The notes under the pieces: model-generated
The model's input: only the letters and a program-made list of their open reading frames with translations
Told to the model about the DNA's origin: nothing
Databases searched by the model: none
Translations under genes and position numbers: made by a program
Assembly (NCBI RefSeq): GCF_023078455.1
Contig: NZ_CP095740.1
Span: forward strand, 62,001-126,000
Direction of reading: 5' to 3'
DNA: 64,000 bases
Origin: Luteibacter aegosomatis
Lineage (GTDB): Bacteria; Pseudomonadota; Gammaproteobacteria; Xanthomonadales; Rhodanobacteraceae
Shown here: positions 1 through 64,000 of the stretch, piece by piece
How the letters are laid out: each line of letters opens with the position of its first letter
Numbering within the stretch: the stretch's first letter is position 1

Positions 1-2
1 TC

Positions 3-470
3 CCCGTGATCGCCATCACGACGGCTCGCGACAGCATGTGGGGCGACACCATCCCGGAGCTCAAGGAGGCTCTCGGCAACGATGAGATCCTGGATCGCTC
101 CACCGTCAACGCGTGGGACTTCGCGCCCTTCGCCGAGAAGGCCCGTTCGCTGAAGGCCCAGGGCCGCGATCACCTGATCTTCGCCGGCGTCAGTTTCGAG
201 GTGTGCGCCTCGTTGCCCGCCATTTCCTCTCTGGAGGAGGGATTCCAGCCGGTCGTGGCGCTCGACGCCTGCGGCACCTTCAGCGCGGCCAAGCGCGAAG
301 CGAACCTCTTCCGCCTCGTGCACAAGGGCGTGGACGTTTCCGACTACGCCACGCTGATGGTCGAGGCGATGGGCGACAACGCCGATCCGAAGGCGCTGGA
401 GGTCTACGCCGCGCTCGACATGCCGTTCGCCACCCTGGCCGGCCAGATCGCCGCGGGGTATGCCAAGTGA
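3..470 (+). CDS. Isochorismatase/YcaC-like cysteine hydrolase, 5' truncated by window edge
   Basis: The reading frame is open from the window edge, so the N-terminus (probably 50-60 residues with the catalytic Asp) lies outside. The visible ~154 residues match the C-terminal two thirds of YcaC-type isochorismatase-fold hydrolases: T-I-P-E-L, N-A-W-D and the nucleophile context GVSFEVC, with Cys about 67 residues into the visible part. Family members hydrolyse amide or ester bonds of unknown substrates. Its TGA overlaps the GTG start of the next gene, so the two are probably co-transcribed. Family call is firm, substrate unknown. Confidence 0.8.
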   Translation, partial: PVIAITTARDSMWGDTIPELKEALGNDEILDRSTVNAWDFAPFAEKARSLKAQGRDHLIFAGVSFEVCASLPAISSLEEGFQPVVALDACGTFSAAKREANLFRLVHKGVDVSDYATLMVEAMGDNADPKALEVYAALDMPFATLAGQIAAGYAK

Positions 471-1974
471 GTGCGGCCTGGGACGTCATCGTCGTGGGCG
501 GCGGCTCGGCCGGCGCGATCCTCGCCAACCGGCTGAGCGCCGACCCGCGCCGCCGCGTGCTCCTGCTGGAAGCCGGCAACGCCTACCGGTCGAACTTCTT
601 CCCCGCCGTGATCTCCAACGCCGACCACGCCGGCGGCGACGCCGACCACGACTGGGGGTATCGGGGCATGACGCGCGAGGGCGAGGGCGGCAAGATGATC
701 GCCGCGCTCCGGGCCAAGGCCCTCGGCGGATGCTCGGGCGTGAATGCCGCCGTCGCCATCCGTGGCCGGCCGGCGGATTTCGCCAAGTGGACGAAACGTG
801 GCGCGAAGGGCTGGACGTTCGACGACGTGCTCGGTGCGTTCAAGTCCATCGAGAACACGCCCGACGGCGACGACCGCTATCGTGGACGCACCGGTCCGCT
901 GCCGATCCGCCATCGGCGCAAGGATGAACTGACGCCGTCGATGAACGCCTTCGTCGATGGCGCCATGGAATGCGGCTTCCGTTATGTCGACGACTTCAAC
1001 GGCGAGGACCAGGACGGCATCTCGCCGTATCCGCTCAACGTCGTGTCCGGTCGCCGCATCAATACCGCCATGGCGTTCCTCGACGACGGGGTGCGCGCGC
1101 GTCCGAATCTCGACATCGAAGGCGGCGTGGAAATCGACAAGGTGCTGATCGAGGACGGTCGCGCCGTGGGCGTGGTCGACGCGGACGGCAGGACGTATCG
1201 CGCGGCCACGGTGGTGCTGTCGGCCGGCGCGTACGGCAGTCCCTGCATCCTGATGCGCTCGGGCATCGGCCCGGCGACGCACCTGCGGGAGGTGGGCATC
1301 GACGTGCTGAAGGATCTGCCGGTGGGCGAGCGCCTGCAGGACCATCCGTTCTACTACAACATCTATGCGTTGAAGCCGGACGCGAACAACGTGTTCCCGG
1401 CGGCGGGCGCGATCCTCTGGACCGCGTCGTCGGAAGCGGAAGATGGCGACCTCGACCTGCACGTGTCGGGCACGCACCTGTTCGACCCCGCCCAGTCGCC
1501 CACCGGCGGCGCCCTGGTGCTCGCGGTGTCGGTGACGCAGCCGGAGTCCACCGGATACGTGCGCCTCGCGGACAGCCATCCCCGCAGCGCCCCGGTGATC
1601 CACTACAACCTGCTGGGTACGGCGCGCGACCGCCGCCGCATGCTGGAAGGCGTGCGCATCGCCCGCGCCATCGGCCGTTCGAAGGCGTTCTCCGCCACCG
1701 TCGCGCAGGAGATGACGCCCGCCCCTCGATCGGGGACGACGACGCCGCCCTCGAGGCGACGGTGCTGGGCAACCTCGACGTCTATGCGCACCCCACTTCC
1801 ACGGTTCCCATGGGTGACGACGGCGTGGTGGACAGCGAAGGCCGCGTGCACGGCGTGCCGGGACTCATGGTGGTCGATGCCTCGATCATGCCCGGCATCA
1901 TCAGCGCCCCGACCAACATCACCACGATGATGCTCGCCGAGCACATCGCCAACCGCGTCTTTCCGAACGGATAA
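467..1974 (+). pseudogene. GMC-family FAD oxidoreductase (choline/alcohol dehydrogenase-like), frameshifted
   Basis: Starts at a GTG overlapping the upstream stop. The N-terminus has the FAD Rossmann motif VVGGGSAGAILANRLS, followed by GGCSGVNAAVAIRGRP. The C-terminal catalytic segment HPTSTVPMG and the closing SAPTNITTMMLAE are also present, so the full GMC architecture of ~502 residues exists. The N-terminal frame and the C-terminal frame are joined by a one-base loss near 1718-1726, in the C-rich stretch after Glu-Met-Thr-Pro. Adding one base restores a continuous frame of expected length. Either a recent inactivating mutation or a homopolymer sequencing error; the rest of the gene shows no decay. 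Confidence 0.82.
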
Positions 1975-1980
1975 CCTGCC

Positions 1981-2886
1981 ATGACCCTGTCCTCGTCCAT
2001 CGACGTGGTGCCGCTGTCGGATGCCGACCGTGCCACCATGCCGGCGCTTCGCCGGGAGCTGATCGGCTTCTGGTCCATGCCGGTCTTCCAGGCCTCGTTG
2101 CGCGTCGGATACGACGCGTACATCGCCCTCACGCCCCCGGTGGCCGGCGTGACGGTGGAAACCTCCAACGACCCGCTCGTCCCGGGTTGGGTCTGCCGGC
2201 CGACGGACGCGGTGGAAGGCGAGGTGCTTCTTTACCTGCACGGCGGCGCCTATGTGATGGGCAGCGCCGCGGCGTATCGCGGCCTCGTCAGCCAGATCGC
2301 TGCGCGGGCACGTCGCGTGGCCTATATCCTCGAGTATCCGCTCGCCCCGGAAGCGCCTTCGCCGACGGCCATCCACCTCGCGGTCGCCGCCGTCGAACGA
2401 CTGGCGCAGACCCACCGCAAGATCGCCATCGTGGGCGAGTCGGCGGGCGGCGGGCTCACCCTGGCCACGCTCGCCCAGACCTCGAAAGCCACGGCGGCGG
2501 TGGTGTTCTCGCCATGGACGGACATGACCTTCAGCGGCGCGAGCCTGCGCGAGCGGGCCACCCGCGACTTCCTGCTCGGCGAAGGCGCCCTCAGGGACGC
2601 GGCCAGGGGTTACCTCGGCGGCGCATCGTCGCGCGAAGCGTATGGATCGCCGTGGATGAACGTGCCCGACACGCTTCCGCCGTTGCTGATCCAGGTCGGC
2701 TCGGAGGAGATCCTGTACGACGATTCCCTGCTATATGCACGGAAAGCACGAGAAAAGGGGCGCGAGGTTGTGCTACAGGAATACACCGGCATGCACCACG
2801 TCTTCCAGCAGAACGTGGTGCAGCTGGAGGCGGCGCGGCAGGCGCTGGACTTCGCCGCCGAATTCCTCGACCAGCACATGCGTTGA
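1981..2886 (+). CDS. Alpha/beta hydrolase, hormone-sensitive-lipase (family IV) esterase
   Basis: 301 residues. The oxyanion-hole motif HGGA is at residues 87-90, the conserved LAPEAPSP segment around 121-128, and the nucleophile elbow GESAGGG with Ser154. The catalytic His lies in GMHH around 270-273. The usual acid-containing DPLRDE is replaced by SEEILYDD (241-248), so the acid is not certain. No signal peptide, so cytoplasmic. It begins 6 bp after the GMC gene stop, which suggests one operon for oxidation and hydrolysis of an alcohol or ester substrate. Substrate not predictable. Confidence 0.88.
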   Translation: MTLSSSIDVVPLSDADRATMPALRRELIGFWSMPVFQASLRVGYDAYIALTPPVAGVTVETSNDPLVPGWVCRPTDAVEGEVLLYLHGGAYVMGSAAAYRGLVSQIAARARRVAYILEYPLAPEAPSPTAIHLAVAAVERLAQTHRKIAIVGESAGGGLTLATLAQTSKATAAVVFSPWTDMTFSGASLRERATRDFLLGEGALRDAARGYLGGASSREAYGSPWMNVPDTLPPLLIQVGSEEILYDDSLLYARKAREKGREVVLQEYTGMHHVFQQNVVQLEAARQALDFAAEFLDQHMR

Positions 2887-2901
2887 CCAGGGAGACACAG
2901 C

Positions 2902-3855
2902 ATGGCGATCCGATCCGTACCCGCGTCGTTCTTCGGCATGGTGCTCGGTATGGTGGGCCTGGGCGCCGATTGGCGCTGGGCGTCGCATCTATGGAACATG
3001 CCGCCGATCATCGGCGAAGCCATCATGGCGGCAGGGTTCATCGTATGGGCGCTGCTCATCGCCGCGTACCTGCTGAAGTGGGTAACGGATCGACGCGAAG
3101 CCGTGGCGGAAGCCATGCATCCGGTGCAGTGCTGCTTCATCGGCCTGGCCCCGGCGAGCACCGCGCTCATGGGTGTCGTGCTGGCGCCCTATTCGCACGT
3201 AGGGGCAATGGCGTTCCTGTGGATCGGTGGCATCGCCCACGTGCTCTTCAGCGTATGGCGCCTGGGCGGCATGCTGCAGGGCGACCGCGAGATGACCACC
3301 GTCACGCCGGTCATCTACCTGCCGTCGGTGGCCGGTAACTTCATCGTCGCGATCGTCGCGGGTGCGCTCGGCCATCCGTCCTACGGCATCCTGTTCCTCG
3401 GCGCGGGCGGCTTCGCCTGGCTGGCGCTGGAGTCGGTGATCGTCAATCGCATGTTCCACGCCGTGCCGTTGCCGGTGCCGCTGCGACCCACGCTGGGCAT
3501 CCAGCTGGCGCCGCCCGTGGTGGCCGTCACCGCCTGGCTGGCGATCGACCCGGGCATGCCTGGCCCGTTCGTCCAGGCGATGTGGGGTTACGGCCTCTTC
3601 CAACTGCTCGTGCTGATCCGCCTGTTGCCATGGATCACGAAGCAGCCGTTCGCGCCGAGCTATTGGGCCTTCAGCTTCGGATTGACCGCGATCTCGGCGG
3701 GTGCCATCCAGATGGTGTCGCGCGGCGTGACGGGAGCCATCGCGGTGATCGCACCGATGATCTTCGCGCTGACCAACATCGCGATGGCGCTGATCGTCGT
3801 CGGCACGGTGGTGCGCATCGCGCAGGGAAAATTATTGCCGCCGAAGACGGCGTGA
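2902..3855 (+). CDS. TDT/TehA (SLAC1-type) family transporter
   Basis: 317 residues, almost entirely hydrophobic with about ten transmembrane segments. The N-terminal VPASFFGMVLGMVGLGADWR is the conserved start of TehA-like tellurite-resistance/dicarboxylate (TDT) channels. The start ATG follows GGGAGAC at good spacing, 15 bp after the esterase stop, so it is probably the last gene of the operon beginning upstream of the window. In this family the pore passes small anions; tellurite resistance is an overexpression phenotype. The substrate here could be an organic acid made by the neighbouring enzymes (inference). Confidence 0.85.
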   Translation: MAIRSVPASFFGMVLGMVGLGADWRWASHLWNMPPIIGEAIMAAGFIVWALLIAAYLLKWVTDRREAVAEAMHPVQCCFIGLAPASTALMGVVLAPYSHVGAMAFLWIGGIAHVLFSVWRLGGMLQGDREMTTVTPVIYLPSVAGNFIVAIVAGALGHPSYGILFLGAGGFAWLALESVIVNRMFHAVPLPVPLRPTLGIQLAPPVVAVTAWLAIDPGMPGPFVQAMWGYGLFQLLVLIRLLPWITKQPFAPSYWAFSFGLTAISAGAIQMVSRGVTGAIAVIAPMIFALTNIAMALIVVGTVVRIAQGKLLPPKTA

Positions 3856-3861
3856 TCCGGC

Positions 3862-4455
3862 CTAACGAAGGGAGGACGCCGGATCGAGCAGGTTTCCGCG
3901 GATGGCCGCCTGCACGTCGTCGTCGGTATCCAGGTCCAAGGCCAATCCGTCGTCACGAACGGAGCGGACGCTTTCCGTGCGCCACAGCTCGCGGAATCCC
4001 CTGTCGCCTTCGAGCGACGAAGCGCGCCGCATCGTCGCGGGCCGAAGCACGACGGGCACGCCACGAATCGGGCCGTACGTGCTGACCACGTCGCATTCGC
4101 CGTCGTAAGCGGCAAGCAACGCTTCCAGGTGCGCCTGCGAAAGCGCCGGTTGATCCACGACCGTGACCAGCACCGGCAGCCCGCGGCCTTCGAGCGCGTC
4201 CGCCGCCAGTCGCAGCGACGACGCCATGCCGCTGGCCCAGCGGGTGTTGACCGCCACGTCGCCGGTCGACAGTTGCGACGCCAGCGTGTCGGCGAACGCT
4301 CCCAGCACCACGATGAGCTTTTTCGGCCGCGTCGATGCCACCAGCCGTCGGGTGCGGACGAGGAGGGTCTCTCCGCCGATCGTGAGGTTCTGCTTGATCC
4401 GTCCGAGCCGGCGACTTTGGCCGGCCGCCAGGATCACCGCATCGTGTCGCTCCAT
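3862..4455 (-). CDS. MocA/MobA-like molybdenum-cofactor nucleotidyltransferase
   Basis: 197 residues from the chosen ATG, which places the nucleotide-binding motif AVILAAGQSRRLG directly at the N-terminus as in the family. In-frame ATGs at 4485 and 4539 would add 10 or 28 poorly conserved residues and run into the divergent promoter. The fold is that of MobA/MocA/IspD NTP transferases. MocA makes molybdopterin cytosine dinucleotide, the cofactor used by Pao-type enzymes. Lying head to head with the aldehyde oxidoreductase operon, it is best read as the dedicated MCD synthase. GTP versus CTP specificity was not determined from residues. Confidence 0.82.
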   Translation of the reverse strand: MERHDAVILAAGQSRRLGRIKQNLTIGGETLLVRTRRLVASTRPKKLIVVLGAFADTLASQLSTGDVAVNTRWASGMASSLRLAADALEGRGLPVLVTVVDQPALSQAHLEALLAAYDGECDVVSTYGPIRGVPVVLRPATMRRASSLEGDRGFRELWRTESVRSVRDDGLALDLDTDDDVQAAIRGNLLDPASSLR

Positions 4456-4505
4456 CGTGATGCCGTCCGCGTGTGGTGGTTTCATGAAAACTACACCAAG
4501 CGGCC

Positions 4506-4526
4506 CCTGGAATCTGATATTCCTGG
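4506..4526. promoter_or_regulatory. Candidate operator in the mocA-like / pao divergent promoter
   Basis: CCTGGAAT and ATTCCTGG flank a 5-bp spacer, an 8-5-8 inverted repeat with one mismatch per arm, in the only sizeable gap between two divergent molybdoenzyme genes. It is in the right place to control both directions. No regulator gene is adjacent, so the binding protein is unknown; chance occurrence is possible. Confidence 0.35.
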
Positions 4527-4571
4527 CGGGCGCATGCACCCCCGACTACCCGCCGGCATCGAGGTAACGCC

Positions 4572-5210
4572 ATGGACTCCAACGATCTGCAGGTTTCCCG
4601 TCGCGGTTTCCTGAAACTCAGCGCGGTTTCCGCGACGGTGGCCGCCTCGCCTCCGTTGCTCGCGAAGATGTCCACGCCCGACGGCGGCCGTCCCCCGGTG
4701 ATGGCCCAGGTGACGATGGAGGTCAATGGCACGTCGCGGACGCTGGACCTGGACACGCGTACCACGTTGCTCGACGCGCTGCGCGAGCACATGCACCTCA
4801 CCGGCACGAAGAAAGGCTGCGACCATGGTCAATGCGGCGCCTGCACGGTGCTGGTCGACGGGCGCCGGATCAACAGCTGCCTCACCCTGGCCGTGATGCA
4901 CCAGGGCGCCAAGGTCACCACCATCGAAGGCCTGGGCACGCCCGACAGGCTACACGCCATGCAGGCCGCCTTCATCAAGCATGACGGTTACCAGTGCGGT
5001 TACTGCACGCCCGGACAGATATGCAGCGCGGTCGGCGTACTCGACGAGATCCATCGTGACGTGCCCAGCCACGTCACCGCCGACCTGGGCGCGAAGGCCG
5101 CGGTGGGCGATGCCGAACTGCGCGAGCGCATGAGCGGCAACATCTGCCGTTGCGGTGCGTACTCCAACATCATCGAAGCGATCGCCGAGGTCGCCGGGAG
5201 CAAGGCATGA
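4572..5210 (+). CDS. paoA: Aldehyde oxidoreductase, [2Fe-2S] subunit (PaoA/YagT-like), Tat-exported
   Basis: 212 residues. The twin-arginine signal SRRGFLKLS (residues 9-17) precedes a hydrophobic stretch, indicating Tat export to the periplasm. The plant-type ferredoxin cluster uses Cys83, Cys88, Cys91 and Cys103 ([10 protein letters not shown] ... C). The second [2Fe-2S] cluster uses Cys142/Cys145 and Cys192/Cys194 (CGYC, CRC). This is the small subunit of a heterotrimeric xanthine-oxidase-family enzyme that oxidises aldehydes to acids. It leads the operon, and its stop overlaps the next start (ATGA). Confidence 0.93.
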
Positions 5211-6157
5211 AACCGTTCACCTACGAACGTGCCACCTCCCCGGCCCAGGCCGCCGCGGCGGCGGCGCGCATGCGCAACACGAAATTCATCGCCGGCGGCA
5301 CCAACCTGCTCGATCTCATGAAGATCGGCGTCGAGGAGCCGGAGCACCTGGTCGACGTCAACGGCCTGGACCTGGACACCATCTCGAAGACCGACGACGG
5401 CGGCCTGCGCATCGGCGCGCTGGTGCGCAACACCGACCTCGCCGCCGACCGCATCGTGCGCAGCGACTATGCCGTGCTCTCGCGCGCGCTGCTCGCCGGT
5501 GCGTCGGGCCAGCTGCGAAACAAAGCGACCACGGCGGGCAACCTGCTCCAGCGTACGCGTTGTCCGTACTTCTACGACACGCATCAAGCCTGCAACAAGC
5601 GACTTCCCGGCAGCGGTTGCGCGGCGCTCGGCGGCTTCAGCCGCTCGCACGCCATCGTCGGCGTCAGCAAGGCATGCATCGCCGCGCACCCCAGCGACAT
5701 GGCCGTAGCGATGCGACTGCTCGATGCCAAGGTGGAAACCGTGCAGCCCGACGGCAAGGCCCGCAGCATTCCCATCGCCGACTTCTACACGCTACCGGGC
5801 AACACGCCGAACGTGGAAAACACGCTCCAGCCCGGCGAACTCATCACCGCGGTGACGTTGCCCAGGCCGTTGGGCGGTACGCACATCTATCACAAGGTGC
5901 GTGACCGGGCCTCGTACGCGTTCGCCCTGGTCTCCGTGGCGGCGGTGGTGCAGAAGGACGGCAGCGGTCGCGTGGCCCTTGGGGGTGTGGCGCCCGAGCC
6001 GTGGCGCGTCGAGGCCGCGGAGGCCGAACTGCCGCAGGGCGCGAAGGCCGTCACGCCGCGCCTCCTGGCCGGCGCGCAAACGACCCGACACAACGCCATG
6101 AAGGTTCCGCTGGTCGAACGCACGCTCGCCTCGGTACTGGCGCAAGCGAAGGGGTGA
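5207..6157 (+). CDS. paoB: Aldehyde oxidoreductase, FAD subunit (PaoB/YagS-like)
   Basis: 316 residues from the ATG overlapping the paoA stop. FAD-binding segment [12 protein letters not shown] at 28-39 and [10 protein letters not shown] near 108-117. The insertion containing Cys119, Cys129, Cys138 and Cys157 is characteristic of PaoB-type subunits, which bind an extra [4Fe-4S] cluster absent from ordinary xanthine dehydrogenase FAD subunits. No signal peptide, so export would occur by piggyback on the Tat-carrying PaoA. Four bases separate it from paoC. Confidence 0.92.
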
Positions 6158-6161
6158 TGCC

Positions 6162-8354
6162 ATGAAATTCGATACGCCCGCCACCATCAATCCCATCGAT
6201 CGCCTCAAGGTCGTCGGCAAGCCCCATCCACGCGTCGAAGGGCCGCTCAAGACGACGGGCACGGCGCGCTATGCCTATGAGCGCCACGACGCGGTACCCA
6301 ACCACGCCTACGGTTACATCGTGCCCGCGACGATCGGCAAGGGGCGCGTGCTTTCCATCGATACCAGCCGCGCGCGGCGTGCGCCGGGCGTGCTGGCGAT
6401 CGTCACGGCGAAGGACGCCGGCAACCTGGGCAAGGGCAAGTACAACACGGCCAAGCTGCTCGGCGGCCCCGAGGTTCAGCACTATCACCAAGCCCTGGCG
6501 GTGGTGGTGGCCGATACCTTCGAGCAGGCGCGCTGGGCCGCGTCGCTGGTCAAGGTGGAATACGCCCGCGAGAAAGGCGCGTTCGACTTGGCGGCGGCGA
6601 AAGGCTCGGCCACCAAGCCCGGCGATGATGCGGACAGCGCGGTCGGCGACTTCGCCGGGGCCTACGCGGGCGCCCCCGTAAAGCTGGACGCCACCTACAC
6701 CACGCCCGACCAGTCGCACGCCATGATGGAGCCGCATGCCTCCATCGCGGCATGGGACGGCGACAAGCTCACGATCTGGACGGCCAACCAGATGATCGCC
6801 TGGAGCAAGGGCGACGTGGCGGCCACGCTCGGCCTGCCCAAGGACAGCGTCCGCCTGATCTCGCCTTATATCGGCGGCGGTTTCGGCGGCAAGCTTTTCG
6901 TCCGCGCGGACGCCTTGCTGGCCGCGCTCGGCGCGCGGGCCGCGAAGCGACCGGTGGCCGTCACCCTGCCTCGGCCGGTGATGTTCAACAACACCACGCA
7001 CCGGCCGGCCACGATCCAGCGCATACGCATCGGCGCCGGCGAAGACGGCAAGATCACGGCGATCGGTCACGAAAGCTGGTCGGGCGATCTCGAGGGCGGC
7101 GGTCCGGAAACCGCGGTGAACCAGACCCACCTGCTCTACGCGGGCGCCAACCGCATGACCGCGATGCGTCTTGCCGTGCTCGATCTGCCCGAAGGCAATG
7201 CGATGCGCGCGCCGGGCGAAGCGCCCGGCCTGATGGCGCTGGAAATCGCCATCGACGAGATGGCCGAGAAACTGAAGCTCGACCCGGTGCAGTTCCGCAT
7301 CCTCAACGACACCCAGGTGGACCCGGAAAAACCGGAACGCCCATTCTCGCAGCGCAATTTCGTGCAATGCATGCGCGAGGGCGCCGACCGTTTCGGCTGG
7401 AAGGACCGCTCGTCCACGCCGGGCACGAAGCGCGACGGCGCCTGGTTGGTCGGCATGGGCGTGGCCTCCGCCTTCCGCAACAACCTGGTGATGAAGTCGG
7501 GCGCGCGCGTGCGGCTGGCCGCCGATGGAACGGCCACCGTCGAGACCGACATGACCGACATCGGCACGGGCAGCTACACCATCATCGCGCAGACCGCCGC
7601 CGAGATGCTCGGGCTGCCCATCGAGAAGGTGGTGGTGAAGCTGGGGGATTCCGACTTTCCCGTCTCCGCGGGCTCGGGCGGCCAGTGGGGCGGCAACAGC
7701 TCCACCGCGGGCGTCTACGCGGCCTGCGTGAAGCTGCGCGAGAACGTGGCGAAGAACCTCGGCCTCGATCCGGCGACGGCGGTGTTCGAAGACGGCAAGG
7801 TCAGCGCGGGCGGACGCAGCCTGCCGCTGGCGCAAGCCGCCGTGAACGGCGAGGTGGTGGGCGAGGACACCATGGAATACGGCGACCTCGAAAAGCGTTT
7901 CCAGCAATCCACGTTCGGCGCGCATTTCGTCGAAGTGGGCGTGCACGCCGCCACCGGCGAGATCCGCGTACGGCGCATGCTCGCCGTTTGCGCCGCGGGA
8001 CGCATCCTCAACCCGACCTCGGCGCGCAGCCAGGTCATCGGTGCGATGACCATGGGCGTCGGCGCGGCGCTCATGGAAGAGCTCGTGGTCGACGAGCGGC
8101 TCGGCTTCTTCGTCAACCACGATCTGGCCGGCTACGAAGTGCCGGTGCACGCGGACATCCCCCACCAGGAGGTCGTGTTCCTCGACGAGACCGATCCGAA
8201 GTCCTCGCCGATGAAGGCCAAGGGCGTGGGCGAGCTGGGCATCTGCGGTGTCGCCGCGGCGATCGCCAATGCCGTGTACAACGCCACGGGCGTGCGCGTG
8301 CGCGATTACCCGGTCACGCTCGATAAATTGCTCGGGGGATTGCCCACGGTTTGA
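6162..8354 (+). CDS. paoC: Aldehyde oxidoreductase, molybdenum-cofactor subunit (PaoC/YagR-like)
   Basis: 730 residues, normal length for PaoC. N-terminal aldehyde-oxidase a/b hammerhead domain (VVGKPHPRVEGPLKTTGTA), then molybdopterin-binding motifs including IGGGFGGKLF, MRAPGEAPG and SGGQWGGNSS. The catalytic base sits in KGVGELGICG at Glu691. It hydroxylates aldehydes at the Mo centre and passes electrons through PaoA to the FAD of PaoB. With the adjacent MocA-like and XdhC-like genes it forms a self-sufficient MCD-containing enzyme module, probably for detoxifying aromatic aldehydes in the periplasm. Confidence 0.93.
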   Translation: MKFDTPATINPIDRLKVVGKPHPRVEGPLKTTGTARYAYERHDAVPNHAYGYIVPATIGKGRVLSIDTSRARRAPGVLAIVTAKDAGNLGKGKYNTAKLLGGPEVQHYHQALAVVVADTFEQARWAASLVKVEYAREKGAFDLAAAKGSATKPGDDADSAVGDFAGAYAGAPVKLDATYTTPDQSHAMMEPHASIAAWDGDKLTIWTANQMIAWSKGDVAATLGLPKDSVRLISPYIGGGFGGKLFVRADALLAALGARAAKRPVAVTLPRPVMFNNTTHRPATIQRIRIGAGEDGKITAIGHESWSGDLEGGGPETAVNQTHLLYAGANRMTAMRLAVLDLPEGNAMRAPGEAPGLMALEIAIDEMAEKLKLDPVQFRILNDTQVDPEKPERPFSQRNFVQCMREGADRFGWKDRSSTPGTKRDGAWLVGMGVASAFRNNLVMKSGARVRLAADGTATVETDMTDIGTGSYTIIAQTAAEMLGLPIEKVVVKLGDSDFPVSAGSGGQWGGNSSTAGVYAACVKLRENVAKNLGLDPATAVFEDGKVSAGGRSLPLAQAAVNGEVVGEDTMEYGDLEKRFQQSTFGAHFVEVGVHAATGEIRVRRMLAVCAAGRILNPTSARSQVIGAMTMGVGAALMEELVVDERLGFFVNHDLAGYEVPVHADIPHQEVVFLDETDPKSSPMKAKGVGELGICGVAAAIANAVYNATGVRVRDYPVTLDKLLGGLPTV

Positions 8355-8400
8355 CGCTTCGCCGATACGATCGCCGAATTCCTGCGAAGCGCGCCCCCCG

Positions 8401-9486
8401 TCAATGGATCGCGCCGTCGCGGTCGCGCAGGGGCCCACCGGAGCGGTCATGGATCGTCGCGACGATCTCCGCGGCGATGGCCAGGGCGATTTCCGTCGGC
8501 GTTTCCGAACCGATGTCCAGTCCGGCCGGCGCATGGACGATGCGGCCGGACAGGCCCTCGCCGTCGTGCATGCGCCGCACGCGCTCGCGCGAGCCGATGA
8601 CGCCGACGTAGGTGAGCGGCGTATCGCGCAACGCGTGGATGTAGGCCATGTCCTGTTCGAGGTTATGGGTCATCACCACCACCGAGGTGTACGCGTCGAA
8701 CGGAAAGTGGCGGGTCAGGGTATCTGGGCTTGCGCACACCGTATGCACGTCGCCCGGAAGTTGCGGCAGGCGCAGGCGGTCGGGGTTCGAGTCGACCAGG
8801 GTCACCGGCCAGCCGAGGGCGGTCGCCAGCGGAAGCATGGCGTGTGCCGCCGCGCTGCTGCCGATCACGACGAGACGGTGCATCGGCGCGACCGGTTCGA
8901 CCAGCACGTCGGCGATACCTTGCGACGCAGGCAGCGAGAGCGTGGACGGCCTGGCGGTGTGGCCGGACGCGGCCGCGACGAGCGCTTCGTCCAGCGCGGG
9001 GTCGCCGATGCCGTCGTGGCGCCGTTCCCCGCCGAACCAGACCTGGCGCCGGGGCGGCACGGCCTGCCCATTCACCGCGAACAGGGTCACGAGGCGTCCC
9101 GGACGGCGTTGCCGGATGCCTTCGTCGAGGGCATCGACGAAGTCGAGGCAACGAGGCTCCGCCAGCGGTTCGATCAGGATTTCCAGCTCGCCGCCGCACC
9201 CCATCTCGATCATCAGGTCGAGGCCGTTCGCCGCGTTGTATCGCACGATCCGCGGCGTGCCGTCGCGCATGGCATCCAACGCGCGCTCGACGATGTCGCG
9301 CTGCGGGCATCCGCCCGACAGTTCGCAGACGATGCCGCCGTCGTCATGCACGAGCATGCTCGTGCCCACGCGGCGGAACGTGGATCCGCGAGTACGGGTG
9401 AGCGTGGCCAGCGCGCCCGTGCGTGACCGTTCGCGCAAGTCGATGAGCGCGTCGACCAACGTACGCAGTTCGTGGGCCGAGTTCAT
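8401..9486 (-). CDS. XdhC/PaoD-family molybdoenzyme maturation chaperone
   Basis: 361 residues from ATG MNSAHEL; the leftward 11-residue extension lacks conservation. N-terminal XdhC/CoxI domain (TRGSTFRRVGTSMLV) and C-terminal Rossmann-like XdhC domain (VIGSSAAAHAMLPLA; VVMTHNLEQD). Members bind the mature molybdenum cofactor and insert it into the apo large subunit. Convergent with paoC, 46 bp away: in E. coli the equivalent paoD follows paoC on the same strand, so here the order is conserved but the orientation is inverted. Confidence 0.88.
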   Translation of the reverse strand: MNSAHELRTLVDALIDLRERSRTGALATLTRTRGSTFRRVGTSMLVHDDGGIVCELSGGCPQRDIVERALDAMRDGTPRIVRYNAANGLDLMIEMGCGGELEILIEPLAEPRCLDFVDALDEGIRQRRPGRLVTLFAVNGQAVPPRRQVWFGGERRHDGIGDPALDEALVAAASGHTARPSTLSLPASQGIADVLVEPVAPMHRLVVIGSSAAAHAMLPLATALGWPVTLVDSNPDRLRLPQLPGDVHTVCASPDTLTRHFPFDAYTSVVVMTHNLEQDMAYIHALRDTPLTYVGVIGSRERVRRMHDGEGLSGRIVHAPAGLDIGSETPTEIALAIAAEIVATIHDRSGGPLRDRDGAIH

Positions 9487-9698
9487 GGGGAGAGCGGTCC
9501 TTGGGGGCGAGATTGCCACTATGAAGCCGGGTTCGACGCCACGCGGTCAAGCACTGAACGATCGTCGCTCCAAGAAGCGGCGCTCACGCAGGTTTCCCTG
9601 CCCTGCGTCGCGGCGCCGCCCGCGTCCGTTCACGACGTCGACCCTTTCTATACACGCGTGGGCGCAGGTTGGCTCGACCATTCAAGCCGGGGTACGCC

Positions 9699-11780
9699 AT
9701 GGTCAGCAAGAAGAATGTCGATTCGCCGACGGCGAAGGATACGCGTGGGAACGGGGACGAACTCCACCAGGAAGCCGGGGGCTCGCATGCCCCGTTGACG
9801 ACCAACCAGGGCGTCGCCGTCAGCGACGACCAGAACTCGCTGAAGATCGGCGAGCGCGGCCCGGTGCTGCTGGAGGATTTCATCCTCCGCGAGAAGATCA
9901 CCCACTTCGACCATGAGCGCATCCCCGAACGCATCGTCCACGCGCGCGGCTCGGCGGCGCACGGGTACTTCGAACTGACGGCCTCGCTGGCCGACTACAC
10001 GACCGCCCGGGTGCTCACCGAGGTCGGCGAACGTACGCCCGTGTTCACCCGCTTCTCCACGGTGGCGGGCGGCGCGGGATCGGTTGACACGCCGCGCGAC
10101 GTGCGCGGCTTCGCGGTGAAGCTGTATACCAAGGAAGGCAATTGGGACCTGGTGGGCAACAACATCCCTGTGTTCTTCATCCAGGATGCGATCAAGTTTC
10201 CCGACCTGATCCACGCCGTGAAGATGGAACCCGATCGCGGGTTTCCGCAGGCGGCCAGCGCCCACGATACCTTCTGGGATTTCATTTCGCTCACGCCCGA
10301 AGCCTTCCACATGATCATGTGGGCGATGTCCGATCGGGCCATCCCGCGCTCGCTGCGGATGATCGAGGGCTTCGGCATCCACTCGTTCCGACTGGTGAAT
10401 GCCAAGGGCAAGAGCACCTTCGTGAAGTTCCACTGGCGGCCCAAGCTGGGCCTGCAGTCCACCGTGTGGGACGAAGCCGTGAAGTTGGCGGGCGCCGATC
10501 CGGACTTCCATCGCCGCGACCTCTTCGAGTCGATCCAGGCGGGCAACTTCCCCGAATGGGAGCTCGGCGTCCAGTTGTTCACCGAGGAGCAGGCGGCCGC
10601 GTTCCCCTTCGATCACCTGGACGCGACCAAGCTCATCCCCGAGGAAATGGTGCCGCTGAAGATCATCGGCCGGATGGTGCTGGACCGCTGGCCCGACAAC
10701 TTCTTCGCCGAGACCGAGCAGGTGGCGTTCTGCCCTTCGCACCTGGTGCCGGGCATCGATTTCAGCAACGATCCCTTGCTGCAGGGGCGTCTGTTCTCCT
10801 ACCTCGACACCCAGCTTTCCCGCCTCGGCTCGCCCAACTTCCATCAGCTCCCCATCAACGCGCCCAAGTGTCCGTTCGCGAACCATCAGCGTGATGCGCA
10901 CATGCAGCATCAGGTGCCGAAGGGACGCGTGGCCTATGGCCCGAGTTCACTGGAGGGCAATACGCCACGGGAGGACCCGCGCCGCGGCTTCCGCTCGTTC
11001 GGTGCCGAGGAAGCGGGGGCGCGTGGCCGTATCCGTGCGGAAACCTTCGCCGATCACTACAGCCAGGCGCGGCTGTTCTACACCAGCCAGACCGTCTACG
11101 AGCAGGCACACATCGCGTCGGCCCTGGTGTTCGAGCTTTCCAAGGTGGAAACGCTCCACGTGCGCGAGGCCGTAGTGGGCCACCTGCGCCATATCGACGA
11201 AAACCTCGCCAAACGCGTCGCCGACGGCCTGGCGCTGGACACGTTCCCGCCGGCGCCCAAGGCGATGGCTCCCCTCGTCGAGATGAAGCCGTCCCCGGCG
11301 CTGCAGATCATCGGCAAGATGAAGGCCACGCTCGAGGGACGCACGGTCGGCATCCTCATCGACGACGGTTCCGATGCGGTATTGGTCGCGAGCGTCAGGA
11401 AGACGGCGGAGAAGGCCGGCGCCACGGTGAAGATCGTGGCACCGAAGGTGGGCGGCGCCCGTCTGACGGACGGCGGCAAGATGGTGGCCGACGGCCAGTT
11501 GGCGGGTACACCGTCGATCAACTTCGATGCCGTCGCCGTGGTGCTGGGTGCCGATGGAGCGAAGGCGTTGGCCAAGGAAGCCGCCGCCATCGATTTCGTG
11601 CGGGATGCCTTCGGCCACCTCAAGGCCATCGGCCTCGATGCCGGCGGACGGAACCTGTTCGAGGCGGCCGGCCTGGAGGCCGACGAAGGCGTGTTCGACC
11701 TGACGAAGCACAAGGCGTTCATCGAGGGTGCGAAGGGACGCTTCTTCGATCGTGAAGCGAAGGTGCGCCTCCTGGCCTGA
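9699..11780 (+). CDS. katE: Large-subunit monofunctional catalase (KatE/HPII type)
   Basis: 693 residues from ATG (MVSKKN), preceded by GCCGGGG; an upstream TTG would add ten residues. The length and C-terminal flavodoxin/DJ-1-like domain (from about residue 540, [13 protein letters not shown]) identify a clade 2 large-subunit catalase. Distal His81 in [15 protein letters not shown], conserved [16 protein letters not shown], and the haem-ligand motif [14 protein letters not shown] are intact. It converts hydrogen peroxide to water and oxygen in the cytoplasm, usually in stationary phase. The gene stands alone and converges on an SDR gene. Confidence 0.95.
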
Positions 11781-11786
11781 AGCACT

Positions 11787-11831
11787 CCCATGGCGAGGGG
11801 ACCGGTCGAACCGCCGGCCCCTCGCCATGGG
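11787..11831. terminator. Long hairpin between convergent katE and SDR genes
   Basis: A perfect 14-bp inverted repeat (CCCATGGCGAGGGG and its complement) with additional CCGG pairing inside fills the whole gap between two convergent genes. It lacks a T-tract on either side, so intrinsic termination would be weak; it may act as a bidirectional transcript-end stabiliser or block convergent read-through. Confidence 0.55.
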
Positions 11832-12743
11832 TTACCCGATGCGCGGCGTGAGCAGGTCGGCGAAGCCCACCCGGTGGAGCATTTCGGCCTTGATCCGGTC
11901 CATCACGGTGAACACGACGTCCGCGCCGTCCTGGGTCGGATCGACGTGCACCCGGAAGGGGCGCTCACCGAAGGGTTTGGCGACGAGGTCGACGATGGCG
12001 TCGGCGACCAGCTCGGCGCGGGCGCTGTCCGGCACGATCTCGGCGAACGCGGAGTTCACCTTTTCGATGAAGCCGCGGTACGGGCTGTCAGGGTCGTCCT
12101 GGTATTCGGCCAGGCGGGCCGTGTCGGCCGGCGGCGCGGTGTGGGCGAAGTGGTTGGTGCCGTTGGTGAAGGCTCCGGGCACGACGATGGAGGTTTCGAT
12201 GCCCCAGCGCGCGAGTTCCCTGGCGTACTGGATGGCGATGGCGTCCATGGCCGCCTTGGCACCGAAATACGGGGCGAGGTAAGGCGGCGTGCCACCGGTG
12301 ACCGAGGACGACGAGACCCAGATCAGCAAGCCTTTTCGTTGCCTGCGCAGGTGGGGAAGGGCGGCGCGGTTGACGCGCTGGGTACTGAGCACGTTGACGT
12401 CGTAGAGCTGGGCGTACTGCTCGGGGGTGAAGGCTTCGGCGGGGCCGGACACCATGTGCCCGGCGTTGTGCATCAGCACGTCGATGCGGCCGGCGTCGGC
12501 GATGACGGTGGCGACGGCGGCATCGACCGAGTCCTGGTCCTGCACGTCCATCTCGACGGTGCGCAGGTCGACGCCGTGGTCCTTCGCGAAGGCGGCCATC
12601 TCGGCGACCACGGTGGCGTTGCGCCCGGTGGTGGCGCGCATCGAGGCATAGACGGTGTGTCCGGCGCGGGCCAGGGCTTCGGCGGTGAGGCGGCCGAAAC
12701 CGCTGGACGCGCCGGTGATGAGCACGACGTTCCTGGTGTTCAT
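11832..12743 (-). CDS. Short-chain dehydrogenase/reductase (SDR)
   Basis: 303 residues. Rossmann motif LITGASSGFGR near residues 8-18. The NNAG position reads MHNAGHM. The catalytic YxxxK is Y-F-G-A-K in the segment beginning LAPYFGAKAAMDAIA. It belongs to the classical NAD(P)-dependent SDRs, longer than the 250-residue norm because of a C-terminal extension, as in the YbbO/retinol-dehydrogenase-like group. Directly downstream of another SDR on the same strand, 49 bp apart, so probably the second gene of a two-gene operon. Substrate unknown. Confidence 0.85.
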   Translation of the reverse strand: MNTRNVVLITGASSGFGRLTAEALARAGHTVYASMRATTGRNATVVAEMAAFAKDHGVDLRTVEMDVQDQDSVDAAVATVIADAGRIDVLMHNAGHMVSGPAEAFTPEQYAQLYDVNVLSTQRVNRAALPHLRRQRKGLLIWVSSSSVTGGTPPYLAPYFGAKAAMDAIAIQYARELARWGIETSIVVPGAFTNGTNHFAHTAPPADTARLAEYQDDPDSPYRGFIEKVNSAFAEIVPDSARAELVADAIVDLVAKPFGERPFRVHVDPTQDGADVVFTVMDRIKAEMLHRVGFADLLTPRIG

Positions 12744-12792
12744 GGCGGTATCTCCCGATGGGGATGGGCGGGGGAGGAAAGGCGGGCCGACG

Positions 12793-13533
12793 TCAGATGA
12801 TTCCGCCGTTGGCGCGCAGCACCTGGCCGTTCACCCAGCCGCCGTCGGCGCCGGCGAGGAAGGACACGACGGCGGCGATGTCGTCGGGCTGGCCGAGGCG
12901 CTCCAGGGGAGCCGCCTTGGCGAGGCGATCGACCACCTCCTGCGGCTTGCCGTCGAGGAAGAGCCGGGTCGCGGTGGGACCGGGGGCCACGGCATTCACC
13001 GTGATGTTCCGGCCGCGCAGTTCCTTGGCGAGGATGTGGGTCATCGCCTCCACGGCGGCCTTGGTGGCGGCATACACGCCGTAGGTCGGCATGAGCAGGC
13101 CCACGAGGCTGCTGCTCAGGTTGATGATCCGGCCACCGTCGCGCAGACGGCGGGAGGCTTCGCGCAGCGTGTTGAAGGTGCCCTTGAGGTTGACGGCGAT
13201 GTGGCTGTCGAACAGCGCGTCGCTGCTTTCCGCGAGCGTTTCCAGCTTCATGATGCCGGCGTTGTTCACCAGTACGTCGAGGCCCCCGAACGCGGCTTCG
13301 GCGTTGTCGAAGAGGCGGGCGACGGCGGCCGGGTCGGTCACGTCGGCCTGGGCGGTCACGGCGCGGCCGCCGTCCCGTTCGATCTTCCGGGCGAGCGCTT
13401 CGGCGTCGTCCGCGCCGCCGGCGAAATTCAGCAGGACGTTGAAGCCGTCCCTGGCCAGGCGTTCCGCGATCGCGGCGCCGATGCCGCGGGAGGCGCCGGT
13501 GACGAGGGCGGTCTTGGCGTGGTTCGTGTGCAT
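12793..13533 (-). CDS. Short-chain dehydrogenase/reductase (3-oxoacyl-ACP-reductase-like)
   Basis: 246 residues from ATG MHTNHAK; an upstream in-frame ATG would enter the divergent promoter. Motifs: ALVTGASRGIGAA, NNAG in VLVNNAGIM, Ser in NLSSSLVG, and Y-A-A-T-K. The ending VLRANGGII resembles the FabG-like group. First gene of a leftward pair of SDRs, divergent from a LysR regulator that probably controls them. Physiological substrate not deducible. Confidence 0.86.
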   Translation of the reverse strand: MHTNHAKTALVTGASRGIGAAIAERLARDGFNVLLNFAGGADDAEALARKIERDGGRAVTAQADVTDPAAVARLFDNAEAAFGGLDVLVNNAGIMKLETLAESSDALFDSHIAVNLKGTFNTLREASRRLRDGGRIINLSSSLVGLLMPTYGVYAATKAAVEAMTHILAKELRGRNITVNAVAPGPTATRLFLDGKPQEVVDRLAKAAPLERLGQPDDIAAVVSFLAGADGGWVNGQVLRANGGII

Positions 13534-13664
13534 GGCGTGGTCTCCGATAAGAGCCGCCGTGGACGGCGGCGTGGAGACAGTCTGTGCCGGAGGTCGGGAT
13601 AGATAATCCACCCGCAATGGGTTTAACTGTTTCGCACCCACGAACAATGCCCACGGGGAGGGAC

Positions 13665-14573
13665 ATGGACCGGCTCGACGTGATGAAGCTCTTCGTCCGC
13701 GTGGTGGAACGGCGCAGCTTCACCCAGGCGGCGAACGACATGGAGGTGCCGCGTTCCACCTGCACCAAGGTGATCCGCGACCTGGAAACCCGCCTGGGCA
13801 CGCGCCTGTTGCAGCGGACCACCCGCGTGGTGCGCCCCACGCTGGACGGCGAGGCGTATTACCAGCGTTGCATCGCCATCCTCGACGACGTGGAAGACGC
13901 CGACGGCGCCTTTCGCGACCTGGTGCCGAAAGGCCTGCTGCGCGTGGAAGTGCAGGGCACGCTGGCGCGTCACTTCCTGGTGCCCGCGCTGCCGTCGTTC
14001 TTCGCGCAATACCCCGACATCGAACTGTCGATGAGCGAAAGCGACCGCTGGGTGGACCTCGTGCAGGAGGGCGTGGACTGCGCGCTGCGCTACGGCCGTC
14101 CTCGCGACAGCGAACTGGTGGCGCGCAAGGTCGCCGAACTCGACCGCCTCACCGTCGCCACCCCGGAATACCTGGAAAAATTCGGCACGCCCACGACCGT
14201 CGATCAACTCGAGGGCCATCGCGTGGTGGGGCTGCGCTCGATCACCAGCGGGCTGGTGACGCCGCTGGAATTCCGCATCGACGGCGAGCTGCGCACCATG
14301 ACGCTGCCCGCGCCGTTCACGGTCACCGGCACCGAGAGTTACCTGGCCGGTATCCGCCTGGGCCTGGGTATCGCGCAGGTGCCGCGCTTCCACGTCGAGG
14401 ACGCGTTGCGCGAAGGACGGCTGGTGGAGATCCTCAAGGATACGCCGCCGCCGAGCGCGCCCGTCTCGCTGCTCTACTCGCGCATGCGCCAGCTCTCGCC
14501 GCGCGTGCGCGTCTTCCTGGACTGGGCCGCGCGCGAATTCGCCCTGCGCAACCCGTCGACGCGGGAGCACTGA
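13665..14573 (+). CDS. LysR-family transcriptional regulator
   Basis: 302 residues. The chosen ATG (MDRLDVMKLF) is preceded by GGGGAGGG, a strong ribosome site. Winged HTH over about residues 1-60 (RSFTQAANDMEVPRSTCTKV), then the substrate-binding domain with the FFAQYPDIELSMSES signature. It is divergent from the two SDR genes with a 131-bp gap, the usual arrangement for a LysR regulator and its target. It ends 5 bp before the next gene, an AraC-type regulator, so the two regulators may be co-expressed. Confidence 0.9.
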   Translation: MDRLDVMKLFVRVVERRSFTQAANDMEVPRSTCTKVIRDLETRLGTRLLQRTTRVVRPTLDGEAYYQRCIAILDDVEDADGAFRDLVPKGLLRVEVQGTLARHFLVPALPSFFAQYPDIELSMSESDRWVDLVQEGVDCALRYGRPRDSELVARKVAELDRLTVATPEYLEKFGTPTTVDQLEGHRVVGLRSITSGLVTPLEFRIDGELRTMTLPAPFTVTGTESYLAGIRLGLGIAQVPRFHVEDALREGRLVEILKDTPPPSAPVSLLYSRMRQLSPRVRVFLDWAAREFALRNPSTREH

Positions 14574-14578
14574 ACACC

Positions 14579-15562
14579 GTGGCGACGCGCATCGTCTGCA
14601 TGCTCGCCTACGAGGGCGCGCAGTCGCTCGACATCAGCGGGCCGCTCGAAGTGTTCGCCCTGGCCAGCCGGCAGGCACAGGAAGACGGTCTCGCCCAGGC
14701 GCCCCTGTATCGCACGCAGGTGCTGACCAGGGATGGCGGCGCGGTGACCCTGTCCTCCGGCATGCGCCTGCTGCCCGACCATGCGTGCGCGGCGATGCCC
14801 CGGGATACCGACACGCTGCTGGTCTGTGGCGGCATGGGCGACGCGGTGGACCGGGCCCGTGACGACGGCGCGCTGGTCGACTGGCTGCGCGGCGCGGCAA
14901 GACGGGTGCGCCGCATCGCCTCGGTGTGCAGCGGTGCCCTGTTGCTCGCGGAAACCGGCGTGCTCGACGGGTGCGAAGCCACCACGCACTGGAGCGACGT
15001 GCGTGAATTGCGCGAGCGCTATCGCGCGGTCAGGGTGGTGCCCGATGCCATCTACACGCGTACGGGCGAGGTATGGACCTCGGCCGGCATCACCACCGGC
15101 ATGGACCTCGCCCTGGCGATGGTCACGGCCGACCACGGCGCGCCGCTGTCGTTGAAGGTCGCGCGGCGCATGGTGATGGCGAGCAAGCGCTCGGGCGGCC
15201 AGAGCCAGATCAGCGCGGAACTGGCCGCGCTCGAGTTGCCCGACCCGCTCCACGAGTTGGCGAACTGGATTCGCGAGAACCTGCGCTCACGCCTGGATGC
15301 CGACCTGCTGGCCGAGCGCCTGCACATGAGCACGCGCCAGTTCAGCCGCCGCTTCGGCGCCGCCTTCGGTACCTCGCCGCAGAAATACGTCGAGGGCCTG
15401 CGCGTGGACCACGCCAAGCCCCTGCTCGAAAGCACGCGCAAGGACGTCAAGCGCGTGGCCGCCGAATGCGGCTTTCCTTCGGCCGAAGCCATGCGCCGGG
15501 CGTTCGTGCGCCACCTGGGTATCGCGCCCAGCGAATACCGGCAGCGCCTGCGCGGCGAATGA
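14579..15562 (+). CDS. GlxA/FtrA-type AraC-family regulator with DJ-1/PfpI sensor domain
   Basis: 327 residues from GTG, preceded by GCGGGAGCAC; the GTG gives a family-typical N-terminus (VATRIVCMLAYEGAQSLD). DJ-1/PfpI-like domain to about residue 190 with the nucleophile-elbow Cys in VCSGALLLAETG, then two AraC helix-turn-helix motifs (LLAERLHMSTRQFSRRFGAAF and VAAECGFPSAEAMRRAFVRH). Such regulators respond to small metabolites or reactive carbonyls. A DJ-1 protein follows 90 bp downstream, the likely target. Confidence 0.88.
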   Translation: MATRIVCMLAYEGAQSLDISGPLEVFALASRQAQEDGLAQAPLYRTQVLTRDGGAVTLSSGMRLLPDHACAAMPRDTDTLLVCGGMGDAVDRARDDGALVDWLRGAARRVRRIASVCSGALLLAETGVLDGCEATTHWSDVRELRERYRAVRVVPDAIYTRTGEVWTSAGITTGMDLALAMVTADHGAPLSLKVARRMVMASKRSGGQSQISAELAALELPDPLHELANWIRENLRSRLDADLLAERLHMSTRQFSRRFGAAFGTSPQKYVEGLRVDHAKPLLESTRKDVKRVAAECGFPSAEAMRRAFVRHLGIAPSEYRQRLRGE

Positions 15563-15652
15563 CGATGTCCGTCGCGGCGGGCGTGATGTCCGCATGCGAG
15601 GGATGGCGTTCGCTACCGTGTCGATCGCATTCCACCCTGGGGAGGATCTCCG

Positions 15653-16642
15653 ATGCGTTCGACCGTATTGCGTTTCATCGCCGCCGTGCTGGTGCTTTTC
15701 ACCGGCGCCGCCCTCGCCGCCCATGAACCGATGAACGAGCCCGCCGTGCGCGTGGGCATCGTGTTGTTCGACGGCGTGCAGATCATCGATTTTTCGGGGC
15801 CGTACGAGGTGTTCGGCACCGCCGGCTTCGGCGTGGTCACGCTCTCGCCCGACGGCAAGCCGGTGAAGACGGCCATGGGCCTCACCGTGACGCCCGACGC
15901 GAGCTTCGCCGATGCGCCGCCCTTCGACGTGCTGCTGGTGCCCGGCGGCGACGTCGCCGACGCGCAGAAGGACGCACGCGTGCTCGATTTCATCCGCAAG
16001 CATTCCGCGTCGTCGCGCTACACGATGTCGGTGTGCACCGGGGCGTTCATCCTCGGCTCGAGCGGCTTGCTCGACGGCCTGAAGGCCACCACGTTCACGC
16101 CGCGCATCGACGGGCTTGCGGCGAAGTTCCCGAGGGTCGACGTCGTTCGCGACGTGCGCTGGGCCGACAACGGCAAGGTCATCACCTCGGCGGGCCTGTC
16201 GTCGGGCATCGACGCGGCCCTTCACCTGGTGGCGCGCCTGCGCGGCACGGACTTCGCCCGCACCACGGCGATGCACCTGGAATACGACTGGAAGCCCGAG
16301 GGCGGCTTCGTCCGTTCGCGCATGGCCGATCGGTACACGCCGCAGAAGCTGTACGCGCAGGTCGAGTGGCCCAAGGACATGAAGGGTGAGGAAATCTACG
16401 CGTTCGGTGACGAGCGGCAGTGGCGTAGCCGCATCCGGATCGCCTCGGCCACGTCGGCGGCGGCGTTCGTCGATCGCATGGCGGCGGGCATCCAGCGATT
16501 CGGCGGCTGGACGCGTCAAGGCAAGGAGACGCGTTGGACGAGCCGCCAGGAAGGCCACGAGGTGACGCTCTCGGTCGCCACCACGCCGGGCAAGACGGCG
16601 GGCACGTTCGACCTTGAGGTGGACGTCGACGTGGGGGTGTAG
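15653..16642 (+). CDS. Exported DJ-1/PfpI family protein
   Basis: 329 residues. Signal peptide MRSTVLRFIAAVLVLFTGAA with cleavage near ALAAHE. DJ-1/PfpI core from about residue 30 (VRVGIVLFDGVQIIDFSGPYE) with the elbow Cys in SVCTGAFILGSSG. The ~120 residues after the DJ-1 domain (from KLYAQVEWPK) form an unassigned C-terminal domain containing a W-rich, beta-type stretch. Probably periplasmic. Position behind the GlxA-like regulator suggests regulated expression. Function unknown; amidase, chaperone or deglycase-like roles are all possible. Confidence 0.82.
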   Translation: MRSTVLRFIAAVLVLFTGAALAAHEPMNEPAVRVGIVLFDGVQIIDFSGPYEVFGTAGFGVVTLSPDGKPVKTAMGLTVTPDASFADAPPFDVLLVPGGDVADAQKDARVLDFIRKHSASSRYTMSVCTGAFILGSSGLLDGLKATTFTPRIDGLAAKFPRVDVVRDVRWADNGKVITSAGLSSGIDAALHLVARLRGTDFARTTAMHLEYDWKPEGGFVRSRMADRYTPQKLYAQVEWPKDMKGEEIYAFGDERQWRSRIRIASATSAAAFVDRMAAGIQRFGGWTRQGKETRWTSRQEGHEVTLSVATTPGKTAGTFDLEVDVDVGV

Positions 16643-16673
16643 TCACGACGCCATCCCTCCGGCGACACGTTTC

Positions 16674-16715
16674 TTGCAAACTGAAATGACGACCGTAATA
16701 ATAGAAAGTACGATC
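16674..16715 (+). promoter_or_regulatory. Promoter and candidate operator for the emrAB-like operon
   Basis: TTGCAA at 16674-16679 and an AATAAT/TAATAA -10 around 16696-16702 make a plausible sigma-70 promoter in an otherwise GC-rich context. An imperfect inverted repeat, GACCGTA (16691-16697) and TACGATC (16709-16715), overlaps the -10 and is placed to repress. It resembles MarR/TetR-type sites in size, but no such gene is adjacent. Confidence 0.45.
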
Positions 16716-16737
16716 ATCATTCAAGCGGTATGCCACC

Positions 16738-17799
16738 GTGTCCGTCATCGCCGAAACCGCCGCCGCCTCGCCACGCAAGCGGCGGTTGAAACCCATCGTC
16801 GCCCTCATCGTCCTCGTGGCCTTACTGGCCTACGCGGCCTGGTGGTGGACGAACGCCCGCTTCGTCGAAGACACCGACGATGCCTACGTGGGCGGCGATA
16901 TCACCGTGATCGGCTCGAAGGTGGCCGGTTACGTGAGCGAGGTCGTCGTGGTGGACAACCAGGCCGTGCACCGTGGCGACCTCCTGGTGAAGATCGACGA
17001 TCGCGACTACCGCGCGGCCCTCGATAAGGCCTTGGCCGCCGTGGCGGCGCAGGACGCCGCGCTGCGCAACCTCGACGCGACGGAAAACCTCCAGCGCAGC
17101 GTCATCGACCAGGCGCTGGCCGGGGTCAGCGGCGCGCGGGCGGAAGCGACCCGGTCGAAGCTCGACGACGAACGCTTCCGCCAGTTGGTGGGGCAGGGCG
17201 CGGTGTCGGTGGAGAGCGCGCAGCGGGCCCGGGCCGACTTCCAGACTGCGCGCGCCACCACCGCGAAGGCTACCGCGGCGGTCAGCGAGGCGCGCCGCCG
17301 GCTCGACGTGATCGACACCCAGCGTCACCAGGTGGAAGCCGCGCTGGCCCAGGCGCGGGCCGAGGCCGAACAGGCCAGGCTCAATCTTTCCTATACCGAG
17401 CTGCGCGCACCGGTGGACGGCGTGGTCGGCAACCGCAAGGCGCGCGTCGGCAGTTACGTCACCGCGGGCAGCCAGATGCTGGTGGTGGTTCCCGCCCGCG
17501 GGTTGTGGGTGGACGCGAACTTCAAGGAAGATCAACTCGCCCGCATGCGCGTGGGACAGGCGGTGGACATCCGCGCCGACGTCATGCCCGACAAGGTGTT
17601 CCATGGGCATCTGGCGAGCCTCGCTCCGGCGACCGGCGCGCAGTTCAGCATCCTCCCGCCCGAAAACGCCACGGGCAATTTCACCAAGATCGTGCAGCGC
17701 GTGCCCGTGCGCGTGACGCTGGACGGTAACGACGGCGACCTGGGCGTCCTGCGTCCCGGCCTGTCGGTGACGGCGCGGATCGATACGCGCGCGCCATGA
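16738..17799 (+). CDS. emrA: EmrA-like membrane-fusion protein (HlyD family)
   Basis: 353 residues, GTG start; the nearby ATG at 16730 is in another frame. One N-terminal membrane anchor (about residues 20-38, PIVALIVLVALLAYAAWWW), then the biotinyl-lipoyl half DDAYVGGDITVIGSKVAGYV, a coiled-coil hairpin, the second lipoyl half, and the conserved LWVDANFKEDQLARMRVGQ. This periplasmic adaptor links the inner-membrane transporter to an outer-membrane channel. It overlaps emrB (ATGA). No outer-membrane gene is present in this operon, so TolC or a distant channel must be used. Confidence 0.92.
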   Translation: MSVIAETAAASPRKRRLKPIVALIVLVALLAYAAWWWTNARFVEDTDDAYVGGDITVIGSKVAGYVSEVVVVDNQAVHRGDLLVKIDDRDYRAALDKALAAVAAQDAALRNLDATENLQRSVIDQALAGVSGARAEATRSKLDDERFRQLVGQGAVSVESAQRARADFQTARATTAKATAAVSEARRRLDVIDTQRHQVEAALAQARAEAEQARLNLSYTELRAPVDGVVGNRKARVGSYVTAGSQMLVVVPARGLWVDANFKEDQLARMRVGQAVDIRADVMPDKVFHGHLASLAPATGAQFSILPPENATGNFTKIVQRVPVRVTLDGNDGDLGVLRPGLSVTARIDTRAP

Positions 17800-19322
17800 G
17801 CCCGGTCGCGCATCTGTCGAAAGCCCAGAAGATCTTCGCCTTCGGCACCATGTGCCTGGGGATGTTCATCGCGCTGCTCGACATCCAGATCGTGTCGGCC
17901 TCGCTGCGCGACATCGGCGGCGGCCTGTCGGCCGGTGCCGACGACACGGCCTGGGTGCAGACCAGCTACCTCATCGCCGAGATCGTGGTCATCCCGTTGT
18001 CGGGATGGCTGAGCCGTGTGTTTTCCACGCGCTGGCTCTTCGCGGCATCCGCGGCGGGCTTCACGCTCACCAGCCTCCTGTGCGGCATCGCCTGGGATAT
18101 CCAGAGCATGATCGGGTTTCGTGCCGCGCAAGGTTTCCTCGGCGGTTCGATGATCCCGCTGGTGTTCACCACGGCGTTCGTGTTCTTCGAGGGCAAGCAG
18201 CGCGTGGTCGCCGCCGCCACCATCGGCGCGCTGGCGTCGCTGGCGCCCACGTTCGGCCCGACCCTGGGTGGTTGGATCACCGACCACTATTCGTGGCACT
18301 GGCTGTTCTTCATCAACCTGCTGCCCGGTGCCTTCGTCACGGTGGCGGTACCGATGTTCGTGAAGATCGACGAGCCCGATCTTTCGTTGTTGCGCGTGGG
18401 CGATTGGCCGGGCATCGCGTTGATCGCCACCAGCCTGGCCTGCCTGGAATATACGCTGGAGGAAGGGCCGCGCTGGAACTGGATGGACGACGCCACGATC
18501 CGTGCCACGGCATGGGTCAGCGCGATCTCGGGGATGCTTTTCGTATGGCGGGCGCTGACCGCCGAGCAACCGGTGGTCGATCTGCGCGCACTGCGCGACC
18601 GCAACTTCGCGCTCGGTTGCTTCTTTTCGTTCGTGACGGGCATCGGGCTGTTCGCGACGATCTACCTCACGCCGTTGTTCCTGGGACGCGTGGAAGGCTA
18701 CAGTGCCTTGCAGATCGGCCAGGCCGTGTTCTCCACGGGCGTGTTCCAGATCCTCACCATCCCCGTGTACGCGATGCTGGCCAACCGCGTCGACCTGCGC
18801 TGGATCCTGATGATCGGACTGGCGATGTTCACCGCGTCGATGTTCGAGTTCACGCCTATCACGCACGACTGGAGCGCGCGGGAGTTGCTCTTCCCGCAGG
18901 CGCTGCGCGGCATGGCCCAGCAGCTCTCCGTGCCGCCCATCGTGACGCTGACGCTCGGTGGCCTGCCGCCCGCGCGATTGCGCCAGGCCTCGGGCCTGTT
19001 CAACCTCATGCGCAACCTCGGAGGGGCGATCGGCATCGCCGCCTGCGCCACCTTGCTCAACGACCGCACCAACCTGCACTTCCAGCGCATGGCGGAACAC
19101 CTCAACGCCACCAACGAGGCGATGAACGCGTTTCTCGCCACGATTCCCGATGCGCAGCAGGGACTCGCGCGGTTGTGGCAACTGACCTATCGCGAGGCGC
19201 AGACGCTGACCTATAGCGACGCATTCCACGTGATGATGCTTTGCTTCGCGGTGGCGACGGTACTCGTGCCGTTGATGCGGAAAGTGCAGCCACCGAAGGC
19301 GCCGTCGGCCGATGCGCATTGA
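17796..19322 (+). CDS. emrB: EmrB-like DHA2-family MFS drug exporter
   Basis: 508 residues with 14 predicted transmembrane helices, the DHA2 count. The N-terminus has MCLGMFIALLDIQIVSASLRDIGGGL and the DHA2 motif region FLGGSMIPLVFTTAFVFFEG, ending in a charged C-terminal tail. Proton-driven export of hydrophobic drugs or uncouplers with EmrA. Second in a two-gene operon. A 32-bp-arm inverted repeat lies 24 bp after the stop. Confidence 0.92.
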   Translation: MSPVAHLSKAQKIFAFGTMCLGMFIALLDIQIVSASLRDIGGGLSAGADDTAWVQTSYLIAEIVVIPLSGWLSRVFSTRWLFAASAAGFTLTSLLCGIAWDIQSMIGFRAAQGFLGGSMIPLVFTTAFVFFEGKQRVVAAATIGALASLAPTFGPTLGGWITDHYSWHWLFFINLLPGAFVTVAVPMFVKIDEPDLSLLRVGDWPGIALIATSLACLEYTLEEGPRWNWMDDATIRATAWVSAISGMLFVWRALTAEQPVVDLRALRDRNFALGCFFSFVTGIGLFATIYLTPLFLGRVEGYSALQIGQAVFSTGVFQILTIPVYAMLANRVDLRWILMIGLAMFTASMFEFTPITHDWSARELLFPQALRGMAQQLSVPPIVTLTLGGLPPARLRQASGLFNLMRNLGGAIGIAACATLLNDRTNLHFQRMAEHLNATNEAMNAFLATIPDAQQGLARLWQLTYREAQTLTYSDAFHVMMLCFAVATVLVPLMRKVQPPKAPSADAH

Positions 19323-19345
19323 GTCTACCGCACCCTCTTACGCAA

Positions 19346-19445
19346 GGCGCTGGGTTCCTGCCTGCGCAGGAACGACGAGCTACAAGATTTGATATAGCGC
19401 CACGACAACCTCACGTCGTTCCTGCGCAGGCAGGAACCCAGCGCC
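19346..19445. repeat. Long inverted repeat (32-bp perfect arms), REP/BIME-like
   Basis: Arms at 19346-19377 and 19414-19445 are perfectly complementary over 32 bp and contain CCTGCGCAGG, itself a palindrome. The 36-bp centre is AT-richer. With one mismatch the arms extend four bases further. The unit GTTCCTGCCTGCGCAGGAAC is typical of chromosomal interspersed palindromes in this order. It sits between emrB and the GH43 gene; a smaller hairpin (CGCTCG-GTTTTAG-CGAGCG) follows at 19449-19467. Confidence 0.85.
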
Positions 19446-19510
19446 TCGCGCTCGGTTTTAGCGAGCGTTCTGGGTTAGCATCGACGCTCCACGACGGGAG
19501 GGAAAGATCG

Positions 19511-20476
19511 ATGCGGTTTCGTACGATGCTAGGTTGCGCCCTGCTGGCCTTCGCGGCGGCAGGCACGGCACACGCCGGAAATCCGGTCTTCCCGGGCTGG
19601 TACGCGGATCCCGAAGCGGCCATCTTCGAAAACCAGTACTGGATCTACCCCACCACGTCGTTGCGCTACAGCGAGCAACAGGGTTTCGATGCGTTCTCGT
19701 CGCCCGACCTCGTGCACTGGACGAAACACGCCAAGGTGCTCGACATCAAGGCGATCTCCTGGGCGAAAAAGGCGCTCTGGGCGCCGGCGCTGGTGAACAA
19801 GGACGGCAAGTACTATTTCTTCTTCGCCGCCAACGACATCCAGAGCGACAAGGAAATCGGCGGCATCGGCGTGGCCGTGGCCGACAAACCCGACGGCCCC
19901 TTCAAGGACCTTCTCGGAAAACCGCTGATCGGCGCCTTCCACAACGGCGCCCAGCCGATCGACCAGTTCGTGTTCCATGACGACGACGGCACCTGGTACA
20001 TGATCTACGGCGGCTGGAAGCACGCCAACATCGTGCGGCTGAAGCCGGATTTCACTGGCGTGGAGCCGATGGCGGACGGCACGGTGTACAAGGAAATCAC
20101 GCCGGACAAGTACGTCGAGGGTCCGTTGATGTTCAAGCGCGACGGCCATTACTACTTCATGTGGTCCGAAGGCGGCTGGACCGGCCCGGACTACTCCGTG
20201 GCCTACGCCATCGCCGACAAACCCACCGGGCCCTTCAAGCGCATCGGCAAGATCCTCCAGCAGGATCCGGCCATCGCCACCGGTGCCGGCCATCACTCGT
20301 TGTTCCACGTGGCCGCCGACGACAGCTGGTACATCGTCTATCACCGCCATCCGCTCGGCGACACCGACGGCAACCATCGCCAGGTGTCCATCGACCGCAT
20401 GGTGTTCGACAAGGACGGAAAGATCCTGCCGGTGAAGATGACCAACGAGGGCGTTCCCGCGCATCCGCTGCGCTGA
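19511..20476 (+). CDS. Glycoside hydrolase family 43 (arabinosidase/xylosidase-type), exported
   Basis: 321 residues; ATG preceded by GGGAGGGAAAG. Signal peptide MRFRTMLGCALLAFAAAGTA cleaved after AHA. Five-bladed propeller hallmarks: the catalytic base in GWYADPEAAIFENQYWIY, the central Asp in QFVFHDDDGTWYMIYGG, and the acid Glu in YVEGPLMFKRDGHYYFMWSEG. GH43 enzymes cleave arabinose- or xylose-containing plant polysaccharides. Monocistronic. Exact specificity not assigned. Confidence 0.88.
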   Translation: MRFRTMLGCALLAFAAAGTAHAGNPVFPGWYADPEAAIFENQYWIYPTTSLRYSEQQGFDAFSSPDLVHWTKHAKVLDIKAISWAKKALWAPALVNKDGKYYFFFAANDIQSDKEIGGIGVAVADKPDGPFKDLLGKPLIGAFHNGAQPIDQFVFHDDDGTWYMIYGGWKHANIVRLKPDFTGVEPMADGTVYKEITPDKYVEGPLMFKRDGHYYFMWSEGGWTGPDYSVAYAIADKPTGPFKRIGKILQQDPAIATGAGHHSLFHVAADDSWYIVYHRHPLGDTDGNHRQVSIDRMVFDKDGKILPVKMTNEGVPAHPLR

Positions 20477-20497
20477 CGCGCGGGAAGCCCCGTCGTC

Positions 20498-21937
20498 TTA
20501 CGACCGGGTGTCGTCGACGATCTCCACCTCGGGGAACGCGCGACGCACGCACTGCACGTAGTCGCCGTCCTTCAGCGCCGAATGCGCGGTCTGGTAGGTG
20601 ACGAGCTTGCAGCCCGGTTCCTGGGTCCAGTTGTTTTCCCAGTAGATCGGCAGGGCGCCCGCGCCGTTCTCGGCGAACGCCTTCATGCCGCGGCAGCCGA
20701 GCGTCTCGTTCGGCTCCAGCGGCACGCCGAGCTTGGCCGCGAAGGCGCGGTAATAGGTGATGCGATTGGCCGACGCGGCATGCTCGGGGCCGGTGCCGCC
20801 GCATTCGACGCCGCCGTTCATGATCATCGTGGTGACGCCGAAGCCCGGCGAGCGACCGTCGGCCAGGTCGGCGGCGTTCGGCTGCCAGGTGCCGTCGATC
20901 ACGTGGAGCATCGAGGGCTTGGGCGGCTGCGGATAGGTGTAGAAGAAGCTCGCGCTGGCCAGGTTGAGCCAGGTGTTCGCCACGCGCTCGGGTGAATCGA
21001 GCAGCACGTGCACGTCGCCGTACATGGCCTCGGAGAACGGGCCGTAATTGAAGTGGTACGACAGCTGCTTCGCGCCGCGGCCGAAGTAGCTCTTGTAGCG
21101 ACCGTCGGGCCAGGTGCCGCACGGCCAGGCCTCGGTACTCCAGCCGTCGGCGCCGCATTCGCCGTTGTAGCCGCTCTTGGTCTCGTCGAAGCCCATCTCG
21201 CGCACGTGCATGAGGCCCTGGCGGTATTCCTCCTGTTCACGCCACGACTCGTGGCCGCCGGTTTCCTGCGCGAAGTGGGCGAACATCGTCGCGAGCGTCT
21301 TGCGGCAGACGGCGTCGGCGTCGCGTCCGTCGTCGTAGTCGGCGCACATCGACGGGAACTTGGCCACCGCCTGGAGGAAGCCGTGATAGGTGTACTCGGG
21401 CTGGCGCAACGGGAACAGGTAATCGAACGTGGCCTCGTCGACGATCGATTCCACGCGACGCACGTTGGCCGGGTTCTGCGGCCGGCCGGGGTTCACGGCT
21501 TCCACCGTGGCGTTGTCGAGCGTTCGGACGGAGCGGCGCACCGACTGCATGAGCGGGCTGGAGGTCAGCGCGGCCTCGTCGGCGAGCAATCGGCTCAGCA
21601 GCACCTTGCGCGGCTCGCCGGGCGTGCCGGGCCCGTCCGGGTTGCCGGGGCCGGGGGGCGGGGGCACGGGTTCGGTGGGGCATCCGGTGGGGGTTCCCGT
21701 GGCGACGCGCTCCCACGAGGTATCCCATGGGTTGGGCGCGCTGTCGACGTTGTCGGGGGTGTGGCCCGGCGGGGTCCACCACTTGGCGCGGTAGGTCTGG
21801 TCTTTCCAGTTCACCACGCAGTTCTCGACATAGATTTGCGAAGAATCGTAGTCGAGGGCGGCGGCGAGAGGAGAGATGAAAGCCGAAGCGACGGCGAGAG
21901 CCACGCAGAGGGCGCGGCGGCGGGAAGGGGGCGTCAT
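20498..21937 (-). CDS. Secreted GH19 chitinase with chitin-binding domain
   Basis: 479 residues from [11 protein letters not shown], with AAGGA upstream. Signal peptide to about residue 27 ([14 protein letters not shown]), a CBM5/12-type chitin-binding module at ~36-78 ([10 protein letters not shown]), a Pro/Gly linker at 87-108, then a GH19 domain. The catalytic acid is Glu225 in [12 protein letters not shown], followed by [16 protein letters not shown]. It hydrolyses chitin by an inverting mechanism, as in fungal antagonism or insect/fungal biomass use. Convergent with the GH43 gene. Confidence 0.92.
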
Positions 21938-22176
21938 GACGGCATCCTTGGCTCGTGTTGAAGGCGAAACGTGCTTGCCACAAGGGGCAAGAGTCACGCT
22001 ATCAGCGAACACCGCCGCTCGACATGGAAGTTTTCTGAAAATCCTTTGCGAATAAGCTCATAGAGCGGACGAGCGGTGTCGGCAAGCGCGTGAGACACTT
22101 GATGAGGATCGACATTTCAATCCGCAAGGAGGCGTTAGAATGGTTACCGGTGGAACCATCCCGGGGAGTTAGCAGC

Positions 22177-22761
22177 ATGCGTTATGAGAAAGGCCACAAG
22201 GAGCAGACCCGCCAGAAGATCATCGAGGCGGCCTCCGAGCGGTTTCGAGCCGACGGTATCGACGCGGTCGGCGTGGTCAGCCTGATGAACGACGTCGGGC
22301 TCACCCAGGGTGGTTTCTACAATCACTTCGGTTCGAAGGAAGATCTCGTCCGCGAGTGCGTGGCCACCGGTTCGAGCGCTTCGGTGGAGAAGATGTCGTC
22401 CAAGGTGGCGGCGTCTCGCGGCGAACCCTGGCGCGCGCTGGTCGCTGCCTACCTTTCGGCGGAACATCGCGACCATCCGGAAACCGGTTGCGTCGCCGCC
22501 ACCTTGTCCGGCGAGATGGCGCGTCGCCCGGACAGCACGCGCGAAGCGTTTACCGACGGCTACACGGAAATGGTCGAACTCATCATGTCCACGCTGCCCG
22601 ACACGGTTCGCGGCAAGCGCCGCCGCACGCTGGCGATGACGGTGTTCGCTTCGTTGGTGGGCAGCATGTCGCTCGCCCGCGCGGTCGCCGACCCGGGCCT
22701 GTCCGACGACATCCTCTCGCTGGGGCGTCAGTCGGCCCTGGAGTTGATCGACGCGGGCTGA
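22177..22761 (+). CDS. TetR-family transcriptional regulator
   Basis: 194 residues from ATG MRYEKGHKEQ, preceded by GGGGAG; an upstream ATG at 22090 would add 29 non-conserved residues. N-terminal HTH: RQKIIEAASERFRADGIDAV then LMNDVGLTQGGFYNHFGSKEDL. C-terminal ligand domain of the TetR_C group with PETGCVAATLSGE, common in regulators of reductases and pumps. The 240-bp upstream gap is unusually AT-rich near 22025-22060. No adjacent obvious target in the same direction. Confidence 0.9.
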   Translation: MRYEKGHKEQTRQKIIEAASERFRADGIDAVGVVSLMNDVGLTQGGFYNHFGSKEDLVRECVATGSSASVEKMSSKVAASRGEPWRALVAAYLSAEHRDHPETGCVAATLSGEMARRPDSTREAFTDGYTEMVELIMSTLPDTVRGKRRRTLAMTVFASLVGSMSLARAVADPGLSDDILSLGRQSALELIDAG

Positions 22762-22851
22762 TCGAAGGTTCGGCGATTCCTAACCGTGTCGTGACCTGGC
22801 ATCGCCAATGAATCGGCTCCTACCGAGCGGGGTGCGGCCGTGTGGCGGCTC

Positions 22852-23772
22852 CTAGCGTGCCGGTACCGGCGGCTTGCCCATGGCCGCCGTCTTCTCCGCG
22901 ATCTTCGCGCGAATGGCCGGCAGGGCGGCGAGCGCCGCGCGTTCACCCTCCAGGATCGCCACGTTTTTCTGGTCGAAGTCGGTCGGCCCGATCTGGCCCA
23001 CCTTCGGGCGGATCACCACGTCGGCGCGAGAAAGCTCCTGCTCGGCCAGCTTGCGTCCCATGATGGTGATCGACTGGCCGACGATGCCCACCATGCTGCC
23101 GGGATTGTTGCCGTCGGGACGCGCGGAGATGTCCACCGCGATGACGATGTCGGCGCCTAGCTGGCGCGCGGCGTCCACCGGTACCGGACTCACCACGCCG
23201 CCGTCGACGAAATGCCTGCCGTTGATCTCCACCGGCTCGAACACGCCGGGAATGCTGCTCGACGCGCGCACGGCCTGGCCCGCGTTGCCACGGATGAAGA
23301 CGGCGCGCTCGCCGTTTTCCAGTTGGGTGGCGACGGCGGCGAAGGGTTTGGCCAGTTTCTCGATCGGCCGCTGGCCGAGCAGCTGGTTCACGTAATCCTG
23401 AAGTTTCTGGCCCTGCACCAGGCCGCCGGAGAAGAAGCGCACGTCGCGGATGCTCCCCTCGTCGAGGGCGAAGGCCTGTTCCTGGAGACGGAAGGCGTCC
23501 ATGCCGCTCGCGTAGAGCGCACCCACCACGCTGCCCGCGCTGGTGCCCGAGACCACGTCGGGATGGATGCCACTGGCCTCGAGCATCTTGATGACGCCGA
23601 TGTGCGCGAAACCCTTGGCCGCGCCGCCGCCCAACGCCAGGCCGATGCGTGGTTTGGCGGCGAGCACGGGCACGGCCGTGTCCGGCCGCGTATCGGCCTT
23701 GTGGCCTCCGCAACCGGCGAGCAGGACGGCGAGGAACGGTACGAGCCAGGAACGGACGCTGCGCGGGGTCAT
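22852..23772 (-). CDS. Patatin-like phospholipase lipoprotein (RssA-like)
   Basis: 306 residues. Lipoprotein signal with lipobox LAGC (SWLVPFLAVLLAGCGG), the reason for choosing this ATG. Patatin domain: oxyanion motif GLALGGGAAKGFAHIG, nucleophile GTSAG, and catalytic Asp in FVDGG. Expected to be a lipid-anchored acyl hydrolase with a Ser-Asp dyad at the envelope. Downstream of fbp on the same strand but separated by 181 bp that contain a palindromic repeat, so probably independently transcribed. Confidence 0.88.
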   Translation of the reverse strand: MTPRSVRSWLVPFLAVLLAGCGGHKADTRPDTAVPVLAAKPRIGLALGGGAAKGFAHIGVIKMLEASGIHPDVVSGTSAGSVVGALYASGMDAFRLQEQAFALDEGSIRDVRFFSGGLVQGQKLQDYVNQLLGQRPIEKLAKPFAAVATQLENGERAVFIRGNAGQAVRASSSIPGVFEPVEINGRHFVDGGVVSPVPVDAARQLGADIVIAVDISARPDGNNPGSMVGIVGQSITIMGRKLAEQELSRADVVIRPKVGQIGPTDFDQKNVAILEGERAALAALPAIRAKIAEKTAAMGKPPVPAR

Positions 23773-23861
23773 GGATGGGGCGAATGGGAAGGCTGGTGGA
23801 TGATCGGACCGCGCGGCGGCGCCGGGCGGGCGTAAAGGTGGCGGAACACGGGCGGTATTCA

Positions 23862-23939
23862 TCGCCGATACGATCGGCTCCAGCGGCGAGGTCCGAATGA
23901 CCTGCCTACCGAAGGGGTGGGAGCCGATCGTATCGGCGA
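23862..23939. repeat. Inverted repeat of the TCGCCGATNCGATCGGCTCC family
   Basis: Perfect 20-bp arms at 23862-23881 and 23920-23939, separated by 38 bp. The right arm is part of a longer unit (ACCGAAGGGGTGGGAGCCGA then TCGTATCGGCGAA) that recurs at 26699-26731 with one base changed; the left arm is a shortened copy. Lies between fbp and the patatin gene. Confidence 0.82.
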
Positions 23940-23953
23940 AACCCGCGGAGCGA

Positions 23954-24979
<1,026 letters not shown>

Positions 24980-25013
24980 CGGGACGGGCTCTGGCGCGAA
25001 AACGTCCATTGTA

Positions 25014-25045
25014 GGGGCTGCTGACAGCACGTTGTCAGTAGCCCC
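25014..25045. repeat. Hairpin in the fbp/GST divergent region
   Basis: GGGGCT-G-CTGACA pairs with TGTCAG-T-AGCCCC around a GCACGT loop. It begins 35 bp upstream of the fbp start and could be an operator for either gene or a structured leader of fbp. No further evidence. Confidence 0.4.
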
Positions 25046-25215
25046 CCTCCATGATTTCCCTACCGAGCCACCGGGAGGGGACCCGCATGTATCGCTTCCT
25101 TGAACGACTTGCCGACCTGTACGCGCCGCTGTCCCGCTGCGGCCTGATGACGGACGGACCCGTGCCGTGGGACCGGCTCCGCGCCACCATCGACGAACCC
25201 CAGAGGGAGAAAGCC

Positions 25216-25854
25216 ATGAACAGCCAGCGCATCGTTTTCCATCACGCGCCGCACAGCCGCTCCACCAGCACCTTGATGCTGCTGGAAGAGCTGGGTGCGC
25301 AGTACGACATGCACCTGCTCAATCTCTCGGCGGGCGAGAGCCGGCGCCCGGCTTTCCTGAAGGTCAACCCGATGGGCAAGGTGCCGGCCATCGTGCACCT
25401 GGGCAGTCTGGTGACCGAACGCACGGCGATCTTCAGCTATCTGGCCGACCTGTTTCCCGAAGCCGGGCTGGCGCCGGGACTGTCCGACCGGCTGCGCGGT
25501 CCCTATCTGCGCTGGCTCGCCTTCTACGGCAGCTGTTTCGAGCCGGCGGTGATGGATCGCCACCTCAAGCACGCCCCCGCGCCGCTGGCGTATTGCCCCT
25601 ACGGCGATTTCGACACCGTGCTGGACATGGTCCGCACGCAGCTCGCCACGGGGCCGTGGCTGCTCGGCGAACGCTTTACGGCGGCGGACATCCTTTGGGG
25701 CAACGCGCTGGAGTGGACGATGGGCATGGGCCTGGTGCCCCGCGAAGACGTCTTCGAGAGCTACGTGGCCCGCCTGTCGGCTCGCCCGGCCATCCGCCGC
25801 GCCGCCGACCAGGACGCGGCCCTGGCCCGCGCGCAGAACCGCGCGGCCGCGTGA
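25216..25854 (+). CDS. Glutathione S-transferase family protein
   Basis: 212 residues from [13 protein letters not shown], preceded by an excellent AGAGGGAGA site. Thioredoxin-like N-terminal domain with the glutathione-site Ser region [15 protein letters not shown], cis-Pro in MGKVPAIV, and [15 protein letters not shown]; all-helical C-terminal domain with [15 protein letters not shown] second in-frame ATG at 25087, also with a strong site (GGGAGGGGAC), would add 43 residues with no GST similarity. Conjugation or isomerase role in the cytoplasm; substrate unknown. Confidence 0.87.
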
Positions 25855-25923
25855 GGACGTGGCCATGGGCGCCCGTGACCTTCATCGCTTCCCGCGCGCC
25901 GCGCGGAAAGCGATGATGCGCGG

Positions 25924-26628
25924 ATGCGCCGCGCCGATCGCCTGTTCCTCATCATCAACGCCCTGCGCGGGCGCCGCACGGCCTTGCCCGCGCGGCAACT
26001 GGCCGACATGCTCGAGGTCTCGCCACGCACGGTCTATCGTGACGTGGCCGATCTCCAGCTCTCCGGCGTGCCCATCGAGGGCGAGGCCGGTGTCGGCTAC
26101 ATGCTGCGCAAGGGCTCGGACATCCCTCCGCTGATGTTTTCCGCCGACGAACTCGAAGCCCTCGTGGCCGGTACGCGTTTCGTTCGCTCCTTCGCCGGCG
26201 AACGGCTGGCGCGCGAGGCGCAGTCGGCGCTCATCAAGATCGAGGCGGTGCTGCCACCCGAGCTGCGCGAGCGCTCGGCCAAGTCGAAGATCTTCGCGCC
26301 CATCTGGCGCGATCCCGAACAGAACCGCATCGCCGCGATGCTCGACTGCCTGCACGAGGCGGTGCTGGGGCGGCGCGTACTGTGCCTGGCGTACCGGGAC
26401 GTCGAAGGCCGCGCGAGCACGCGCGAGGTGGAGCCGTTGTGCCTGTCGTTCTGGGGCGGTTCGTGGACGCTCGGCGCCTGGTGCCGGCACCGGCAGGCGT
26501 TCCGCAACTTCCGGCCGGATCGTGTGGAGAGCTGCAAGGAGTCGGGGGAGACGTTCGCGGATCTGCCGGGGCGCGACCTGCAGGCGTACCTGGATACGAT
26601 GCGCGTCTACTACGCCGGGTTGGAGTGA
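25924..26628 (+). CDS. YafY-type regulator: DeoR-like HTH plus WYL domain
   Basis: 234 residues. N-terminal HTH RRADRLFLIINALRGRRTAL followed by QLADMLEVSPRTVYRDVADL, then a WYL domain (RVLCLAYRDVEGRASTREVE; PLCLSFWGGSWTLGAWCRHR), which binds ligands or nucleic acid. It lies 69 bp after the GST gene on the same strand. YafY-type regulators next to GST or glyoxalase genes are frequent, so it may regulate the GST. Confidence 0.88.
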   Translation: MRRADRLFLIINALRGRRTALPARQLADMLEVSPRTVYRDVADLQLSGVPIEGEAGVGYMLRKGSDIPPLMFSADELEALVAGTRFVRSFAGERLAREAQSALIKIEAVLPPELRERSAKSKIFAPIWRDPEQNRIAAMLDCLHEAVLGRRVLCLAYRDVEGRASTREVEPLCLSFWGGSWTLGAWCRHRQAFRNFRPDRVESCKESGETFADLPGRDLQAYLDTMRVYYAGLE

Positions 26629-26642
26629 TGTCGCGGTCGTGA

Positions 26643-26731
26643 TTCGCCGATGCGATCGGCTCCCACCCCTTCGGTGGCAAGGTTTCGATAGCCCTGCTAC
26701 CGAAGGGGTGGGAGCCGATCGCATCGGCGAA
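26643..26731. repeat. Inverted repeat with 33-bp perfect arms, GGGTGGGAGC family
   Basis: Arms at 26643-26675 and 26699-26731 are perfectly complementary over 33 bp with a 23-bp loop. Each arm carries TTCGCCGATGCGATCGGCTC followed by CCACCCCTTCGGT. This is the complete two-unit form of the element seen truncated at 23862-23939. It lies between the WYL regulator and the DUF885 gene. Confidence 0.87.
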
Positions 26732-26813
26732 GGCCGCGCGCCATGACCCATGGCGGTGGAGCGGCATCATGGCCGGTGCGATCATCGGGCCTTTCCCCGT
26801 CACCGGAACCCTC

Positions 26814-28538
26814 ATGTCCCCCTGGCTCCGCACCCTCGCCCTCGCCGGCTTCGTCGCCGGTACCGCCCATGCCTCCACCGCCGACGACGCGTTCAAGTCG
26901 ATCTACGAAAAGGAATGGGCCTGGCGCAACGGCCAGGCGGGCATCCTCACCTCCGGCGAAGCGCAGCCGGGCGGCGGCCGCCTGGACACCGTCGACGCGG
27001 CGAGCCAGGACAAGCGCCTGGCCTACTGGAACGACGTGCTGGCGCAGCTCGACCGCATCGATCCGAAGGCGTTGAGCGATGGCGAGCGCATCAACTTCGA
27101 GATCTATCGCGAGCAGATCCGCAACCTTGCCGCCGCGCAGACGTTCAAGCAATGGCAGATGCCGTTCAACAGCGACTCGGCGTTCTGGTCCGACGTGGGC
27201 TACGTGCTGCAGGGCGACAACCTGCGCACGGTGCAGGATTACCGCAATTACATCGCGCACCTGAAGCAGGTGCCTGCCTGGATGGACCAGGAAATCGCCA
27301 ACATGCGCCTTGGCCTCGCGCGCGGTTTCACGGTACCGCGCGCCGTGCTCGATGGTCGCGACGCTTCCATCGCCGCCGTGGCCGAGCTGACGAAGCCCGA
27401 GGACAGCGCGCTCTACCGGCCCTTCGCCACGCTGCCCAAGACGATGCCATCCAGCGACGCCGATGCCCTGCGTGCGGAAGCCCGCCAGGCCATCGCCGAA
27501 GGCGTGATCCCCGCCTACGCGAAGCTCCTGGCTTTCTTCCGCGACGAATACGTGCCGAAGGCGCGGACGACCTTGGCCGCCGAATCGCTGCCCGACGGCA
27601 AGGACTACTACCGCCAGCAGATCCGCGAGTACACCACGCTCGACCTCTCGCCCGACGAGATCCATGCCATCGGCCTGCGCGAGGTGGCGAAAATCCACGC
27701 GCAGATGCTGGATACGATGAAGGAAACCGGTTTCAAGGGCGATTTCCCCGCGTTCCTGCAATTCCTGCGTACCGATCCGCAGTTCTATGCGAAGACGCCC
27801 GACGAACTGCTGATGCGCACCGCCTGGGTCGCCAAGCAGGTGGACGCGAAGCTGGGCACCTATTTCGGCCTGCTGCCGCGCCAGCGTTTCGCCATCGAGC
27901 CGGTGCCGGCCGACATCGCGCCGTATTACACCTCGGGCCGCGGCGGTGCCGACACGTACCTGGTGAACACCTATGACCTGCCGTCGCGTCCGCTGTTCAA
28001 CATGCCCGCGCTCACGCTGCACGAGTCGATGCCGGGCCACGCGCTGCAACTGGCCCTGTCGGCCGAGCAGCAGGGCCTGCCGCCGTTCCGTCGCGATGGC
28101 TACATTTCCGCCTACGGCGAGGGTTGGGCGCTGTATTCGGAATACCTCGGCAACGAGATGGGCATCTACCACACGCCATACGAACGCTTCGGCTATCTCA
28201 CCTACCAGATGTGGCGCGCCTGCCGCCTCGTGGTCGACACGGGTATCCACCACAAGGGCTGGACGCGCCAGCAGGCCATCGACTACCTCACCCGGAACAC
28301 GGCGCTCAGCCAGCGCGAGATCGCCAACGAGGTGGATCGCTACATCAGCTGGCCGGGGCAGGCGCTGTCGTACGAACTGGGCTACCTGAAGATCCTCGCG
28401 CTGCGCGAACGCGCGGAGAAGGAACTGGGCGGCAAGTTCGACCTGCGGGCGTTCCACGACACGATCCTCGCCCTGGGCTCGGTGCCGTTGCCGGTGCTGG
28501 AGGAGCGTGTCGACGCATGGATCGCCTCGCGGAAGTGA
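26814..28538 (+). CDS. DUF885 family exported protein (metallopeptidase-like)
   Basis: 574 residues from ATG MSPWLRTLAL, which starts a signal peptide ending GTAHAS; an earlier ATG at 26769 would bury it. The family's hallmark metal-site motif HESMPGH begins at His403, with EGWALYSEYLG downstream, so a zinc-peptidase-like fold is likely. DUF885 proteins are periplasmic or secreted and mostly uncharacterised. Length is normal for the family (~600). Monocistronic. Confidence 0.86.
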   Translation: MSPWLRTLALAGFVAGTAHASTADDAFKSIYEKEWAWRNGQAGILTSGEAQPGGGRLDTVDAASQDKRLAYWNDVLAQLDRIDPKALSDGERINFEIYREQIRNLAAAQTFKQWQMPFNSDSAFWSDVGYVLQGDNLRTVQDYRNYIAHLKQVPAWMDQEIANMRLGLARGFTVPRAVLDGRDASIAAVAELTKPEDSALYRPFATLPKTMPSSDADALRAEARQAIAEGVIPAYAKLLAFFRDEYVPKARTTLAAESLPDGKDYYRQQIREYTTLDLSPDEIHAIGLREVAKIHAQMLDTMKETGFKGDFPAFLQFLRTDPQFYAKTPDELLMRTAWVAKQVDAKLGTYFGLLPRQRFAIEPVPADIAPYYTSGRGGADTYLVNTYDLPSRPLFNMPALTLHESMPGHALQLALSAEQQGLPPFRRDGYISAYGEGWALYSEYLGNEMGIYHTPYERFGYLTYQMWRACRLVVDTGIHHKGWTRQQAIDYLTRNTALSQREIANEVDRYISWPGQALSYELGYLKILALRERAEKELGGKFDLRAFHDTILALGSVPLPVLEERVDAWIASRK

Positions 28539-28540
28539 CA

Positions 28541-28560
28541 TCGCGGACCCTGTCCGCGAA
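28541..28560. repeat. Solo REP-like unit (TCGCGGACCCTGTCCGCGAA)
   Basis: A 20-base palindrome-like unit starting directly after the DUF885 stop. The same GCGGACCCTGTCCGCGAA core occurs in both arms of the large palindrome at 30670-30827. It could form a transcript-end hairpin. Confidence 0.6.
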
Positions 28561-28594
28561 CGGGATCGCGAAGGGCTACACCAAAAAATCTAGT

Positions 28595-28623
28595 TATGGA
28601 GTAGAATCGGTCACAACTCCACA
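28595..28623. promoter_or_regulatory. Xre-RES promoter and autoregulatory operator
   Basis: TATGGAGT (28595-28602) and ACTCCACA (28616-28623) form an inverted repeat, 7 of 8 matching, with half-site centres 21 bp apart (two helix turns). The -10-like TAGAAT (28602-28607) lies between them. Repressor bound here would block RNA polymerase, as expected for an autoregulated toxin-antitoxin operon. The downstream SD AGGTGA (28623-28628) overlaps the right half-site. Confidence 0.6.
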
Positions 28624-28636
28624 GGTGAAGCCGAAG

Positions 28637-29038
28637 ATGCGCCCCGCCATCCATGCCGAACCGAACCACGCCGCCGACCTCGGCGGCCCGGCCCTCAGGG
28701 CCTTCTTCGCGCTTGCCGAGCACTGGAAGCTCAAGGCCGCCGAGCAGCGCACCCTTCTGGGCGATCCGCCCGAATCCACCTATTTCAAGTGGAAGAAACA
28801 GCAGGATGGCGCTCTTTCGCGCGACGCGATCGAGCGCATCAGCTACCTGCTCGGCATCTGGAAAGACCTGCAGATCCTTTTTCCCGACCCCGCCCAGGCC
28901 GACGCCTGGGTGCGCAAGCCCAACCAGGCGGCCCTGTTCGGCGGACGCTCCGCGCTCGATCGCATGCTCTCGGGGAACGTGGCCGACCTCTACGTCGTAC
29001 GGCAATACCTCGACGCCCAGCGCGGTTGGAACGGATGA
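28637..29038 (+). CDS. Xre/MbcA/ParS-type antitoxin (DUF2384)
   Basis: 133 residues; ATG 8 bp after AGGTGA. Residues ~20-80 form the Xre-like helix-turn-helix region (LRAFFALAEHWKL ... SRDAIERISYLLGIWKDL). The C-terminal MbcA/ParS/Xre toxin-binding domain carries WVRKPNQAALFGGRSALDRM. It neutralises the RES toxin encoded next and should repress its own promoter. Stop and next start overlap (ATGA), the typical translational coupling of such pairs. Confidence 0.9.
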   Translation: MRPAIHAEPNHAADLGGPALRAFFALAEHWKLKAAEQRTLLGDPPESTYFKWKKQQDGALSRDAIERISYLLGIWKDLQILFPDPAQADAWVRKPNQAALFGGRSALDRMLSGNVADLYVVRQYLDAQRGWNG

Positions 29039-29733
29039 GCGCGCTGCCGCCGCAGCGGCGGATCCGCTGGACCCAGGCCTACCGCATCGTACCCAGCCGC
29101 TTCCCGCCGGTGGGGCTGTTCGATCGCATCGCCGATCCGGGTGACATCGACGCGGTGATGGCCGTCGAATCCCTCACCAACCCGCGCCTGCGCGACGAGA
29201 TGGGCGCGCTCAGCCTCGTGCCGCCGTCACGGCGCGTCTCGGGCCCGGGCACGACGCCGATCATGGCCGCCTTCGCCCACATTCCGCCCGAAGGCAGCCG
29301 TTTCTCCGATGGCCATTGGGGGGTGTTCTACGCGGCGCACAGCATCCCCACCGCCATCGAGGAGACGGTATTCCATCGCGAGGCCTTCCTGGCCGCGACG
29401 AAGGAGCCGCCCACCGACGTGCAGGTGCGTTGCTACAAGACCGCCGTCAGCGCGAGGCTGCACGACATCCGCGGCGGCTGGGGCGCCGAACACGATCCGG
29501 ATTCGTACGCCGCGAGCGTGCGGCTGGCGCGCAGCCTCCGCGACGACGGCTCCAACGGCATCGTCTACGACAGCGCGCGGCATCCCGGCGGCGAATGCGT
29601 GGCGGCGTTCTACCCCGATGTCGTGGCGCCCTGCGTGCAGGCCGAGCACTTCATCTATCGCTGGAACGGCAAGCGCATCGAGGCGGTGCTCAAGGTCACC
29701 GCGGTGGAGCGTGGTTTGCCCCCGAAAGCCTGA
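29035..29733 (+). CDS. RES-domain toxin (NAD+-degrading)
   Basis: 232 residues. RES domain named for conserved Arg-Glu-Ser: RF at 89-90 followed by GHWGVFYAAHSIPTAIEE (Glu109/Glu110), and Ser180 in GIVYDSARHPGGEC. Characterised members deplete cellular NAD+ by phosphorolysis or hydrolysis, arresting growth until the antitoxin is restored. Paired with the upstream antitoxin in the standard order antitoxin-toxin. All key residues are present, so the toxin looks functional. Confidence 0.92.
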   Translation: MSALPPQRRIRWTQAYRIVPSRFPPVGLFDRIADPGDIDAVMAVESLTNPRLRDEMGALSLVPPSRRVSGPGTTPIMAAFAHIPPEGSRFSDGHWGVFYAAHSIPTAIEETVFHREAFLAATKEPPTDVQVRCYKTAVSARLHDIRGGWGAEHDPDSYAASVRLARSLRDDGSNGIVYDSARHPGGECVAAFYPDVVAPCVQAEHFIYRWNGKRIEAVLKVTAVERGLPPKA

Positions 29734-29751
29734 GGAGGTACGGTCGGACGG

Positions 29752-30459
29752 ATGAAACGTCCGATCCTCGCCCTCGTTCTTCTCGGCCTCGCCTTCGGCG
29801 CCGCCGCCCGCGACAACGACCACGCCCGCTGGGAAAGCGACATCCAGGCCTTCGAGGCCGCCGACAAGACCCGCCCGCCACCGGAGCACGCGGTGCTCTT
29901 CGTGGGCAGCTCGTCGATCCGCATGTGGAGCTCGCTGGCCTCAGACTTTCCGGCGTACCGCACGATCAATCGCGGTTTCGGCGGCTCGGACATGGACGAC
30001 GCCACCGCCTTCGCCGACCGCATCGTGAAGCCCTACCACCCGGTCGCGATCGTGGTCTATGCCGGAGACAACGACCTGGAAGGCGGCGACAGCCCGGCGA
30101 CGGTACGCGACGACTTCGCCGCCTTCGTGGCCAAGGTGCGCAAGGACGAACCCGACGTGCCGATCGCCTTCATCTCGATCAAGCCGAGCGTGGCCCGCGC
30201 GAACCTGCTGGCCCAGGTCGCCGAAGCCAACCGACTGATCCGCGACTGGTCGATGCACCAGAAAGGCGTGGCCTTTCTCGACGTCGCGCCCGCCATGCTC
30301 GATAAGAACGGTCAGCCCCGGCCGGATTTGTTCATCGGGGACGGTCTGCACATGAACCCGAAAGGCTACGCGCTATGGGTCGCCCAGGTGCGCCCATGGC
30401 TGGCCGACCATGCGACGGGCGCCGAAGTTAAACAGACCCCAAACACGACCGCCAAGTGA
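29752..30459 (+). CDS. Exported SGNH/GDSL-type hydrolase
   Basis: 235 residues. Signal peptide MKRPILALVLLGLAFGAAA. SGNH blocks: nucleophile Ser in VLFVGSSSIRMW, Gly in RGFGGSDMDD, Asn in YAGDNDLEGG, and the Asp/His pair in FIGDGLHMNPKGYALW. Periplasmic esterase or acetylhydrolase acting on lipids or carbohydrate acetyl groups. It begins 18 bp after the RES gene but is not a usual member of that module. Same strand as the sRNA that follows. Confidence 0.9.
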   Translation: MKRPILALVLLGLAFGAAARDNDHARWESDIQAFEAADKTRPPPEHAVLFVGSSSIRMWSSLASDFPAYRTINRGFGGSDMDDATAFADRIVKPYHPVAIVVYAGDNDLEGGDSPATVRDDFAAFVAKVRKDEPDVPIAFISIKPSVARANLLAQVAEANRLIRDWSMHQKGVAFLDVAPAMLDKNGQPRPDLFIGDGLHMNPKGYALWVAQVRPWLADHATGAEVKQTPNTTAK

Positions 30460-30463
30460 TACG

Positions 30464-30491
30464 GGAACTTCACGGCTCCGCCCTTATCTAA
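30464..30491 (+). promoter_or_regulatory. Sigma-E (RpoE)-like promoter upstream of sRNA candidate
   Basis: GGAACTT (30464-30470), a 16-bp spacer, then TCTAA (30487-30491). This matches the established RpoE envelope-stress consensus (GGAACTT, 15-16 bp, GTC/TCTGA-like). It starts 5 bp after the SGNH hydrolase stop, and no ORF of real quality follows, so it should drive the non-coding RNA. Predicted transcription start is near 30497. Confidence 0.62.
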
Positions 30492-30496
30492 GTATT

Positions 30497-30632
30497 CGAT
30501 CGCCGAGAGGCGACCTGTTGGCAAACAGGCCGAACCATTCGCCTGGTTGTCCCGGGTCCCGCCATTTCCCCTGATGGCCTGGACCCGACGCGACCCCGGC
30601 AGCTCCTCCCCTGGCTGCCGGGGTTTTATTTT
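30497..30632 (+). ncRNA. Candidate five-hairpin trans-acting sRNA with CCCC loops
   Basis: About 136 nt from the predicted start to the end of a T-tract. Consecutive hairpins: TCGCC-GAGA-GGCGA (30500-30513); CCTGTT-GGCA-AACAGG (30514-30529); AACCA-TTCGCC-TGGTT (30533-30548); CGGGTCC + GCCAT around TTCCCCTG (30553-30587); and a terminator hairpin (30594-30623). The loops of the last two contain the same TCCCCTG, complementary to Shine-Dalgarno-like CAGGGGA. C-rich loops recall the Xanthomonas sRNA sX13, but sequence homology was not tested. Perfect stems in series with a promoter and terminator make a real RNA likely. Confidence 0.68.
30594..30632 (+). terminator. Rho-independent terminator of the sRNA
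   Basis: Stem CCCCGGCAGC (30594-30603) with GCTGCCGGGG (30614-30623), a 10-nt loop TCCTCCCCTG, then TTTTATTTT. All elements of a strong intrinsic terminator are present; it is 135 bp beyond the nearest coding stop. Confidence 0.88.
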
Positions 30633-30669
30633 GCCCGCGATAAACCCCGTCCACCTGCCAAAGGGCTAC

Positions 30670-30827
30670 GGGTGGGAGCGGACCCTGTCCGCGAACCCTC
30701 AGCCTGTCCCGCATACGAATGAGGCCATGCGGTGATCGGGCGAGCGGTAAAAACCCGCTCGATCACTACACAGCCTCATTCGCGATAGCCACCCGCGAGG
30801 GTTCGCGGACAGGGTCCGCTCCCACCC
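30670..30827. repeat. 158-bp nested palindrome (REP-type cruciform)
   Basis: Outer arms 30670-30699 and 30798-30827 are perfectly complementary over 30 bp (GGGTGGGAGCGGACCCTGTC then CGCGAACCCT). Inside, CGAATGAGGC (30716-30725) pairs with GCCTCATTCG (30773-30782). Innermost, GTGATCG...GAGCGG pairs with CCGCTCGATCAC around TAAAAA. The whole block can fold on itself. The head GGGTGGGAGCSGA is shared with the repeats at 23.9 and 26.7 kb, while the tail differs, indicating a mosaic repeat family. No ORF here is credible. Confidence 0.87.
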
Positions 30828-30852
30828 CTCGGTGGATGGTCGGAAAATCCGG

Positions 30853-31080
30853 TCAGATCGGCTTGATCGACGTATCGAACGCCCGCCAGTGTCCGTCGTT
30901 GCCCTCGATGTTCAGGACTACCCGTGCCGGCCTTCGCCCGGCCTCGATGCGCTGCCCTTCGGCAAGCGCACACGCCAGCGCATCGTCGCGCGAGCAGAAT
31001 TCACCGAATTCGGTCTCGTTCTTCTGCAGCAACCACAGACCCGGACCGACGGAAGCGAAGGGAATATCGAAAACGACCAC
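30853..31080 (-). CDS. Small conserved-type hypothetical protein (75 aa)
   Basis: 75 residues, GTG start with AGGGTGG upstream. Begins MVVFDIPFASVGPGLWLLQK and contains DDALACALAEGQRIEAGRR; the pattern (beta-strand, A-rich helix, beta-strand) resembles DUF2188-like small proteins, but this is not certain. Soluble, no signal. Sits downstream of phhA on the same strand, 70 bp from its stop, with its own hairpin-containing leader. Function unknown. Confidence 0.65.
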   Translation of the reverse strand: MVVFDIPFASVGPGLWLLQKNETEFGEFCSRDDALACALAEGQRIEAGRRPARVVLNIEGNDGHWRAFDTSIKPI

Positions 31081-31117
31081 GATGCATCCACCCTGATTTC
31101 AACAACGTGGGTGCATC
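31081..31117 (-). promoter_or_regulatory. Leader hairpin covering the ribosome site of the 75-aa gene
   Basis: GATGCATCCAC (31081-31091) and GTGGGTGCATC (31107-31117) are complementary at 10 of 11 positions. In the leftward mRNA the stem's 3' arm abuts the GTG start, includes half of the AGGGTGG ribosome site, and leaves a 15-nt loop. Melting would be needed for efficient initiation. Confidence 0.5.
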
Positions 31118-31150
31118 GTAGAGGGACGTTCGTTAGGCCGCCGTTGAGCT

Positions 31151-32038
31151 TTAGTTGTCCGCGCCGGTGGCGAAGCCCTCGCGGGTGCCGATCTGGAACA
31201 CCTTGTCGCTCGGAAGCACGTCCGCGGCCGACACCGGCATGCCTTCGGCCAGTCTGGCGTAGATCGGCGTGAAATCGGGGCCGGTGGCGTCGAACAGCTG
31301 CTGGAAGTCGTCGATCACGAAGTAGGTCTGCTGGAAGGTATCGATGCGGTACCTGGTATTCATCACCCGCTCCAGGTCGAACCCGATGCGGTTAGGCGCC
31401 TTCGAATCGATGGAGTAGATCGATTCGCCCTTCGAGCTGACGATGCCGGCACCGTAGATGCGCAGGCCCGCGTCGGTGCGGATCAGGCCGAACTCCACCG
31501 TGTACCAGTACAGGCGCGTGAGGTTCATCAGCGCTTCCGGGCCGATGGCGTGGGCTTTCATGCCGCCCTTGCCGTAGGCCTGCATGTAATCGGCGAACAC
31601 CGGATTGAGCAGCAGCGGCACATGGCCGAACAGGTCGTGGAACAGGTCCGGCTCGGACAGGTAGTCCAGCTGTTCGGGCTTGCGGATCCACCAGCTCACC
31701 GGAAAGCGACGGTTGGCCAGGTGGTCGAAGAACACCTCGTCGGGCAGCAGGCCTTCCACGGCCACGATGGTCCAGCCGGTGGCCTTGCCCAGCACCTCGT
31801 TGAGGTCGTCGAAGCGCGGGATGCCGCCTTCGCCCATGCCGAAGGCATCCAGGCCGTCGAGAAACTCCTGGCAGGCATAGGCCGGCAACAACTCGCGCTG
31901 GCGCCGGTACAGGGTGTCCCAGACCTCATGGTCGGTCTTCGTATAGCTCGCCCACGGCTGCTCCACGGTGCCGGTCGCGTAGACGGGCACGTATCCGCGG
32001 TCGGTCTGCTGATGTTCGACGCGGCGGGGGGTGTCCAT
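31151..32038 (-). CDS. phhA: Phenylalanine 4-monooxygenase (phenylalanine hydroxylase)
   Basis: 295 residues, the compact bacterial form without a regulatory domain. Iron ligands are all present: His134 and His139 in DLFHDLFGHVPLL and Glu182 in YWYTVEFGLIRTDAG. Converts phenylalanine to tyrosine with tetrahydropterin and oxygen, in the cytoplasm. Divergent from an Lrp-type regulator, its probable activator. No phhB (pterin dehydratase) is adjacent in this window. Confidence 0.96.
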   Translation of the reverse strand: MDTPRRVEHQQTDRGYVPVYATGTVEQPWASYTKTDHEVWDTLYRRQRELLPAYACQEFLDGLDAFGMGEGGIPRFDDLNEVLGKATGWTIVAVEGLLPDEVFFDHLANRRFPVSWWIRKPEQLDYLSEPDLFHDLFGHVPLLLNPVFADYMQAYGKGGMKAHAIGPEALMNLTRLYWYTVEFGLIRTDAGLRIYGAGIVSSKGESIYSIDSKAPNRIGFDLERVMNTRYRIDTFQQTYFVIDDFQQLFDATGPDFTPIYARLAEGMPVSAADVLPSDKVFQIGTREGFATGADN

Positions 32039-32112
32039 GGCGGGCCTCCTTGGGGCGGTGGGACGAGTAGGGCAACAGCTTAGTCAGGATCGTGCGCAAT
32101 AGGCTTGTTTTA

Positions 32113-32154
32113 TTGCATGAAAGATCACGAGCTGTGCAATGATCGGTCGATCAT
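32113..32154. promoter_or_regulatory. Palindromes in the phhA/lrp-like divergent region
   Basis: A perfect 16-bp palindrome, ATGATCGGTCGATCAT (arms ATGATCG and CGATCAT), at 32139-32154 and an overlapping TTGCA...TGCAA pair at 32113-32139 lie in the 137-bp gap between phhA and the Lrp-type gene. Lrp/AsnC proteins bind such degenerate palindromes and normally autoregulate. Confidence 0.5.
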
Positions 32155-32175
32155 GGGCAGAAAGAAGACAGAATC

Positions 32176-32655
32176 ATGCAAGTCAGCCTCGACCGCACCG
32201 ACCTGCGCATCCTCGCCGTGCTCCAGGCCAACGGCCGGATCACCAATGCCGACCTCGCCACCGAGGTGAACCTGTCGCCCTCGGCCTGCCTGCGCCGGGT
32301 ACAGAAGCTGGAAGCGGACGGCGTGATCGCCGGCTATGGGGCGCGCCTGGAACCGCGTTCCCTGGGATTGGGCCTCCAGGCCTTCGTGCGCGTGCAACTG
32401 AGCCATCACGAATCCCCCGCCATCGACGCCTTCACCGACCGGGTCTCCGCCTGGGAGGAGGTCGTGTCCTGCTATGCGCTCACCGGCGACATGGACTACC
32501 TGCTGCAGGTGTACGTGGCCGACCTCGACGGATTCTCGCGTTTCCTGCTCGACCGCCTGCTCAATGCCTCGGGCGTGGCCGACGTGAATACCAGCTTCGT
32601 GCTGCGCACCGTCAAGGCGTCCACGGCCCTGCCGCTGGGCCTCGCCGCCGCCTGA
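32176..32655 (+). CDS. Lrp/AsnC-family transcriptional regulator
   Basis: 159 residues. N-terminal HTH (LDRTDLRILAVLQANGRITN; LATEVNLSPSACLRRVQKLE) and C-terminal RAM ligand domain (AWEEVVSCYALTGDMDYLLQ, VYVADLDGFSRFLLDRLL). Members sense amino acids. Divergent from phhA, so aromatic amino acid-responsive control of phenylalanine hydroxylation is the natural reading. Confidence 0.92.
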   Translation: MQVSLDRTDLRILAVLQANGRITNADLATEVNLSPSACLRRVQKLEADGVIAGYGARLEPRSLGLGLQAFVRVQLSHHESPAIDAFTDRVSAWEEVVSCYALTGDMDYLLQVYVADLDGFSRFLLDRLLNASGVADVNTSFVLRTVKASTALPLGLAAA

Positions 32656-32738
32656 GGTCCCTTAAGCGCCCGATAGACAAAAACAATCGGTATTTCCCCT
32701 AGCGGGCGAGGTCGCCCATCGTTAATCTTGTCCGCTCG

Positions 32739-33539
32739 ATGGAAGCCGCCACTGCCAACCCAACCCCTCGCGACCGCCTGCGTCCCCTGCGTTACGTCTG
32801 GCGGGTGCCCTTGCTTTTGCTCCACGTTCTGTTCGGCATCGTGATCTGCGCCCTCATCCTGAGCTGGGCGGGCGGGGTGATGAAGAACGGCCGCGAGCCG
32901 CTGGCCCATCGCACCATCCGCATGTGGTCGACGATGCTGCTGCGCGTCTTCGGCTTCCGTAGCCGCCGCTTCGGCACCCCGTTGCCCGATCCGGTGCTCT
33001 TCGTGGCCAACCACACTTCCTGGCTCGACATCGAATTGCTGCACTCCCAGCGCGCCGCCTGCTTCGTGGCCAAGGCGGAAATCGCCAACTGGCCGCTGGT
33101 GGGCTGGATGGCCTCGCGCGGCGGCACGATCTTCCACCGCCGCGGCAACAACCACTCGCTCGCCTCGGTGATGGCGGTGATGGTGCAGCGCCTGCGCGAG
33201 GGCCGCTCGGTGGCCGTGTTCCCCGAGGGCGGCACCGGCCATAACGGCGTGCTGCGCGTGTTCCATGCGCGCATCTTCCAGGCGGCGCTCGATGCCGAAG
33301 TACCCGTGCAGCCGGTGGCCCTGCGCTTCGCGCGCCACGGCCGCCGCATCGTCGACGCGGGTTTCCGCGAGGGCGAGAGCTTCATGGGCAACTTCCTACG
33401 CCTGCTCGGCGAAGCCCCGCTCGACGTCGAGGTGCATTTCCTCGAGCCGGTGTCGATGTCGCCCGACGGCCGTCGCCGCATGGCCGAAGCCTCGCGCGAG
33501 CGCATCGCCGCCGCGCTGGAAGACGGCGCGGTCGTATGA
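32739..33539 (+). CDS. plsC: 1-acyl-sn-glycerol-3-phosphate acyltransferase family (PlsC-like)
   Basis: 266 residues. One N-terminal membrane segment (about 23-45, VPLLLLHVLFGIVICALILS). Catalytic HX4D motif NHTSWLD with His92 and Asp97; glycerol-phosphate motif FPEGGT at 161-166. Transfers an acyl chain to lysophosphatidate or a related lysolipid at the inner membrane. Its stop overlaps the start of the following hydrolase gene (ATGA), so the two are coupled. May be a second PlsC homologue rather than the essential one. Confidence 0.88.
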   Translation: MEAATANPTPRDRLRPLRYVWRVPLLLLHVLFGIVICALILSWAGGVMKNGREPLAHRTIRMWSTMLLRVFGFRSRRFGTPLPDPVLFVANHTSWLDIELLHSQRAACFVAKAEIANWPLVGWMASRGGTIFHRRGNNHSLASVMAVMVQRLREGRSVAVFPEGGTGHNGVLRVFHARIFQAALDAEVPVQPVALRFARHGRRIVDAGFREGESFMGNFLRLLGEAPLDVEVHFLEPVSMSPDGRRRMAEASRERIAAALEDGAVV

Positions 33540-34537
33540 ACCTGCCGAAAGGCTCCGACTTCGTTCCCCCGTGGCCCCTGCGCAGCGGCCATGTCCAGAC
33601 GATGCTCTCATCCAGCGGCGTGCGTCGCCGGCTGCTGCCCAAGCGCGCCCACAAGGTGCAGGAGAACGCCCACGAAGTGCTCATCGACGTGGGCCAGGGC
33701 GATCGCCTGAGCGGGCGCTACACGGCGCAGGCCACGGGCGCCGAATCGCGCGGCCTGGCCATCCTCTTCCACGGCTGGGAAGGCAGCGTCGATTCCACCT
33801 ACGTGCTGCAGACCGGCAGCCGTCTGCTCGAAGACGGCTGGGACGTCTTCCGGCTCAACTTCCGCGATCACGGTGACAGCCACGGGCTCAACGAAGCGCT
33901 GTTCCATTCGTGCCGCATCGACGAGGTGGTGATCGCGCTGGGCGAGATATCGCGCATGTTCCCGTCGCGCGCGGTGGGTATCGCCGGGTTTTCGCTCGGG
34001 GGCAATTTCGCGTTGCGTGCGGCCATGATGGCGCCCTCGCAGAATATCGCCATCGACTACGTGATGGCGGTGTGTCCCATCATCGACCCCAGCGAGGGCC
34101 TGTTCTCCCTGGAAAGCTCGGCGCCGTGGTTCTACCGCACGTACTTCATGCAGAAGTGGCGCCGTTCGTTGCGCATGAAGCAGCAGGCGTTTCCGCAGCA
34201 GACCTATTTCGAACTGGACGAACTCAACCAGAACATGCGCGACCTCACGCGCTCGCTGGTGCTGCGCCACACCGATTTCGACTCGCTCGAGGCCTATCTC
34301 GACGGTTATTCGGTGGCGGGCGATCGCCTGATGAACCTGCACGTTCCCGCCACCATCCTCACCTCGCGCGACGATCCCGTGATCCCCGTCGCCGCCTTCG
34401 ACCAGTTGCGCCTGCCTCCCAACGTGGAGCTGGACATCACGAAATACGGCGGCCACTGCGGTTTCATCCGCGATTTCAGCATGACCAGCTTTACCGACGA
34501 CTACATCGCTGCCCGCTTCGACGCGATACGGCGCTGA
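33536..34537 (+). CDS. YheT-family alpha/beta hydrolase
   Basis: 333 residues. N-terminal PPWPLRSGHVQTMLSS and FHGWEGSVDSTYVLQ are signatures of the YheT/embryogenesis-associated (EMB8) hydrolases. Nucleophile Ser153 in GFSLGGNFALR, acid in SRDDPVIPVAAFD, His in YGGHCGFI. No signal peptide. Translational coupling to the acyltransferase suggests lipid remodelling as a pair (inference). Confidence 0.88.
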   Translation: MNLPKGSDFVPPWPLRSGHVQTMLSSSGVRRRLLPKRAHKVQENAHEVLIDVGQGDRLSGRYTAQATGAESRGLAILFHGWEGSVDSTYVLQTGSRLLEDGWDVFRLNFRDHGDSHGLNEALFHSCRIDEVVIALGEISRMFPSRAVGIAGFSLGGNFALRAAMMAPSQNIAIDYVMAVCPIIDPSEGLFSLESSAPWFYRTYFMQKWRRSLRMKQQAFPQQTYFELDELNQNMRDLTRSLVLRHTDFDSLEAYLDGYSVAGDRLMNLHVPATILTSRDDPVIPVAAFDQLRLPPNVELDITKYGGHCGFIRDFSMTSFTDDYIAARFDAIRR

Positions 34538-34759
34538 CCTGGCCTTCGCGAACGGCGGGCTAACCTGAGCCACCACCCGGGAGCCCGTCACGTGAGCCGC
34601 GCCATCGCCTTCGATCCGCCTCCGTCTTCGATGCATCGCGCCGTCGGCGACGGGATCGCCGAAAGAAGGTCACGGGCCGTTTCGCCGACGCCTGCGGGTC
34701 GGACGACGAGAACGGCGCCATCCATCGACTCTCCTCCACGAAGCAAGAAGGACATCCCC

Positions 34760-35404
34760 ATGCGCCTCAAGAGCGACAGCATCGAACACGGCAAGCCGAT
34801 CCCCGCGAACAACGCCTTCATGGAAATCGGCGGCGAGCGCATCAAGCCCGCCGGTAACGCCACCCCCCACCTGGCCTGGAACGAAGTGCCCGCCACGGCG
34901 AAGTCGTTCGCCATCGCGGTGATCGATACCGATGTGCCGTCGAAGCCCGACAACGTCAACGTCGAAGGCCGCGACGTGCCCCGCGATCTGCCGCGCGTGG
35001 AGTTCGTGCACTGGCTTATGGCCAACATCCCGGTCGAATGCCGTGAGCTGGCCGAGGGCGCCTGCGGCGAGGGCATCGTGCCGCGCGGCAAGGGCAACGG
35101 CAAGCTGAAGGATGACCTGGTCGGTCCGCCGGGCACGGTACAGGGCCTCAACGACTACACCGGCTGGTTCAAGGGCGACCCGGACATGGAAGGCCACTAC
35201 CACGGCTACGACGGCCCGTGCCCGCCGTGGAACGACACGATCGCGCACCACTATCACTTCCACGTCTATGCGCTGGACGTGGAAAAGGTAGAGCTGGAAA
35301 ACGGTTTCACGCTGGCCGAGTTCCGCGACGTCATCAAAGGCCACGTCATCGACGAGGCGGTGCTCACCGGCACCTATTCGCTCAACCCGAAAGTGAAGGC
35401 GTGA
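34760..35404 (+). CDS. YbhB/YbcL family (PEBP/Raf kinase inhibitor-like) protein
   Basis: 214 residues from ATG MRLKSDSIEH with AAGAAGGAC upstream. A GTG at 34592 also has a fair site (GGGAG) and would add 56 basic, low-complexity residues without family similarity; I consider it unlikely. PEBP core: PHLAWNEVPATAKSFAIAV, DTDVPS, HWLMANIP, YDGPCPPWNDTIAHHYHFHV. Phosphatidylethanolamine-binding-like fold, soluble, function in bacteria unclear. The 222 bp before it hold no other gene. Confidence 0.86.
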   Translation: MRLKSDSIEHGKPIPANNAFMEIGGERIKPAGNATPHLAWNEVPATAKSFAIAVIDTDVPSKPDNVNVEGRDVPRDLPRVEFVHWLMANIPVECRELAEGACGEGIVPRGKGNGKLKDDLVGPPGTVQGLNDYTGWFKGDPDMEGHYHGYDGPCPPWNDTIAHHYHFHVYALDVEKVELENGFTLAEFRDVIKGHVIDEAVLTGTYSLNPKVKA

Positions 35405-35422
35405 CGGCATCGTGAAGCCCAT

Positions 35423-35450
35423 GCTGAACGCCGCGCCGCCGGCGTTCAGC
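35423..35450 (+). terminator. Hairpin after the YbhB-like gene
   Basis: GCTGAACGCC (35423-35432) pairs with GGCGTTCAGC (35441-35450), 19 bp after the stop. No T-tract follows, so it may protect the transcript end rather than terminate. A second stem, CGCGGGAT...ATCCCGCG at 35474-35496, lies just upstream of the DUF1328 gene. Confidence 0.45.
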
Positions 35451-35518
35451 ACGTTCACGCGGCATGCGCGCCGCGCGGGATTTAAATGATCCCGCGTACT
35501 AACGACGGAGACGCTGCC

Positions 35519-35680
35519 ATGCTGCACTACGCCCTCATTTTCCTCGTGATCGCGATCATCGCGGCCGTCTTCGGTTTCGGCGGCATCGCCGGCACGGCGG
35601 CGGGTATCGCGAAGATCCTTTTCGTCATCTTCCTGATCCTGGCGATCATCTCGTTCTTCCGGGGGCGCGGCGCGCCGTGA
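35519..35680 (+). CDS. DUF1328/YtjA-type small membrane protein
   Basis: 53 residues, ATG preceded by CGGAGA. Two hydrophobic helices ([20 protein letters not shown] and [17 protein letters not shown]) with [11 protein letters not shown] between, the exact pattern of the DUF1328 family. Members are stress-induced small inner-membrane proteins. First of a rightward cluster with DUF883, DUF1469 and a permease. Confidence 0.88.
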
Positions 35681-35739
35681 CCTGCCTGTCACCCTTTGCC
35701 CACTAACCTGACCTGCCCGATACGATGGAGACGTCCACC

Positions 35740-36129
35740 ATGAGTAAGCCCGAGGACCGCGTTGCCAACGCCGCCACCGCCGCCGCGAACACCCTGTCGG
35801 CCGCCGAGCGCATCGAAGAGCGTGCCGAGCGCGTGAAGCAGGCCACTTCCGACGCCGTCGACCGCACCAAGGACGCCGTGGATCGCGCGGCCGACAAGGT
35901 CGAAAGCGGCCTGCACACCGCCACCGACAAGGCCGCCCACGGTGCCACGCGCGCCGCCGAAAAGGCCGAGGAAGCCAAGTTGCGCGGCAAGGAGGCCTAC
36001 GACGACGCGGTCGACCGCGCCAACGACTGGCTCGACGTCGCCCGCGACTACGTGCGCGAAAAGCCGGTACAGTCCATCGCGATGGCCATTGCTGCCGGTT
36101 GGCTCGCGGGCCGGATTTTCCGTAACTGA
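35740..36129 (+). CDS. DUF883/YqjD-ElaB-like ribosome/membrane-anchored protein
   Basis: 129 residues; GGAG eight to nine bases before this ATG favours it over the ATG five codons upstream. Residues ~10-100 are amphipathic, highly charged helix with repeated Ala-Asp/Lys-Ala patterns (DRTKDAVDRAADKVE). The C-terminus is a short glycine-zipper membrane anchor (SIAMAIAAGWLAGRIF). E. coli YqjD/ElaB tether ribosomes to the membrane in stationary phase. Start of the yqjD-yqjE-yqjK-like run. Confidence 0.85.
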   Translation: MSKPEDRVANAATAAANTLSAAERIEERAERVKQATSDAVDRTKDAVDRAADKVESGLHTATDKAAHGATRAAEKAEEAKLRGKEAYDDAVDRANDWLDVARDYVREKPVQSIAMAIAAGWLAGRIFRN

Positions 36130-36152
36130 TTCGCTGGCCCGGGGGACGACGC

Positions 36153-36617
36153 ATGCGGGAAGACGGTCCCTCGGGGCTCGGTGACGACCACGAGGCGGTG
36201 GATCCGCGACCCGGAACGGCGATGCCGTCCTGGATCGACGACGTTCGCCGCCTCGGCGTCGGCCTGAAGAACCTGTTCGGCGCCCAGCTGAAGCTGGCGC
36301 TGGCGGAGATCGGGCTCGCGCGCAGCGGCATCGTCATGATGCTGTTCATGGGGTTGGCGGCCATCGTGTTCGCCGTGGCGCTGGGATTCACGCTGCTGGC
36401 CCTGGCCGGCTGGGGCCTGGCGCAGTGGTTCGGCTCGTGGGCATGGGCGCTGACGGCGCTGGCCGGCCTTCAGTTGATCCTGCTGGTGCTGTCGATCCTG
36501 GTATTCCGCCGGGGCATGCACTGGCTTACCCTTCCCGCCACGCGTGCCGAACTCGCCACCCTGGCGAGGGAAGCGGCGAAACGGGGCAGGGCGGAAGGCG
36601 AGCGCGCCGAGGACTAG
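36153..36617 (+). CDS. DUF1469/YqjE-like (phage-holin-superfamily) membrane protein
   Basis: 154 residues. Soluble N-terminus, then two hydrophobic hairpins (IVMMLFMGLAAIVFAVALGF and WALTALAGLQLILLVLSILV) and a basic tail. The family is annotated phage holin superfamily III by fold, but the context is the chromosomal yqjD-yqjE-yqjK type cluster, not prophage. Three bases separate it from the next gene. Confidence 0.83.
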   Translation: MREDGPSGLGDDHEAVDPRPGTAMPSWIDDVRRLGVGLKNLFGAQLKLALAEIGLARSGIVMMLFMGLAAIVFAVALGFTLLALAGWGLAQWFGSWAWALTALAGLQLILLVLSILVFRRGMHWLTLPATRAELATLAREAAKRGRAEGERAED

Positions 36618-36620
36618 ACG

Positions 36621-36938
36621 ATGGGTATTTTCAGCAACATGGCGAAGGTCGCCGAAGCCCGGGCCAAGGTCGTCGTCGCGCGCGAGGAAACCGTGGCGCC
36701 CGCCGCGTCGCTCATCGCACGGGGTTACGAACACCCGCTCACCGTGGTGGGGCTCGCCGCCGGTTCCGGCTTTTTGCTGGGTACGGCGAAGGTCAATCCG
36801 TTGGCCGTCCCTGGCGTGAGCGGCCTGGTCGCGGGCGGCAGTGCCGACATCGTCGGCAAGCTCATTTCCATGGCCGCCGGCAGCCTGCTCGGCGACTTCG
36901 CGGGCGACGCCGCCGACGTCGCCGCCGAGTCGCCGTGA
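36621..36938 (+). CDS. Small hypothetical protein in the yqjD/yqjE-like cluster
   Basis: 105 residues. Charged N-terminal helix (AKVAEARAKVVVAREE), then Ala/Gly-rich hydrophobic segments (LTVVGLAAGSGFLLGTAKV; DIVGKLISMAAGSLLGDFAG). Position corresponds to YqjK in E. coli, but sequence similarity is not evident to me. Its stop overlaps the GTG start of the permease gene. Confidence 0.75.
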   Translation: MGIFSNMAKVAEARAKVVVAREETVAPAASLIARGYEHPLTVVGLAAGSGFLLGTAKVNPLAVPGVSGLVAGGSADIVGKLISMAAGSLLGDFAGDAADVAAESP

Positions 36939-38095
36939 CCGACGCCGCCAGTCCGCTGCCCACGCCGCTCGCGTCCACGGCGGCGCCCGGTTCGGCCGTG
37001 TCATCGCTGGTGGCGCGGCCGCGGCGCAAGGCGGGCGCGGGGCGAAGCACCCGGCGTATCTCGCGCCACCTGCGCGCGATACGCATTTCGCTCACGGGCA
37101 TCATCCTGCTGGCGGTGGTCTACACCATCGCCATCGGCAAATCGTTGCTGGTGCCGTTGGTGCTGGCGGCCTTCATCGGCCTCGCGCTGAACCCGATCGT
37201 CGCCACGGCGGCGCGTTGGCGCGTGCCGCGTTGGCTGGCCGCGGTGACGCTGATGCTGCTGCTTGGCGCGGGCATCGTCAGCGCCGTGGCCACCTTGTCG
37301 CAGCCGGCGATGAACTGGTTCCACGAGGCGCCCACGGCGATGCGTTCGCTGGCGCCGAAAATCAAGCCGCTCACGCAGCAGATCGAGGCTGCCAGTCGCG
37401 CGACGCAGTCGCTGACCGGGGGCGCGGTCACGCGCGCGGCGCAGCAACCGAGCAGTCTGGCGTTCACCGCATGGGACGTCGTGTCGACGGCGCCGAAGAT
37501 CGTCGCCAGCGTGCTGACCGTGGCGCTGCTGGTGTTCTTCTTCCTCGTGTATGGCGACGAAATCCTGCGCCGGGCGGTGGAGATATCGCCCACCTTCGCC
37601 TATAAGCGGCACACGGTCAGCATCGTGCGCAGCATCCAGGTGGAGGTATCGAGCTACCTGCTGCTCACCGTCGCGATCAACGTCACCTTGGGCCTGGTCA
37701 CTTCGGGCATGCTGTATTTCTACGACGTACCCGATCCCCTGCTATGGGGATGCTTCGCCACGGTGGCGAACTTCATTCCCTACGTCGGTTCGATCACCAC
37801 GACGGCGGTGTTGGCCGTGGTCGGCTCGCTGCATTTCCAGCAGATCGGCACGGCCTTGCTGCCCGCCATGACCTTCGCGGGCATCACCGCCGTGGAAGGC
37901 AACATGATCACGCCGATGCTGCAGGGGCGCCGTTCGCGGCTTTCGCCCGTCGCGATCCTGCTGTGGCTGCTCGTCTGGGGCTGGCTGTGGGGCATTCCCG
38001 GCGCGCTTCTCGCGGTGCCGATGCTCACGTGCGTGAAGCTCATCACCGCGCGGCTGCGCGGGTGGACGTGGTTCGCGCATATCATTTCGCGGTAG
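36935..38095 (+). CDS. AI-2E family (PerM/DUF20) transporter
   Basis: 386 residues from GTG overlapping the upstream stop. A ~45-residue Ala/Arg-rich cytoplasmic N-terminus precedes ~8 hydrophobic segments. The C-terminal YDVPDPLLWGCFATVANFIP and the GITAVEGNMITPMLQGRRS stretch are signatures of the AI-2E/PerM family, exporters or permeases of small metabolites and osmo-related antiporters. AI-2 transport itself is not implied. Last gene of the envelope/stress cluster. Confidence 0.88.
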   Translation: MTDAASPLPTPLASTAAPGSAVSSLVARPRRKAGAGRSTRRISRHLRAIRISLTGIILLAVVYTIAIGKSLLVPLVLAAFIGLALNPIVATAARWRVPRWLAAVTLMLLLGAGIVSAVATLSQPAMNWFHEAPTAMRSLAPKIKPLTQQIEAASRATQSLTGGAVTRAAQQPSSLAFTAWDVVSTAPKIVASVLTVALLVFFFLVYGDEILRRAVEISPTFAYKRHTVSIVRSIQVEVSSYLLLTVAINVTLGLVTSGMLYFYDVPDPLLWGCFATVANFIPYVGSITTTAVLAVVGSLHFQQIGTALLPAMTFAGITAVEGNMITPMLQGRRSRLSPVAILLWLLVWGWLWGIPGALLAVPMLTCVKLITARLRGWTWFAHIISR

Positions 38096-38165
38096 AGCCG
38101 ATGGTGTGTCATCGCTCCGTCCAGCGCCTTGCGTCCGAGCAAGCGACGCCGCTTCCTGAGCCAAT

Positions 38166-38939
38166 TCACCAGCCGATCTTCACGCGATCCCGGTAGAAGT
38201 CGCCGTTCCCCGCCTCGCGCTCCTGCAACAACGCCGCCCACACGATGCCTTCGGCGGCCTCGGCCACCGGCCGTCCGCCGCTGCCGCCTAGCGTCGTGGC
38301 GGTCCAGCCGGGCGACACCGCGTTGATGAGGATGCCGCTGCCGGCCATTTCCTTCGCCACCACCTGCGTGTACGCATTGAGTGCGGCTTTCGACACGCGA
38401 TAGGCGGGTGCCGTGTCGCAGCACATCGCCACGGTGGCGCATTCGCTGGATACGTTCACCACGCGCCCATAGCCATGGCGACGCATGAGCGGCAACGCGG
38501 CGCCGGTAAGACGCCATGCGCCGAGCAGGTTCACCTCGAGCGCGTCGCGGATCCGGTCGAGGTCGGGCCGCGCCGCGCGTGCGTCGTGGTCGAAGTAACC
38601 GCCCGCGTTGTTCACCAGGATGTCCAGGCGACCGGTGCGGCCCTCGATCTGCGCGATGGCGCTTTCCACGTCGGCGGACTTCGTCACGTCGAGCTTCAAT
38701 GCGTGGGCATCGCCGCCGAGCGCGCGAACGGCCTTCAGGGCTTTCTCGTTCTTGCCCGGCTCGCGCATGCCCATGAACACGGTGATGCCGCAGGAGGCGA
38801 GCTGCTTGCTCACCTCCAGGCCGATGCCGCGATTGGCGCCGCTCACCAGCGCCACGCGCTGGTTGAGCGGCGGTTCCACCACCGTGGCGGCGGAACGGGT
38901 TTCGCGCACCGGCAGGCGATGGACCTTGGCCGGGCTCAT
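38166..38939 (-). CDS. SDR oxidoreductase attached to the RND operon
   Basis: 257 residues, ATG overlapping the stop of the outer-membrane channel gene, so translationally coupled. Motifs: ALVSGANRGIGLEV, NNAG in ILVNNAGGYF, Y-R-V-S-K. The YIR035C/carbonyl-reductase-like pattern fits an NADPH-dependent ketone reductase. Presence as fourth gene of an efflux operon suggests that it reduces a pump substrate before or along with export (inference). Confidence 0.86.
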   Translation of the reverse strand: MSPAKVHRLPVRETRSAATVVEPPLNQRVALVSGANRGIGLEVSKQLASCGITVFMGMREPGKNEKALKAVRALGGDAHALKLDVTKSADVESAIAQIEGRTGRLDILVNNAGGYFDHDARAARPDLDRIRDALEVNLLGAWRLTGAALPLMRRHGYGRVVNVSSECATVAMCCDTAPAYRVSKAALNAYTQVVAKEMAGSGILINAVSPGWTATTLGGSGGRPVAEAAEGIVWAALLQEREAGNGDFYRDRVKIGW

Positions 38940-40369
38940 GGCGCTTTCGCGACCTCGCTGCACGACGCGTCGCCGCAGGCTTCCCAGCCGCCACCGAGCG
39001 CCTTGTACAGCTGCACGGCACGCACGTTGATCGCCGCCTCGGCTTCGGCGAGCTGGTCTTCGGCCGAGAGCTGGGTGCGCTCGGCGTCGAGCAGTTCGAG
39101 GTAGTCGGTGCGGCCCGCGTCGTAGCGAAGCTTCGCCAGTTCCGCGGCGCGGCGGCTCTCCTTTGCCTGCACGATCAGCTTCTCCACCCGCACGCGCTGC
39201 TGGTTGAAGCCGACCAGCGAATTGTCGACGTCTTCCAGCGCGGAGAGCACGGTGCGATCGTAGTTCGCGCGGGCTTCCTCGGCACGCGCCTTGGCTCCCT
39301 TCACGCCGGAGTTCACCCGCTGCACGTTGAGGCCGGACCACGCGATGCTCGGCGCGATGGAGAACGCACGCGTGTCGGCGCCGCCGAAATCGTTGCTGCG
39401 CCCGGCGAGGAAACCGATGAAGCCGCCCAGCGAGATGTGCGGGAACCAGTCGGCCTTGGCCACGCCGATGCGCGCATTGGCGGCGGCCAGTTCACGCTCG
39501 GCCACGCGGATGTCCGGGCGGCGGGCCAGCACCGCGTCCGCACCACCGATGGCGATGCTCACGTCGATGGGCTTGAACGTGGTGGGAGACAGGTCGACGT
39601 CGAGCTCGCCCGGACGCACGCCCAACAGCACCGCGATGCGGAACTGGTCGGCCTGCGACTGCGTCTCGAGCACGGGCAGCTGCGCTTCGACGGCCGCGAG
39701 CCGGGCCTTGGCGCTGGCCAGGTCCTGCTCGGCGCCGGTACCGACCTCCACGCGCGCCGAAATCACCTTCAGCGAATCCCGCTGGTTGGCGATATCCCGC
39801 TTGGCCACGTCGATGCGCAGCTGCGTGCCGCGCAGGTCGAAGTAGTTGCGCGCGACCTCGGCGAACAACGTGACCTGCGCGTCGTGCAGCGACGCTTCGC
39901 CGGCGGCGGCATCGGCGCGCGCGGCCTCCACCTGGCGACGGATGCCGCCGAACAGGTCGAGCTCCCACGACGCGTCGAAGCCGGCCTGGTACGTCGTGAC
40001 CGTGGTGCGCTGGTCGGTGAAGCCGGGTTGCTGGCCCCGGGCACGCGAGTAATCGATGCCCGTTTCGATGTCGGGAATCTGCTGCGACTTCGCCGTGCCC
40101 AGGGCGGCGCGCGCCTGGTTCAGGCGCGCCACCGCGATCTTCAGGTCGGGCGCGTTCGCCGCGGCGCGCCGGATCAGCGTATCGAGCGTCGGGTCGCCGA
40201 ACTGCTTCCACCACTGGGCCTGGAAATCCACGGTGGTCTGGCGCGCCGGATCGACGCCTTGCAGCGTGACCGGCGCTTCCTTGGGCGCGTGGTAGTCCGG
40301 GCCCACGCTCGCGCAACCGGCGAGCACGAGGGCGGCGAACAGGGCGGTGCTACGGAACAGGGTTTTCAT
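38936..40369 (-). CDS. oprM: OprM/NodT-family outer-membrane efflux lipoprotein
   Basis: 477 residues. Lipoprotein signal with lipobox LAGC (ALFAALVLAGCASVGPDYHA). Two outer-membrane-efflux repeats with WWKQFGDPTLD near 53-63 and ASWELDLFGGIRRQVEAARA. Forms the trimeric beta-barrel/alpha-barrel exit duct of the RND pump. Three bases after the pump gene. Confidence 0.93.
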   Translation of the reverse strand: MKTLFRSTALFAALVLAGCASVGPDYHAPKEAPVTLQGVDPARQTTVDFQAQWWKQFGDPTLDTLIRRAAANAPDLKIAVARLNQARAALGTAKSQQIPDIETGIDYSRARGQQPGFTDQRTTVTTYQAGFDASWELDLFGGIRRQVEAARADAAAGEASLHDAQVTLFAEVARNYFDLRGTQLRIDVAKRDIANQRDSLKVISARVEVGTGAEQDLASAKARLAAVEAQLPVLETQSQADQFRIAVLLGVRPGELDVDLSPTTFKPIDVSIAIGGADAVLARRPDIRVAERELAAANARIGVAKADWFPHISLGGFIGFLAGRSNDFGGADTRAFSIAPSIAWSGLNVQRVNSGVKGAKARAEEARANYDRTVLSALEDVDNSLVGFNQQRVRVEKLIVQAKESRRAAELAKLRYDAGRTDYLELLDAERTQLSAEDQLAEAEAAINVRAVQLYKALGGGWEACGDASCSEVAKAP

Positions 40370-40372
40370 GGA

Positions 40373-43300
40373 TCAGGACTCCCGTGCCGCGTGTTCGAGA
40401 AGACGGCGTTCGCGGCGAGCGGCGCGGCGGGCGGCCGAACGCTCGTTCATGCCACGGATCAGCACGTAGAACAGCGGGGTGAAGATGAGGCCGAAGAAGG
40501 TCACGCCGAGCATGCCCGCGAACACCGCCACGCCCATGGCATGGCGCATTTCCGCACCGGCGCCGTGCGAGGTCACCAGCGGCACCACGCCCATGATGAA
40601 GGCGAACGAGGTCATGAGGATCGGGCGCAGTCGCAGGCGGGCGGCCTCGAGCACGGCGTCGACGCGGTTCATGCCGTCGATTTCCGCCTCGCGGGCGAAC
40701 TCGACGATCAGGATCGCGTTCTTGCACGCCAGGCCCACCAGCACGATCAGGCCGATCTGGGTGAAGATGTTGTTGTCGCCACCGGTGACGATCACGCCGG
40801 TGATCGCCGAGAGCAGCACCATCGGCACGATCAGGATGACGGCCAGCGGCAGGCTCAGGCTCTCGTACAGCGAGGCCAGCACCAGGAACACCAGCAGCAC
40901 CGACAGCGGGAACACCAGCACCGCCGTGTTGCCGGCGAGGATCTGCTGGTAGGTCAGCTCCGTCCACTCGTAGGTCATGCCGTTGGGCAGGTTGGCCTTG
41001 ACCAGTTTCTCGATCGCTTCCTGTGCCTGGCCGGTGCTGTAACCCGGTGCCGCGCCACCGTTGATCTCGGCGGTGGGGAAGCCGTTGTAATGCTGTACGC
41101 GGTCGGGGCCGTTGGTCTGGCGCACGGTGACGAACGAGCCCAGCGGCACGAGGTCGCCGTTGGCGTTGCGCGTCTTCAGGTTGGCGATGTCGGAGGGCTC
41201 GTGGCGGAACGACGGCTCCGCCGACACGTTCACCTGGTAGGTACGGCCGAAGCGGTTGAAGTCGTTCACGTAGAGCGAGCCGAGGTAGGCTTGCATCGTC
41301 TGGAACACGTCGCCCAGGTCGATGCCTTCGCTCTTGGCCTTCTCGCGATCCACGTCGGCATCGAACTGCGGCACGCTCACCTGGTAGCTGGAGAACAGGC
41401 CGAAGAGTTCCGGCGTCTTGTGGCTGGCGGCGATGATGCCCTGGGTCTGCTTGTACAGCTCCTCGAAGCCCATGTCGCCGCGATCTTCGATCTGCATGCG
41501 GAAACCGCCGATCGTGCCGAGGCCGTTGACCGGCGGCGGCGGGAAGATCGCGATGTATGCATCCTGGATGCCGGCGAACTGCTTGTTGAGGCGCGCGACG
41601 ATGGCGTTGGCCGACAGGTCGGCCGCACGGCGATCCTCGAACGGCTTCAGCGTCACGAAGACGATGCCCGAGTTGGTGCTGTTGGTGAACCCGTTGATCG
41701 ACAGGCCGGGGAACTGCACGGCGCTTTCCGCACCCGGATCCTTCATGGCGATGTCGCCCATCTTGCGGATCACCGCTTCGGTGCGATCGAGCGACGCCGC
41801 GTCGGGAAGCTGCGCGAAGGCCACGAGATACTGCTTGTCCTGCGGCGGCACGAAACCGGTGGGCGTCTTCATGAAGCCGAATACGCCCAGGGCGACGAGG
41901 CCGGCATAGATCACCAGCACGACGGCCGAGAAGCGAAGGATCTTCTTCACGCCGCCGACGTAGCCGTGTGCCGCGCGTTCGAACGTGCGGTTGAACGGGC
42001 GGAAGATCCAGCCGAGATAGCGTTCCATCCACAGCGTGAGCCGGTCCTTGGGCTCGTCGCGGCCCTTGAGCAGGATGGCCGACAGCGCCGGGCTGAGGGT
42101 GAGCGAATTGAACGCCGAGATCACCGTGGAGATGGCGATGGTCAGCGCGAACTGGCGATAGAACTGGCCGGTGAGGCCGCTGATGAAAGCCGCCGGCACG
42201 AACACGGCGCAGAGCACCAGCGCGGTGGCGACGATGGGGCCGGTCACTTCCTTCATGGCCTGGCGCGTGGCCAGCTTGGGTTCGAGCCCGTGCTCGATGT
42301 GTCGCTCGACGTTCTCCACCACGACGATGGCGTCGTCCACCACGATGCCGATGGCCAGCACCAGGCCGAACAGCGACAGCGCGTTGAGCGAGAAGCCCAC
42401 CAGGTACATCACGGCGAACGTGCCGATCAGCGAGACCGGGACGGCCACCAGCGGGATGATCGAGGCGCGCCAGGTCTGCAGGAACAGGATCACCACCAGC
42501 ACGACGAGCACGATCGCCTCGAACAGCGTATGCACCACGGCCTCGATCGAGCCGCGCACGAACACGGTCGGATCGTAGACGATGGAGTAGTCCACGCCCT
42601 GCGGGAAGTCCTTCTTCAGTTCCGCCATCTCCTTGCGCACTTCGTCGGAGATCGCGATCGCGTTCGAGCCCGGGCGCTGGAAGATGGGAATCGCGACGGC
42701 CTCCTTGTTGTTGAGCAGGCTGCGCAGCGCGTAGTTGTTCGAACCCAGTTCCACGCGGGCCACGTCACGCAGGTGCGTGACCGAGCCGGTGGGGTCGCTG
42801 CGCACGATGATGTTGAGGAAATCGTCCTCGGTGATCAGGCGGCCGCGCGTGTTGATGTTCACCTGGAAGGCGTTGTCGTTGCGTCCCGGGGGCGCGTTGA
42901 GCGCACCGGCGGCCACTTCGATGTTCTGCTCGCGGATGGCCTTCACCACGTCGCCCGTGGTGAGGTTGCGTATGGCGAGCTTTTCCGGGTTCATCCAGAT
43001 GCGCATGCTGTACTCGCCCGCGCCGAACAGCTGCACGTCGCCGACGCCGTCGAGGCGGGCGAGCTGGTCCTTGATGCGCGTGCGGGCGTAGTTCGACAGG
43101 TAGAGCATGTCGTACCGGCTGTCCGGCGAGGTCAGGTGCACCACCATCGTGAGGTCGGGCGAACTCTTGGTGGTGGTCACGCCCAGGCGCTGCACTTCCT
43201 CGGGCAGGCGCGGCAGGGCCTGCGAGACGCGGTTCTGCGTCTGCACCTGCGCGTTGTCCAGGTCGGTGCCCAGGGCGAAGGTGACGGTGAGCGTCATCGT

Positions 43301-43564
43301 GCCGTCGCTGGTCGACTGCGAGGAGGTGTAGAGCATGCCTTCCACGCCGTTGATCTGCTCTTCGAGCGGCGTGGCGACGGTTTCGGCGATCACCTTGGGG
43401 TTGGCGCCGGGGTAGGTGGCCTTCACCACCACGGTGGGCGGCACCACTTCCGGGTATTCGCTGATCGGCAGCTTGAACACGGCGATACCGCCCGCGATCA
43501 GGAACAGCACCGACAGCACGCCCGCCAGGATCGGGCGTTCGACGAAGAATTGCGCGATTTTCAT
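40373..43564 (-). CDS. RND multidrug efflux transporter (HAE1, MexB/MexF-like)
   Basis: 1063 residues. 12 TM helices in two halves with two large periplasmic loops. Starts MKIAQFFVERPILAGVLSVL. Proton relay GIVVDDAIVVVENVE in TM4 is intact. The C-terminal half has GLACKNAILIVEFAR. Periplasmic porter sequence KNPGAES-like GAESAVQFPGLSING suggests the MexF/BpeF-like subgroup rather than AcrB. Drives drug/proton antiport. Eight bases from the adaptor gene. Confidence 0.94.
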   Translation of the reverse strand: MKIAQFFVERPILAGVLSVLFLIAGGIAVFKLPISEYPEVVPPTVVVKATYPGANPKVIAETVATPLEEQINGVEGMLYTSSQSTSDGTMTLTVTFALGTDLDNAQVQTQNRVSQALPRLPEEVQRLGVTTTKSSPDLTMVVHLTSPDSRYDMLYLSNYARTRIKDQLARLDGVGDVQLFGAGEYSMRIWMNPEKLAIRNLTTGDVVKAIREQNIEVAAGALNAPPGRNDNAFQVNINTRGRLITEDDFLNIIVRSDPTGSVTHLRDVARVELGSNNYALRSLLNNKEAVAIPIFQRPGSNAIAISDEVRKEMAELKKDFPQGVDYSIVYDPTVFVRGSIEAVVHTLFEAIVLVVLVVILFLQTWRASIIPLVAVPVSLIGTFAVMYLVGFSLNALSLFGLVLAIGIVVDDAIVVVENVERHIEHGLEPKLATRQAMKEVTGPIVATALVLCAVFVPAAFISGLTGQFYRQFALTIAISTVISAFNSLTLSPALSAILLKGRDEPKDRLTLWMERYLGWIFRPFNRTFERAAHGYVGGVKKILRFSAVVLVIYAGLVALGVFGFMKTPTGFVPPQDKQYLVAFAQLPDAASLDRTEAVIRKMGDIAMKDPGAESAVQFPGLSINGFTNSTNSGIVFVTLKPFEDRRAADLSANAIVARLNKQFAGIQDAYIAIFPPPPVNGLGTIGGFRMQIEDRGDMGFEELYKQTQGIIAASHKTPELFGLFSSYQVSVPQFDADVDREKAKSEGIDLGDVFQTMQAYLGSLYVNDFNRFGRTYQVNVSAEPSFRHEPSDIANLKTRNANGDLVPLGSFVTVRQTNGPDRVQHYNGFPTAEINGGAAPGYSTGQAQEAIEKLVKANLPNGMTYEWTELTYQQILAGNTAVLVFPLSVLLVFLVLASLYESLSLPLAVILIVPMVLLSAITGVIVTGGDNNIFTQIGLIVLVGLACKNAILIVEFAREAEIDGMNRVDAVLEAARLRLRPILMTSFAFIMGVVPLVTSHGAGAEMRHAMGVAVFAGMLGVTFFGLIFTPLFYVLIRGMNERSAARRAARRERRLLEHAARES

Positions 43565-43571
43565 GGGAGGA

Positions 43572-44774
43572 TCAGTCCTGGTTCTGCGCCACGCTGTCGA
43601 CGCCGGCCGGACGCGAGGCCACGTTCTGGCCGGCGTTGGGCACGAGCGAGGCCATCGCGACGCGCTTTGCGTTCACCTCGACGCCCGGACGCACGTGCTG
43701 GAGGCCGTTGACCACCACCACGTCGTCGGCACCGAGACCGTCGTCGACCACGCGCAGTCCGTCCACGAGGGCGCCGGTGGACACGCGGCGATAAGCCACC
43801 TTCTTGTCCTTGCCCACCACGTAGACGTATTTGTTGCCCAGGTCGGTGCCCACCGCCTTGTCGTCGATCAGCGCGCGCGGCACGGGGTTGCCGCTGCGCA
43901 ACTCGACGCGGGCGAAGAGGCCGGCGGTGAAGGCGCCATCGGCGTTGGGGAACACGGCGCGCAAGCGGATCGTGCCGGCACCGGCACGCACCTGGTTGTC
44001 GATGAAGTCGATCTTGCCGGCGTGCGGATAGCCGCTCTCGTCGGCCAGGCCCATCTGTACCTCGGGCGCGCGGCCGTTCTGGCGGCGCAGGCGGTCGAGC
44101 TTGAGGAAGGTCTGTTCGTCGACGTCGAAGTACACGTACATCGGATCGACCGTCACCACGCTGGTCAGCGTATCGCTGGGCGTCACGAGGTTGCCCGGGG
44201 TGATGCGCTGGTTGCTCACGCGGCCGTCGACGGGCGCGCGCACCTCGGTGAACGAGAGATTGAGGCGGGCGGCGTCGAGCGCGGCCTGCACCGAGGCGAC
44301 CTGCGCGCGTGCGCTGGCGGCGGCGGTGTCCAGGCGATCGGCTTCTTCCTGGGACACGGCATGTTGGGCCACGAGCTTGGCGCCGCGGGCGGCGTTGGCG
44401 TCGGCGTTCTTCGCTTCGGCCTTGGCCTGCACCAGGTTCGCGGCCAGCCGATCGGCCTCGGCCTTGTACGGGCGCGGGTCGATGGTGAAGAGCAGGTCGC
44501 CCTTCTTGACCGTGGCGCCTTCATGGAAGTGCGTCGAATCGATGTAGCCGCTCACCCGGGCCTTCACGTCGATGGTGTCCACGGCCTGCACGCGGCCGGT
44601 GAACGAGGCGCTGTCGGTGACCGGGCGCAGCAGTACCTGGGCGACGGTGACCTCCGGGGCCGGCGGCGCGGCGGCGGGCTCGGCGGCGCGGGTGGGCCCG
44701 CCCGCGCTCAGCCAGATGGCCGAGGCGACGGCGACCGCGAGGGCGGAGGAACCGAACAGGATTTTCTTCTTCAT
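43572..44774 (-). CDS. RND membrane-fusion protein (MexE/AcrA-like)
   Basis: 400 residues from ATG MKKKILFGSS. Signal/anchor sequence to about residue 30. Adaptor motifs: RVQAVDTIDVKARVSGYIDS, helical hairpin (AKAEAKNADANAARGAKLVA), and the lipoyl second half LNLSFTEVRAPVDGRVS. No lipobox in the signal region, unlike AcrA, as in MexE. First gene of the four-gene leftward operon; a SoxR-type box lies ~60 bp upstream and a LysR gene is divergent. Confidence 0.93.
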   Translation of the reverse strand: MKKKILFGSSALAVAVASAIWLSAGGPTRAAEPAAAPPAPEVTVAQVLLRPVTDSASFTGRVQAVDTIDVKARVSGYIDSTHFHEGATVKKGDLLFTIDPRPYKAEADRLAANLVQAKAEAKNADANAARGAKLVAQHAVSQEEADRLDTAAASARAQVASVQAALDAARLNLSFTEVRAPVDGRVSNQRITPGNLVTPSDTLTSVVTVDPMYVYFDVDEQTFLKLDRLRRQNGRAPEVQMGLADESGYPHAGKIDFIDNQVRAGAGTIRLRAVFPNADGAFTAGLFARVELRSGNPVPRALIDDKAVGTDLGNKYVYVVGKDKKVAYRRVSTGALVDGLRVVDDGLGADDVVVVNGLQHVRPGVEVNAKRVAMASLVPNAGQNVASRPAGVDSVAQNQD

Positions 44775-44825
44775 GGCTGTCCTGGGTGAGTCGGTAAGGG
44801 ATGGGATAAGACGTTGCGGTGCGGC

Positions 44826-44856
44826 AGGATGTGACCTCAACATTGGTTGAGGTCAA
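44826..44856 (-). promoter_or_regulatory. SoxR-box-type promoter of the RND operon
   Basis: The core CCTCAACATTGGTTGAGG (44835-44852) matches the SoxR operator form CCTCAA-N6-TTGAGG, within a 10-4-10 perfect palindrome. On the minus strand it lies between TTGACC (-35, 44856-44851) and CATCCT (weak -10, 44831-44826), with a 19-bp spacer, the overlong spacing that MerR-family activators correct by DNA distortion. Start codon at 44774 is ~50 bp downstream. No soxR gene is in this window. Confidence 0.68.
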
Positions 44857-44969
44857 GCCGGACCACTTCAGGTGGCGAAATCTAGGTCTTGCTCGTCAAG
44901 CGAAAAATGGGTCTACAATCACCTCGCCTGTGACGGTCAGTCACGAATTCGAAGATTCCGAGGTCGACG

Positions 44970-45965
44970 ATGGAAGATTTTTCGGCGATAAGCGTTTTCG
45001 TACGGGTGGTCGAAGCCAAGAGTTTTTCCGCTGCGGCGCAGCATCTCGAGATGACCCCCTCGGGCGTCAGCCGCGCCATTTCCCGCCTGGAGGAGAGCCT
45101 CGGCGCGCGGCTGTTCTTTCGCTCCACGCGATCCTTGCGGTTGACCGACGATGGCTCCGCGTTCTATGCGCGTTGCAAGGAGATCCTTGCCGATCTCACC
45201 GAGGCCACCGAGGCGCTGGGCTACGCCCGCACCAAGCCGGCGGGCAAGTTGCGGGTAGCGGCCTCATCGGCCGTGGGGCGCTCCGCGATCATCCCCAACC
45301 TCGTCGAGTTCGAGCGGCGTTACCCCGACATCCGGCTCGAATTGACCATGTGCGATTACCCCTTCGACTTGAACGAAGAGGGTTTCGACTGCGCCATCCG
45401 CATGGGCGAGCTGGCCGATTCCAGCCTCATCGCGCGCAAGATCGGCCATTTCAGCAACGTGCTGTGCGCCGCGCCGGCCTACCTCCAGCGCCACGGCACG
45501 CCGGGCAGCATCGACGACCTCAAGACCCACCGCACGATCAACTTCGTCTATCCCACCACCGGCAAGCCCTATCAGTGGCAGTTCGACACGCCGGGCGGTC
45601 GCGTGGCGGTGGACGTCGACGCGCACATGCTGATCAACGACGGCGAGTCGGTGATCCAGGCGGCCGTGGCCGGCCTGGGCATCATCCAGACTCCGCATTG
45701 CCTCGCCGCCAACGCGCTGGCGAAGGGCCAGTTGGAGATCGTCATGCCCGACACGATCTCGACCGGTTCCAACCTGTGGATCGTCTATCCGCAGAAGCGG
45801 CACCTCTCGGCGCGCGTGCAGGCCTTCATCGAGTGGACCAGCGAGCTGTTCCAGCGCACCAGCGACCCGCAGTGCCGGATCATGGCGCAGCAGGAAGCCG
45901 AGTTGCGCCTGCGCCGGCAGCAGCTCCTGGAGCAGCAGGCCGAGGAGATCGCGGCGGTCGCCTGA
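44970..45965 (+). CDS. LysR-family transcriptional regulator divergent from RND operon
   Basis: 331 residues. HTH MEDFSAISVFVRVVEAKSFS then AAAQHLEMTPSGVSRAISRL. Substrate-binding domain with the EFERRYPDIRLELTMCDYPF segment. The C-terminus ends in an unusual Gln/Glu/Arg-rich helix (MAQQEAELRLRRQQLLEQQ). Divergent from the efflux genes across 195 bp, so a likely regulator of the pump, in addition to the SoxR-type site. Confidence 0.9.
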   Translation: MEDFSAISVFVRVVEAKSFSAAAQHLEMTPSGVSRAISRLEESLGARLFFRSTRSLRLTDDGSAFYARCKEILADLTEATEALGYARTKPAGKLRVAASSAVGRSAIIPNLVEFERRYPDIRLELTMCDYPFDLNEEGFDCAIRMGELADSSLIARKIGHFSNVLCAAPAYLQRHGTPGSIDDLKTHRTINFVYPTTGKPYQWQFDTPGGRVAVDVDAHMLINDGESVIQAAVAGLGIIQTPHCLAANALAKGQLEIVMPDTISTGSNLWIVYPQKRHLSARVQAFIEWTSELFQRTSDPQCRIMAQQEAELRLRRQQLLEQQAEEIAAVA

Positions 45966-46005
45966 TCGTTCGTCGCGCCGGCGTACGCAGGCGCGACGAC
46001 CCGGC

Positions 46006-46800
46006 TCAGCCGCCGGCCGGCAGGAACAACAGCAGCGCGACGCCCAACGCGATGCGATAGATCGCGAACGGCGTGAAGCGATGCGAGCGGATGTAGCCGA
46101 GCAGCCACTTCACCGCGGCGAACGCGACGAGGGTGGACACCACGAAGGCCACGGCGAGCCCGGTCCAGTCCTCGCCCGCGGCACCGCCGTGGCTGAAGGT
46201 CTTCAGCAGCTCGTACCCGGTGGCCGCGTACATGGTGGGAATGCCCACGAGGAAGGCGAATTCCGTGGCCGCCGCGCGGTTGTTGGTGCCGGCGAGCATG
46301 GCGACGAAGATCGTGGATGCCGACCGCGAGGTACCCGGGAAAATGCCCGCCACCATCTGCGCGAGGCCGACGAGGATCGCCACGCGCCAGGTGACGGCGG
46401 TGCGTTCGGGATGCTTCGCGGCGAGTTTTTCGGCAGCCATCATCCATACGCCGCCGATGATCAGCGCCCAGGCGATCGGGGTGATCGTCTCGGGCAGCTT
46501 GAAGCCGAGCTTGGTCGCGATCAGGCCGAGCACCGCGGTGATGAGGAAGGCCACGGCCAGCTTGGCGACGTAGTCGCGCGTCTCCGGGCGGCGCCAGTTC
46601 AGCACGAAGCTCCACAGCGTGCGCCAGTAGATGAAGGTGACGGCCAGGATCGCGCCGGCCTGGATCGCGACGTTGAACAGATCGGATCGCGCGCCGAGCC
46701 AGCGCTCGGCGATGAGCAGGTGGCCGGTACTGGAAATGGGGAGGAACTCGGTGATGCCCTCGACGATGCCGAGCAGGATGGCGCTGATGAAGTCGTTCAC
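46006..46800 (-). CDS. uppP: Undecaprenyl-diphosphatase (UppP/BacA)
   Basis: 264 residues from GTG (VNDFISAIL). The family motifs EGITEFLPISSTGHLL near residues 13-28 and FPGTSRSAST at about 160 are intact. Eight TM segments. Recycles undecaprenyl pyrophosphate to the monophosphate carrier for cell-wall synthesis, and confers bacitracin tolerance. No ATG is available nearby in frame, so GTG is used. Monocistronic. Confidence 0.94.
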   Translation of the reverse strand: MNDFISAILLGIVEGITEFLPISSTGHLLIAERWLGARSDLFNVAIQAGAILAVTFIYWRTLWSFVLNWRRPETRDYVAKLAVAFLITAVLGLIATKLGFKLPETITPIAWALIIGGVWMMAAEKLAAKHPERTAVTWRVAILVGLAQMVAGIFPGTSRSASTIFVAMLAGTNNRAAATEFAFLVGIPTMYAATGYELLKTFSHGGAAGEDWTGLAVAFVVSTLVAFAAVKWLLGYIRSHRFTPFAIYRIALGVALLLFLPAGG

Positions 46801-46924
46801 GTGACGGGCTTTTCTTCGTGGGGGGACGGCGCCATAGCTTAGCGGCTTGCCATCACATCGTGCCCACGCGGTGCCTGTAACTGTGGACGGTGCCCGTTCG
46901 CAAGAATTCGCATACGGACCCGTC

Positions 46925-48442
46925 ATGGTGTCGAACCCTTTCCGGACCCGCCGCTCGAGCGGCGGTCCATGCATCGTCGTCGTCGCGGCCGCGCTCTCGC
47001 TCGCCGCTTGCGCGCCCCCCGTGCGGCCGCCTGCCTTCGTGCCCCGCGAGGAGGTGCCGCTGGCCGGCCTTCCCACGGGGCAGGCCGGCTGGCCACCGGC
47101 CGAATGGTGGCGCCGCTACGGCGACGGCCAGCTCGACCGCGTGATCGCACTCGCCATGCGCGGGTCGCCGGACATGGAACAGGCCGAGGCCCGCTATCGC
47201 GCCGCGTTGCGCGCGGTGGATTCGGCGAAGGCCGAGCTCAACCCGCAGGTGCGCGGCTTGCTGAGCGGCAACCACGGCTACAACGATGTCACGCTGCGCG
47301 GACAGGCGCCCGGCGCCACCGGCAGTGCCCAGGGATTCCAGCTCAGCCCGGGCAGCAGCTGGAGCAACAGCGGTGCCGCCGGCGCGTTGGCGACGTGGGA
47401 CCTCGATCTGTGGGGCAAGCAAAAGGATGCCGTGGCCGCCGCCGTGGGACAGGCGCGCGCCGCCGAGGCCGAGCGCGCGTCGGCGGCGACGTCGTTGCAG
47501 TACAACGTCGTCAACACCTACTTCGACTGGTAGGCCCAGCAGGCTCGCCTCGCCGTGGCGCGGCATGCGGTGCGCAGCGCGGAGGAGTACCGGGAGCTGG
47601 TGCAGTTACGCGTGCACGGCGGCCTGGACGATCCCACCGCGCTCGACCAGGCCGACGGTCAACTCGCCCAGCAACGTGGCGGCGTCGCCCAGCTCGAAGG
47701 CGCGGCGCGACTCGACCTGGTGCAGCTCGCCGCCCTGGCGGGCGTCTCGCTCGAGGAACTGGGCGACCTCGTGCCTCGGCCGTTGCCCGCGGCCGACACC
47801 GATCTTCCGCCCGATGCACGCCTGGGCCTCATCGCGCGTCGTCCCGACATCGCGGCGGCGCGCTGGCAGATCGAGGCGTCGGCGAAAAACATCGACCAGG
47901 CGCGCAAGGCCTATTACCCCGATGTCAGCCTGACCGCGCTGGGTGCCTACCTGCGCACGTATCCGGACCTTGGCTCGGGCACGCGTACCGAATTGACGCT
48001 GGGAGGGATAGGCCCCTCCATCCAGTTGCCGATCTTCAGCGGCGGCCGCCTGCGCGCGCAGTACGAAGGCGCGCAGGCGCAACTGGACACCGCGGTGGCC
48101 CAATACGACGGCGCCGTGGTCCAGGCGGCGGGTGAGGTCGCGCAGGGCGTGGAAACCCTGCGCATGCTCGACGCGCGCGGCGTACAGCAGGATCGACAGC
48201 TCGAAGCCGCGCGTGCACAGCAGCGCCGGGCCGGCGATCGCCGCTCCAAAGGCCTCATCGACGACCGCGACTGGCTGCGCGCCGACATGCAGGTGGACCA
48301 GCAACGCGACGCGCGCCTGCAGATCGACAGCCAGACGCTGTCGGCCAACCTTTCCCTGATCCACGCACTGGGCGGCGGCTACCGCGCCGACGACCTGCCC
48401 GATCTTCCGGCCGTGGCGGCCGGCAAGGAATCCACGCGATGA
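46925..48442 (+). pseudogene. NodT-family outer-membrane efflux lipoprotein with in-frame amber codon
   Basis: A single continuous reading frame of ~505 codons interrupted only by TAG at 47531-47533, after NTYFDW. The next codons AQQARLAVARH continue the family sequence without shift, so a CAG (Gln) to TAG change explains it. N-terminus: lipobox LAAC (VVVAAALSLAACAPP), WWRRYGDGQLD. C-terminal repeat intact (IARRPDIAAARWQIE; SIQLPIFSGGRLRAQYEG). It overlaps the next gene start (ATGA). Either nonfunctional, suppressed, or a sequence error. The second fragment could start at 47555. Confidence 0.85.
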
Positions 48443-49833
48443 CCACCGAGAACGACGAACCGCGCGACGAAGGCGCGAACGCACCGCTACCCTACAAGTA
48501 CCGTTACAAGTACCTGCACAAGTACGGCGACGAGAGCGATCCCGAGCGCGAGGGGAAAGACGGCGACGAGGACGACGAGAAAGACGACGGCGAAGACGGC
48601 GACAAGAAAGACGACAAGAAGAAAGACGACGAAAAGCAGGACGGCGACAAGAAAGAGGACAAGGACGATCCGAAAGCCAAGCGCAAGAAGATCATCGTCC
48701 TGTCCATCATCGCCGCCGTCTTCCTGCTTGCCGGCCTTACCTGGCTTCTGCTCTACATCTTCGTGTTCACCCAGCGCGAGAAGACCGACGATGCCTACGT
48801 CAAGGGCGACATGGTGACGATCTCGTCGCGTGTGGCCGGCACCGTCGTCGAAGTGGCCGTGGAGGAAACCGAGCGCGTGCACGCGGGACAGGTGCTGGTG
48901 CGCCTGGACCCGGTCGACGCGAAGGTCGCCCTGATGAACGCCGAGGGCCAGCTCGCGCAAGCCGTGCGCGAGGCACAGGCGCGCCAGCAGCAAGCCAACC
49001 AGGCCGACGCCGCCATTCCGCAGCGTCGCGCGCAGTACGAACAGGCCCGCGACGAATATAACCGTCGCCACCCGCTGCTCGAGCGCCGCGCGGTCTCGGC
49101 CGAGGAAGTGGACACCGGCAAACGCCAGATGCAGCAGGCGTATGCCGCATTGCAGGCGGCCGAACGCGAAGCCGCCGCCGCGCACGCGCAGGTGGACGGT
49201 ACGTCGGTGGAAAACTTCCCCGCCGTGATCCAGGCCCGCTCGCAATTCCGCAACGCATGGGTGAACAGCGGACGCAATGCCATCGTCTCGCCCATCGAAG
49301 GCTACGCCGCGCGGCGCCAGGTGCAGGTGGGCCAGCGCATCCAGCCGGGACAGGACCTGCTGACCGTGGTGCCGTTGCAGGATCTCTGGGTGGACGCCAA
49401 CTTCAAGGAGACGCAACTGGAGCACATCCGCATCGGCCAGCCGGTGGAAATCACGACGGACATGTACTCCGACTTCGAATACCACGGCAAGGTCGTGGGC
49501 CTGAACGCGGGCACGGGAAGCGCCTTCTCGCTCCTCCCGGCCGAGAACGCCACCGGCAACTGGATCAAGGTGGTGCAGCGATTGCCCGTGCGCGTGGCGA
49601 TCGATGCGGAGGATCTGCGCAAGCACCCGCTGCGGGTGGGCCTGTCCACCTACGTCACCGTCGACACCCATGACCGCGACGGCAAGGTGCTGGCGGAAAC
49701 CCCGCGCACCAAACCGCTGGCGAGCACCAACGTCTACGAGCAGGAAATGAGCGAGGCCGACCAGCGCGCGCAGGAGATCATCCGCGAGAACACGGTCGCC
49801 GTGCCCACCCCGGTTCCGGCCAAGCGCGGCTGA
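48439..49833 (+). CDS. EmrA/HlyD-family adaptor with acidic low-complexity cytoplasmic tail
   Basis: 464 residues. Residues 19-29 are Tyr/Lys-rich (YKYRYKYLHKY). Residues ~31-80 consist almost only of Asp, Glu, Lys and Gly, then a basic KRKK precedes the single TM (84-110). The periplasmic part is normal EmrA: DDAYVKGDMVTISSRVAGTV, coiled coil, LWVDANFKETQLEHIRIGQ. The ~80-residue charged tail is cytoplasmic and not part of typical EmrA. Overlaps upstream gene; 3 bp to the MFS gene. Confidence 0.92.
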   Translation: MTTENDEPRDEGANAPLPYKYRYKYLHKYGDESDPEREGKDGDEDDEKDDGEDGDKKDDKKKDDEKQDGDKKEDKDDPKAKRKKIIVLSIIAAVFLLAGLTWLLLYIFVFTQREKTDDAYVKGDMVTISSRVAGTVVEVAVEETERVHAGQVLVRLDPVDAKVALMNAEGQLAQAVREAQARQQQANQADAAIPQRRAQYEQARDEYNRRHPLLERRAVSAEEVDTGKRQMQQAYAALQAAEREAAAAHAQVDGTSVENFPAVIQARSQFRNAWVNSGRNAIVSPIEGYAARRQVQVGQRIQPGQDLLTVVPLQDLWVDANFKETQLEHIRIGQPVEITTDMYSDFEYHGKVVGLNAGTGSAFSLLPAENATGNWIKVVQRLPVRVAIDAEDLRKHPLRVGLSTYVTVDTHDRDGKVLAETPRTKPLASTNVYEQEMSEADQRAQEIIRENTVAVPTPVPAKRG

Positions 49834-49836
49834 CGC

Positions 49837-51384
49837 ATGGCCGGCGCGAAAGGCCAGGGCGGTACGCCGCCGCCGATGCATGGCGGGCAGCTCGCGCTGC
49901 TCACGGCCGGCGTGGCGTTGGCGACGTTCATGGAAGTGCTCGACATTTCCATCGTCAACGTCTCCGTGCGCACGATCGCCGGCAACCTCGGTGTCAGCAG
50001 CAACGAAGGCACCATGGCGATCAGTGCGTATTCGATGGCGAGCGCCGTGATGCAGCCGCTGACGGGCTGGGTGGCGAAGCGATTCGGCGAGGTGCGCACC
50101 TTCAGCGTATCGGTGCTGCTGTTCGTGATCTTCTCGGCGATGTGCGGACTGTCGCAAAGCATGCCGATGCTGATCGTGTTCCGTCTCCTGCAAGGCGCGG
50201 TGTCGGGGCCCATGGTGCCGCTTTCGCAGACGTTGCTGCTCAACAACTACCCGCCCGCGCGCCGGCCCATCGCGCTGGCGCTATGGGCGATGACGGTCGT
50301 CGTGGCGCCGGTGTTCGGTCCGATTCTCGGCGGTTGGATCACCGACAACTACCACTGGTCGTGGATCTTCTTCATCAACATTCCCGTCGGCCTGTTCGCG
50401 CTCATCATCACCCTCACCCTCCTGCGCGGCCGCGAATCGAAAGTGGTGAAGATCCCGGTGGATGCGGTCGGCCTGTTCCTGCTGGCGGTCGGCGTGGGCT
50501 GCCTGCAATTCATGCTCGACAACGGCAACGACGACGACTGGTTCAGCTCCAAGCTCATCACGGTGCTGGCGATCGTCTCGTTGGTGTGCCTCACCTTCCT
50601 CGTGGCCTGGGAGCTGATGCACAAGAACCCGGTGGTGGAGCTGCGCCTGCTGGGCAAACGCAACTTCCTCGTCGGCGTGCTGTGCCTGTCGTTGGGCATG
50701 TTCGCCTTCTTCGGCGGCACGGTGGTGATGCCGCAATGGGTGCAGGAGGTGCTCGGCTACAACGCCACGTGGGCCGGCTTCGTGGTCGCGCCCATCGGTT
50801 TGCTGGCGATCTTCATGTCGCCGCTGGTGGGCGCGTTCCAGAGCCGCTTCGACCTGCGCGTGCTCAACACGGTGGGCTTCGCGATCTTCGCCGCGGCGTC
50901 GTTCTGGATGTCCACGCTGAGCACGAACGCCCCGTACCACGAACTGGCGGAGCCGCGCTTCATGATGGGCGCGGGCGTGGCGTTGTTCTTCGTGCCGGTG
51001 AACCAGATCATCCTCTCGGGCATTCCCGACGAGCAGGTGGCGAGCGCATCGGGCCTGTCGAACTTCTTCCGAACCCTGGCGGGCAGCATCGCCACGGCGG
51101 TGAGCACCACGATGTATTCGCACCGCACGACGTTCCACCATGCGGTACTCACCGAGCACGTCGTATCCGGCGATCGCACGACCATGGAATACCTCGACCG
51201 GTTCCAGGCGGGCGGCATCCAGGGCCCGGTGGCCAACGCCGCCTTGAATCGCATCGTGGACATGCAGGCGGCGACGTTGGCGGTGAACGACGTGTTCTGG
51301 ATCTTCGGCTTGATGTTCGGCTTGGCGATGATCGTCATCTGGTTCGCCAAGCCGCCGTTCGCATCGGGTGGGGTGGGGCACTGA
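49837..51384 (+). CDS. EmrB-like DHA2-family MFS exporter (second copy)
   Basis: 515 residues, 14 TM helices. N-terminal LATFMEVLDISIVNVSVRTI is the DHA2 motif (Asp in TM1); LQGAVSGPMVPLSQTLLLNN and APVFGPILGGWITDNYHWSW follow. Exporter partner of the adaptor upstream. Part of the operon OM channel (amber) - adaptor - MFS. Diverged from the emrB at 17.8 kb. Confidence 0.92.
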   Translation: MAGAKGQGGTPPPMHGGQLALLTAGVALATFMEVLDISIVNVSVRTIAGNLGVSSNEGTMAISAYSMASAVMQPLTGWVAKRFGEVRTFSVSVLLFVIFSAMCGLSQSMPMLIVFRLLQGAVSGPMVPLSQTLLLNNYPPARRPIALALWAMTVVVAPVFGPILGGWITDNYHWSWIFFINIPVGLFALIITLTLLRGRESKVVKIPVDAVGLFLLAVGVGCLQFMLDNGNDDDWFSSKLITVLAIVSLVCLTFLVAWELMHKNPVVELRLLGKRNFLVGVLCLSLGMFAFFGGTVVMPQWVQEVLGYNATWAGFVVAPIGLLAIFMSPLVGAFQSRFDLRVLNTVGFAIFAAASFWMSTLSTNAPYHELAEPRFMMGAGVALFFVPVNQIILSGIPDEQVASASGLSNFFRTLAGSIATAVSTTMYSHRTTFHHAVLTEHVVSGDRTTMEYLDRFQAGGIQGPVANAALNRIVDMQAATLAVNDVFWIFGLMFGLAMIVIWFAKPPFASGGVGH

Positions 51385-51429
51385 AAAGCCGGGTGCCCAC
51401 GGCGCGGTACGTGCGTGTCGCAAAAACCC

Positions 51430-53112
51430 TTACGACCGGGGCGAGAAGTCCAGCGTCTCGGTCAGGTCGCCCGGTGCGGGCCCGCCCGCTGCGATCATGG
51501 CTTCCTCGCGCATCGTCAATCCCGGCAGCTTTTCCAGCTTGAACCGCCGCGTGAGGAAACGCGCGATGGAACCGGTGTCGTACACCGTGTGTTCCACGTG
51601 CCCCTTTTTCGCGAACGGCGATACCACCAGCGCCGGGATGCGCGTGCCCGGCCCCCAGCGATCGCCCTTGGGCGGCGCCACGTGGTCCCACCAGCCGCCG
51701 TTCTCGTCGAAGGTGACGATCACGAGCATGTTCTTCCACTGCTTGCTCTTGCGCAGTTCGTGCACGATGGCGCCGATGTGGCGGTCGCCGGCTTCCACGT
51801 CGGAATAGCCGGCGTGCATGTTGAGATCGCCCTGCGGCTTGTAGAAGGTGACCGTGGGCAGCTTGCCCGCGACCACGTCGGCGAGGAAACGATTCGTTTT
51901 CGCCGTTTCCCCCAGGCCGCCGTCACGCAGGCGGTGCTTGCGCGCCTCGGTGCCCGGCGCGAGATCCTCGAAATAATTCAATGGCTGGTGGTGGGCCTGG
52001 AAGTTGGGCGTGGACGGAAAGCTGCCGTCGTCGCTGTCGCCATGGCCGTCGAGCGCGGCCTGGAAGCCGCCGGCATACCAGGCCCAGTCCACGTTCTTCG
52101 CGGAGAGCATGTCGCCGATGTGCTTGTGCTTCTGCGGCACGAGGTTGTTCGGGCTGCTCATGTCGGCCAGCAGGGGATTCTTGCGGTCGACGTTGAAGCC
52201 CGGCGAATACGGAGGGCCCATCGTACCCACCGCGAAGAAATCCGGCGTGAGCGTGGCGTGGTGGGCGAACTTCGGCTTGCCCTGCATCGCGCTGGACGGG
52301 GATTCGTCGGACAGCTTCAGACGGGGATCGTCCGCCTTGCCGCTCCGGGTCACGGCGATGCTGAACTGCGCCGGGCCCTTGTCGGCATCCGGATAGATCG
52401 GCGGCTGCGCGGCCACGAGGTACTGGTGGTTGAGGAACGAGCCGCCGAAGGCGCCCATGAAAAAGTTGTCGCAGAGCGTGAACTGCTCGGCCAAGCGCCA
52501 CAGGCGCAGGTGCACCGGCGCCTCGGCGTAGTGGCCCATTACCAACGCGCCGCTGTCGCCCCAGGCGACGAAGCCGTCGTTCTTGCCGCCGTTGATCTGC
52601 GCCTGGTTGTTGTAGAAGGCGTGCACGAGGTCGCGCGTGATCACGCCGTGCGGCAGCGGCGTGCCGTCGGGCATGCGCAGCGCCCACGGCGCGTTGGGAA
52701 GGCCCGTCAGGTCCTTCTCGGCCACCTTGTAAGTGCGGTGCGCCACGGTCTGTTCGTGCGGCACCATGCCGCCCCAGATGGGAGGCAGCGTATCGAAGGG
52801 CTTGCCGTCGCGGTCGATCTGCCTCGTGCGCTCCGGCGGCAGCGAGGACAGCGGTTCCTTCACCCCGGGAAAGTCGCCGAACAGGTTATTGAAGCTGCGG
52901 TTCTCGGCGTAGATCACCACCACGTGGTCGATGTGCTTCTCGAGGAGGGCATCGAGTTCGGCCCCGGCCGGAGCGGTGGATGCCGCTTTGCCCGCGGCGC
53001 CGGCCACCTCGTTCACGCCACCCAGCGCGAGCAGCGCGCCGGTGGAGGCCATGCCGCCCAGCAGGCGGCGGCGCCCGGCGTCGGGCGTGTCGTCTTCGTG
53101 TTTTTTCGTCAT
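51430..53112 (-). CDS. Phosphoesterase (phospholipase C / AcpA-type acid phosphatase family), exported
   Basis: 560 residues from [11 protein letters not shown]. Tat-like signal [20 protein letters not shown] near residues 13-32. Phosphoesterase-family (PF04185) core: [20 protein letters not shown] at ~62-81, followed by the [11 protein letters not shown] and [15 protein letters not shown] metal-site segments. Hydrolyses phosphomonoesters or phospholipids outside the cytoplasm, perhaps for phosphate acquisition. Monocistronic; divergent from glnA with a 260-bp gap. Confidence 0.88.
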
Positions 53113-53200
53113 CGGTCGAAACTTGGGGAGGGGTAGCGGCCGTCGGTCGCCGGAAGATATACGGACGACACAAAAACCATGTCGGGCGGATGGCGTCAAC

Positions 53201-53247
53201 CCTTTCCGATTGGTGCATAACGCGCCGAGTTGCACCGGAATGGTGCA
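53201..53247 (+). promoter_or_regulatory. NtrC enhancer sites upstream of glnA
   Basis: TGCACCGGAATGGTGCA (53231-53247) differs from the NtrC consensus TGCACYA-N3-TGGTGCA at one position. A weaker site ends in TGGTGCA at 53211-53217. Their centres are about -108 and -138 relative to the predicted sigma-54 start, closely mirroring the E. coli glnAp2 enhancer layout. Confidence 0.78.
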
Positions 53248-53320
53248 ATTCGGCATTCCGTCCAGGGCCGGTCTATGATGCCTGGGCTCGCCCAGGGCGC
53301 CCCGTCGATGGCGGAGCCGC

Positions 53321-53336
53321 TGGCACAGCGATTGCT
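53321..53336 (+). promoter_or_regulatory. Sigma-54 promoter of glnA
   Basis: TGGCAC-AGCGA-TTGCT is an exact -24/-12 element with 5-bp spacing. Predicted transcription start near 53347, 25 bases before the glnA ATG. Confidence 0.85.
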
Positions 53337-53372
53337 ATAAGCATTCCGCCCCATACCCAATTCGAGGTCCGT

Positions 53373-54785
53373 ATGTCCGCCGCTTCCAAAGTGCTGAACC
53401 TCATCCAGGAAGAGAACATCGAGTTCGTCGACCTGCGCTTCGCCGACATGCTCGGCAAGCACCACCACGTCACCTTCCCCGCCCACGCCATCGACGAGGG
53501 GACGTTCGAGGACGGCAAGATGTTCGACGGCTCGTCGATCCCCGGCTGGAAGGGCATCAACGAATCGGACATGGTGCTCCTGCCCGACGCGGAGACGGCG
53601 CACCTGGATCCGTTCAGCGCCCACAAGCAGCTGATCCTTCATTGCGACGTGCTCGAGCCGAGCACCATGCAGGCCTACGGCCGTGACCCGCGCTCGATCG
53701 CCAAGCGCGCCGAGGCCTTCCTGAAGTCCACCGGCATCGCCGACACGGCGTTCTTCGGTCCGGAACCCGAGTTCTTCATCTTCGACTCGATCCGCTGGCA
53801 GAACGACATGGGCCGCGTGTTCTACGAGATCAACTCCGAAGAGGCCGCCTGGTCGTCGCGCTACAAGTACGACGGCACCAACACCGGCCATCGCCCGGGC
53901 GTGAAGGGCGGCTACTTCCCGGTGAGCCCGGTGGACAGCCTGGGCGACCTGCGCGCCGACATGTGCAAGGTGCTCGAGTCGCTGGGCCAGGTGGTGGAAG
54001 TGCACCACCACGAAGTGGCCAACGCCGGCCAGTGCGAGATCGGCACGCGCTTCAACACCCTGGTGAAGAAGGCCGACGAACTGATGACGATGAAGTACGT
54101 CATCAAGAACGTGGCCCACCAGGCCGGCAAGACCGTCACCTTCATGCCCAAGCCGATCGTCGGCGACAACGGCTCGGGCATGCACGTGCACCAGTCGCTG
54201 TCGAAGAACGGCGAGAACCTCTTCGCGGGCGACCTCTACGGCGGCCTGTCGCAGACGGCGCTGTGGTACATCGGCGGCATCTTCAAGCACGCCAAGGCCA
54301 TCAACGCCTTCGCCAACTCCACCACCAACAGCTACAAGCGCCTGGTGCCGGGTTTCGAAGCGCCGGTGATGCTCGCCTATTCGGCGCGCAACCGTTCGGC
54401 GTCGTGCCGCATCCCGTACGTGTCCAGCCCGAAGGGCCGCCGCATCGAAATCCGCTTCCCGGATCCGATGCAGTCGGGCTATCTCACCTTCACGGTGCTC
54501 ATGATGGCCGGTCTCGACGGCATCCTGAACAAGATCGACCCGGGTGCGCCGGCCGACAAGGATCTCTACGACCTGCCGCCGGAAGAAGAGAAGAACATCC
54601 CGCAGGTCTGCGCCAGCCTCGACGAGGCGCTGAGCGCGCTCGACAAGGATCGCGAGTTCCTGAAGGCCGGCGGCGTGTTCACCGACGACTTCATCGACGG
54701 TTACATCGCGCTGAAGATGCAGGAAGTCACGCGTTACCGCGCGAGCACCCACCCGCTCGAGTTCCAGATGTACTACGCGATCTGA
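53373..54785 (+). CDS. glnA: Glutamine synthetase type I
   Basis: 470 residues. Starts [20 protein letters not shown]. Motifs: [27 protein letters not shown] (in [17 protein letters not shown]) and [10 protein letters not shown]. The adenylylation Tyr is Tyr399 in [10 protein letters not shown], so activity should be controlled by GlnE. Forms a dodecamer and assimilates ammonium in the cytoplasm. Transcription from a sigma-54/NtrC promoter and a perfect terminator after the stop make it a single-gene unit. glnK/ntrBC are not next to it. Confidence 0.97.
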
Positions 54786-54811
54786 TCGCCTTCCCCGGAA
54801 TGGGAAGAAAA

Positions 54812-54841
54812 GGGGGGCGCTTCGGCGCCCCCCCTTTTTTT
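54812..54841 (+). terminator. glnA rho-independent terminator
   Basis: GGGGGGCGC-TTCG-GCGCCCCCC stem with UUCG tetraloop, followed by seven T. Begins 27 bp after the glnA stop. Confidence 0.95.
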
Positions 54842-54894
54842 AGCCCGCGGCGGTCGCCGGGATTCGGCTAGCGTTTTTGCCAGGACGCGCCTGC

Positions 54895-55671
54895 CTACTG
54901 CATATGCCATCCGTGGCTCACGAGCAACGATTGCCCGGTGAGCGCGTTCGATCCGAAGCCGGCGAGGAAGAGCGCGGTGTCGGCGATGTCCTGGAGCGTG
55001 GTGAATTCCGCATCGACCGTGTCGCGCAGCATCACGTCGCGCACGACCTCCGCTTCGGAGATGCCCAGTTCCCTGGCCTGCTCGGGAATCTGCTTTTCCA
55101 CCAGCGGCGTGCGCACGAAGCCGGGGCAGATGACGTTCGCGCGGATGCGATGCTCCGCGCCTTCCTTCGCGACGACGCGCGCGAGGCCGAGCAACCCGTG
55201 TTTCGCGGCGACGTACGGTGCCTTGAATTTCGATGCGACGTGCGAATGCGCCGAGCCCATGAGGATGATCGATCCGCCGCGACCCGCGGCTATCATCTGG
55301 CGCATCGCCGCGCGCGAGGTGAGGAACGCGCCGTCCATGTGGATGGCCAGCATGCGCTTCCAGTCGGCGAAGGAGAGATCGACCAGCGGCGAGATGATCT
55401 GTATGCCCGCGTTGCTCACCAGGATGTCGACGGGGCCCCGTTCGCGCTCGACGCGCGCGAAGCCCTCGTCCACGTGGGATTCGTCGGCGACGTCCATGGC
55501 GATGCCCATCGCGCCGTCGCCCAGGGCGTTCGCGGTGTCGCGGGCCTTGTCCGCGGCGATGTCCGCGACGACGACCGTCGCGCCGGCGTTGGCGTAGGCC
55601 TCGGCGATGGCGCGGCCGATGCCGCTGGCCGCGCCGGTAACGAGGGCGATCTTGCCTCTGAGGTCGTGCAT
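54895..55671 (-). CDS. 3-hydroxybutyrate dehydrogenase-like SDR
   Basis: 258 residues from [13 protein letters not shown]; a longer frame upstream has no SDR similarity. Motifs: [23 protein letters not shown] in ILVSNAGIQ, Ser in [15 protein letters not shown]. The C-terminal [11 protein letters not shown] and the [17 protein letters not shown] context match D-3-hydroxybutyrate dehydrogenases, which interconvert 3-hydroxybutyrate and acetoacetate. Convergent with glnA. The function is likely but other beta-hydroxyacid substrates cannot be excluded. Confidence 0.8.
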
Positions 55672-55748
55672 GGTGGACTCCGATGAGGAAAACCCCTCAT
55701 ACGGTAGCGCGAAGACCGTCCGCTCGCGCCTGCGGCAACGTGCCCGCT

Positions 55749-57935
55749 TCAGCCCTCGGCTTCGAGTACGAAGGAGGCGGCTTCGCCCTGCGCGGACGAC
55801 CCCGCGATCCATACGTCGAATCGGCCCGGCTCGGCCTCGAACGTGCGCCCATCCACGTGCGTGAAGGCCAGGTCCGCGCGCGTGAGCTCGAACACCACTT
55901 CCTCGGCGGCGCCCGGCGCGAGCAGGATCTTGCGGAACGCCTTCAGTTCGCGCACCGGCCGCACGCGGCTGGCGACGCGGTCGTGCACGTAGAGCTGCAC
56001 CGTTTCTTCGCCGGCCACCGCGCCGGTGTTCATCACCGTGGCGCTGACCACGATGGTCTCGTCCCATTGCACGCTCGCCTTCACCGACGGTGCCGTGTAG
56101 GCGAACGTGGTGTAGCTCAGGCCATGGCCGAAGGGATACAGCGCCTCGAAGGTCACCTCGCGATAGCGCGACTTGAACGCCGGCGGTTGGTCGGCCAATT
56201 CGGGTCGGCCCGTGCGCGGATGGTTGTAGAAGAACGGCTGCTGGCCAGGATCCTGCGGGAAGCTCACCGGCAGGCGCGCGGAAGGGTTGTAGTCGCCGAA
56301 GACGACGTCGGCGATGGCCGGCCCGGTCTGCGTGCCGAGGAACCAGGTGACGAGGATGGCGTTGGCCTCGCGAACGGCGCCCTGGAGCGCCAGCGCGCGC
56401 CCGTTCTTCAACAGCACCACCACCGGGGTGCCCGTGGCGATCACGGCCTCGGCCAGCGCCTGCTGCGCGGCGGGCACCACGATCTGCGTGCGCGCCTGCG
56501 CTTCGCCGGAATAGGTCTGCGGTTCGCCGATGGCCAGCAAGACCACCTCGGCGCGGCGTGCCGCGGCCACCGCGGCGTCGATGCCACCTTCCAGCGGGGC
56601 TTCGATGCCCGAGCCGTCCACCACCTCGAGGGAAGCGTCGCCGCCAAGCGCGTCACGGATGCCCGCTTCGATGTCGACGTAACGGGTCTTGTCGCCGAAC
56701 AGCGTCCAGCAACCCTCGATATTGTCGCGGTCGCGCGCGAACGGCCCGATCAACGCGATGCGCGCACGCTTGCGCAACGGCAGCGTGCCGTCGTTCTTCA
56801 GCATAACGATGGAGCGGCGCGCGGCATCGCGGGCCAATGCCGTGTGCGCGGGAAGGGTGGATACGTCGGCTTCGGCCTGGGGATCGAGCGATCGGTAGGG
56901 ATCGTCGAGCAGGCCGATGGCCTGCTTCACGCAAAGCACCCGGCGCACGCCCTCGTCGAGCACATCCATGGGCACGTCGCCCTTTTCCACGAGATCGGCC
57001 AGGTGCGCGCCGTAGAACCCGCTTTGCATGCTCATGTCCACGCCGGCGACGAAGGCCAGCCGCGTCGCGTCGCGTTCGTCTTCGGCGAAGCCGTGCGCGA
57101 TGAGTTCCATGTCCGCGGTGTAATCGGAGACGACGAAGCCGCGGAAGCCCCACTCGTCACGCAGGATGCCGGTCATCAGTTCGCGGCTGGCCGAGGCCGG
57201 CACGCCGTTGATGTCGTTGAAGGCGCTCATGACCGTCAACGCGCCCGCGTCGATGGCGGCCTTGAACGGCGGCAGGTGCACGTCGCGCAACGTCTGCGGG
57301 GAGATGTCCACCGTGTTGTATTCCATGCCGCCGGCCACCGCGCCGTAAGCCGCGAAATGCTTCGGCGTGGCCAGCAGGGAGTCGCGCGCGGTGAGGTCGT
57401 CGCCCTGGAAACCGCGTACGCGCGCCGCGGCGAACGCGGCGCCCAACACTACGTCTTCACCGGCGCCTTCGGCGACGCGGCCCCACCGCTGGTCGCGGGC
57501 GATGTCCATGGCCGGAGCGAAGGTCCAATGCACGCCTGCGGCCGTCGCCTCCACGGCCGTGGCCCGCGCCGTGCGTTCGGCAAGGCCAGGCTCGAAGCTG
57601 GCCGCCTCGCCCAGCGGGATCGGAAACACGGTGCGCATGCCGTGGATCACGTCGGAGCCGAACAGCAACGGGATGCCGAGCCGGCTCTCTTCCACCGCCA
57701 CGCGTTGCGCTTCGCGGCCCTCCGCCGCACCGACGCCGTTGAACAGGGCGCCGACCTTGCCCGCGCGGATCTGGTCGAGCACTTCGGCCGCACCGCGCGC
57801 GTTCACCTCGGGATTGATGTCGGGGGCGAAGGGGCGAACGGCATCGGCGAACACACCGAGCTGGCCGACCTTCTCCTCGAGGGTCATGCGGTCGATCAGG
57901 GCTTCGATGCGGGGATGTCGGGTCATGGCGGTCAT
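55749..57935 (-). CDS. bglX: Glycoside hydrolase family 3 (beta-glucosidase, BglX-like)
   Basis: 728 residues. GH3 N-domain to ~residue 330 with [32 protein letters not shown], and nucleophile Asp271 in [13 protein letters not shown]3 C-domain and C-terminal fibronectin-III-like domain ([18 protein letters not shown]). Unlike E. coli BglX it lacks a signal peptide, so it should act in the cytoplasm on imported beta-glycosides. An ATG four codons downstream is an alternative start. A LacI-type site lies ~80 bp upstream. Monocistronic. Confidence 0.92.
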
Positions 57936-58014
57936 GTGGGGACGTCAAGGAGGGCCAGCAGCGGGGTAGCATACCGGCACCGACACGGGGAGTGGGCACG
58001 TAAATGGCGTTACT

Positions 58015-58028
58015 CGTAAACGATTACG
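58015..58028. promoter_or_regulatory. LacI-type operator candidate upstream of GH3 gene
   Basis: CGTAAACGATTACG is an inverted repeat (CGTAA...TTACG) with the central CG typical of LacI/GalR-family sites; two inner positions mismatch. It lies 80 bp before the GH3 start in the gap behind the kinase-like gene. No LacI gene is in the window. Confidence 0.42.
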
Positions 58029-58064
58029 TCGTTGTGCGCCATGGCCTTCACGGTGATGAACGCC

Positions 58065-58874
58065 TTAGAGGGCGGCTTGCTCCACCACGGAGACCACGGT
58101 TCTCCACATGTCGCAATCGCCGTCGCTGAGCATGTCGACGAGGTAAGCCACCAACGCGATGCTGGCGAAACCCTTGCGCATGGCTCCCACCGCCGTTCCC
58201 ACCGCGGCCGCCTTGCGTCCGAGGAAGCGCCCGGCGCGTTCCAGGAAGCCGAGGCGCCGGGCAATGCGATGCACCTCACGGGCCACCTGCGGTTCGACGT
58301 TGAGGGCTTCCTCGCGGATCAGGTCGCCCAAGGCGTCCACGCGGCCGGTGAAATAGGGCCCCACGCCCGTGGTGAAAAGCACCCAGTCGCGGGCCTGGGC
58401 TTGCGCGAGGGTCATGATCTCGCTGGGATCTTCCTCGAAGTCGATGAACCCCACGCCCCGTTCGCCCACCGTGATGTTGCGGGCGAAGGCCTGTCCGAGG
58501 TAGCCGCCATGGCGGTGAAGTTCGCCGATGGCCTGCGCCGTCTGCCTGATGAGAATGTCCGCGTCGTTGGCGCTCTTCAGGCGTTTGAGTCGATGCGCGA
58601 GCGTCGGTCCCATGTCGCTGAGGATGAGGCTGCGCGGACCCTCGCCGAGCACGCGTGGCACGGGAGCGCCGCGCGCGCGTAGGGCCTCGATGCGGCGCAG
58701 CTCGATTTCCTTGGCTTTCTCGCCGGTATGCCGTGGCGGGGAGCGCAGCGCGGCAAGGTCGAGACGTGCCGCCAGGCCATTCCATAAACGAACCACGGCC
58801 GGACGGATCAAGCTGTCGGGGTCGTAGCGCTTCAGCCAGGCGACGCGGCCGCCCAACGAAAATTTTTGAACCAT
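58065..58874 (-). CDS. Kinase-like protein (protein/LPS-kinase fold)
   Basis: 269 residues from ATG MVQKFSLGG (GGAGA upstream). Kinase-like features: Lys15 in VAWLKRY, LILSDMGPTLAHRL, the catalytic-loop-like LHRHGGYLGQAFARNITVG with Asn133, and the DFG-like IDFEEDP with Asp145. The classical HRD Asp is absent. The C-terminal third has a hydrophobic segment (FASIALVAYLVDMLSDG). It resembles WaaP/RIO-type small-molecule or lipid-core kinases. Divergent from the ABC transporter operon. Family placement moderate. Confidence 0.72.
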   Translation of the reverse strand: MVQKFSLGGRVAWLKRYDPDSLIRPAVVRLWNGLAARLDLAALRSPPRHTGEKAKEIELRRIEALRARGAPVPRVLGEGPRSLILSDMGPTLAHRLKRLKSANDADILIRQTAQAIGELHRHGGYLGQAFARNITVGERGVGFIDFEEDPSEIMTLAQAQARDWVLFTTGVGPYFTGRVDALGDLIREEALNVEPQVAREVHRIARRLGFLERAGRFLGRKAAAVGTAVGAMRKGFASIALVAYLVDMLSDGDCDMWRTVVSVVEQAAL

Positions 58875-58969
58875 GGGGAGAATCTCCATACACGCCGGGC
58901 CGCGTCGCATGGATGCCTGCGCGACCCGAAAAAACACCGCGACGTTCCCAGGGCCGCGTTCCATCCCCT

Positions 58970-59002
58970 TAAGCTTATTATAAGCTTAGTTTTTGCTTAA
59001 TA
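58970..59002. repeat. Three 11-bp direct repeats (GCTTA core) in AT-rich island
   Basis: TAAGCTTATTA, TAAGCTTAGTT and TTTGCTTAATA are contiguous (58970-58980, 58981-58991, 58992-59002). The GCTTA core recurs every 11 bp, one helix turn, as in direct-repeat sites of response regulators; TAAGCTTA is also a palindrome. Lies in the 311-bp gap between the kinase-like gene and the ABC operon. The rest of that gap holds no gene or other clear signal. Confidence 0.6.
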
Positions 59003-59185
59003 AAAAACGTTTTGGCCACGAGGCAAATACTCGTAAGGAATTCGTTAAGGCCTAACGCATCGTCAAGCGTTTCCGGCAAACGCGCCATACCTTCCTTGCC
59101 TTCTCCGTGCATACACGACAATCGTCCCATGCGGGCGCGGCATCCTGAAAAGCGGCGCCCTGGCCCCCAATAGCGAGGTCGAACC

Positions 59186-59950
59186 GTGTCCGCGGAGTCA
59201 AGCAGCGCGATCGTCCAGATGCGCGGCATCGGCAAGGTGTTTCGCGCCGGCGCCATGGAAAACCACGTACTCACGGATATTCATCTGGATATCCGTTCCG
59301 GTGAATTCATTTCCATCGCCGGTCCATCGGGATGCGGGAAAACCACGCTGCTATCCCTCATGGGGCTTCTCGATACGCCAAGCCACGGCGAGCTTCGCGT
59401 GGCAGGCCACTCGGCGGCCGAGCTGGGGCGCAAGGAACGGGCGATGCTGCGCAACCGGCTCATCGGCTTCGTGTTCCAGTCGTTCAACCTCATCGGGGAA
59501 CTCACCGTGGCCGAGAACGTGGCCTTGCCGCTCAGCTTTCGCGAGGGGTTGCCGCGAAGCGAGCGGGCCGAGAGGGTGGCGGATGCCCTGGCCAGCGTAG
59601 GCATGGCGCATCGCAGGGACCATTACCCCGCGCAACTGTCCGGCGGCCAGCAGCAACGGGTGGCGGTGGCGCGTGCACTCGTCGGCGACCCGGCCATCCT
59701 CCTGGCCGACGAGCCGACGGGCAATCTCGACCTGCGCAACGGCGAAATCGTCATGGCGTTGCTCAGCCGCCTGCACGGATCAGGCCGCACCATCTGCATG
59801 GTGACCCATGACGAGCGTTTCGGATTCGTCGCCGACCGTCTCATTCGCCTGCTCGACGGCCAGGTAGTGGACGAAAGCACCTACCAGCAACTCCAGCACG
59901 AGGCGGAATGCGGTCTCGACGCGCGACGCGCGATGGAATCGTTCCGGTGA
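59186..59950 (+). CDS. ABC transporter ATPase (MacB/LolD type)
   Basis: 254 residues, GTG start with GCGAGGTC upstream. Walker A GPSGCGKTT, Q-loop VFQSFNLIGELTVAEN, signature LSGGQQQRVAVARAL, Walker B AILLADEPTGNLD, H-loop VTHDE. All intact. Belongs to the MacB/LolD/FtsE group that powers mechanotransmission permeases rather than importers. The stop overlaps the GTG start of the permease (GTGA). Confidence 0.93.
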   Translation: MSAESSSAIVQMRGIGKVFRAGAMENHVLTDIHLDIRSGEFISIAGPSGCGKTTLLSLMGLLDTPSHGELRVAGHSAAELGRKERAMLRNRLIGFVFQSFNLIGELTVAENVALPLSFREGLPRSERAERVADALASVGMAHRRDHYPAQLSGGQQQRVAVARALVGDPAILLADEPTGNLDLRNGEIVMALLSRLHGSGRTICMVTHDERFGFVADRLIRLLDGQVVDESTYQQLQHEAECGLDARRAMESFR

Positions 59951-62343
59951 ACGACACAGCGCGCAGACTCTTCCGCACGTGGTGGGGCGCGATACGCCGC
60001 CCCGGTTTTCTCCTGCTCACCTCTCTGAACCTCGCGCTCGGCGTGGCGGCGACGGTGGGGGCCTTCACGCTGGTGGACAGCCTGATCCTGCATCCGCTGC
60101 CGTTTCCCGATCGCGATCGGGTCGTGCTGTATGGCGAACGGGCTCCCGACGGACCGGTCCGATATGCGTCGCCGATGCTCTATCAGGACGTGGGGCTGCC
60201 CGACACGATCGAATCGCGGGGCATCGCGCGCATGCCCGAATCGACCAACGTAAGCGCGAACGGCATCGTGTTCCTGACGACGGCGCAACGGATGGATGCG
60301 GGATTCTTGCCTACCCTGGGAGTCCGGCCGGCGATGGGACAAGGGTTGTCGGGAAAGGCCGACGAAGCGTTGCTCTCGCATGATTTCTGGGTTCGCCGGT
60401 GGCATGCGGACCCGGATGCCATCGGCAAGACACTGACGATCAACGGCCGGTCCACGACGATCCGCGGCATTCTTCCGGCGGATTACCGGCTGTTTACCGA
60501 CGTCGACCTGCTCCTTCCGCTGGACCTGTCCCGGCACGCCGGCGACAACGCGGCGAACATGAATGCGGTGGCCCGGCTCAAGCCCGGCGTGGATGCCGCG
60601 GCCTTTTCCCGTGAGGTAGTGGACATCACGCGGGCTCACGCGGCCACGCTTCGGATCGGACCGGAGCGGTTGGCCTTCCACGGCGCCACGCCCCTCGATG
60701 CCCAGATCACGGGGGAGGCCAGGCCTTCGCTATGGATGTTTTTCGCCTGCTCCCTCGCGGTGCTGTCCATTGCCGGGCTCAATTTGTCGAACCTGCTGCT
60801 GGTGCGCGCCGTGGCGCGTTCGCGCGAGGTGGCCACGCTCATCGCACTGGGAGCGCACGGATGGCGGTCGTGGATTTCCGCCATCGGCGAAGCATCGTTG
60901 ATCGGGCTTCTCGCGACGTTGGTGGGAATCCCCCTGGGCGGCATCGTGGCCGACGTGTTCAGCGGCTTTCTTCCCGACGAATGGATGATCTCTCCGCGTG
61001 CGATACGGTTCGATTGGCATGACCGGCTGTTCGGCGTCGCGATCGCCGCGCTCACGCTGGGTATCGCGTTCGTCGCAGGATCGCTGCACGAGAGATCCGA
61101 GGCGCTGCTCCACGACCACGTCTCCGCCGGGCGCGGATTCGTCGGCGGCCCGGCAGGGCGGCGGGCGCGTTGGGGAACGAACGTATTGCAGACGGCGCTT
61201 GCGGTCGTGCTGCTCCTTCTGTGCCTGAGCACGGGGATCCGGCTGCGGACGCTCGATCGCGTGCCGATGGGTTTCGACGCCGACGGAGCGAAGGTGTTCG
61301 AGATCAAGGCCGACGACGCACAGTTTCCCAGGGTGCAGGACGTGGTCGCGCTGTTCGAGGCGGTTTCGGCGAAGTTGGCGGCCCATCGCGGCATCGATGC
61401 CGTCGGCATGTCCAACCACCTGCCGGCGGGTGGAAGCTTCGTCATGCCCTTCGCCGCGCCGGACGGTTCGGTGCGCTATACGCAGTACGCGCTCGCCACG
61501 CCCGGCGCGTTGCAGGCCATGGGATTGCATCTGGTGTCGGGGCGCTACCTCGGTGCCGCCGACGTCCAAGGCGCGGCGCGCGTAGCGGTAGTGAACGAGG
61601 CCTACCTGAAGGCCTTCGCGGTCGACGGCGTGGGCGCCGATGTCGTGCCCGCATCGAAGCTCTCGCCGAATGCGCCGTTGCGAATCGTCGGCGTGGTGGG
61701 CGACACGCGACATGCGGGGCCGGCACTTCCCCCCGAGCCAACCGTATTCGTTCCGCTGGCACAGGCATGGGAAAGTTCGTTCGACTTCATCCGCCTCTAC
61801 ATGCCCACGTACATCGTGGTTCGCGGCGCCGCCGCGGAAGCGTTGGGTACCGACGAGGTACGCGACGCGATCCACGGCATCGCACCTTACGTCGCGGCGG
61901 CCGAGGGCCGGCCCATGCGTGCCGACGTGAGCGCCGTCACCGCCGACTATCGCAGGGATGCCGCGGTGTCCGCCACGTTCGCGCTTTTCGCGCTGCTGCT
62001 GGCATGCACGGGACTGTACTCCAGCCAGTCGGTCGAGGTCGTGGTGAAGCGTCACGATTTCGCGTTGCGCTCCGCATTGGGCGCTACGCCCACGGACCTG
62101 GCGGCGGTGATCGTTTCGCGCAACGTGCGCACGGCCGTGATCGGTGCGTGCCTGGGACTGGGCTGCTCCCTGCTTGCGCACCAAGGTCCCCTTGGCCGGG
62201 TATGGGCACCGGAGAGTCCGGTCGACGTGGCGGTGGCGTCCTCCGCATGCGCGGCGATGCTGATCGCGGCCGTCGCCGCCAGCGGCCTGCCCGCATGGCG
62301 CGCGGCGCGGATCGACCCCATACATGTGATAAGGGAAGGATAA
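59947..62343 (+). CDS. Duplicated MacB/FtsX-type ABC permease (ADOP-like)
   Basis: 798 residues from GTG. Architecture: TM1 (~20-45), MacB periplasmic core domain, FtsX domain (~residues 255-390, SLWMFFACSLAVLSIAGLNL), TM5 (~415-435, VLQTALAVVLLLLCLSTGIR), second MacB core and a second FtsX domain to the C-terminus (ATFALFALLLACTGLYSSQS). This two-in-one form is roughly twice the size of a single MacB permease, as in so-called acidobacterial duplicated orphan permeases. Its periplasmic partner (MacA-like adaptor) is not in the window. Confidence 0.87.
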   Translation: MNDTARRLFRTWWGAIRRPGFLLLTSLNLALGVAATVGAFTLVDSLILHPLPFPDRDRVVLYGERAPDGPVRYASPMLYQDVGLPDTIESRGIARMPESTNVSANGIVFLTTAQRMDAGFLPTLGVRPAMGQGLSGKADEALLSHDFWVRRWHADPDAIGKTLTINGRSTTIRGILPADYRLFTDVDLLLPLDLSRHAGDNAANMNAVARLKPGVDAAAFSREVVDITRAHAATLRIGPERLAFHGATPLDAQITGEARPSLWMFFACSLAVLSIAGLNLSNLLLVRAVARSREVATLIALGAHGWRSWISAIGEASLIGLLATLVGIPLGGIVADVFSGFLPDEWMISPRAIRFDWHDRLFGVAIAALTLGIAFVAGSLHERSEALLHDHVSAGRGFVGGPAGRRARWGTNVLQTALAVVLLLLCLSTGIRLRTLDRVPMGFDADGAKVFEIKADDAQFPRVQDVVALFEAVSAKLAAHRGIDAVGMSNHLPAGGSFVMPFAAPDGSVRYTQYALATPGALQAMGLHLVSGRYLGAADVQGAARVAVVNEAYLKAFAVDGVGADVVPASKLSPNAPLRIVGVVGDTRHAGPALPPEPTVFVPLAQAWESSFDFIRLYMPTYIVVRGAAAEALGTDEVRDAIHGIAPYVAAAEGRPMRADVSAVTADYRRDAAVSATFALFALLLACTGLYSSQSVEVVVKRHDFALRSALGATPTDLAAVIVSRNVRTAVIGACLGLGCSLLAHQGPLGRVWAPESPVDVAVASSACAAMLIAAVAASGLPAWRAARIDPIHVIREG

Positions 62344-62347
62344 AACG

Positions 62348-63757
62348 ATGGATACCGTCTTCCGGCCGCCCGAAGGAGCGCCCATGCATCGCAAGGATAC
62401 GCGACCACCCGTTCTGATCGTCGACGATCACCCCGACGTGCGCCTCGCGATGCGCGTACTGCTGCGCACGGAGCATATCCCTTCCTTCGAAGTGGACTCG
62501 CCCGGCGCGGCGTTGGATGCCCTGTCGCGCAGCGAGTTCTCGTGCGCCGTACTCGACCTCAACTACAGCGCCGATACCACCTCGGGCAACGAAGGGTTGG
62601 CCCTGGTGGGACGACTGCGCGAAGAAGTACCCGACATGCCCCTGGTCGTCATGACGGCGTGGGGTAGCATCGACCTGGCCGTGAAGGCCATGCGCCTGGG
62701 CGCGGCCGATTTCATCGAGAAGCCATGGAGCAACGCGCGCATGCTGCATACCGTGCGTGCCCAGCTGGCGCTGCGCGACATGCGTGAGGAGAACCTGCGG
62801 TTGCGACATGAAGCGTCCCTGTCGCGCCAGTCGTCGGACGTGTTGAGGATCTGCGAATCCTCGTCGATGCGGCACGTGGTCGAATTGGTGTCGCGGGTCG
62901 CCAAAACGCATGCGAACGTGCTTCTCCTCGGGGAGAACGGCACCGGGAAGTCGCTTTTCGCACGCGAGCTGCACGCCCTTTCGCCACGCGTGGAGCAGCC
63001 GCTCATCCGCGTGGACATGGGCAGCCTTCCCGAATCGCGCTTCGTCGACGACATGTTCGGCGAAGAGTGCCCCACGCCCAGGCCCGGACGGTTCGAACTG
63101 GCCCACCGAGGCACGCTCGTCCTCGAGGAAGTCGGCAACATCGCCCTGTTCAACCAGGTGAAGCTGCTGCGGGTGATCGAGGAGGGCGAGCTGGAACGGA
63201 GCGGCTCCACACGCACCCGCCGGGTAGACGTGCGGGTCGTTTCGACCAGCAATGCCGACCTGGAAGCGGCCATCCGCGCGAACCGCTTTCGCCGCGATTT
63301 GCTGTATCGCCTCAATGCCATGCAGGTTCGTCTGCCGTCGTTGCGCGAGCGCGTCGAGGACATCGTTCCGCTGGCGCGGCATTTCCTGCTGCGCGAATGC
63401 CGTCGGCTCGGTCGCGATGCGATGGTATTCGCCCCGTCGGCCGAGCGGGCCATGCGGACGTATGCCTGGCCGGGCAACGTGCGCGAGCTGGAGCATGCCG
63501 TGGAGCGCGCGATGCTCCTGGCCTCGGGCAAGGAGATCGATGCCGCCGACCTCGCACTGAGCCGGTCCACCGACACGCCGCTGGTGCTCGACAGCCTCAC
63601 GTTGCCGGATGCCGAGGAGATGCTGATCCGCAACGCGATGGAGCGCAACGACCACAACCTCCAGCGGGCCGCCGAAGCCCTGGGTATTTCGCGGCAGGCG
63701 CTCTACCGCCGCCTGGACAAGCATCGATCGAAAAGTCATTCCGAACAGGTGGACTGA
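62348..63757 (+). CDS. NtrC-family response regulator lacking the GAFTGA loop
   Basis: 469 residues; SD GGAAGGA favours this ATG, though an ATG at 62384 also has a strong site (GAAGGAG). Receiver domain: Asp26/27, phospho-acceptor Asp70 (AVLDLN), Thr103, Lys125. AAA+ domain: Walker A GENGTGKS (195-202), Walker B TLVLEE with Glu260 replacing the usual Asp, Arg-finger region RFRRDLLYRLN. The loop that normally bears GAFTGA reads FGEECPTPRPGRFEL, so sigma-54 contact is doubtful. C-terminal Fis-type HTH (LGISRQALYRRLDKH). Downstream of the ABC genes. Confidence 0.92.
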   Translation: MDTVFRPPEGAPMHRKDTRPPVLIVDDHPDVRLAMRVLLRTEHIPSFEVDSPGAALDALSRSEFSCAVLDLNYSADTTSGNEGLALVGRLREEVPDMPLVVMTAWGSIDLAVKAMRLGAADFIEKPWSNARMLHTVRAQLALRDMREENLRLRHEASLSRQSSDVLRICESSSMRHVVELVSRVAKTHANVLLLGENGTGKSLFARELHALSPRVEQPLIRVDMGSLPESRFVDDMFGEECPTPRPGRFELAHRGTLVLEEVGNIALFNQVKLLRVIEEGELERSGSTRTRRVDVRVVSTSNADLEAAIRANRFRRDLLYRLNAMQVRLPSLRERVEDIVPLARHFLLRECRRLGRDAMVFAPSAERAMRTYAWPGNVRELEHAVERAMLLASGKEIDAADLALSRSTDTPLVLDSLTLPDAEEMLIRNAMERNDHNLQRAAEALGISRQALYRRLDKHRSKSHSEQVD

Positions 63758-63773
63758 ACGCACGGAGCGGACG

Positions 63774-64000
63774 ATGAAGGGCTTCCCGAAGCTGTCCGAT
63801 CCCTGGACCGACCGGACGCGGTTGCGCCGTCGTGCCATTCTCTGGGCGGTCGGGTTCACGTGGCCGGGCGTCCTGGCGGTCGTGCTGCTGGCCATCGCCG
63901 AACGCCTTCCGGCGAATGCGCGGATCGCGATCGGTGCGGCGGGCCTCGCGGGCATGGCCTTGATGGGCTGGTGGCTGGGCAAGTACCTGATCTTCACGCT
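63774..64000 (+). CDS. Membrane protein, probable sensor histidine kinase N-terminus (truncated by window)
   Basis: ATG 16 bp after the regulator stop, with CGGAGCGG upstream. The 75 visible residues begin MKGFPKLSDPWTDRTRLRRR and contain two hydrophobic segments, WAVGFTWPGVLAVVLLAI and AAGLAGMALMGWWLGKYLIF, separated by ~15 residues. The position right after an NtrC-family response regulator and the two-TM start suggest the cognate histidine kinase; no kinase domain is visible, so this is inference. Confidence 0.65.
   Translation, partial: MKGFPKLSDPWTDRTRLRRRAILWAVGFTWPGVLAVVLLAIAERLPANARIAIGAAGLAGMALMGWWLGKYLIFT

What the first reader, a model, noticed from the sequence alone, without database searches (positions are those of the whole stretch)
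30464..30632. Candidate envelope-stress small RNA: five serial hairpins, twin UCCCCUG loops, sigma-E-like promoter
Seen: GGAACTT-N16-TCTAA immediately after the SGNH gene, five perfect short hairpins in a row, and a strong terminator; the last two loops share TCCCCTG, complementary to a CAGGGGA motif resembling a Shine-Dalgarno region. Known: RpoE drives sRNAs (MicA, RybB, MicL) in enterobacteria, and C-rich loop sRNAs such as sX13 act in Xanthomonas. Inferred: an RpoE-regulated trans-acting repressor of mRNAs with CAGGGGA near the start codon. No coding feature explains this conservation-worthy structure.
Basis: partly seen in the sequence, partly recalled or inferred. Interest (0 to 1): 0.78.

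Follow-up and report, generated by a model that had tools for sequence, protein, structure and literature searches.

The report
Stress-promoter small RNA with C-rich loops
A soil bacterium and its relatives carry a conserved, apparently unnamed regulatory RNA of about 130 letters, probably switched on by the cell-envelope stress regulator and shaped to grip the start regions of messages, much like a known Xanthomonas RNA.

Summary
The finding holds up: window 30464-30632 is a real small-RNA gene of a family that reaches no Rfam threshold. The promoter GGAACTT-N16-TCTAA is present as described. GAACTT-N16-TCTNA occurs only twice in the 4.76-Mb Luteibacter genome: here and in front of rpoE itself. 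In 75 of 82 relatives' copies GAAC-N18-[AT]CTA[AT] stands at a fixed distance from hairpin 1. The RNA folds into four conserved hairpins, not five. Compensatory changes are abundant: 15 of 40 pairs in Luteibacter, 30 of 40 family-wide. The TCCCCTG loop motifs of hairpin 3 and the terminator are invariant in Luteibacter. The gene sits beside different genes in different genera (SGNH/phhA, pncB, recN) and is tandemly triplicated in two Luteibacter species, each copy with its own promoter. It therefore behaves as an independent trans-acting unit. Its closest relative is sX13, perhaps an ancient paralogue: the same genome has a separate sX13-like locus with a similar promoter. The CAGGGGA-target idea was tested and not confirmed: CCAGGGGA sites were not clearly more export-linked or conserved than a control 8-mer. 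Transcription, RpoE dependence and targets need the bench.

The parts
30464..30470 (+). -35 element GGAACTT of a sigma-E-type promoter
   Evidence: GAACTT conserved in 27 of 27 Luteibacter copies; TGAACTT before rpoE
30487..30491 (+). -10 element TCTAA, spacer exactly 16 nt
   Evidence: TCTA[AT] with N16 in 27 of 27 Luteibacter copies; [AT]CTA[AT] with N16 in 75 of 82 named copies
30497..30632 (+). predicted small RNA, about 130-135 nt; the start is inferred from the -10, the end from the terminator
   Evidence: R1 model 145.9 bits (this copy is in the model); z -6.54; covariation
30500..30513 (+). hairpin 1, TCGCC-GAGA-GGCGA, the sequence-conserved 5' hairpin of the family
   Evidence: motif in 34 of 36 model-found copies outside Luteibacter
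30520..30551 (+). hairpin 2, sequence hypervariable, held by compensatory changes
   Evidence: 5 of 8 pairs with both-side changes in Luteibacter, 8 of 8 family-wide
30553..30587 (+). hairpin 3 with C-rich loop; TCCCCTG at 30567-30573
   Evidence: 100% of cells paired in Luteibacter
30592..30632 (+). intrinsic terminator; loop CCTCCCCT (30605-30612), TCCCCTG at 30607-30613, then T-tract
   Evidence: TCCCCTGG in 34 of 36 model-found copies outside Luteibacter
29752..30459 (+). upstream neighbour: GDSL/SGNH hydrolase gene, ends 5 nt before the -35
   Evidence: PF13472 68.3 bits; upstream in 23 of 23 Luteibacter genomes
31151..32038 (-). downstream convergent neighbour: phenylalanine 4-monooxygenase (phhA)
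   Evidence: TIGR01267 372.3 bits; downstream in 23 of 23 Luteibacter genomes

Best explanation
An independent small-RNA gene transcribed by RNA polymerase carrying RpoE (or a close ECF sigma) when the envelope is stressed. The ~130-nt product is a chain of four tight hairpins ending in an intrinsic terminator. It most likely acts in trans: the exposed C-rich loops (UCCCCU in hairpin 3; CCUCCCCU in the terminator, which resembles the anti-Shine-Dalgarno end of 16S rRNA as recalled) pair with G-rich ribosome-binding or start regions of mRNAs and block translation, as published for sX13 of Xanthomonas. It may be a diverged paralogue of sX13, giving Rhodanobacteraceae a second stress-driven C-rich-loop RNA. 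Shown here by computation: conserved RNA structure, terminator, promoter geometry shared with rpoE, no fixed neighbour, gene duplication. Inferred: transcription, RpoE dependence, loop-mRNA pairing, repression, paralogy with sX13. Unknown: the targets.
For: Covariation in A1: 98.2% of cells paired, 15 pairs and 49 cells with both-side changes against 5.9 and 12.2 in shuffles (0 of 500), 1-3 pairs when slid. In A2: 30 of 40 pairs and 534 cells against 22.6 and 143.5 (0 of 500). Promoter: 27 of 27 Luteibacter copies, including both tandem triplets, keep GAACTT-N16-TCTA[AT] while the spacer varies; 75 of 82 named copies, against 0-5 hits per other spacer of 12-23 nt in the same 1.25 Mb. GAACTT-N16-TCTNA occurs twice in the genome, the other before rpoE. 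rpoE loci of the family: 14 of 22 strict N16, 6 looser, 2 none. Independence: pncB motif downstream in 60 of 80 named loci, phhA in 11, other or unreadable in 9; RecN gene upstream in L112 and L119. sX13 link: RF02232 32.6 bits; R1 scores three sX13-type loci at 33-47 bits; C-rich-loop action published for sX13 (PMC3771888, abstract and passages).
Against: No transcript data. rpoE promoters end in TCT[GC]A while most sRNA promoters outside Luteibacter end in ACTAA, so another ECF sigma is possible (13 matches to the RpoE model in the own genome). In A1 one of five covariation measures, further pair types, is not above shuffles (28 against 26.3; 117 of 500 reached it). The target test was negative: 16 of 26 CCAGGGGA starts versus 9 of 22 control starts encode hydrophobic N-termini, and 4 versus 2 cross-genome pairs were found. 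sX13 similarity rests mainly on hairpin 3 and the terminator and could be convergence. 9 of 36 model-found copies outside Luteibacter lack the strict N16 promoter (3 of them have N17).
Confidence: 0.66

Rival explanations
1. The RNA is a cis-acting leader or attenuator (for pncB in most genera), relocated or decayed in Luteibacter.
For: In 60 of 80 named loci a pncB N-terminal motif follows on the same strand, 93-379 nt after the end of the search pattern (profile-confirmed on one, L105).
Against: In Luteibacter the next gene, phhA, is convergent. In L112 and L119 the RNA follows recN. Tandem triplets with their own promoters and terminators exist. The terminator helix is the best-kept long helix (98.2% of cells paired in A2). 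I made no specific search for an antiterminator.
Confidence: 0.1
2. The RNA is real and trans-acting but driven by an ECF sigma other than RpoE, with a different signal.
For: 13 RpoE-model matches in the genome; the -10 is ACTAA in 59 of 75 promoters, unlike rpoE's own TCT[GC]A.
Against: Same -35 core and same N16 spacer as rpoE; in Luteibacter the -10 is TCTAA, one base from rpoE's TCTCA; only these two sites fit in the genome.
Confidence: 0.2
3. It is not a base-pairing regulator but acts through a protein: the repeated hairpins titrate an RNA-binding protein (CsrB-like).
For: Serial hairpins with a repeated loop motif and tandem gene copies look like a titrating RNA.
Against: The conserved loops are C-rich, not the GGA motif of CsrA sponges (recalled); only two of four loops share the motif; sX13 loops act by pairing (PMC3771888, passages).
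Confidence: 0.06
4. Merely a long terminator/3' end of the SGNH gene, conserved as a transcript end.
For: It follows the SGNH stop codon directly in Luteibacter.
Against: Own conserved promoter after the stop codon; the same RNA lies at other genes in other genera; hairpins 1-3 show compensatory changes of their own.
Confidence: 0.02

Closest known systems
sX13 (RF02232), Xanthomonas
   Same: Chain of tight hairpins with C-rich loops and an intrinsic terminator. The own genome's sX13-like locus has TTTCCCCTGG and CTCCCCTGG loops. A similar NAAC-N18-[AT]CT[AT][AT] promoter stands at 15 of 25 sX13-model loci of this family, 0 of 5 from other families (two of those have N17).
   Different: Different locus (the sX13-type locus lies by uvrD, with polA upstream in L045; both RNAs coexist in this genome), a different, sequence-conserved hairpin 1, hairpin 2 not C-rich, 32.6 bits against a 50-bit threshold.
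alpha-r14 / 'cuckoo' RNAs, CcsR1-4 of alphaproteobacteria (RF02344)
   Same: C-rich anti-Shine-Dalgarno-like motif (recalled), clusters of homologous copies, alternative-sigma control (RpoHI/RpoHII for CcsR, PMC10253847, passages).
   Different: 33.7 bits against 58.8; CcsRs are processed from one ccaF1-CcsR transcript, here each tandem copy has its own promoter and terminator; other bacterial class, other sigma.
MicA, RybB, MicL, VrrA (sigma-E small RNAs of enterobacteria and Vibrio)
   Same: Sigma-E-type promoter, short RNA with intrinsic terminator (features of the known RNAs recalled).
   Different: None reaches an Rfam threshold here; RybB gives 20.6 bits against 40, over the terminator only. 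Those use mostly unpaired 5' seeds (recalled); here the candidate seeds are hairpin loops. Outer-membrane targets not shown.

Membership tests
sX13 (RF02232) | Covariance-model score at or above the Rfam threshold (50 bits) | tested here: not met
   32.6 bits; even the genome's own sX13-type locus scores 39.2
sX13 (RF02232) | Gene beside polA | tested here: not met
   Window RNA lies between SGNH and phhA genes; the sX13-type locus is separate, by uvrD, with polA upstream of its counterpart L045
sX13 (RF02232) | C-rich (4C/5C) apical loops on stable stems (three in sX13) | tested here: inconclusive
   Met for two of four loops, invariant in the Luteibacter alignment; sX13 has three such loops
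sX13 (RF02232) | Represses mRNAs with G-rich motifs near the start, Hfq-independently | not testable with these tools
   Published for sX13 only (PMC3771888, passages); the sequence-only target test here was negative
RpoE-dependent small RNAs | Promoter matching that of rpoE | tested here: met
   the -10 differs (TCTAA or ACTAA against TCT[GC]A)
RpoE-dependent small RNAs | Transcription lost in an rpoE mutant and induced by envelope stress | not testable with these tools
   No expression data
alpha-r14 / cuckoo RNA | Rfam score at threshold (58.8 bits) | tested here: not met
   33.7 bits

The most novel reading that the evidence does not exclude
The RNA arm of the envelope-stress response in Rhodanobacteraceae, and perhaps beyond it in Lysobacterales, is built from a duplicating family of C-rich-loop RNAs, sX13 included: several RpoE-driven, loop-seeded, anti-Shine-Dalgarno-like repressors that take the place of the MicA/RybB/MicL set of enterobacteria and whose dose is tuned by tandem duplication.
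Probability: 0.37. Interest if true: 0.72.

Novelty: new variant of a known kind. Interest (0 to 1): 0.56.

Why it matters
It gives a bacterial family a candidate RNA output of its envelope-stress regulator, ready for direct test. It also suggests, from the promoter alone, that the sX13-type RNA of this family may belong to the same regulon; the passages I saw of the sX13 paper name no regulator that drives it, and RpoE has 0 occurrences in its text. The fixed order of promoter, hairpins and loop motif in genomes where the gene lies at different places makes it a clean case of an RNA regulator evolving by duplication and relocation.

Tried and rejected
Target prediction by seed: CCAGGGGA within 0-22 nt of ATG gave 54 rows in the own genome against 5 for the reversed pattern, but the near-control CCAGGAGA gave 57 against 7, so the excess is not specific to the seed. 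Among starts that look real by codon usage, 16 of 26 (9 of 12, 3 of 8, 4 of 6 in G000, G004, G015) versus 9 of 22 control (4 of 10, 4 of 6, 1 of 6) have a hydrophobic N-terminus; the window's training genes have 12 of 46. The rule for 'hydrophobic' was set after I had seen the own-genome list; that list alone looked striking and did not replicate in G004. Cross-genome pairs: test 4 (ihf-like, RHS-like, ABC ATPase, small membrane protein; first three names by eye), control 2. All listed sites were read except in the G004 control (39 of 48 places).

Rejected: microRNA-family hits (they lie on the long palindrome at 30672-30825); plasmid or phage copies (no match in those two collections); a coding function (two of three frames are open through the window RNA, but the 25 copies counted vary by single bases, 131-136 nt); sigma-70 promoter.

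Limits: the 27 Luteibacter copies of A1 were collected with the promoter pattern itself, but one search lists the same number, 27, of class-type matches above 120 bits in those genomes without using the promoter. The A2 set was picked by a pattern that demands hairpin 1 and TCCCCTGG, so invariance of those two elements there is by construction; the freer figures are those, from 40 regions I chose among the R1 matches. R1 was searched in the family only, so absence elsewhere rests on the strict pattern. In one search the query labelled RES was translated in a wrong frame and was not used. The promoter pattern was too strict; replace it. In one search the minus-strand loci were aligned unturned; one search replaces it.

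Full report
WHAT IS THERE. Directly after the stop codon of a GDSL/SGNH hydrolase gene (PF13472) stands GGAACTT (30464-30470), 16 nt, TCTAA (30487-30491). A few bases after the -10 begins a 130-nt stretch that folds into four hairpins with MFE -71.7 kcal/mol, z -6.54, 0 of 200 shuffles as stable. The last hairpin is an intrinsic terminator. TCCCCTG lies at the loops of hairpin 3 and of the terminator.

IT IS A CONSERVED STRUCTURED RNA. In a search of 61 genomes, 32 matched: all 23 of the genus (the own included; best matches 81-100% identical) and 9 of 38 others, those over the 3' half only. The SGNH gene is upstream and phhA downstream in 23 of 23. In the 27-copy alignment A1 the four helices pair in 98.2% of cells; 15 of 40 pairs and 49 cells show changes on both sides, against 5.9 and 12.2 in shuffles (0 of 500 as high) and 1-3 pairs when partners are slid; the number of further pair types is not above shuffles (28 against 26.3). 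Hairpin 2 is hypervariable in sequence yet still paired in 92.3% of cells.

IT IS A FAMILY, NOT IN RFAM. Nothing in the window reaches an Rfam threshold. In permissive mode the stretch gives ar14 33.7 bits (threshold 58.8) and sX13 32.6 (threshold 50). A model built from A1 (R1) matches 164 of 233 genomes of the family, 20 of 26 genera, at E <= 0.01; some of these matches are sX13-type loci. I fetched 40 regions outside the genus and found 42 matches: 36 have the hairpin-1 type of this RNA and 6 the sX13 type. Of the 36, 34 keep the hairpin-1 motif, 34 the TCCCCTGG of the terminator loop, 33 a CCCC run in the loop-3 zone and 27 the strict N16 promoter, 3 more with N17. A pattern scan of the collection of 84,980 species genomes gave 85 stretches, of which 80 were returned; their titles name Luteibacter, Dyella, Rhodanobacter, Frateuria, Fulvimonas, Oleiagrimonas, an unplaced Rhodanobacteraceae bacterium, or metagenome bins. 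Aligned to R1, 84 matches (one cut off) pair in 94.9% of cells, with 30 of 40 pairs and 534 cells changed on both sides against 22.6 and 143.5 in shuffles (0 of 500). This alignment was fitted to the model, which favours its structure.

THE PROMOTER. GAACTT-N16-TCTA[AT] is present in 27 of 27 Luteibacter copies although the spacer and flanks vary. The copies were collected with that pattern, but one search lists the same number of strong matches without it. In the named set, 75 of 82 copies with enough upstream sequence have GAAC-NN-N16-[AT]CTA[AT], beginning 34-36 nt before hairpin 1; 4 more have N17 and 3 neither. In the 1.25 Mb of both strands of those loci every other spacer from 12 to 23 gives 0-5 hits, N16 gives 75. 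In the own genome GAACTT-N{15,17}-TCTNA occurs five times (reversed-pattern control four), and the N16 form only twice: here and just upstream of rpoE (TIGR02939, 322 bits). Among 22 rpoE loci of the family 14 have the strict N16 form, 6 a looser one, 2 (G033, G119) none; one further genome (G036) gave no rpoE match at E <= 1e-60. The -10 of rpoE is TCT[GC]A in the 14, that of most sRNA copies outside Luteibacter ACTAA (59 of 75), so RpoE is the likely but not the proven sigma factor. That this is the promoter type of RpoE in other gammaproteobacteria is recalled.

WHERE IT SITS. In 60 of 80 named loci a pncB N-terminal motif follows on the same strand (nicotinate phosphoribosyltransferase, TIGR01514, profile-checked on L105); in 11 phhA is the convergent neighbour; 9 are other sites or run off the held DNA. 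In two genomes of the Oleiagrimonas group it follows recN (L112, L119). A cis-acting leader would hardly survive such moves; a trans-acting RNA would.

RELATION TO sX13. The own genome has a separate best sX13 match (39.2 bits, under the threshold) before a UvrD-type helicase gene; at its counterpart L045 DNA polymerase I stands upstream. That RNA has TTTCCCCTGG and CTCCCCTGG loops. R1 scores three such loci at 33-47 bits, with hairpin 3 and the terminator aligned best. Of 30 sX13-model loci, 15 have NAAC-N18-[AT]CT[AT][AT] in the 85 nt around their start, against 23 of 5000 random windows; these are 15 of 25 in the family and 0 of 5 outside it, where two have N17. The common layout (promoter, short gap, two hairpins, UUCCCCUG hairpin, UCCCCUGG terminator) suggests paralogy; convergence is not excluded. 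In Xanthomonas sX13 acts through its C-rich loops on G-rich motifs near start codons, without Hfq, and rises in high salt, at 37 C and in the minimal medium MMA (PMC3771888; abstract and passages read).

TARGETS. Numbers of genomic rows were alike (54 and 57 in the own genome). Real-looking starts with a hydrophobic N-terminus were 16 of 26 versus 9 of 22, and orthologous pairs 4 versus 2 (the G004 control was read at 39 of 48 places). This is no convincing signal. The targets remain unknown.

PRIOR WORK. Searches for Luteibacter, Rhodanobacter, Dyella with small RNA (15 of 37 papers listed), Xanthomonas with RpoE and sRNA (15 of 67), sX13 with Xanthomonas (15 of 25), sX13 with sigma factors (10 of 123), other Lysobacterales with sX13 (10 of 88) and C-rich loop with RpoE (3 of 3) showed no title or abstract start that describes this RNA. 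Only listings were seen for these, apart from passages of PMC3771888, PMC10253847 and PMC6085468. The library lacks most subscription journals.

VERDICT. A genuine small-RNA family, uncatalogued as far as these searches show, with a sigma-E-type promoter and sX13-like C-rich loops; new as a family, a variant of a known kind by mechanism.

Noticed in passing
window 30672-30825: Perfect 29-bp inverted repeat (GTGGGAGCGGACCCTGTCCGCGAACCCTC) at the ends of a ~154-bp stretch just downstream of the small RNA, REP/MITE-like; no other copy in the window at up to 3 mismatches.
   Followed up: partly
L054 1501-1618 and L032-L061: sX13-type loci of the family carry a promoter of the same geometry (NAAC-N18-[AT]CT[AT][AT]), 15 of 25 in the family, 0 of 5 outside: sX13 itself may be sigma-E driven here.
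   Followed up: partly
L023, L024, L127: Tandem triplets of the RNA in G020, G015 and, in another genus, G028 (one G028 copy is weak, 23.3 bits, and lacks promoter and loop motif).
   Followed up: partly
window 36130-36155: G-rich site CCGGGGGACGACGCATG at the start of a small membrane-protein gene (PF07332 below cut-off; YqjE-like as recalled); the similar genes in G004 and G015 have CCAGGGGA there: a possible target.
   Followed up: partly
window 29317-29730: RES-domain protein (PF08808), perhaps the toxin-like half of an Xre/RES pair with the gene upstream (recalled, partner not tested).
   Followed up: no
L167 / G140: A metagenome bin titled Candidatus Eremiobacteraeota carries the RNA but is placed in the window's family by the genome tool: probably a mislabelled or mixed bin.
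   Followed up: no
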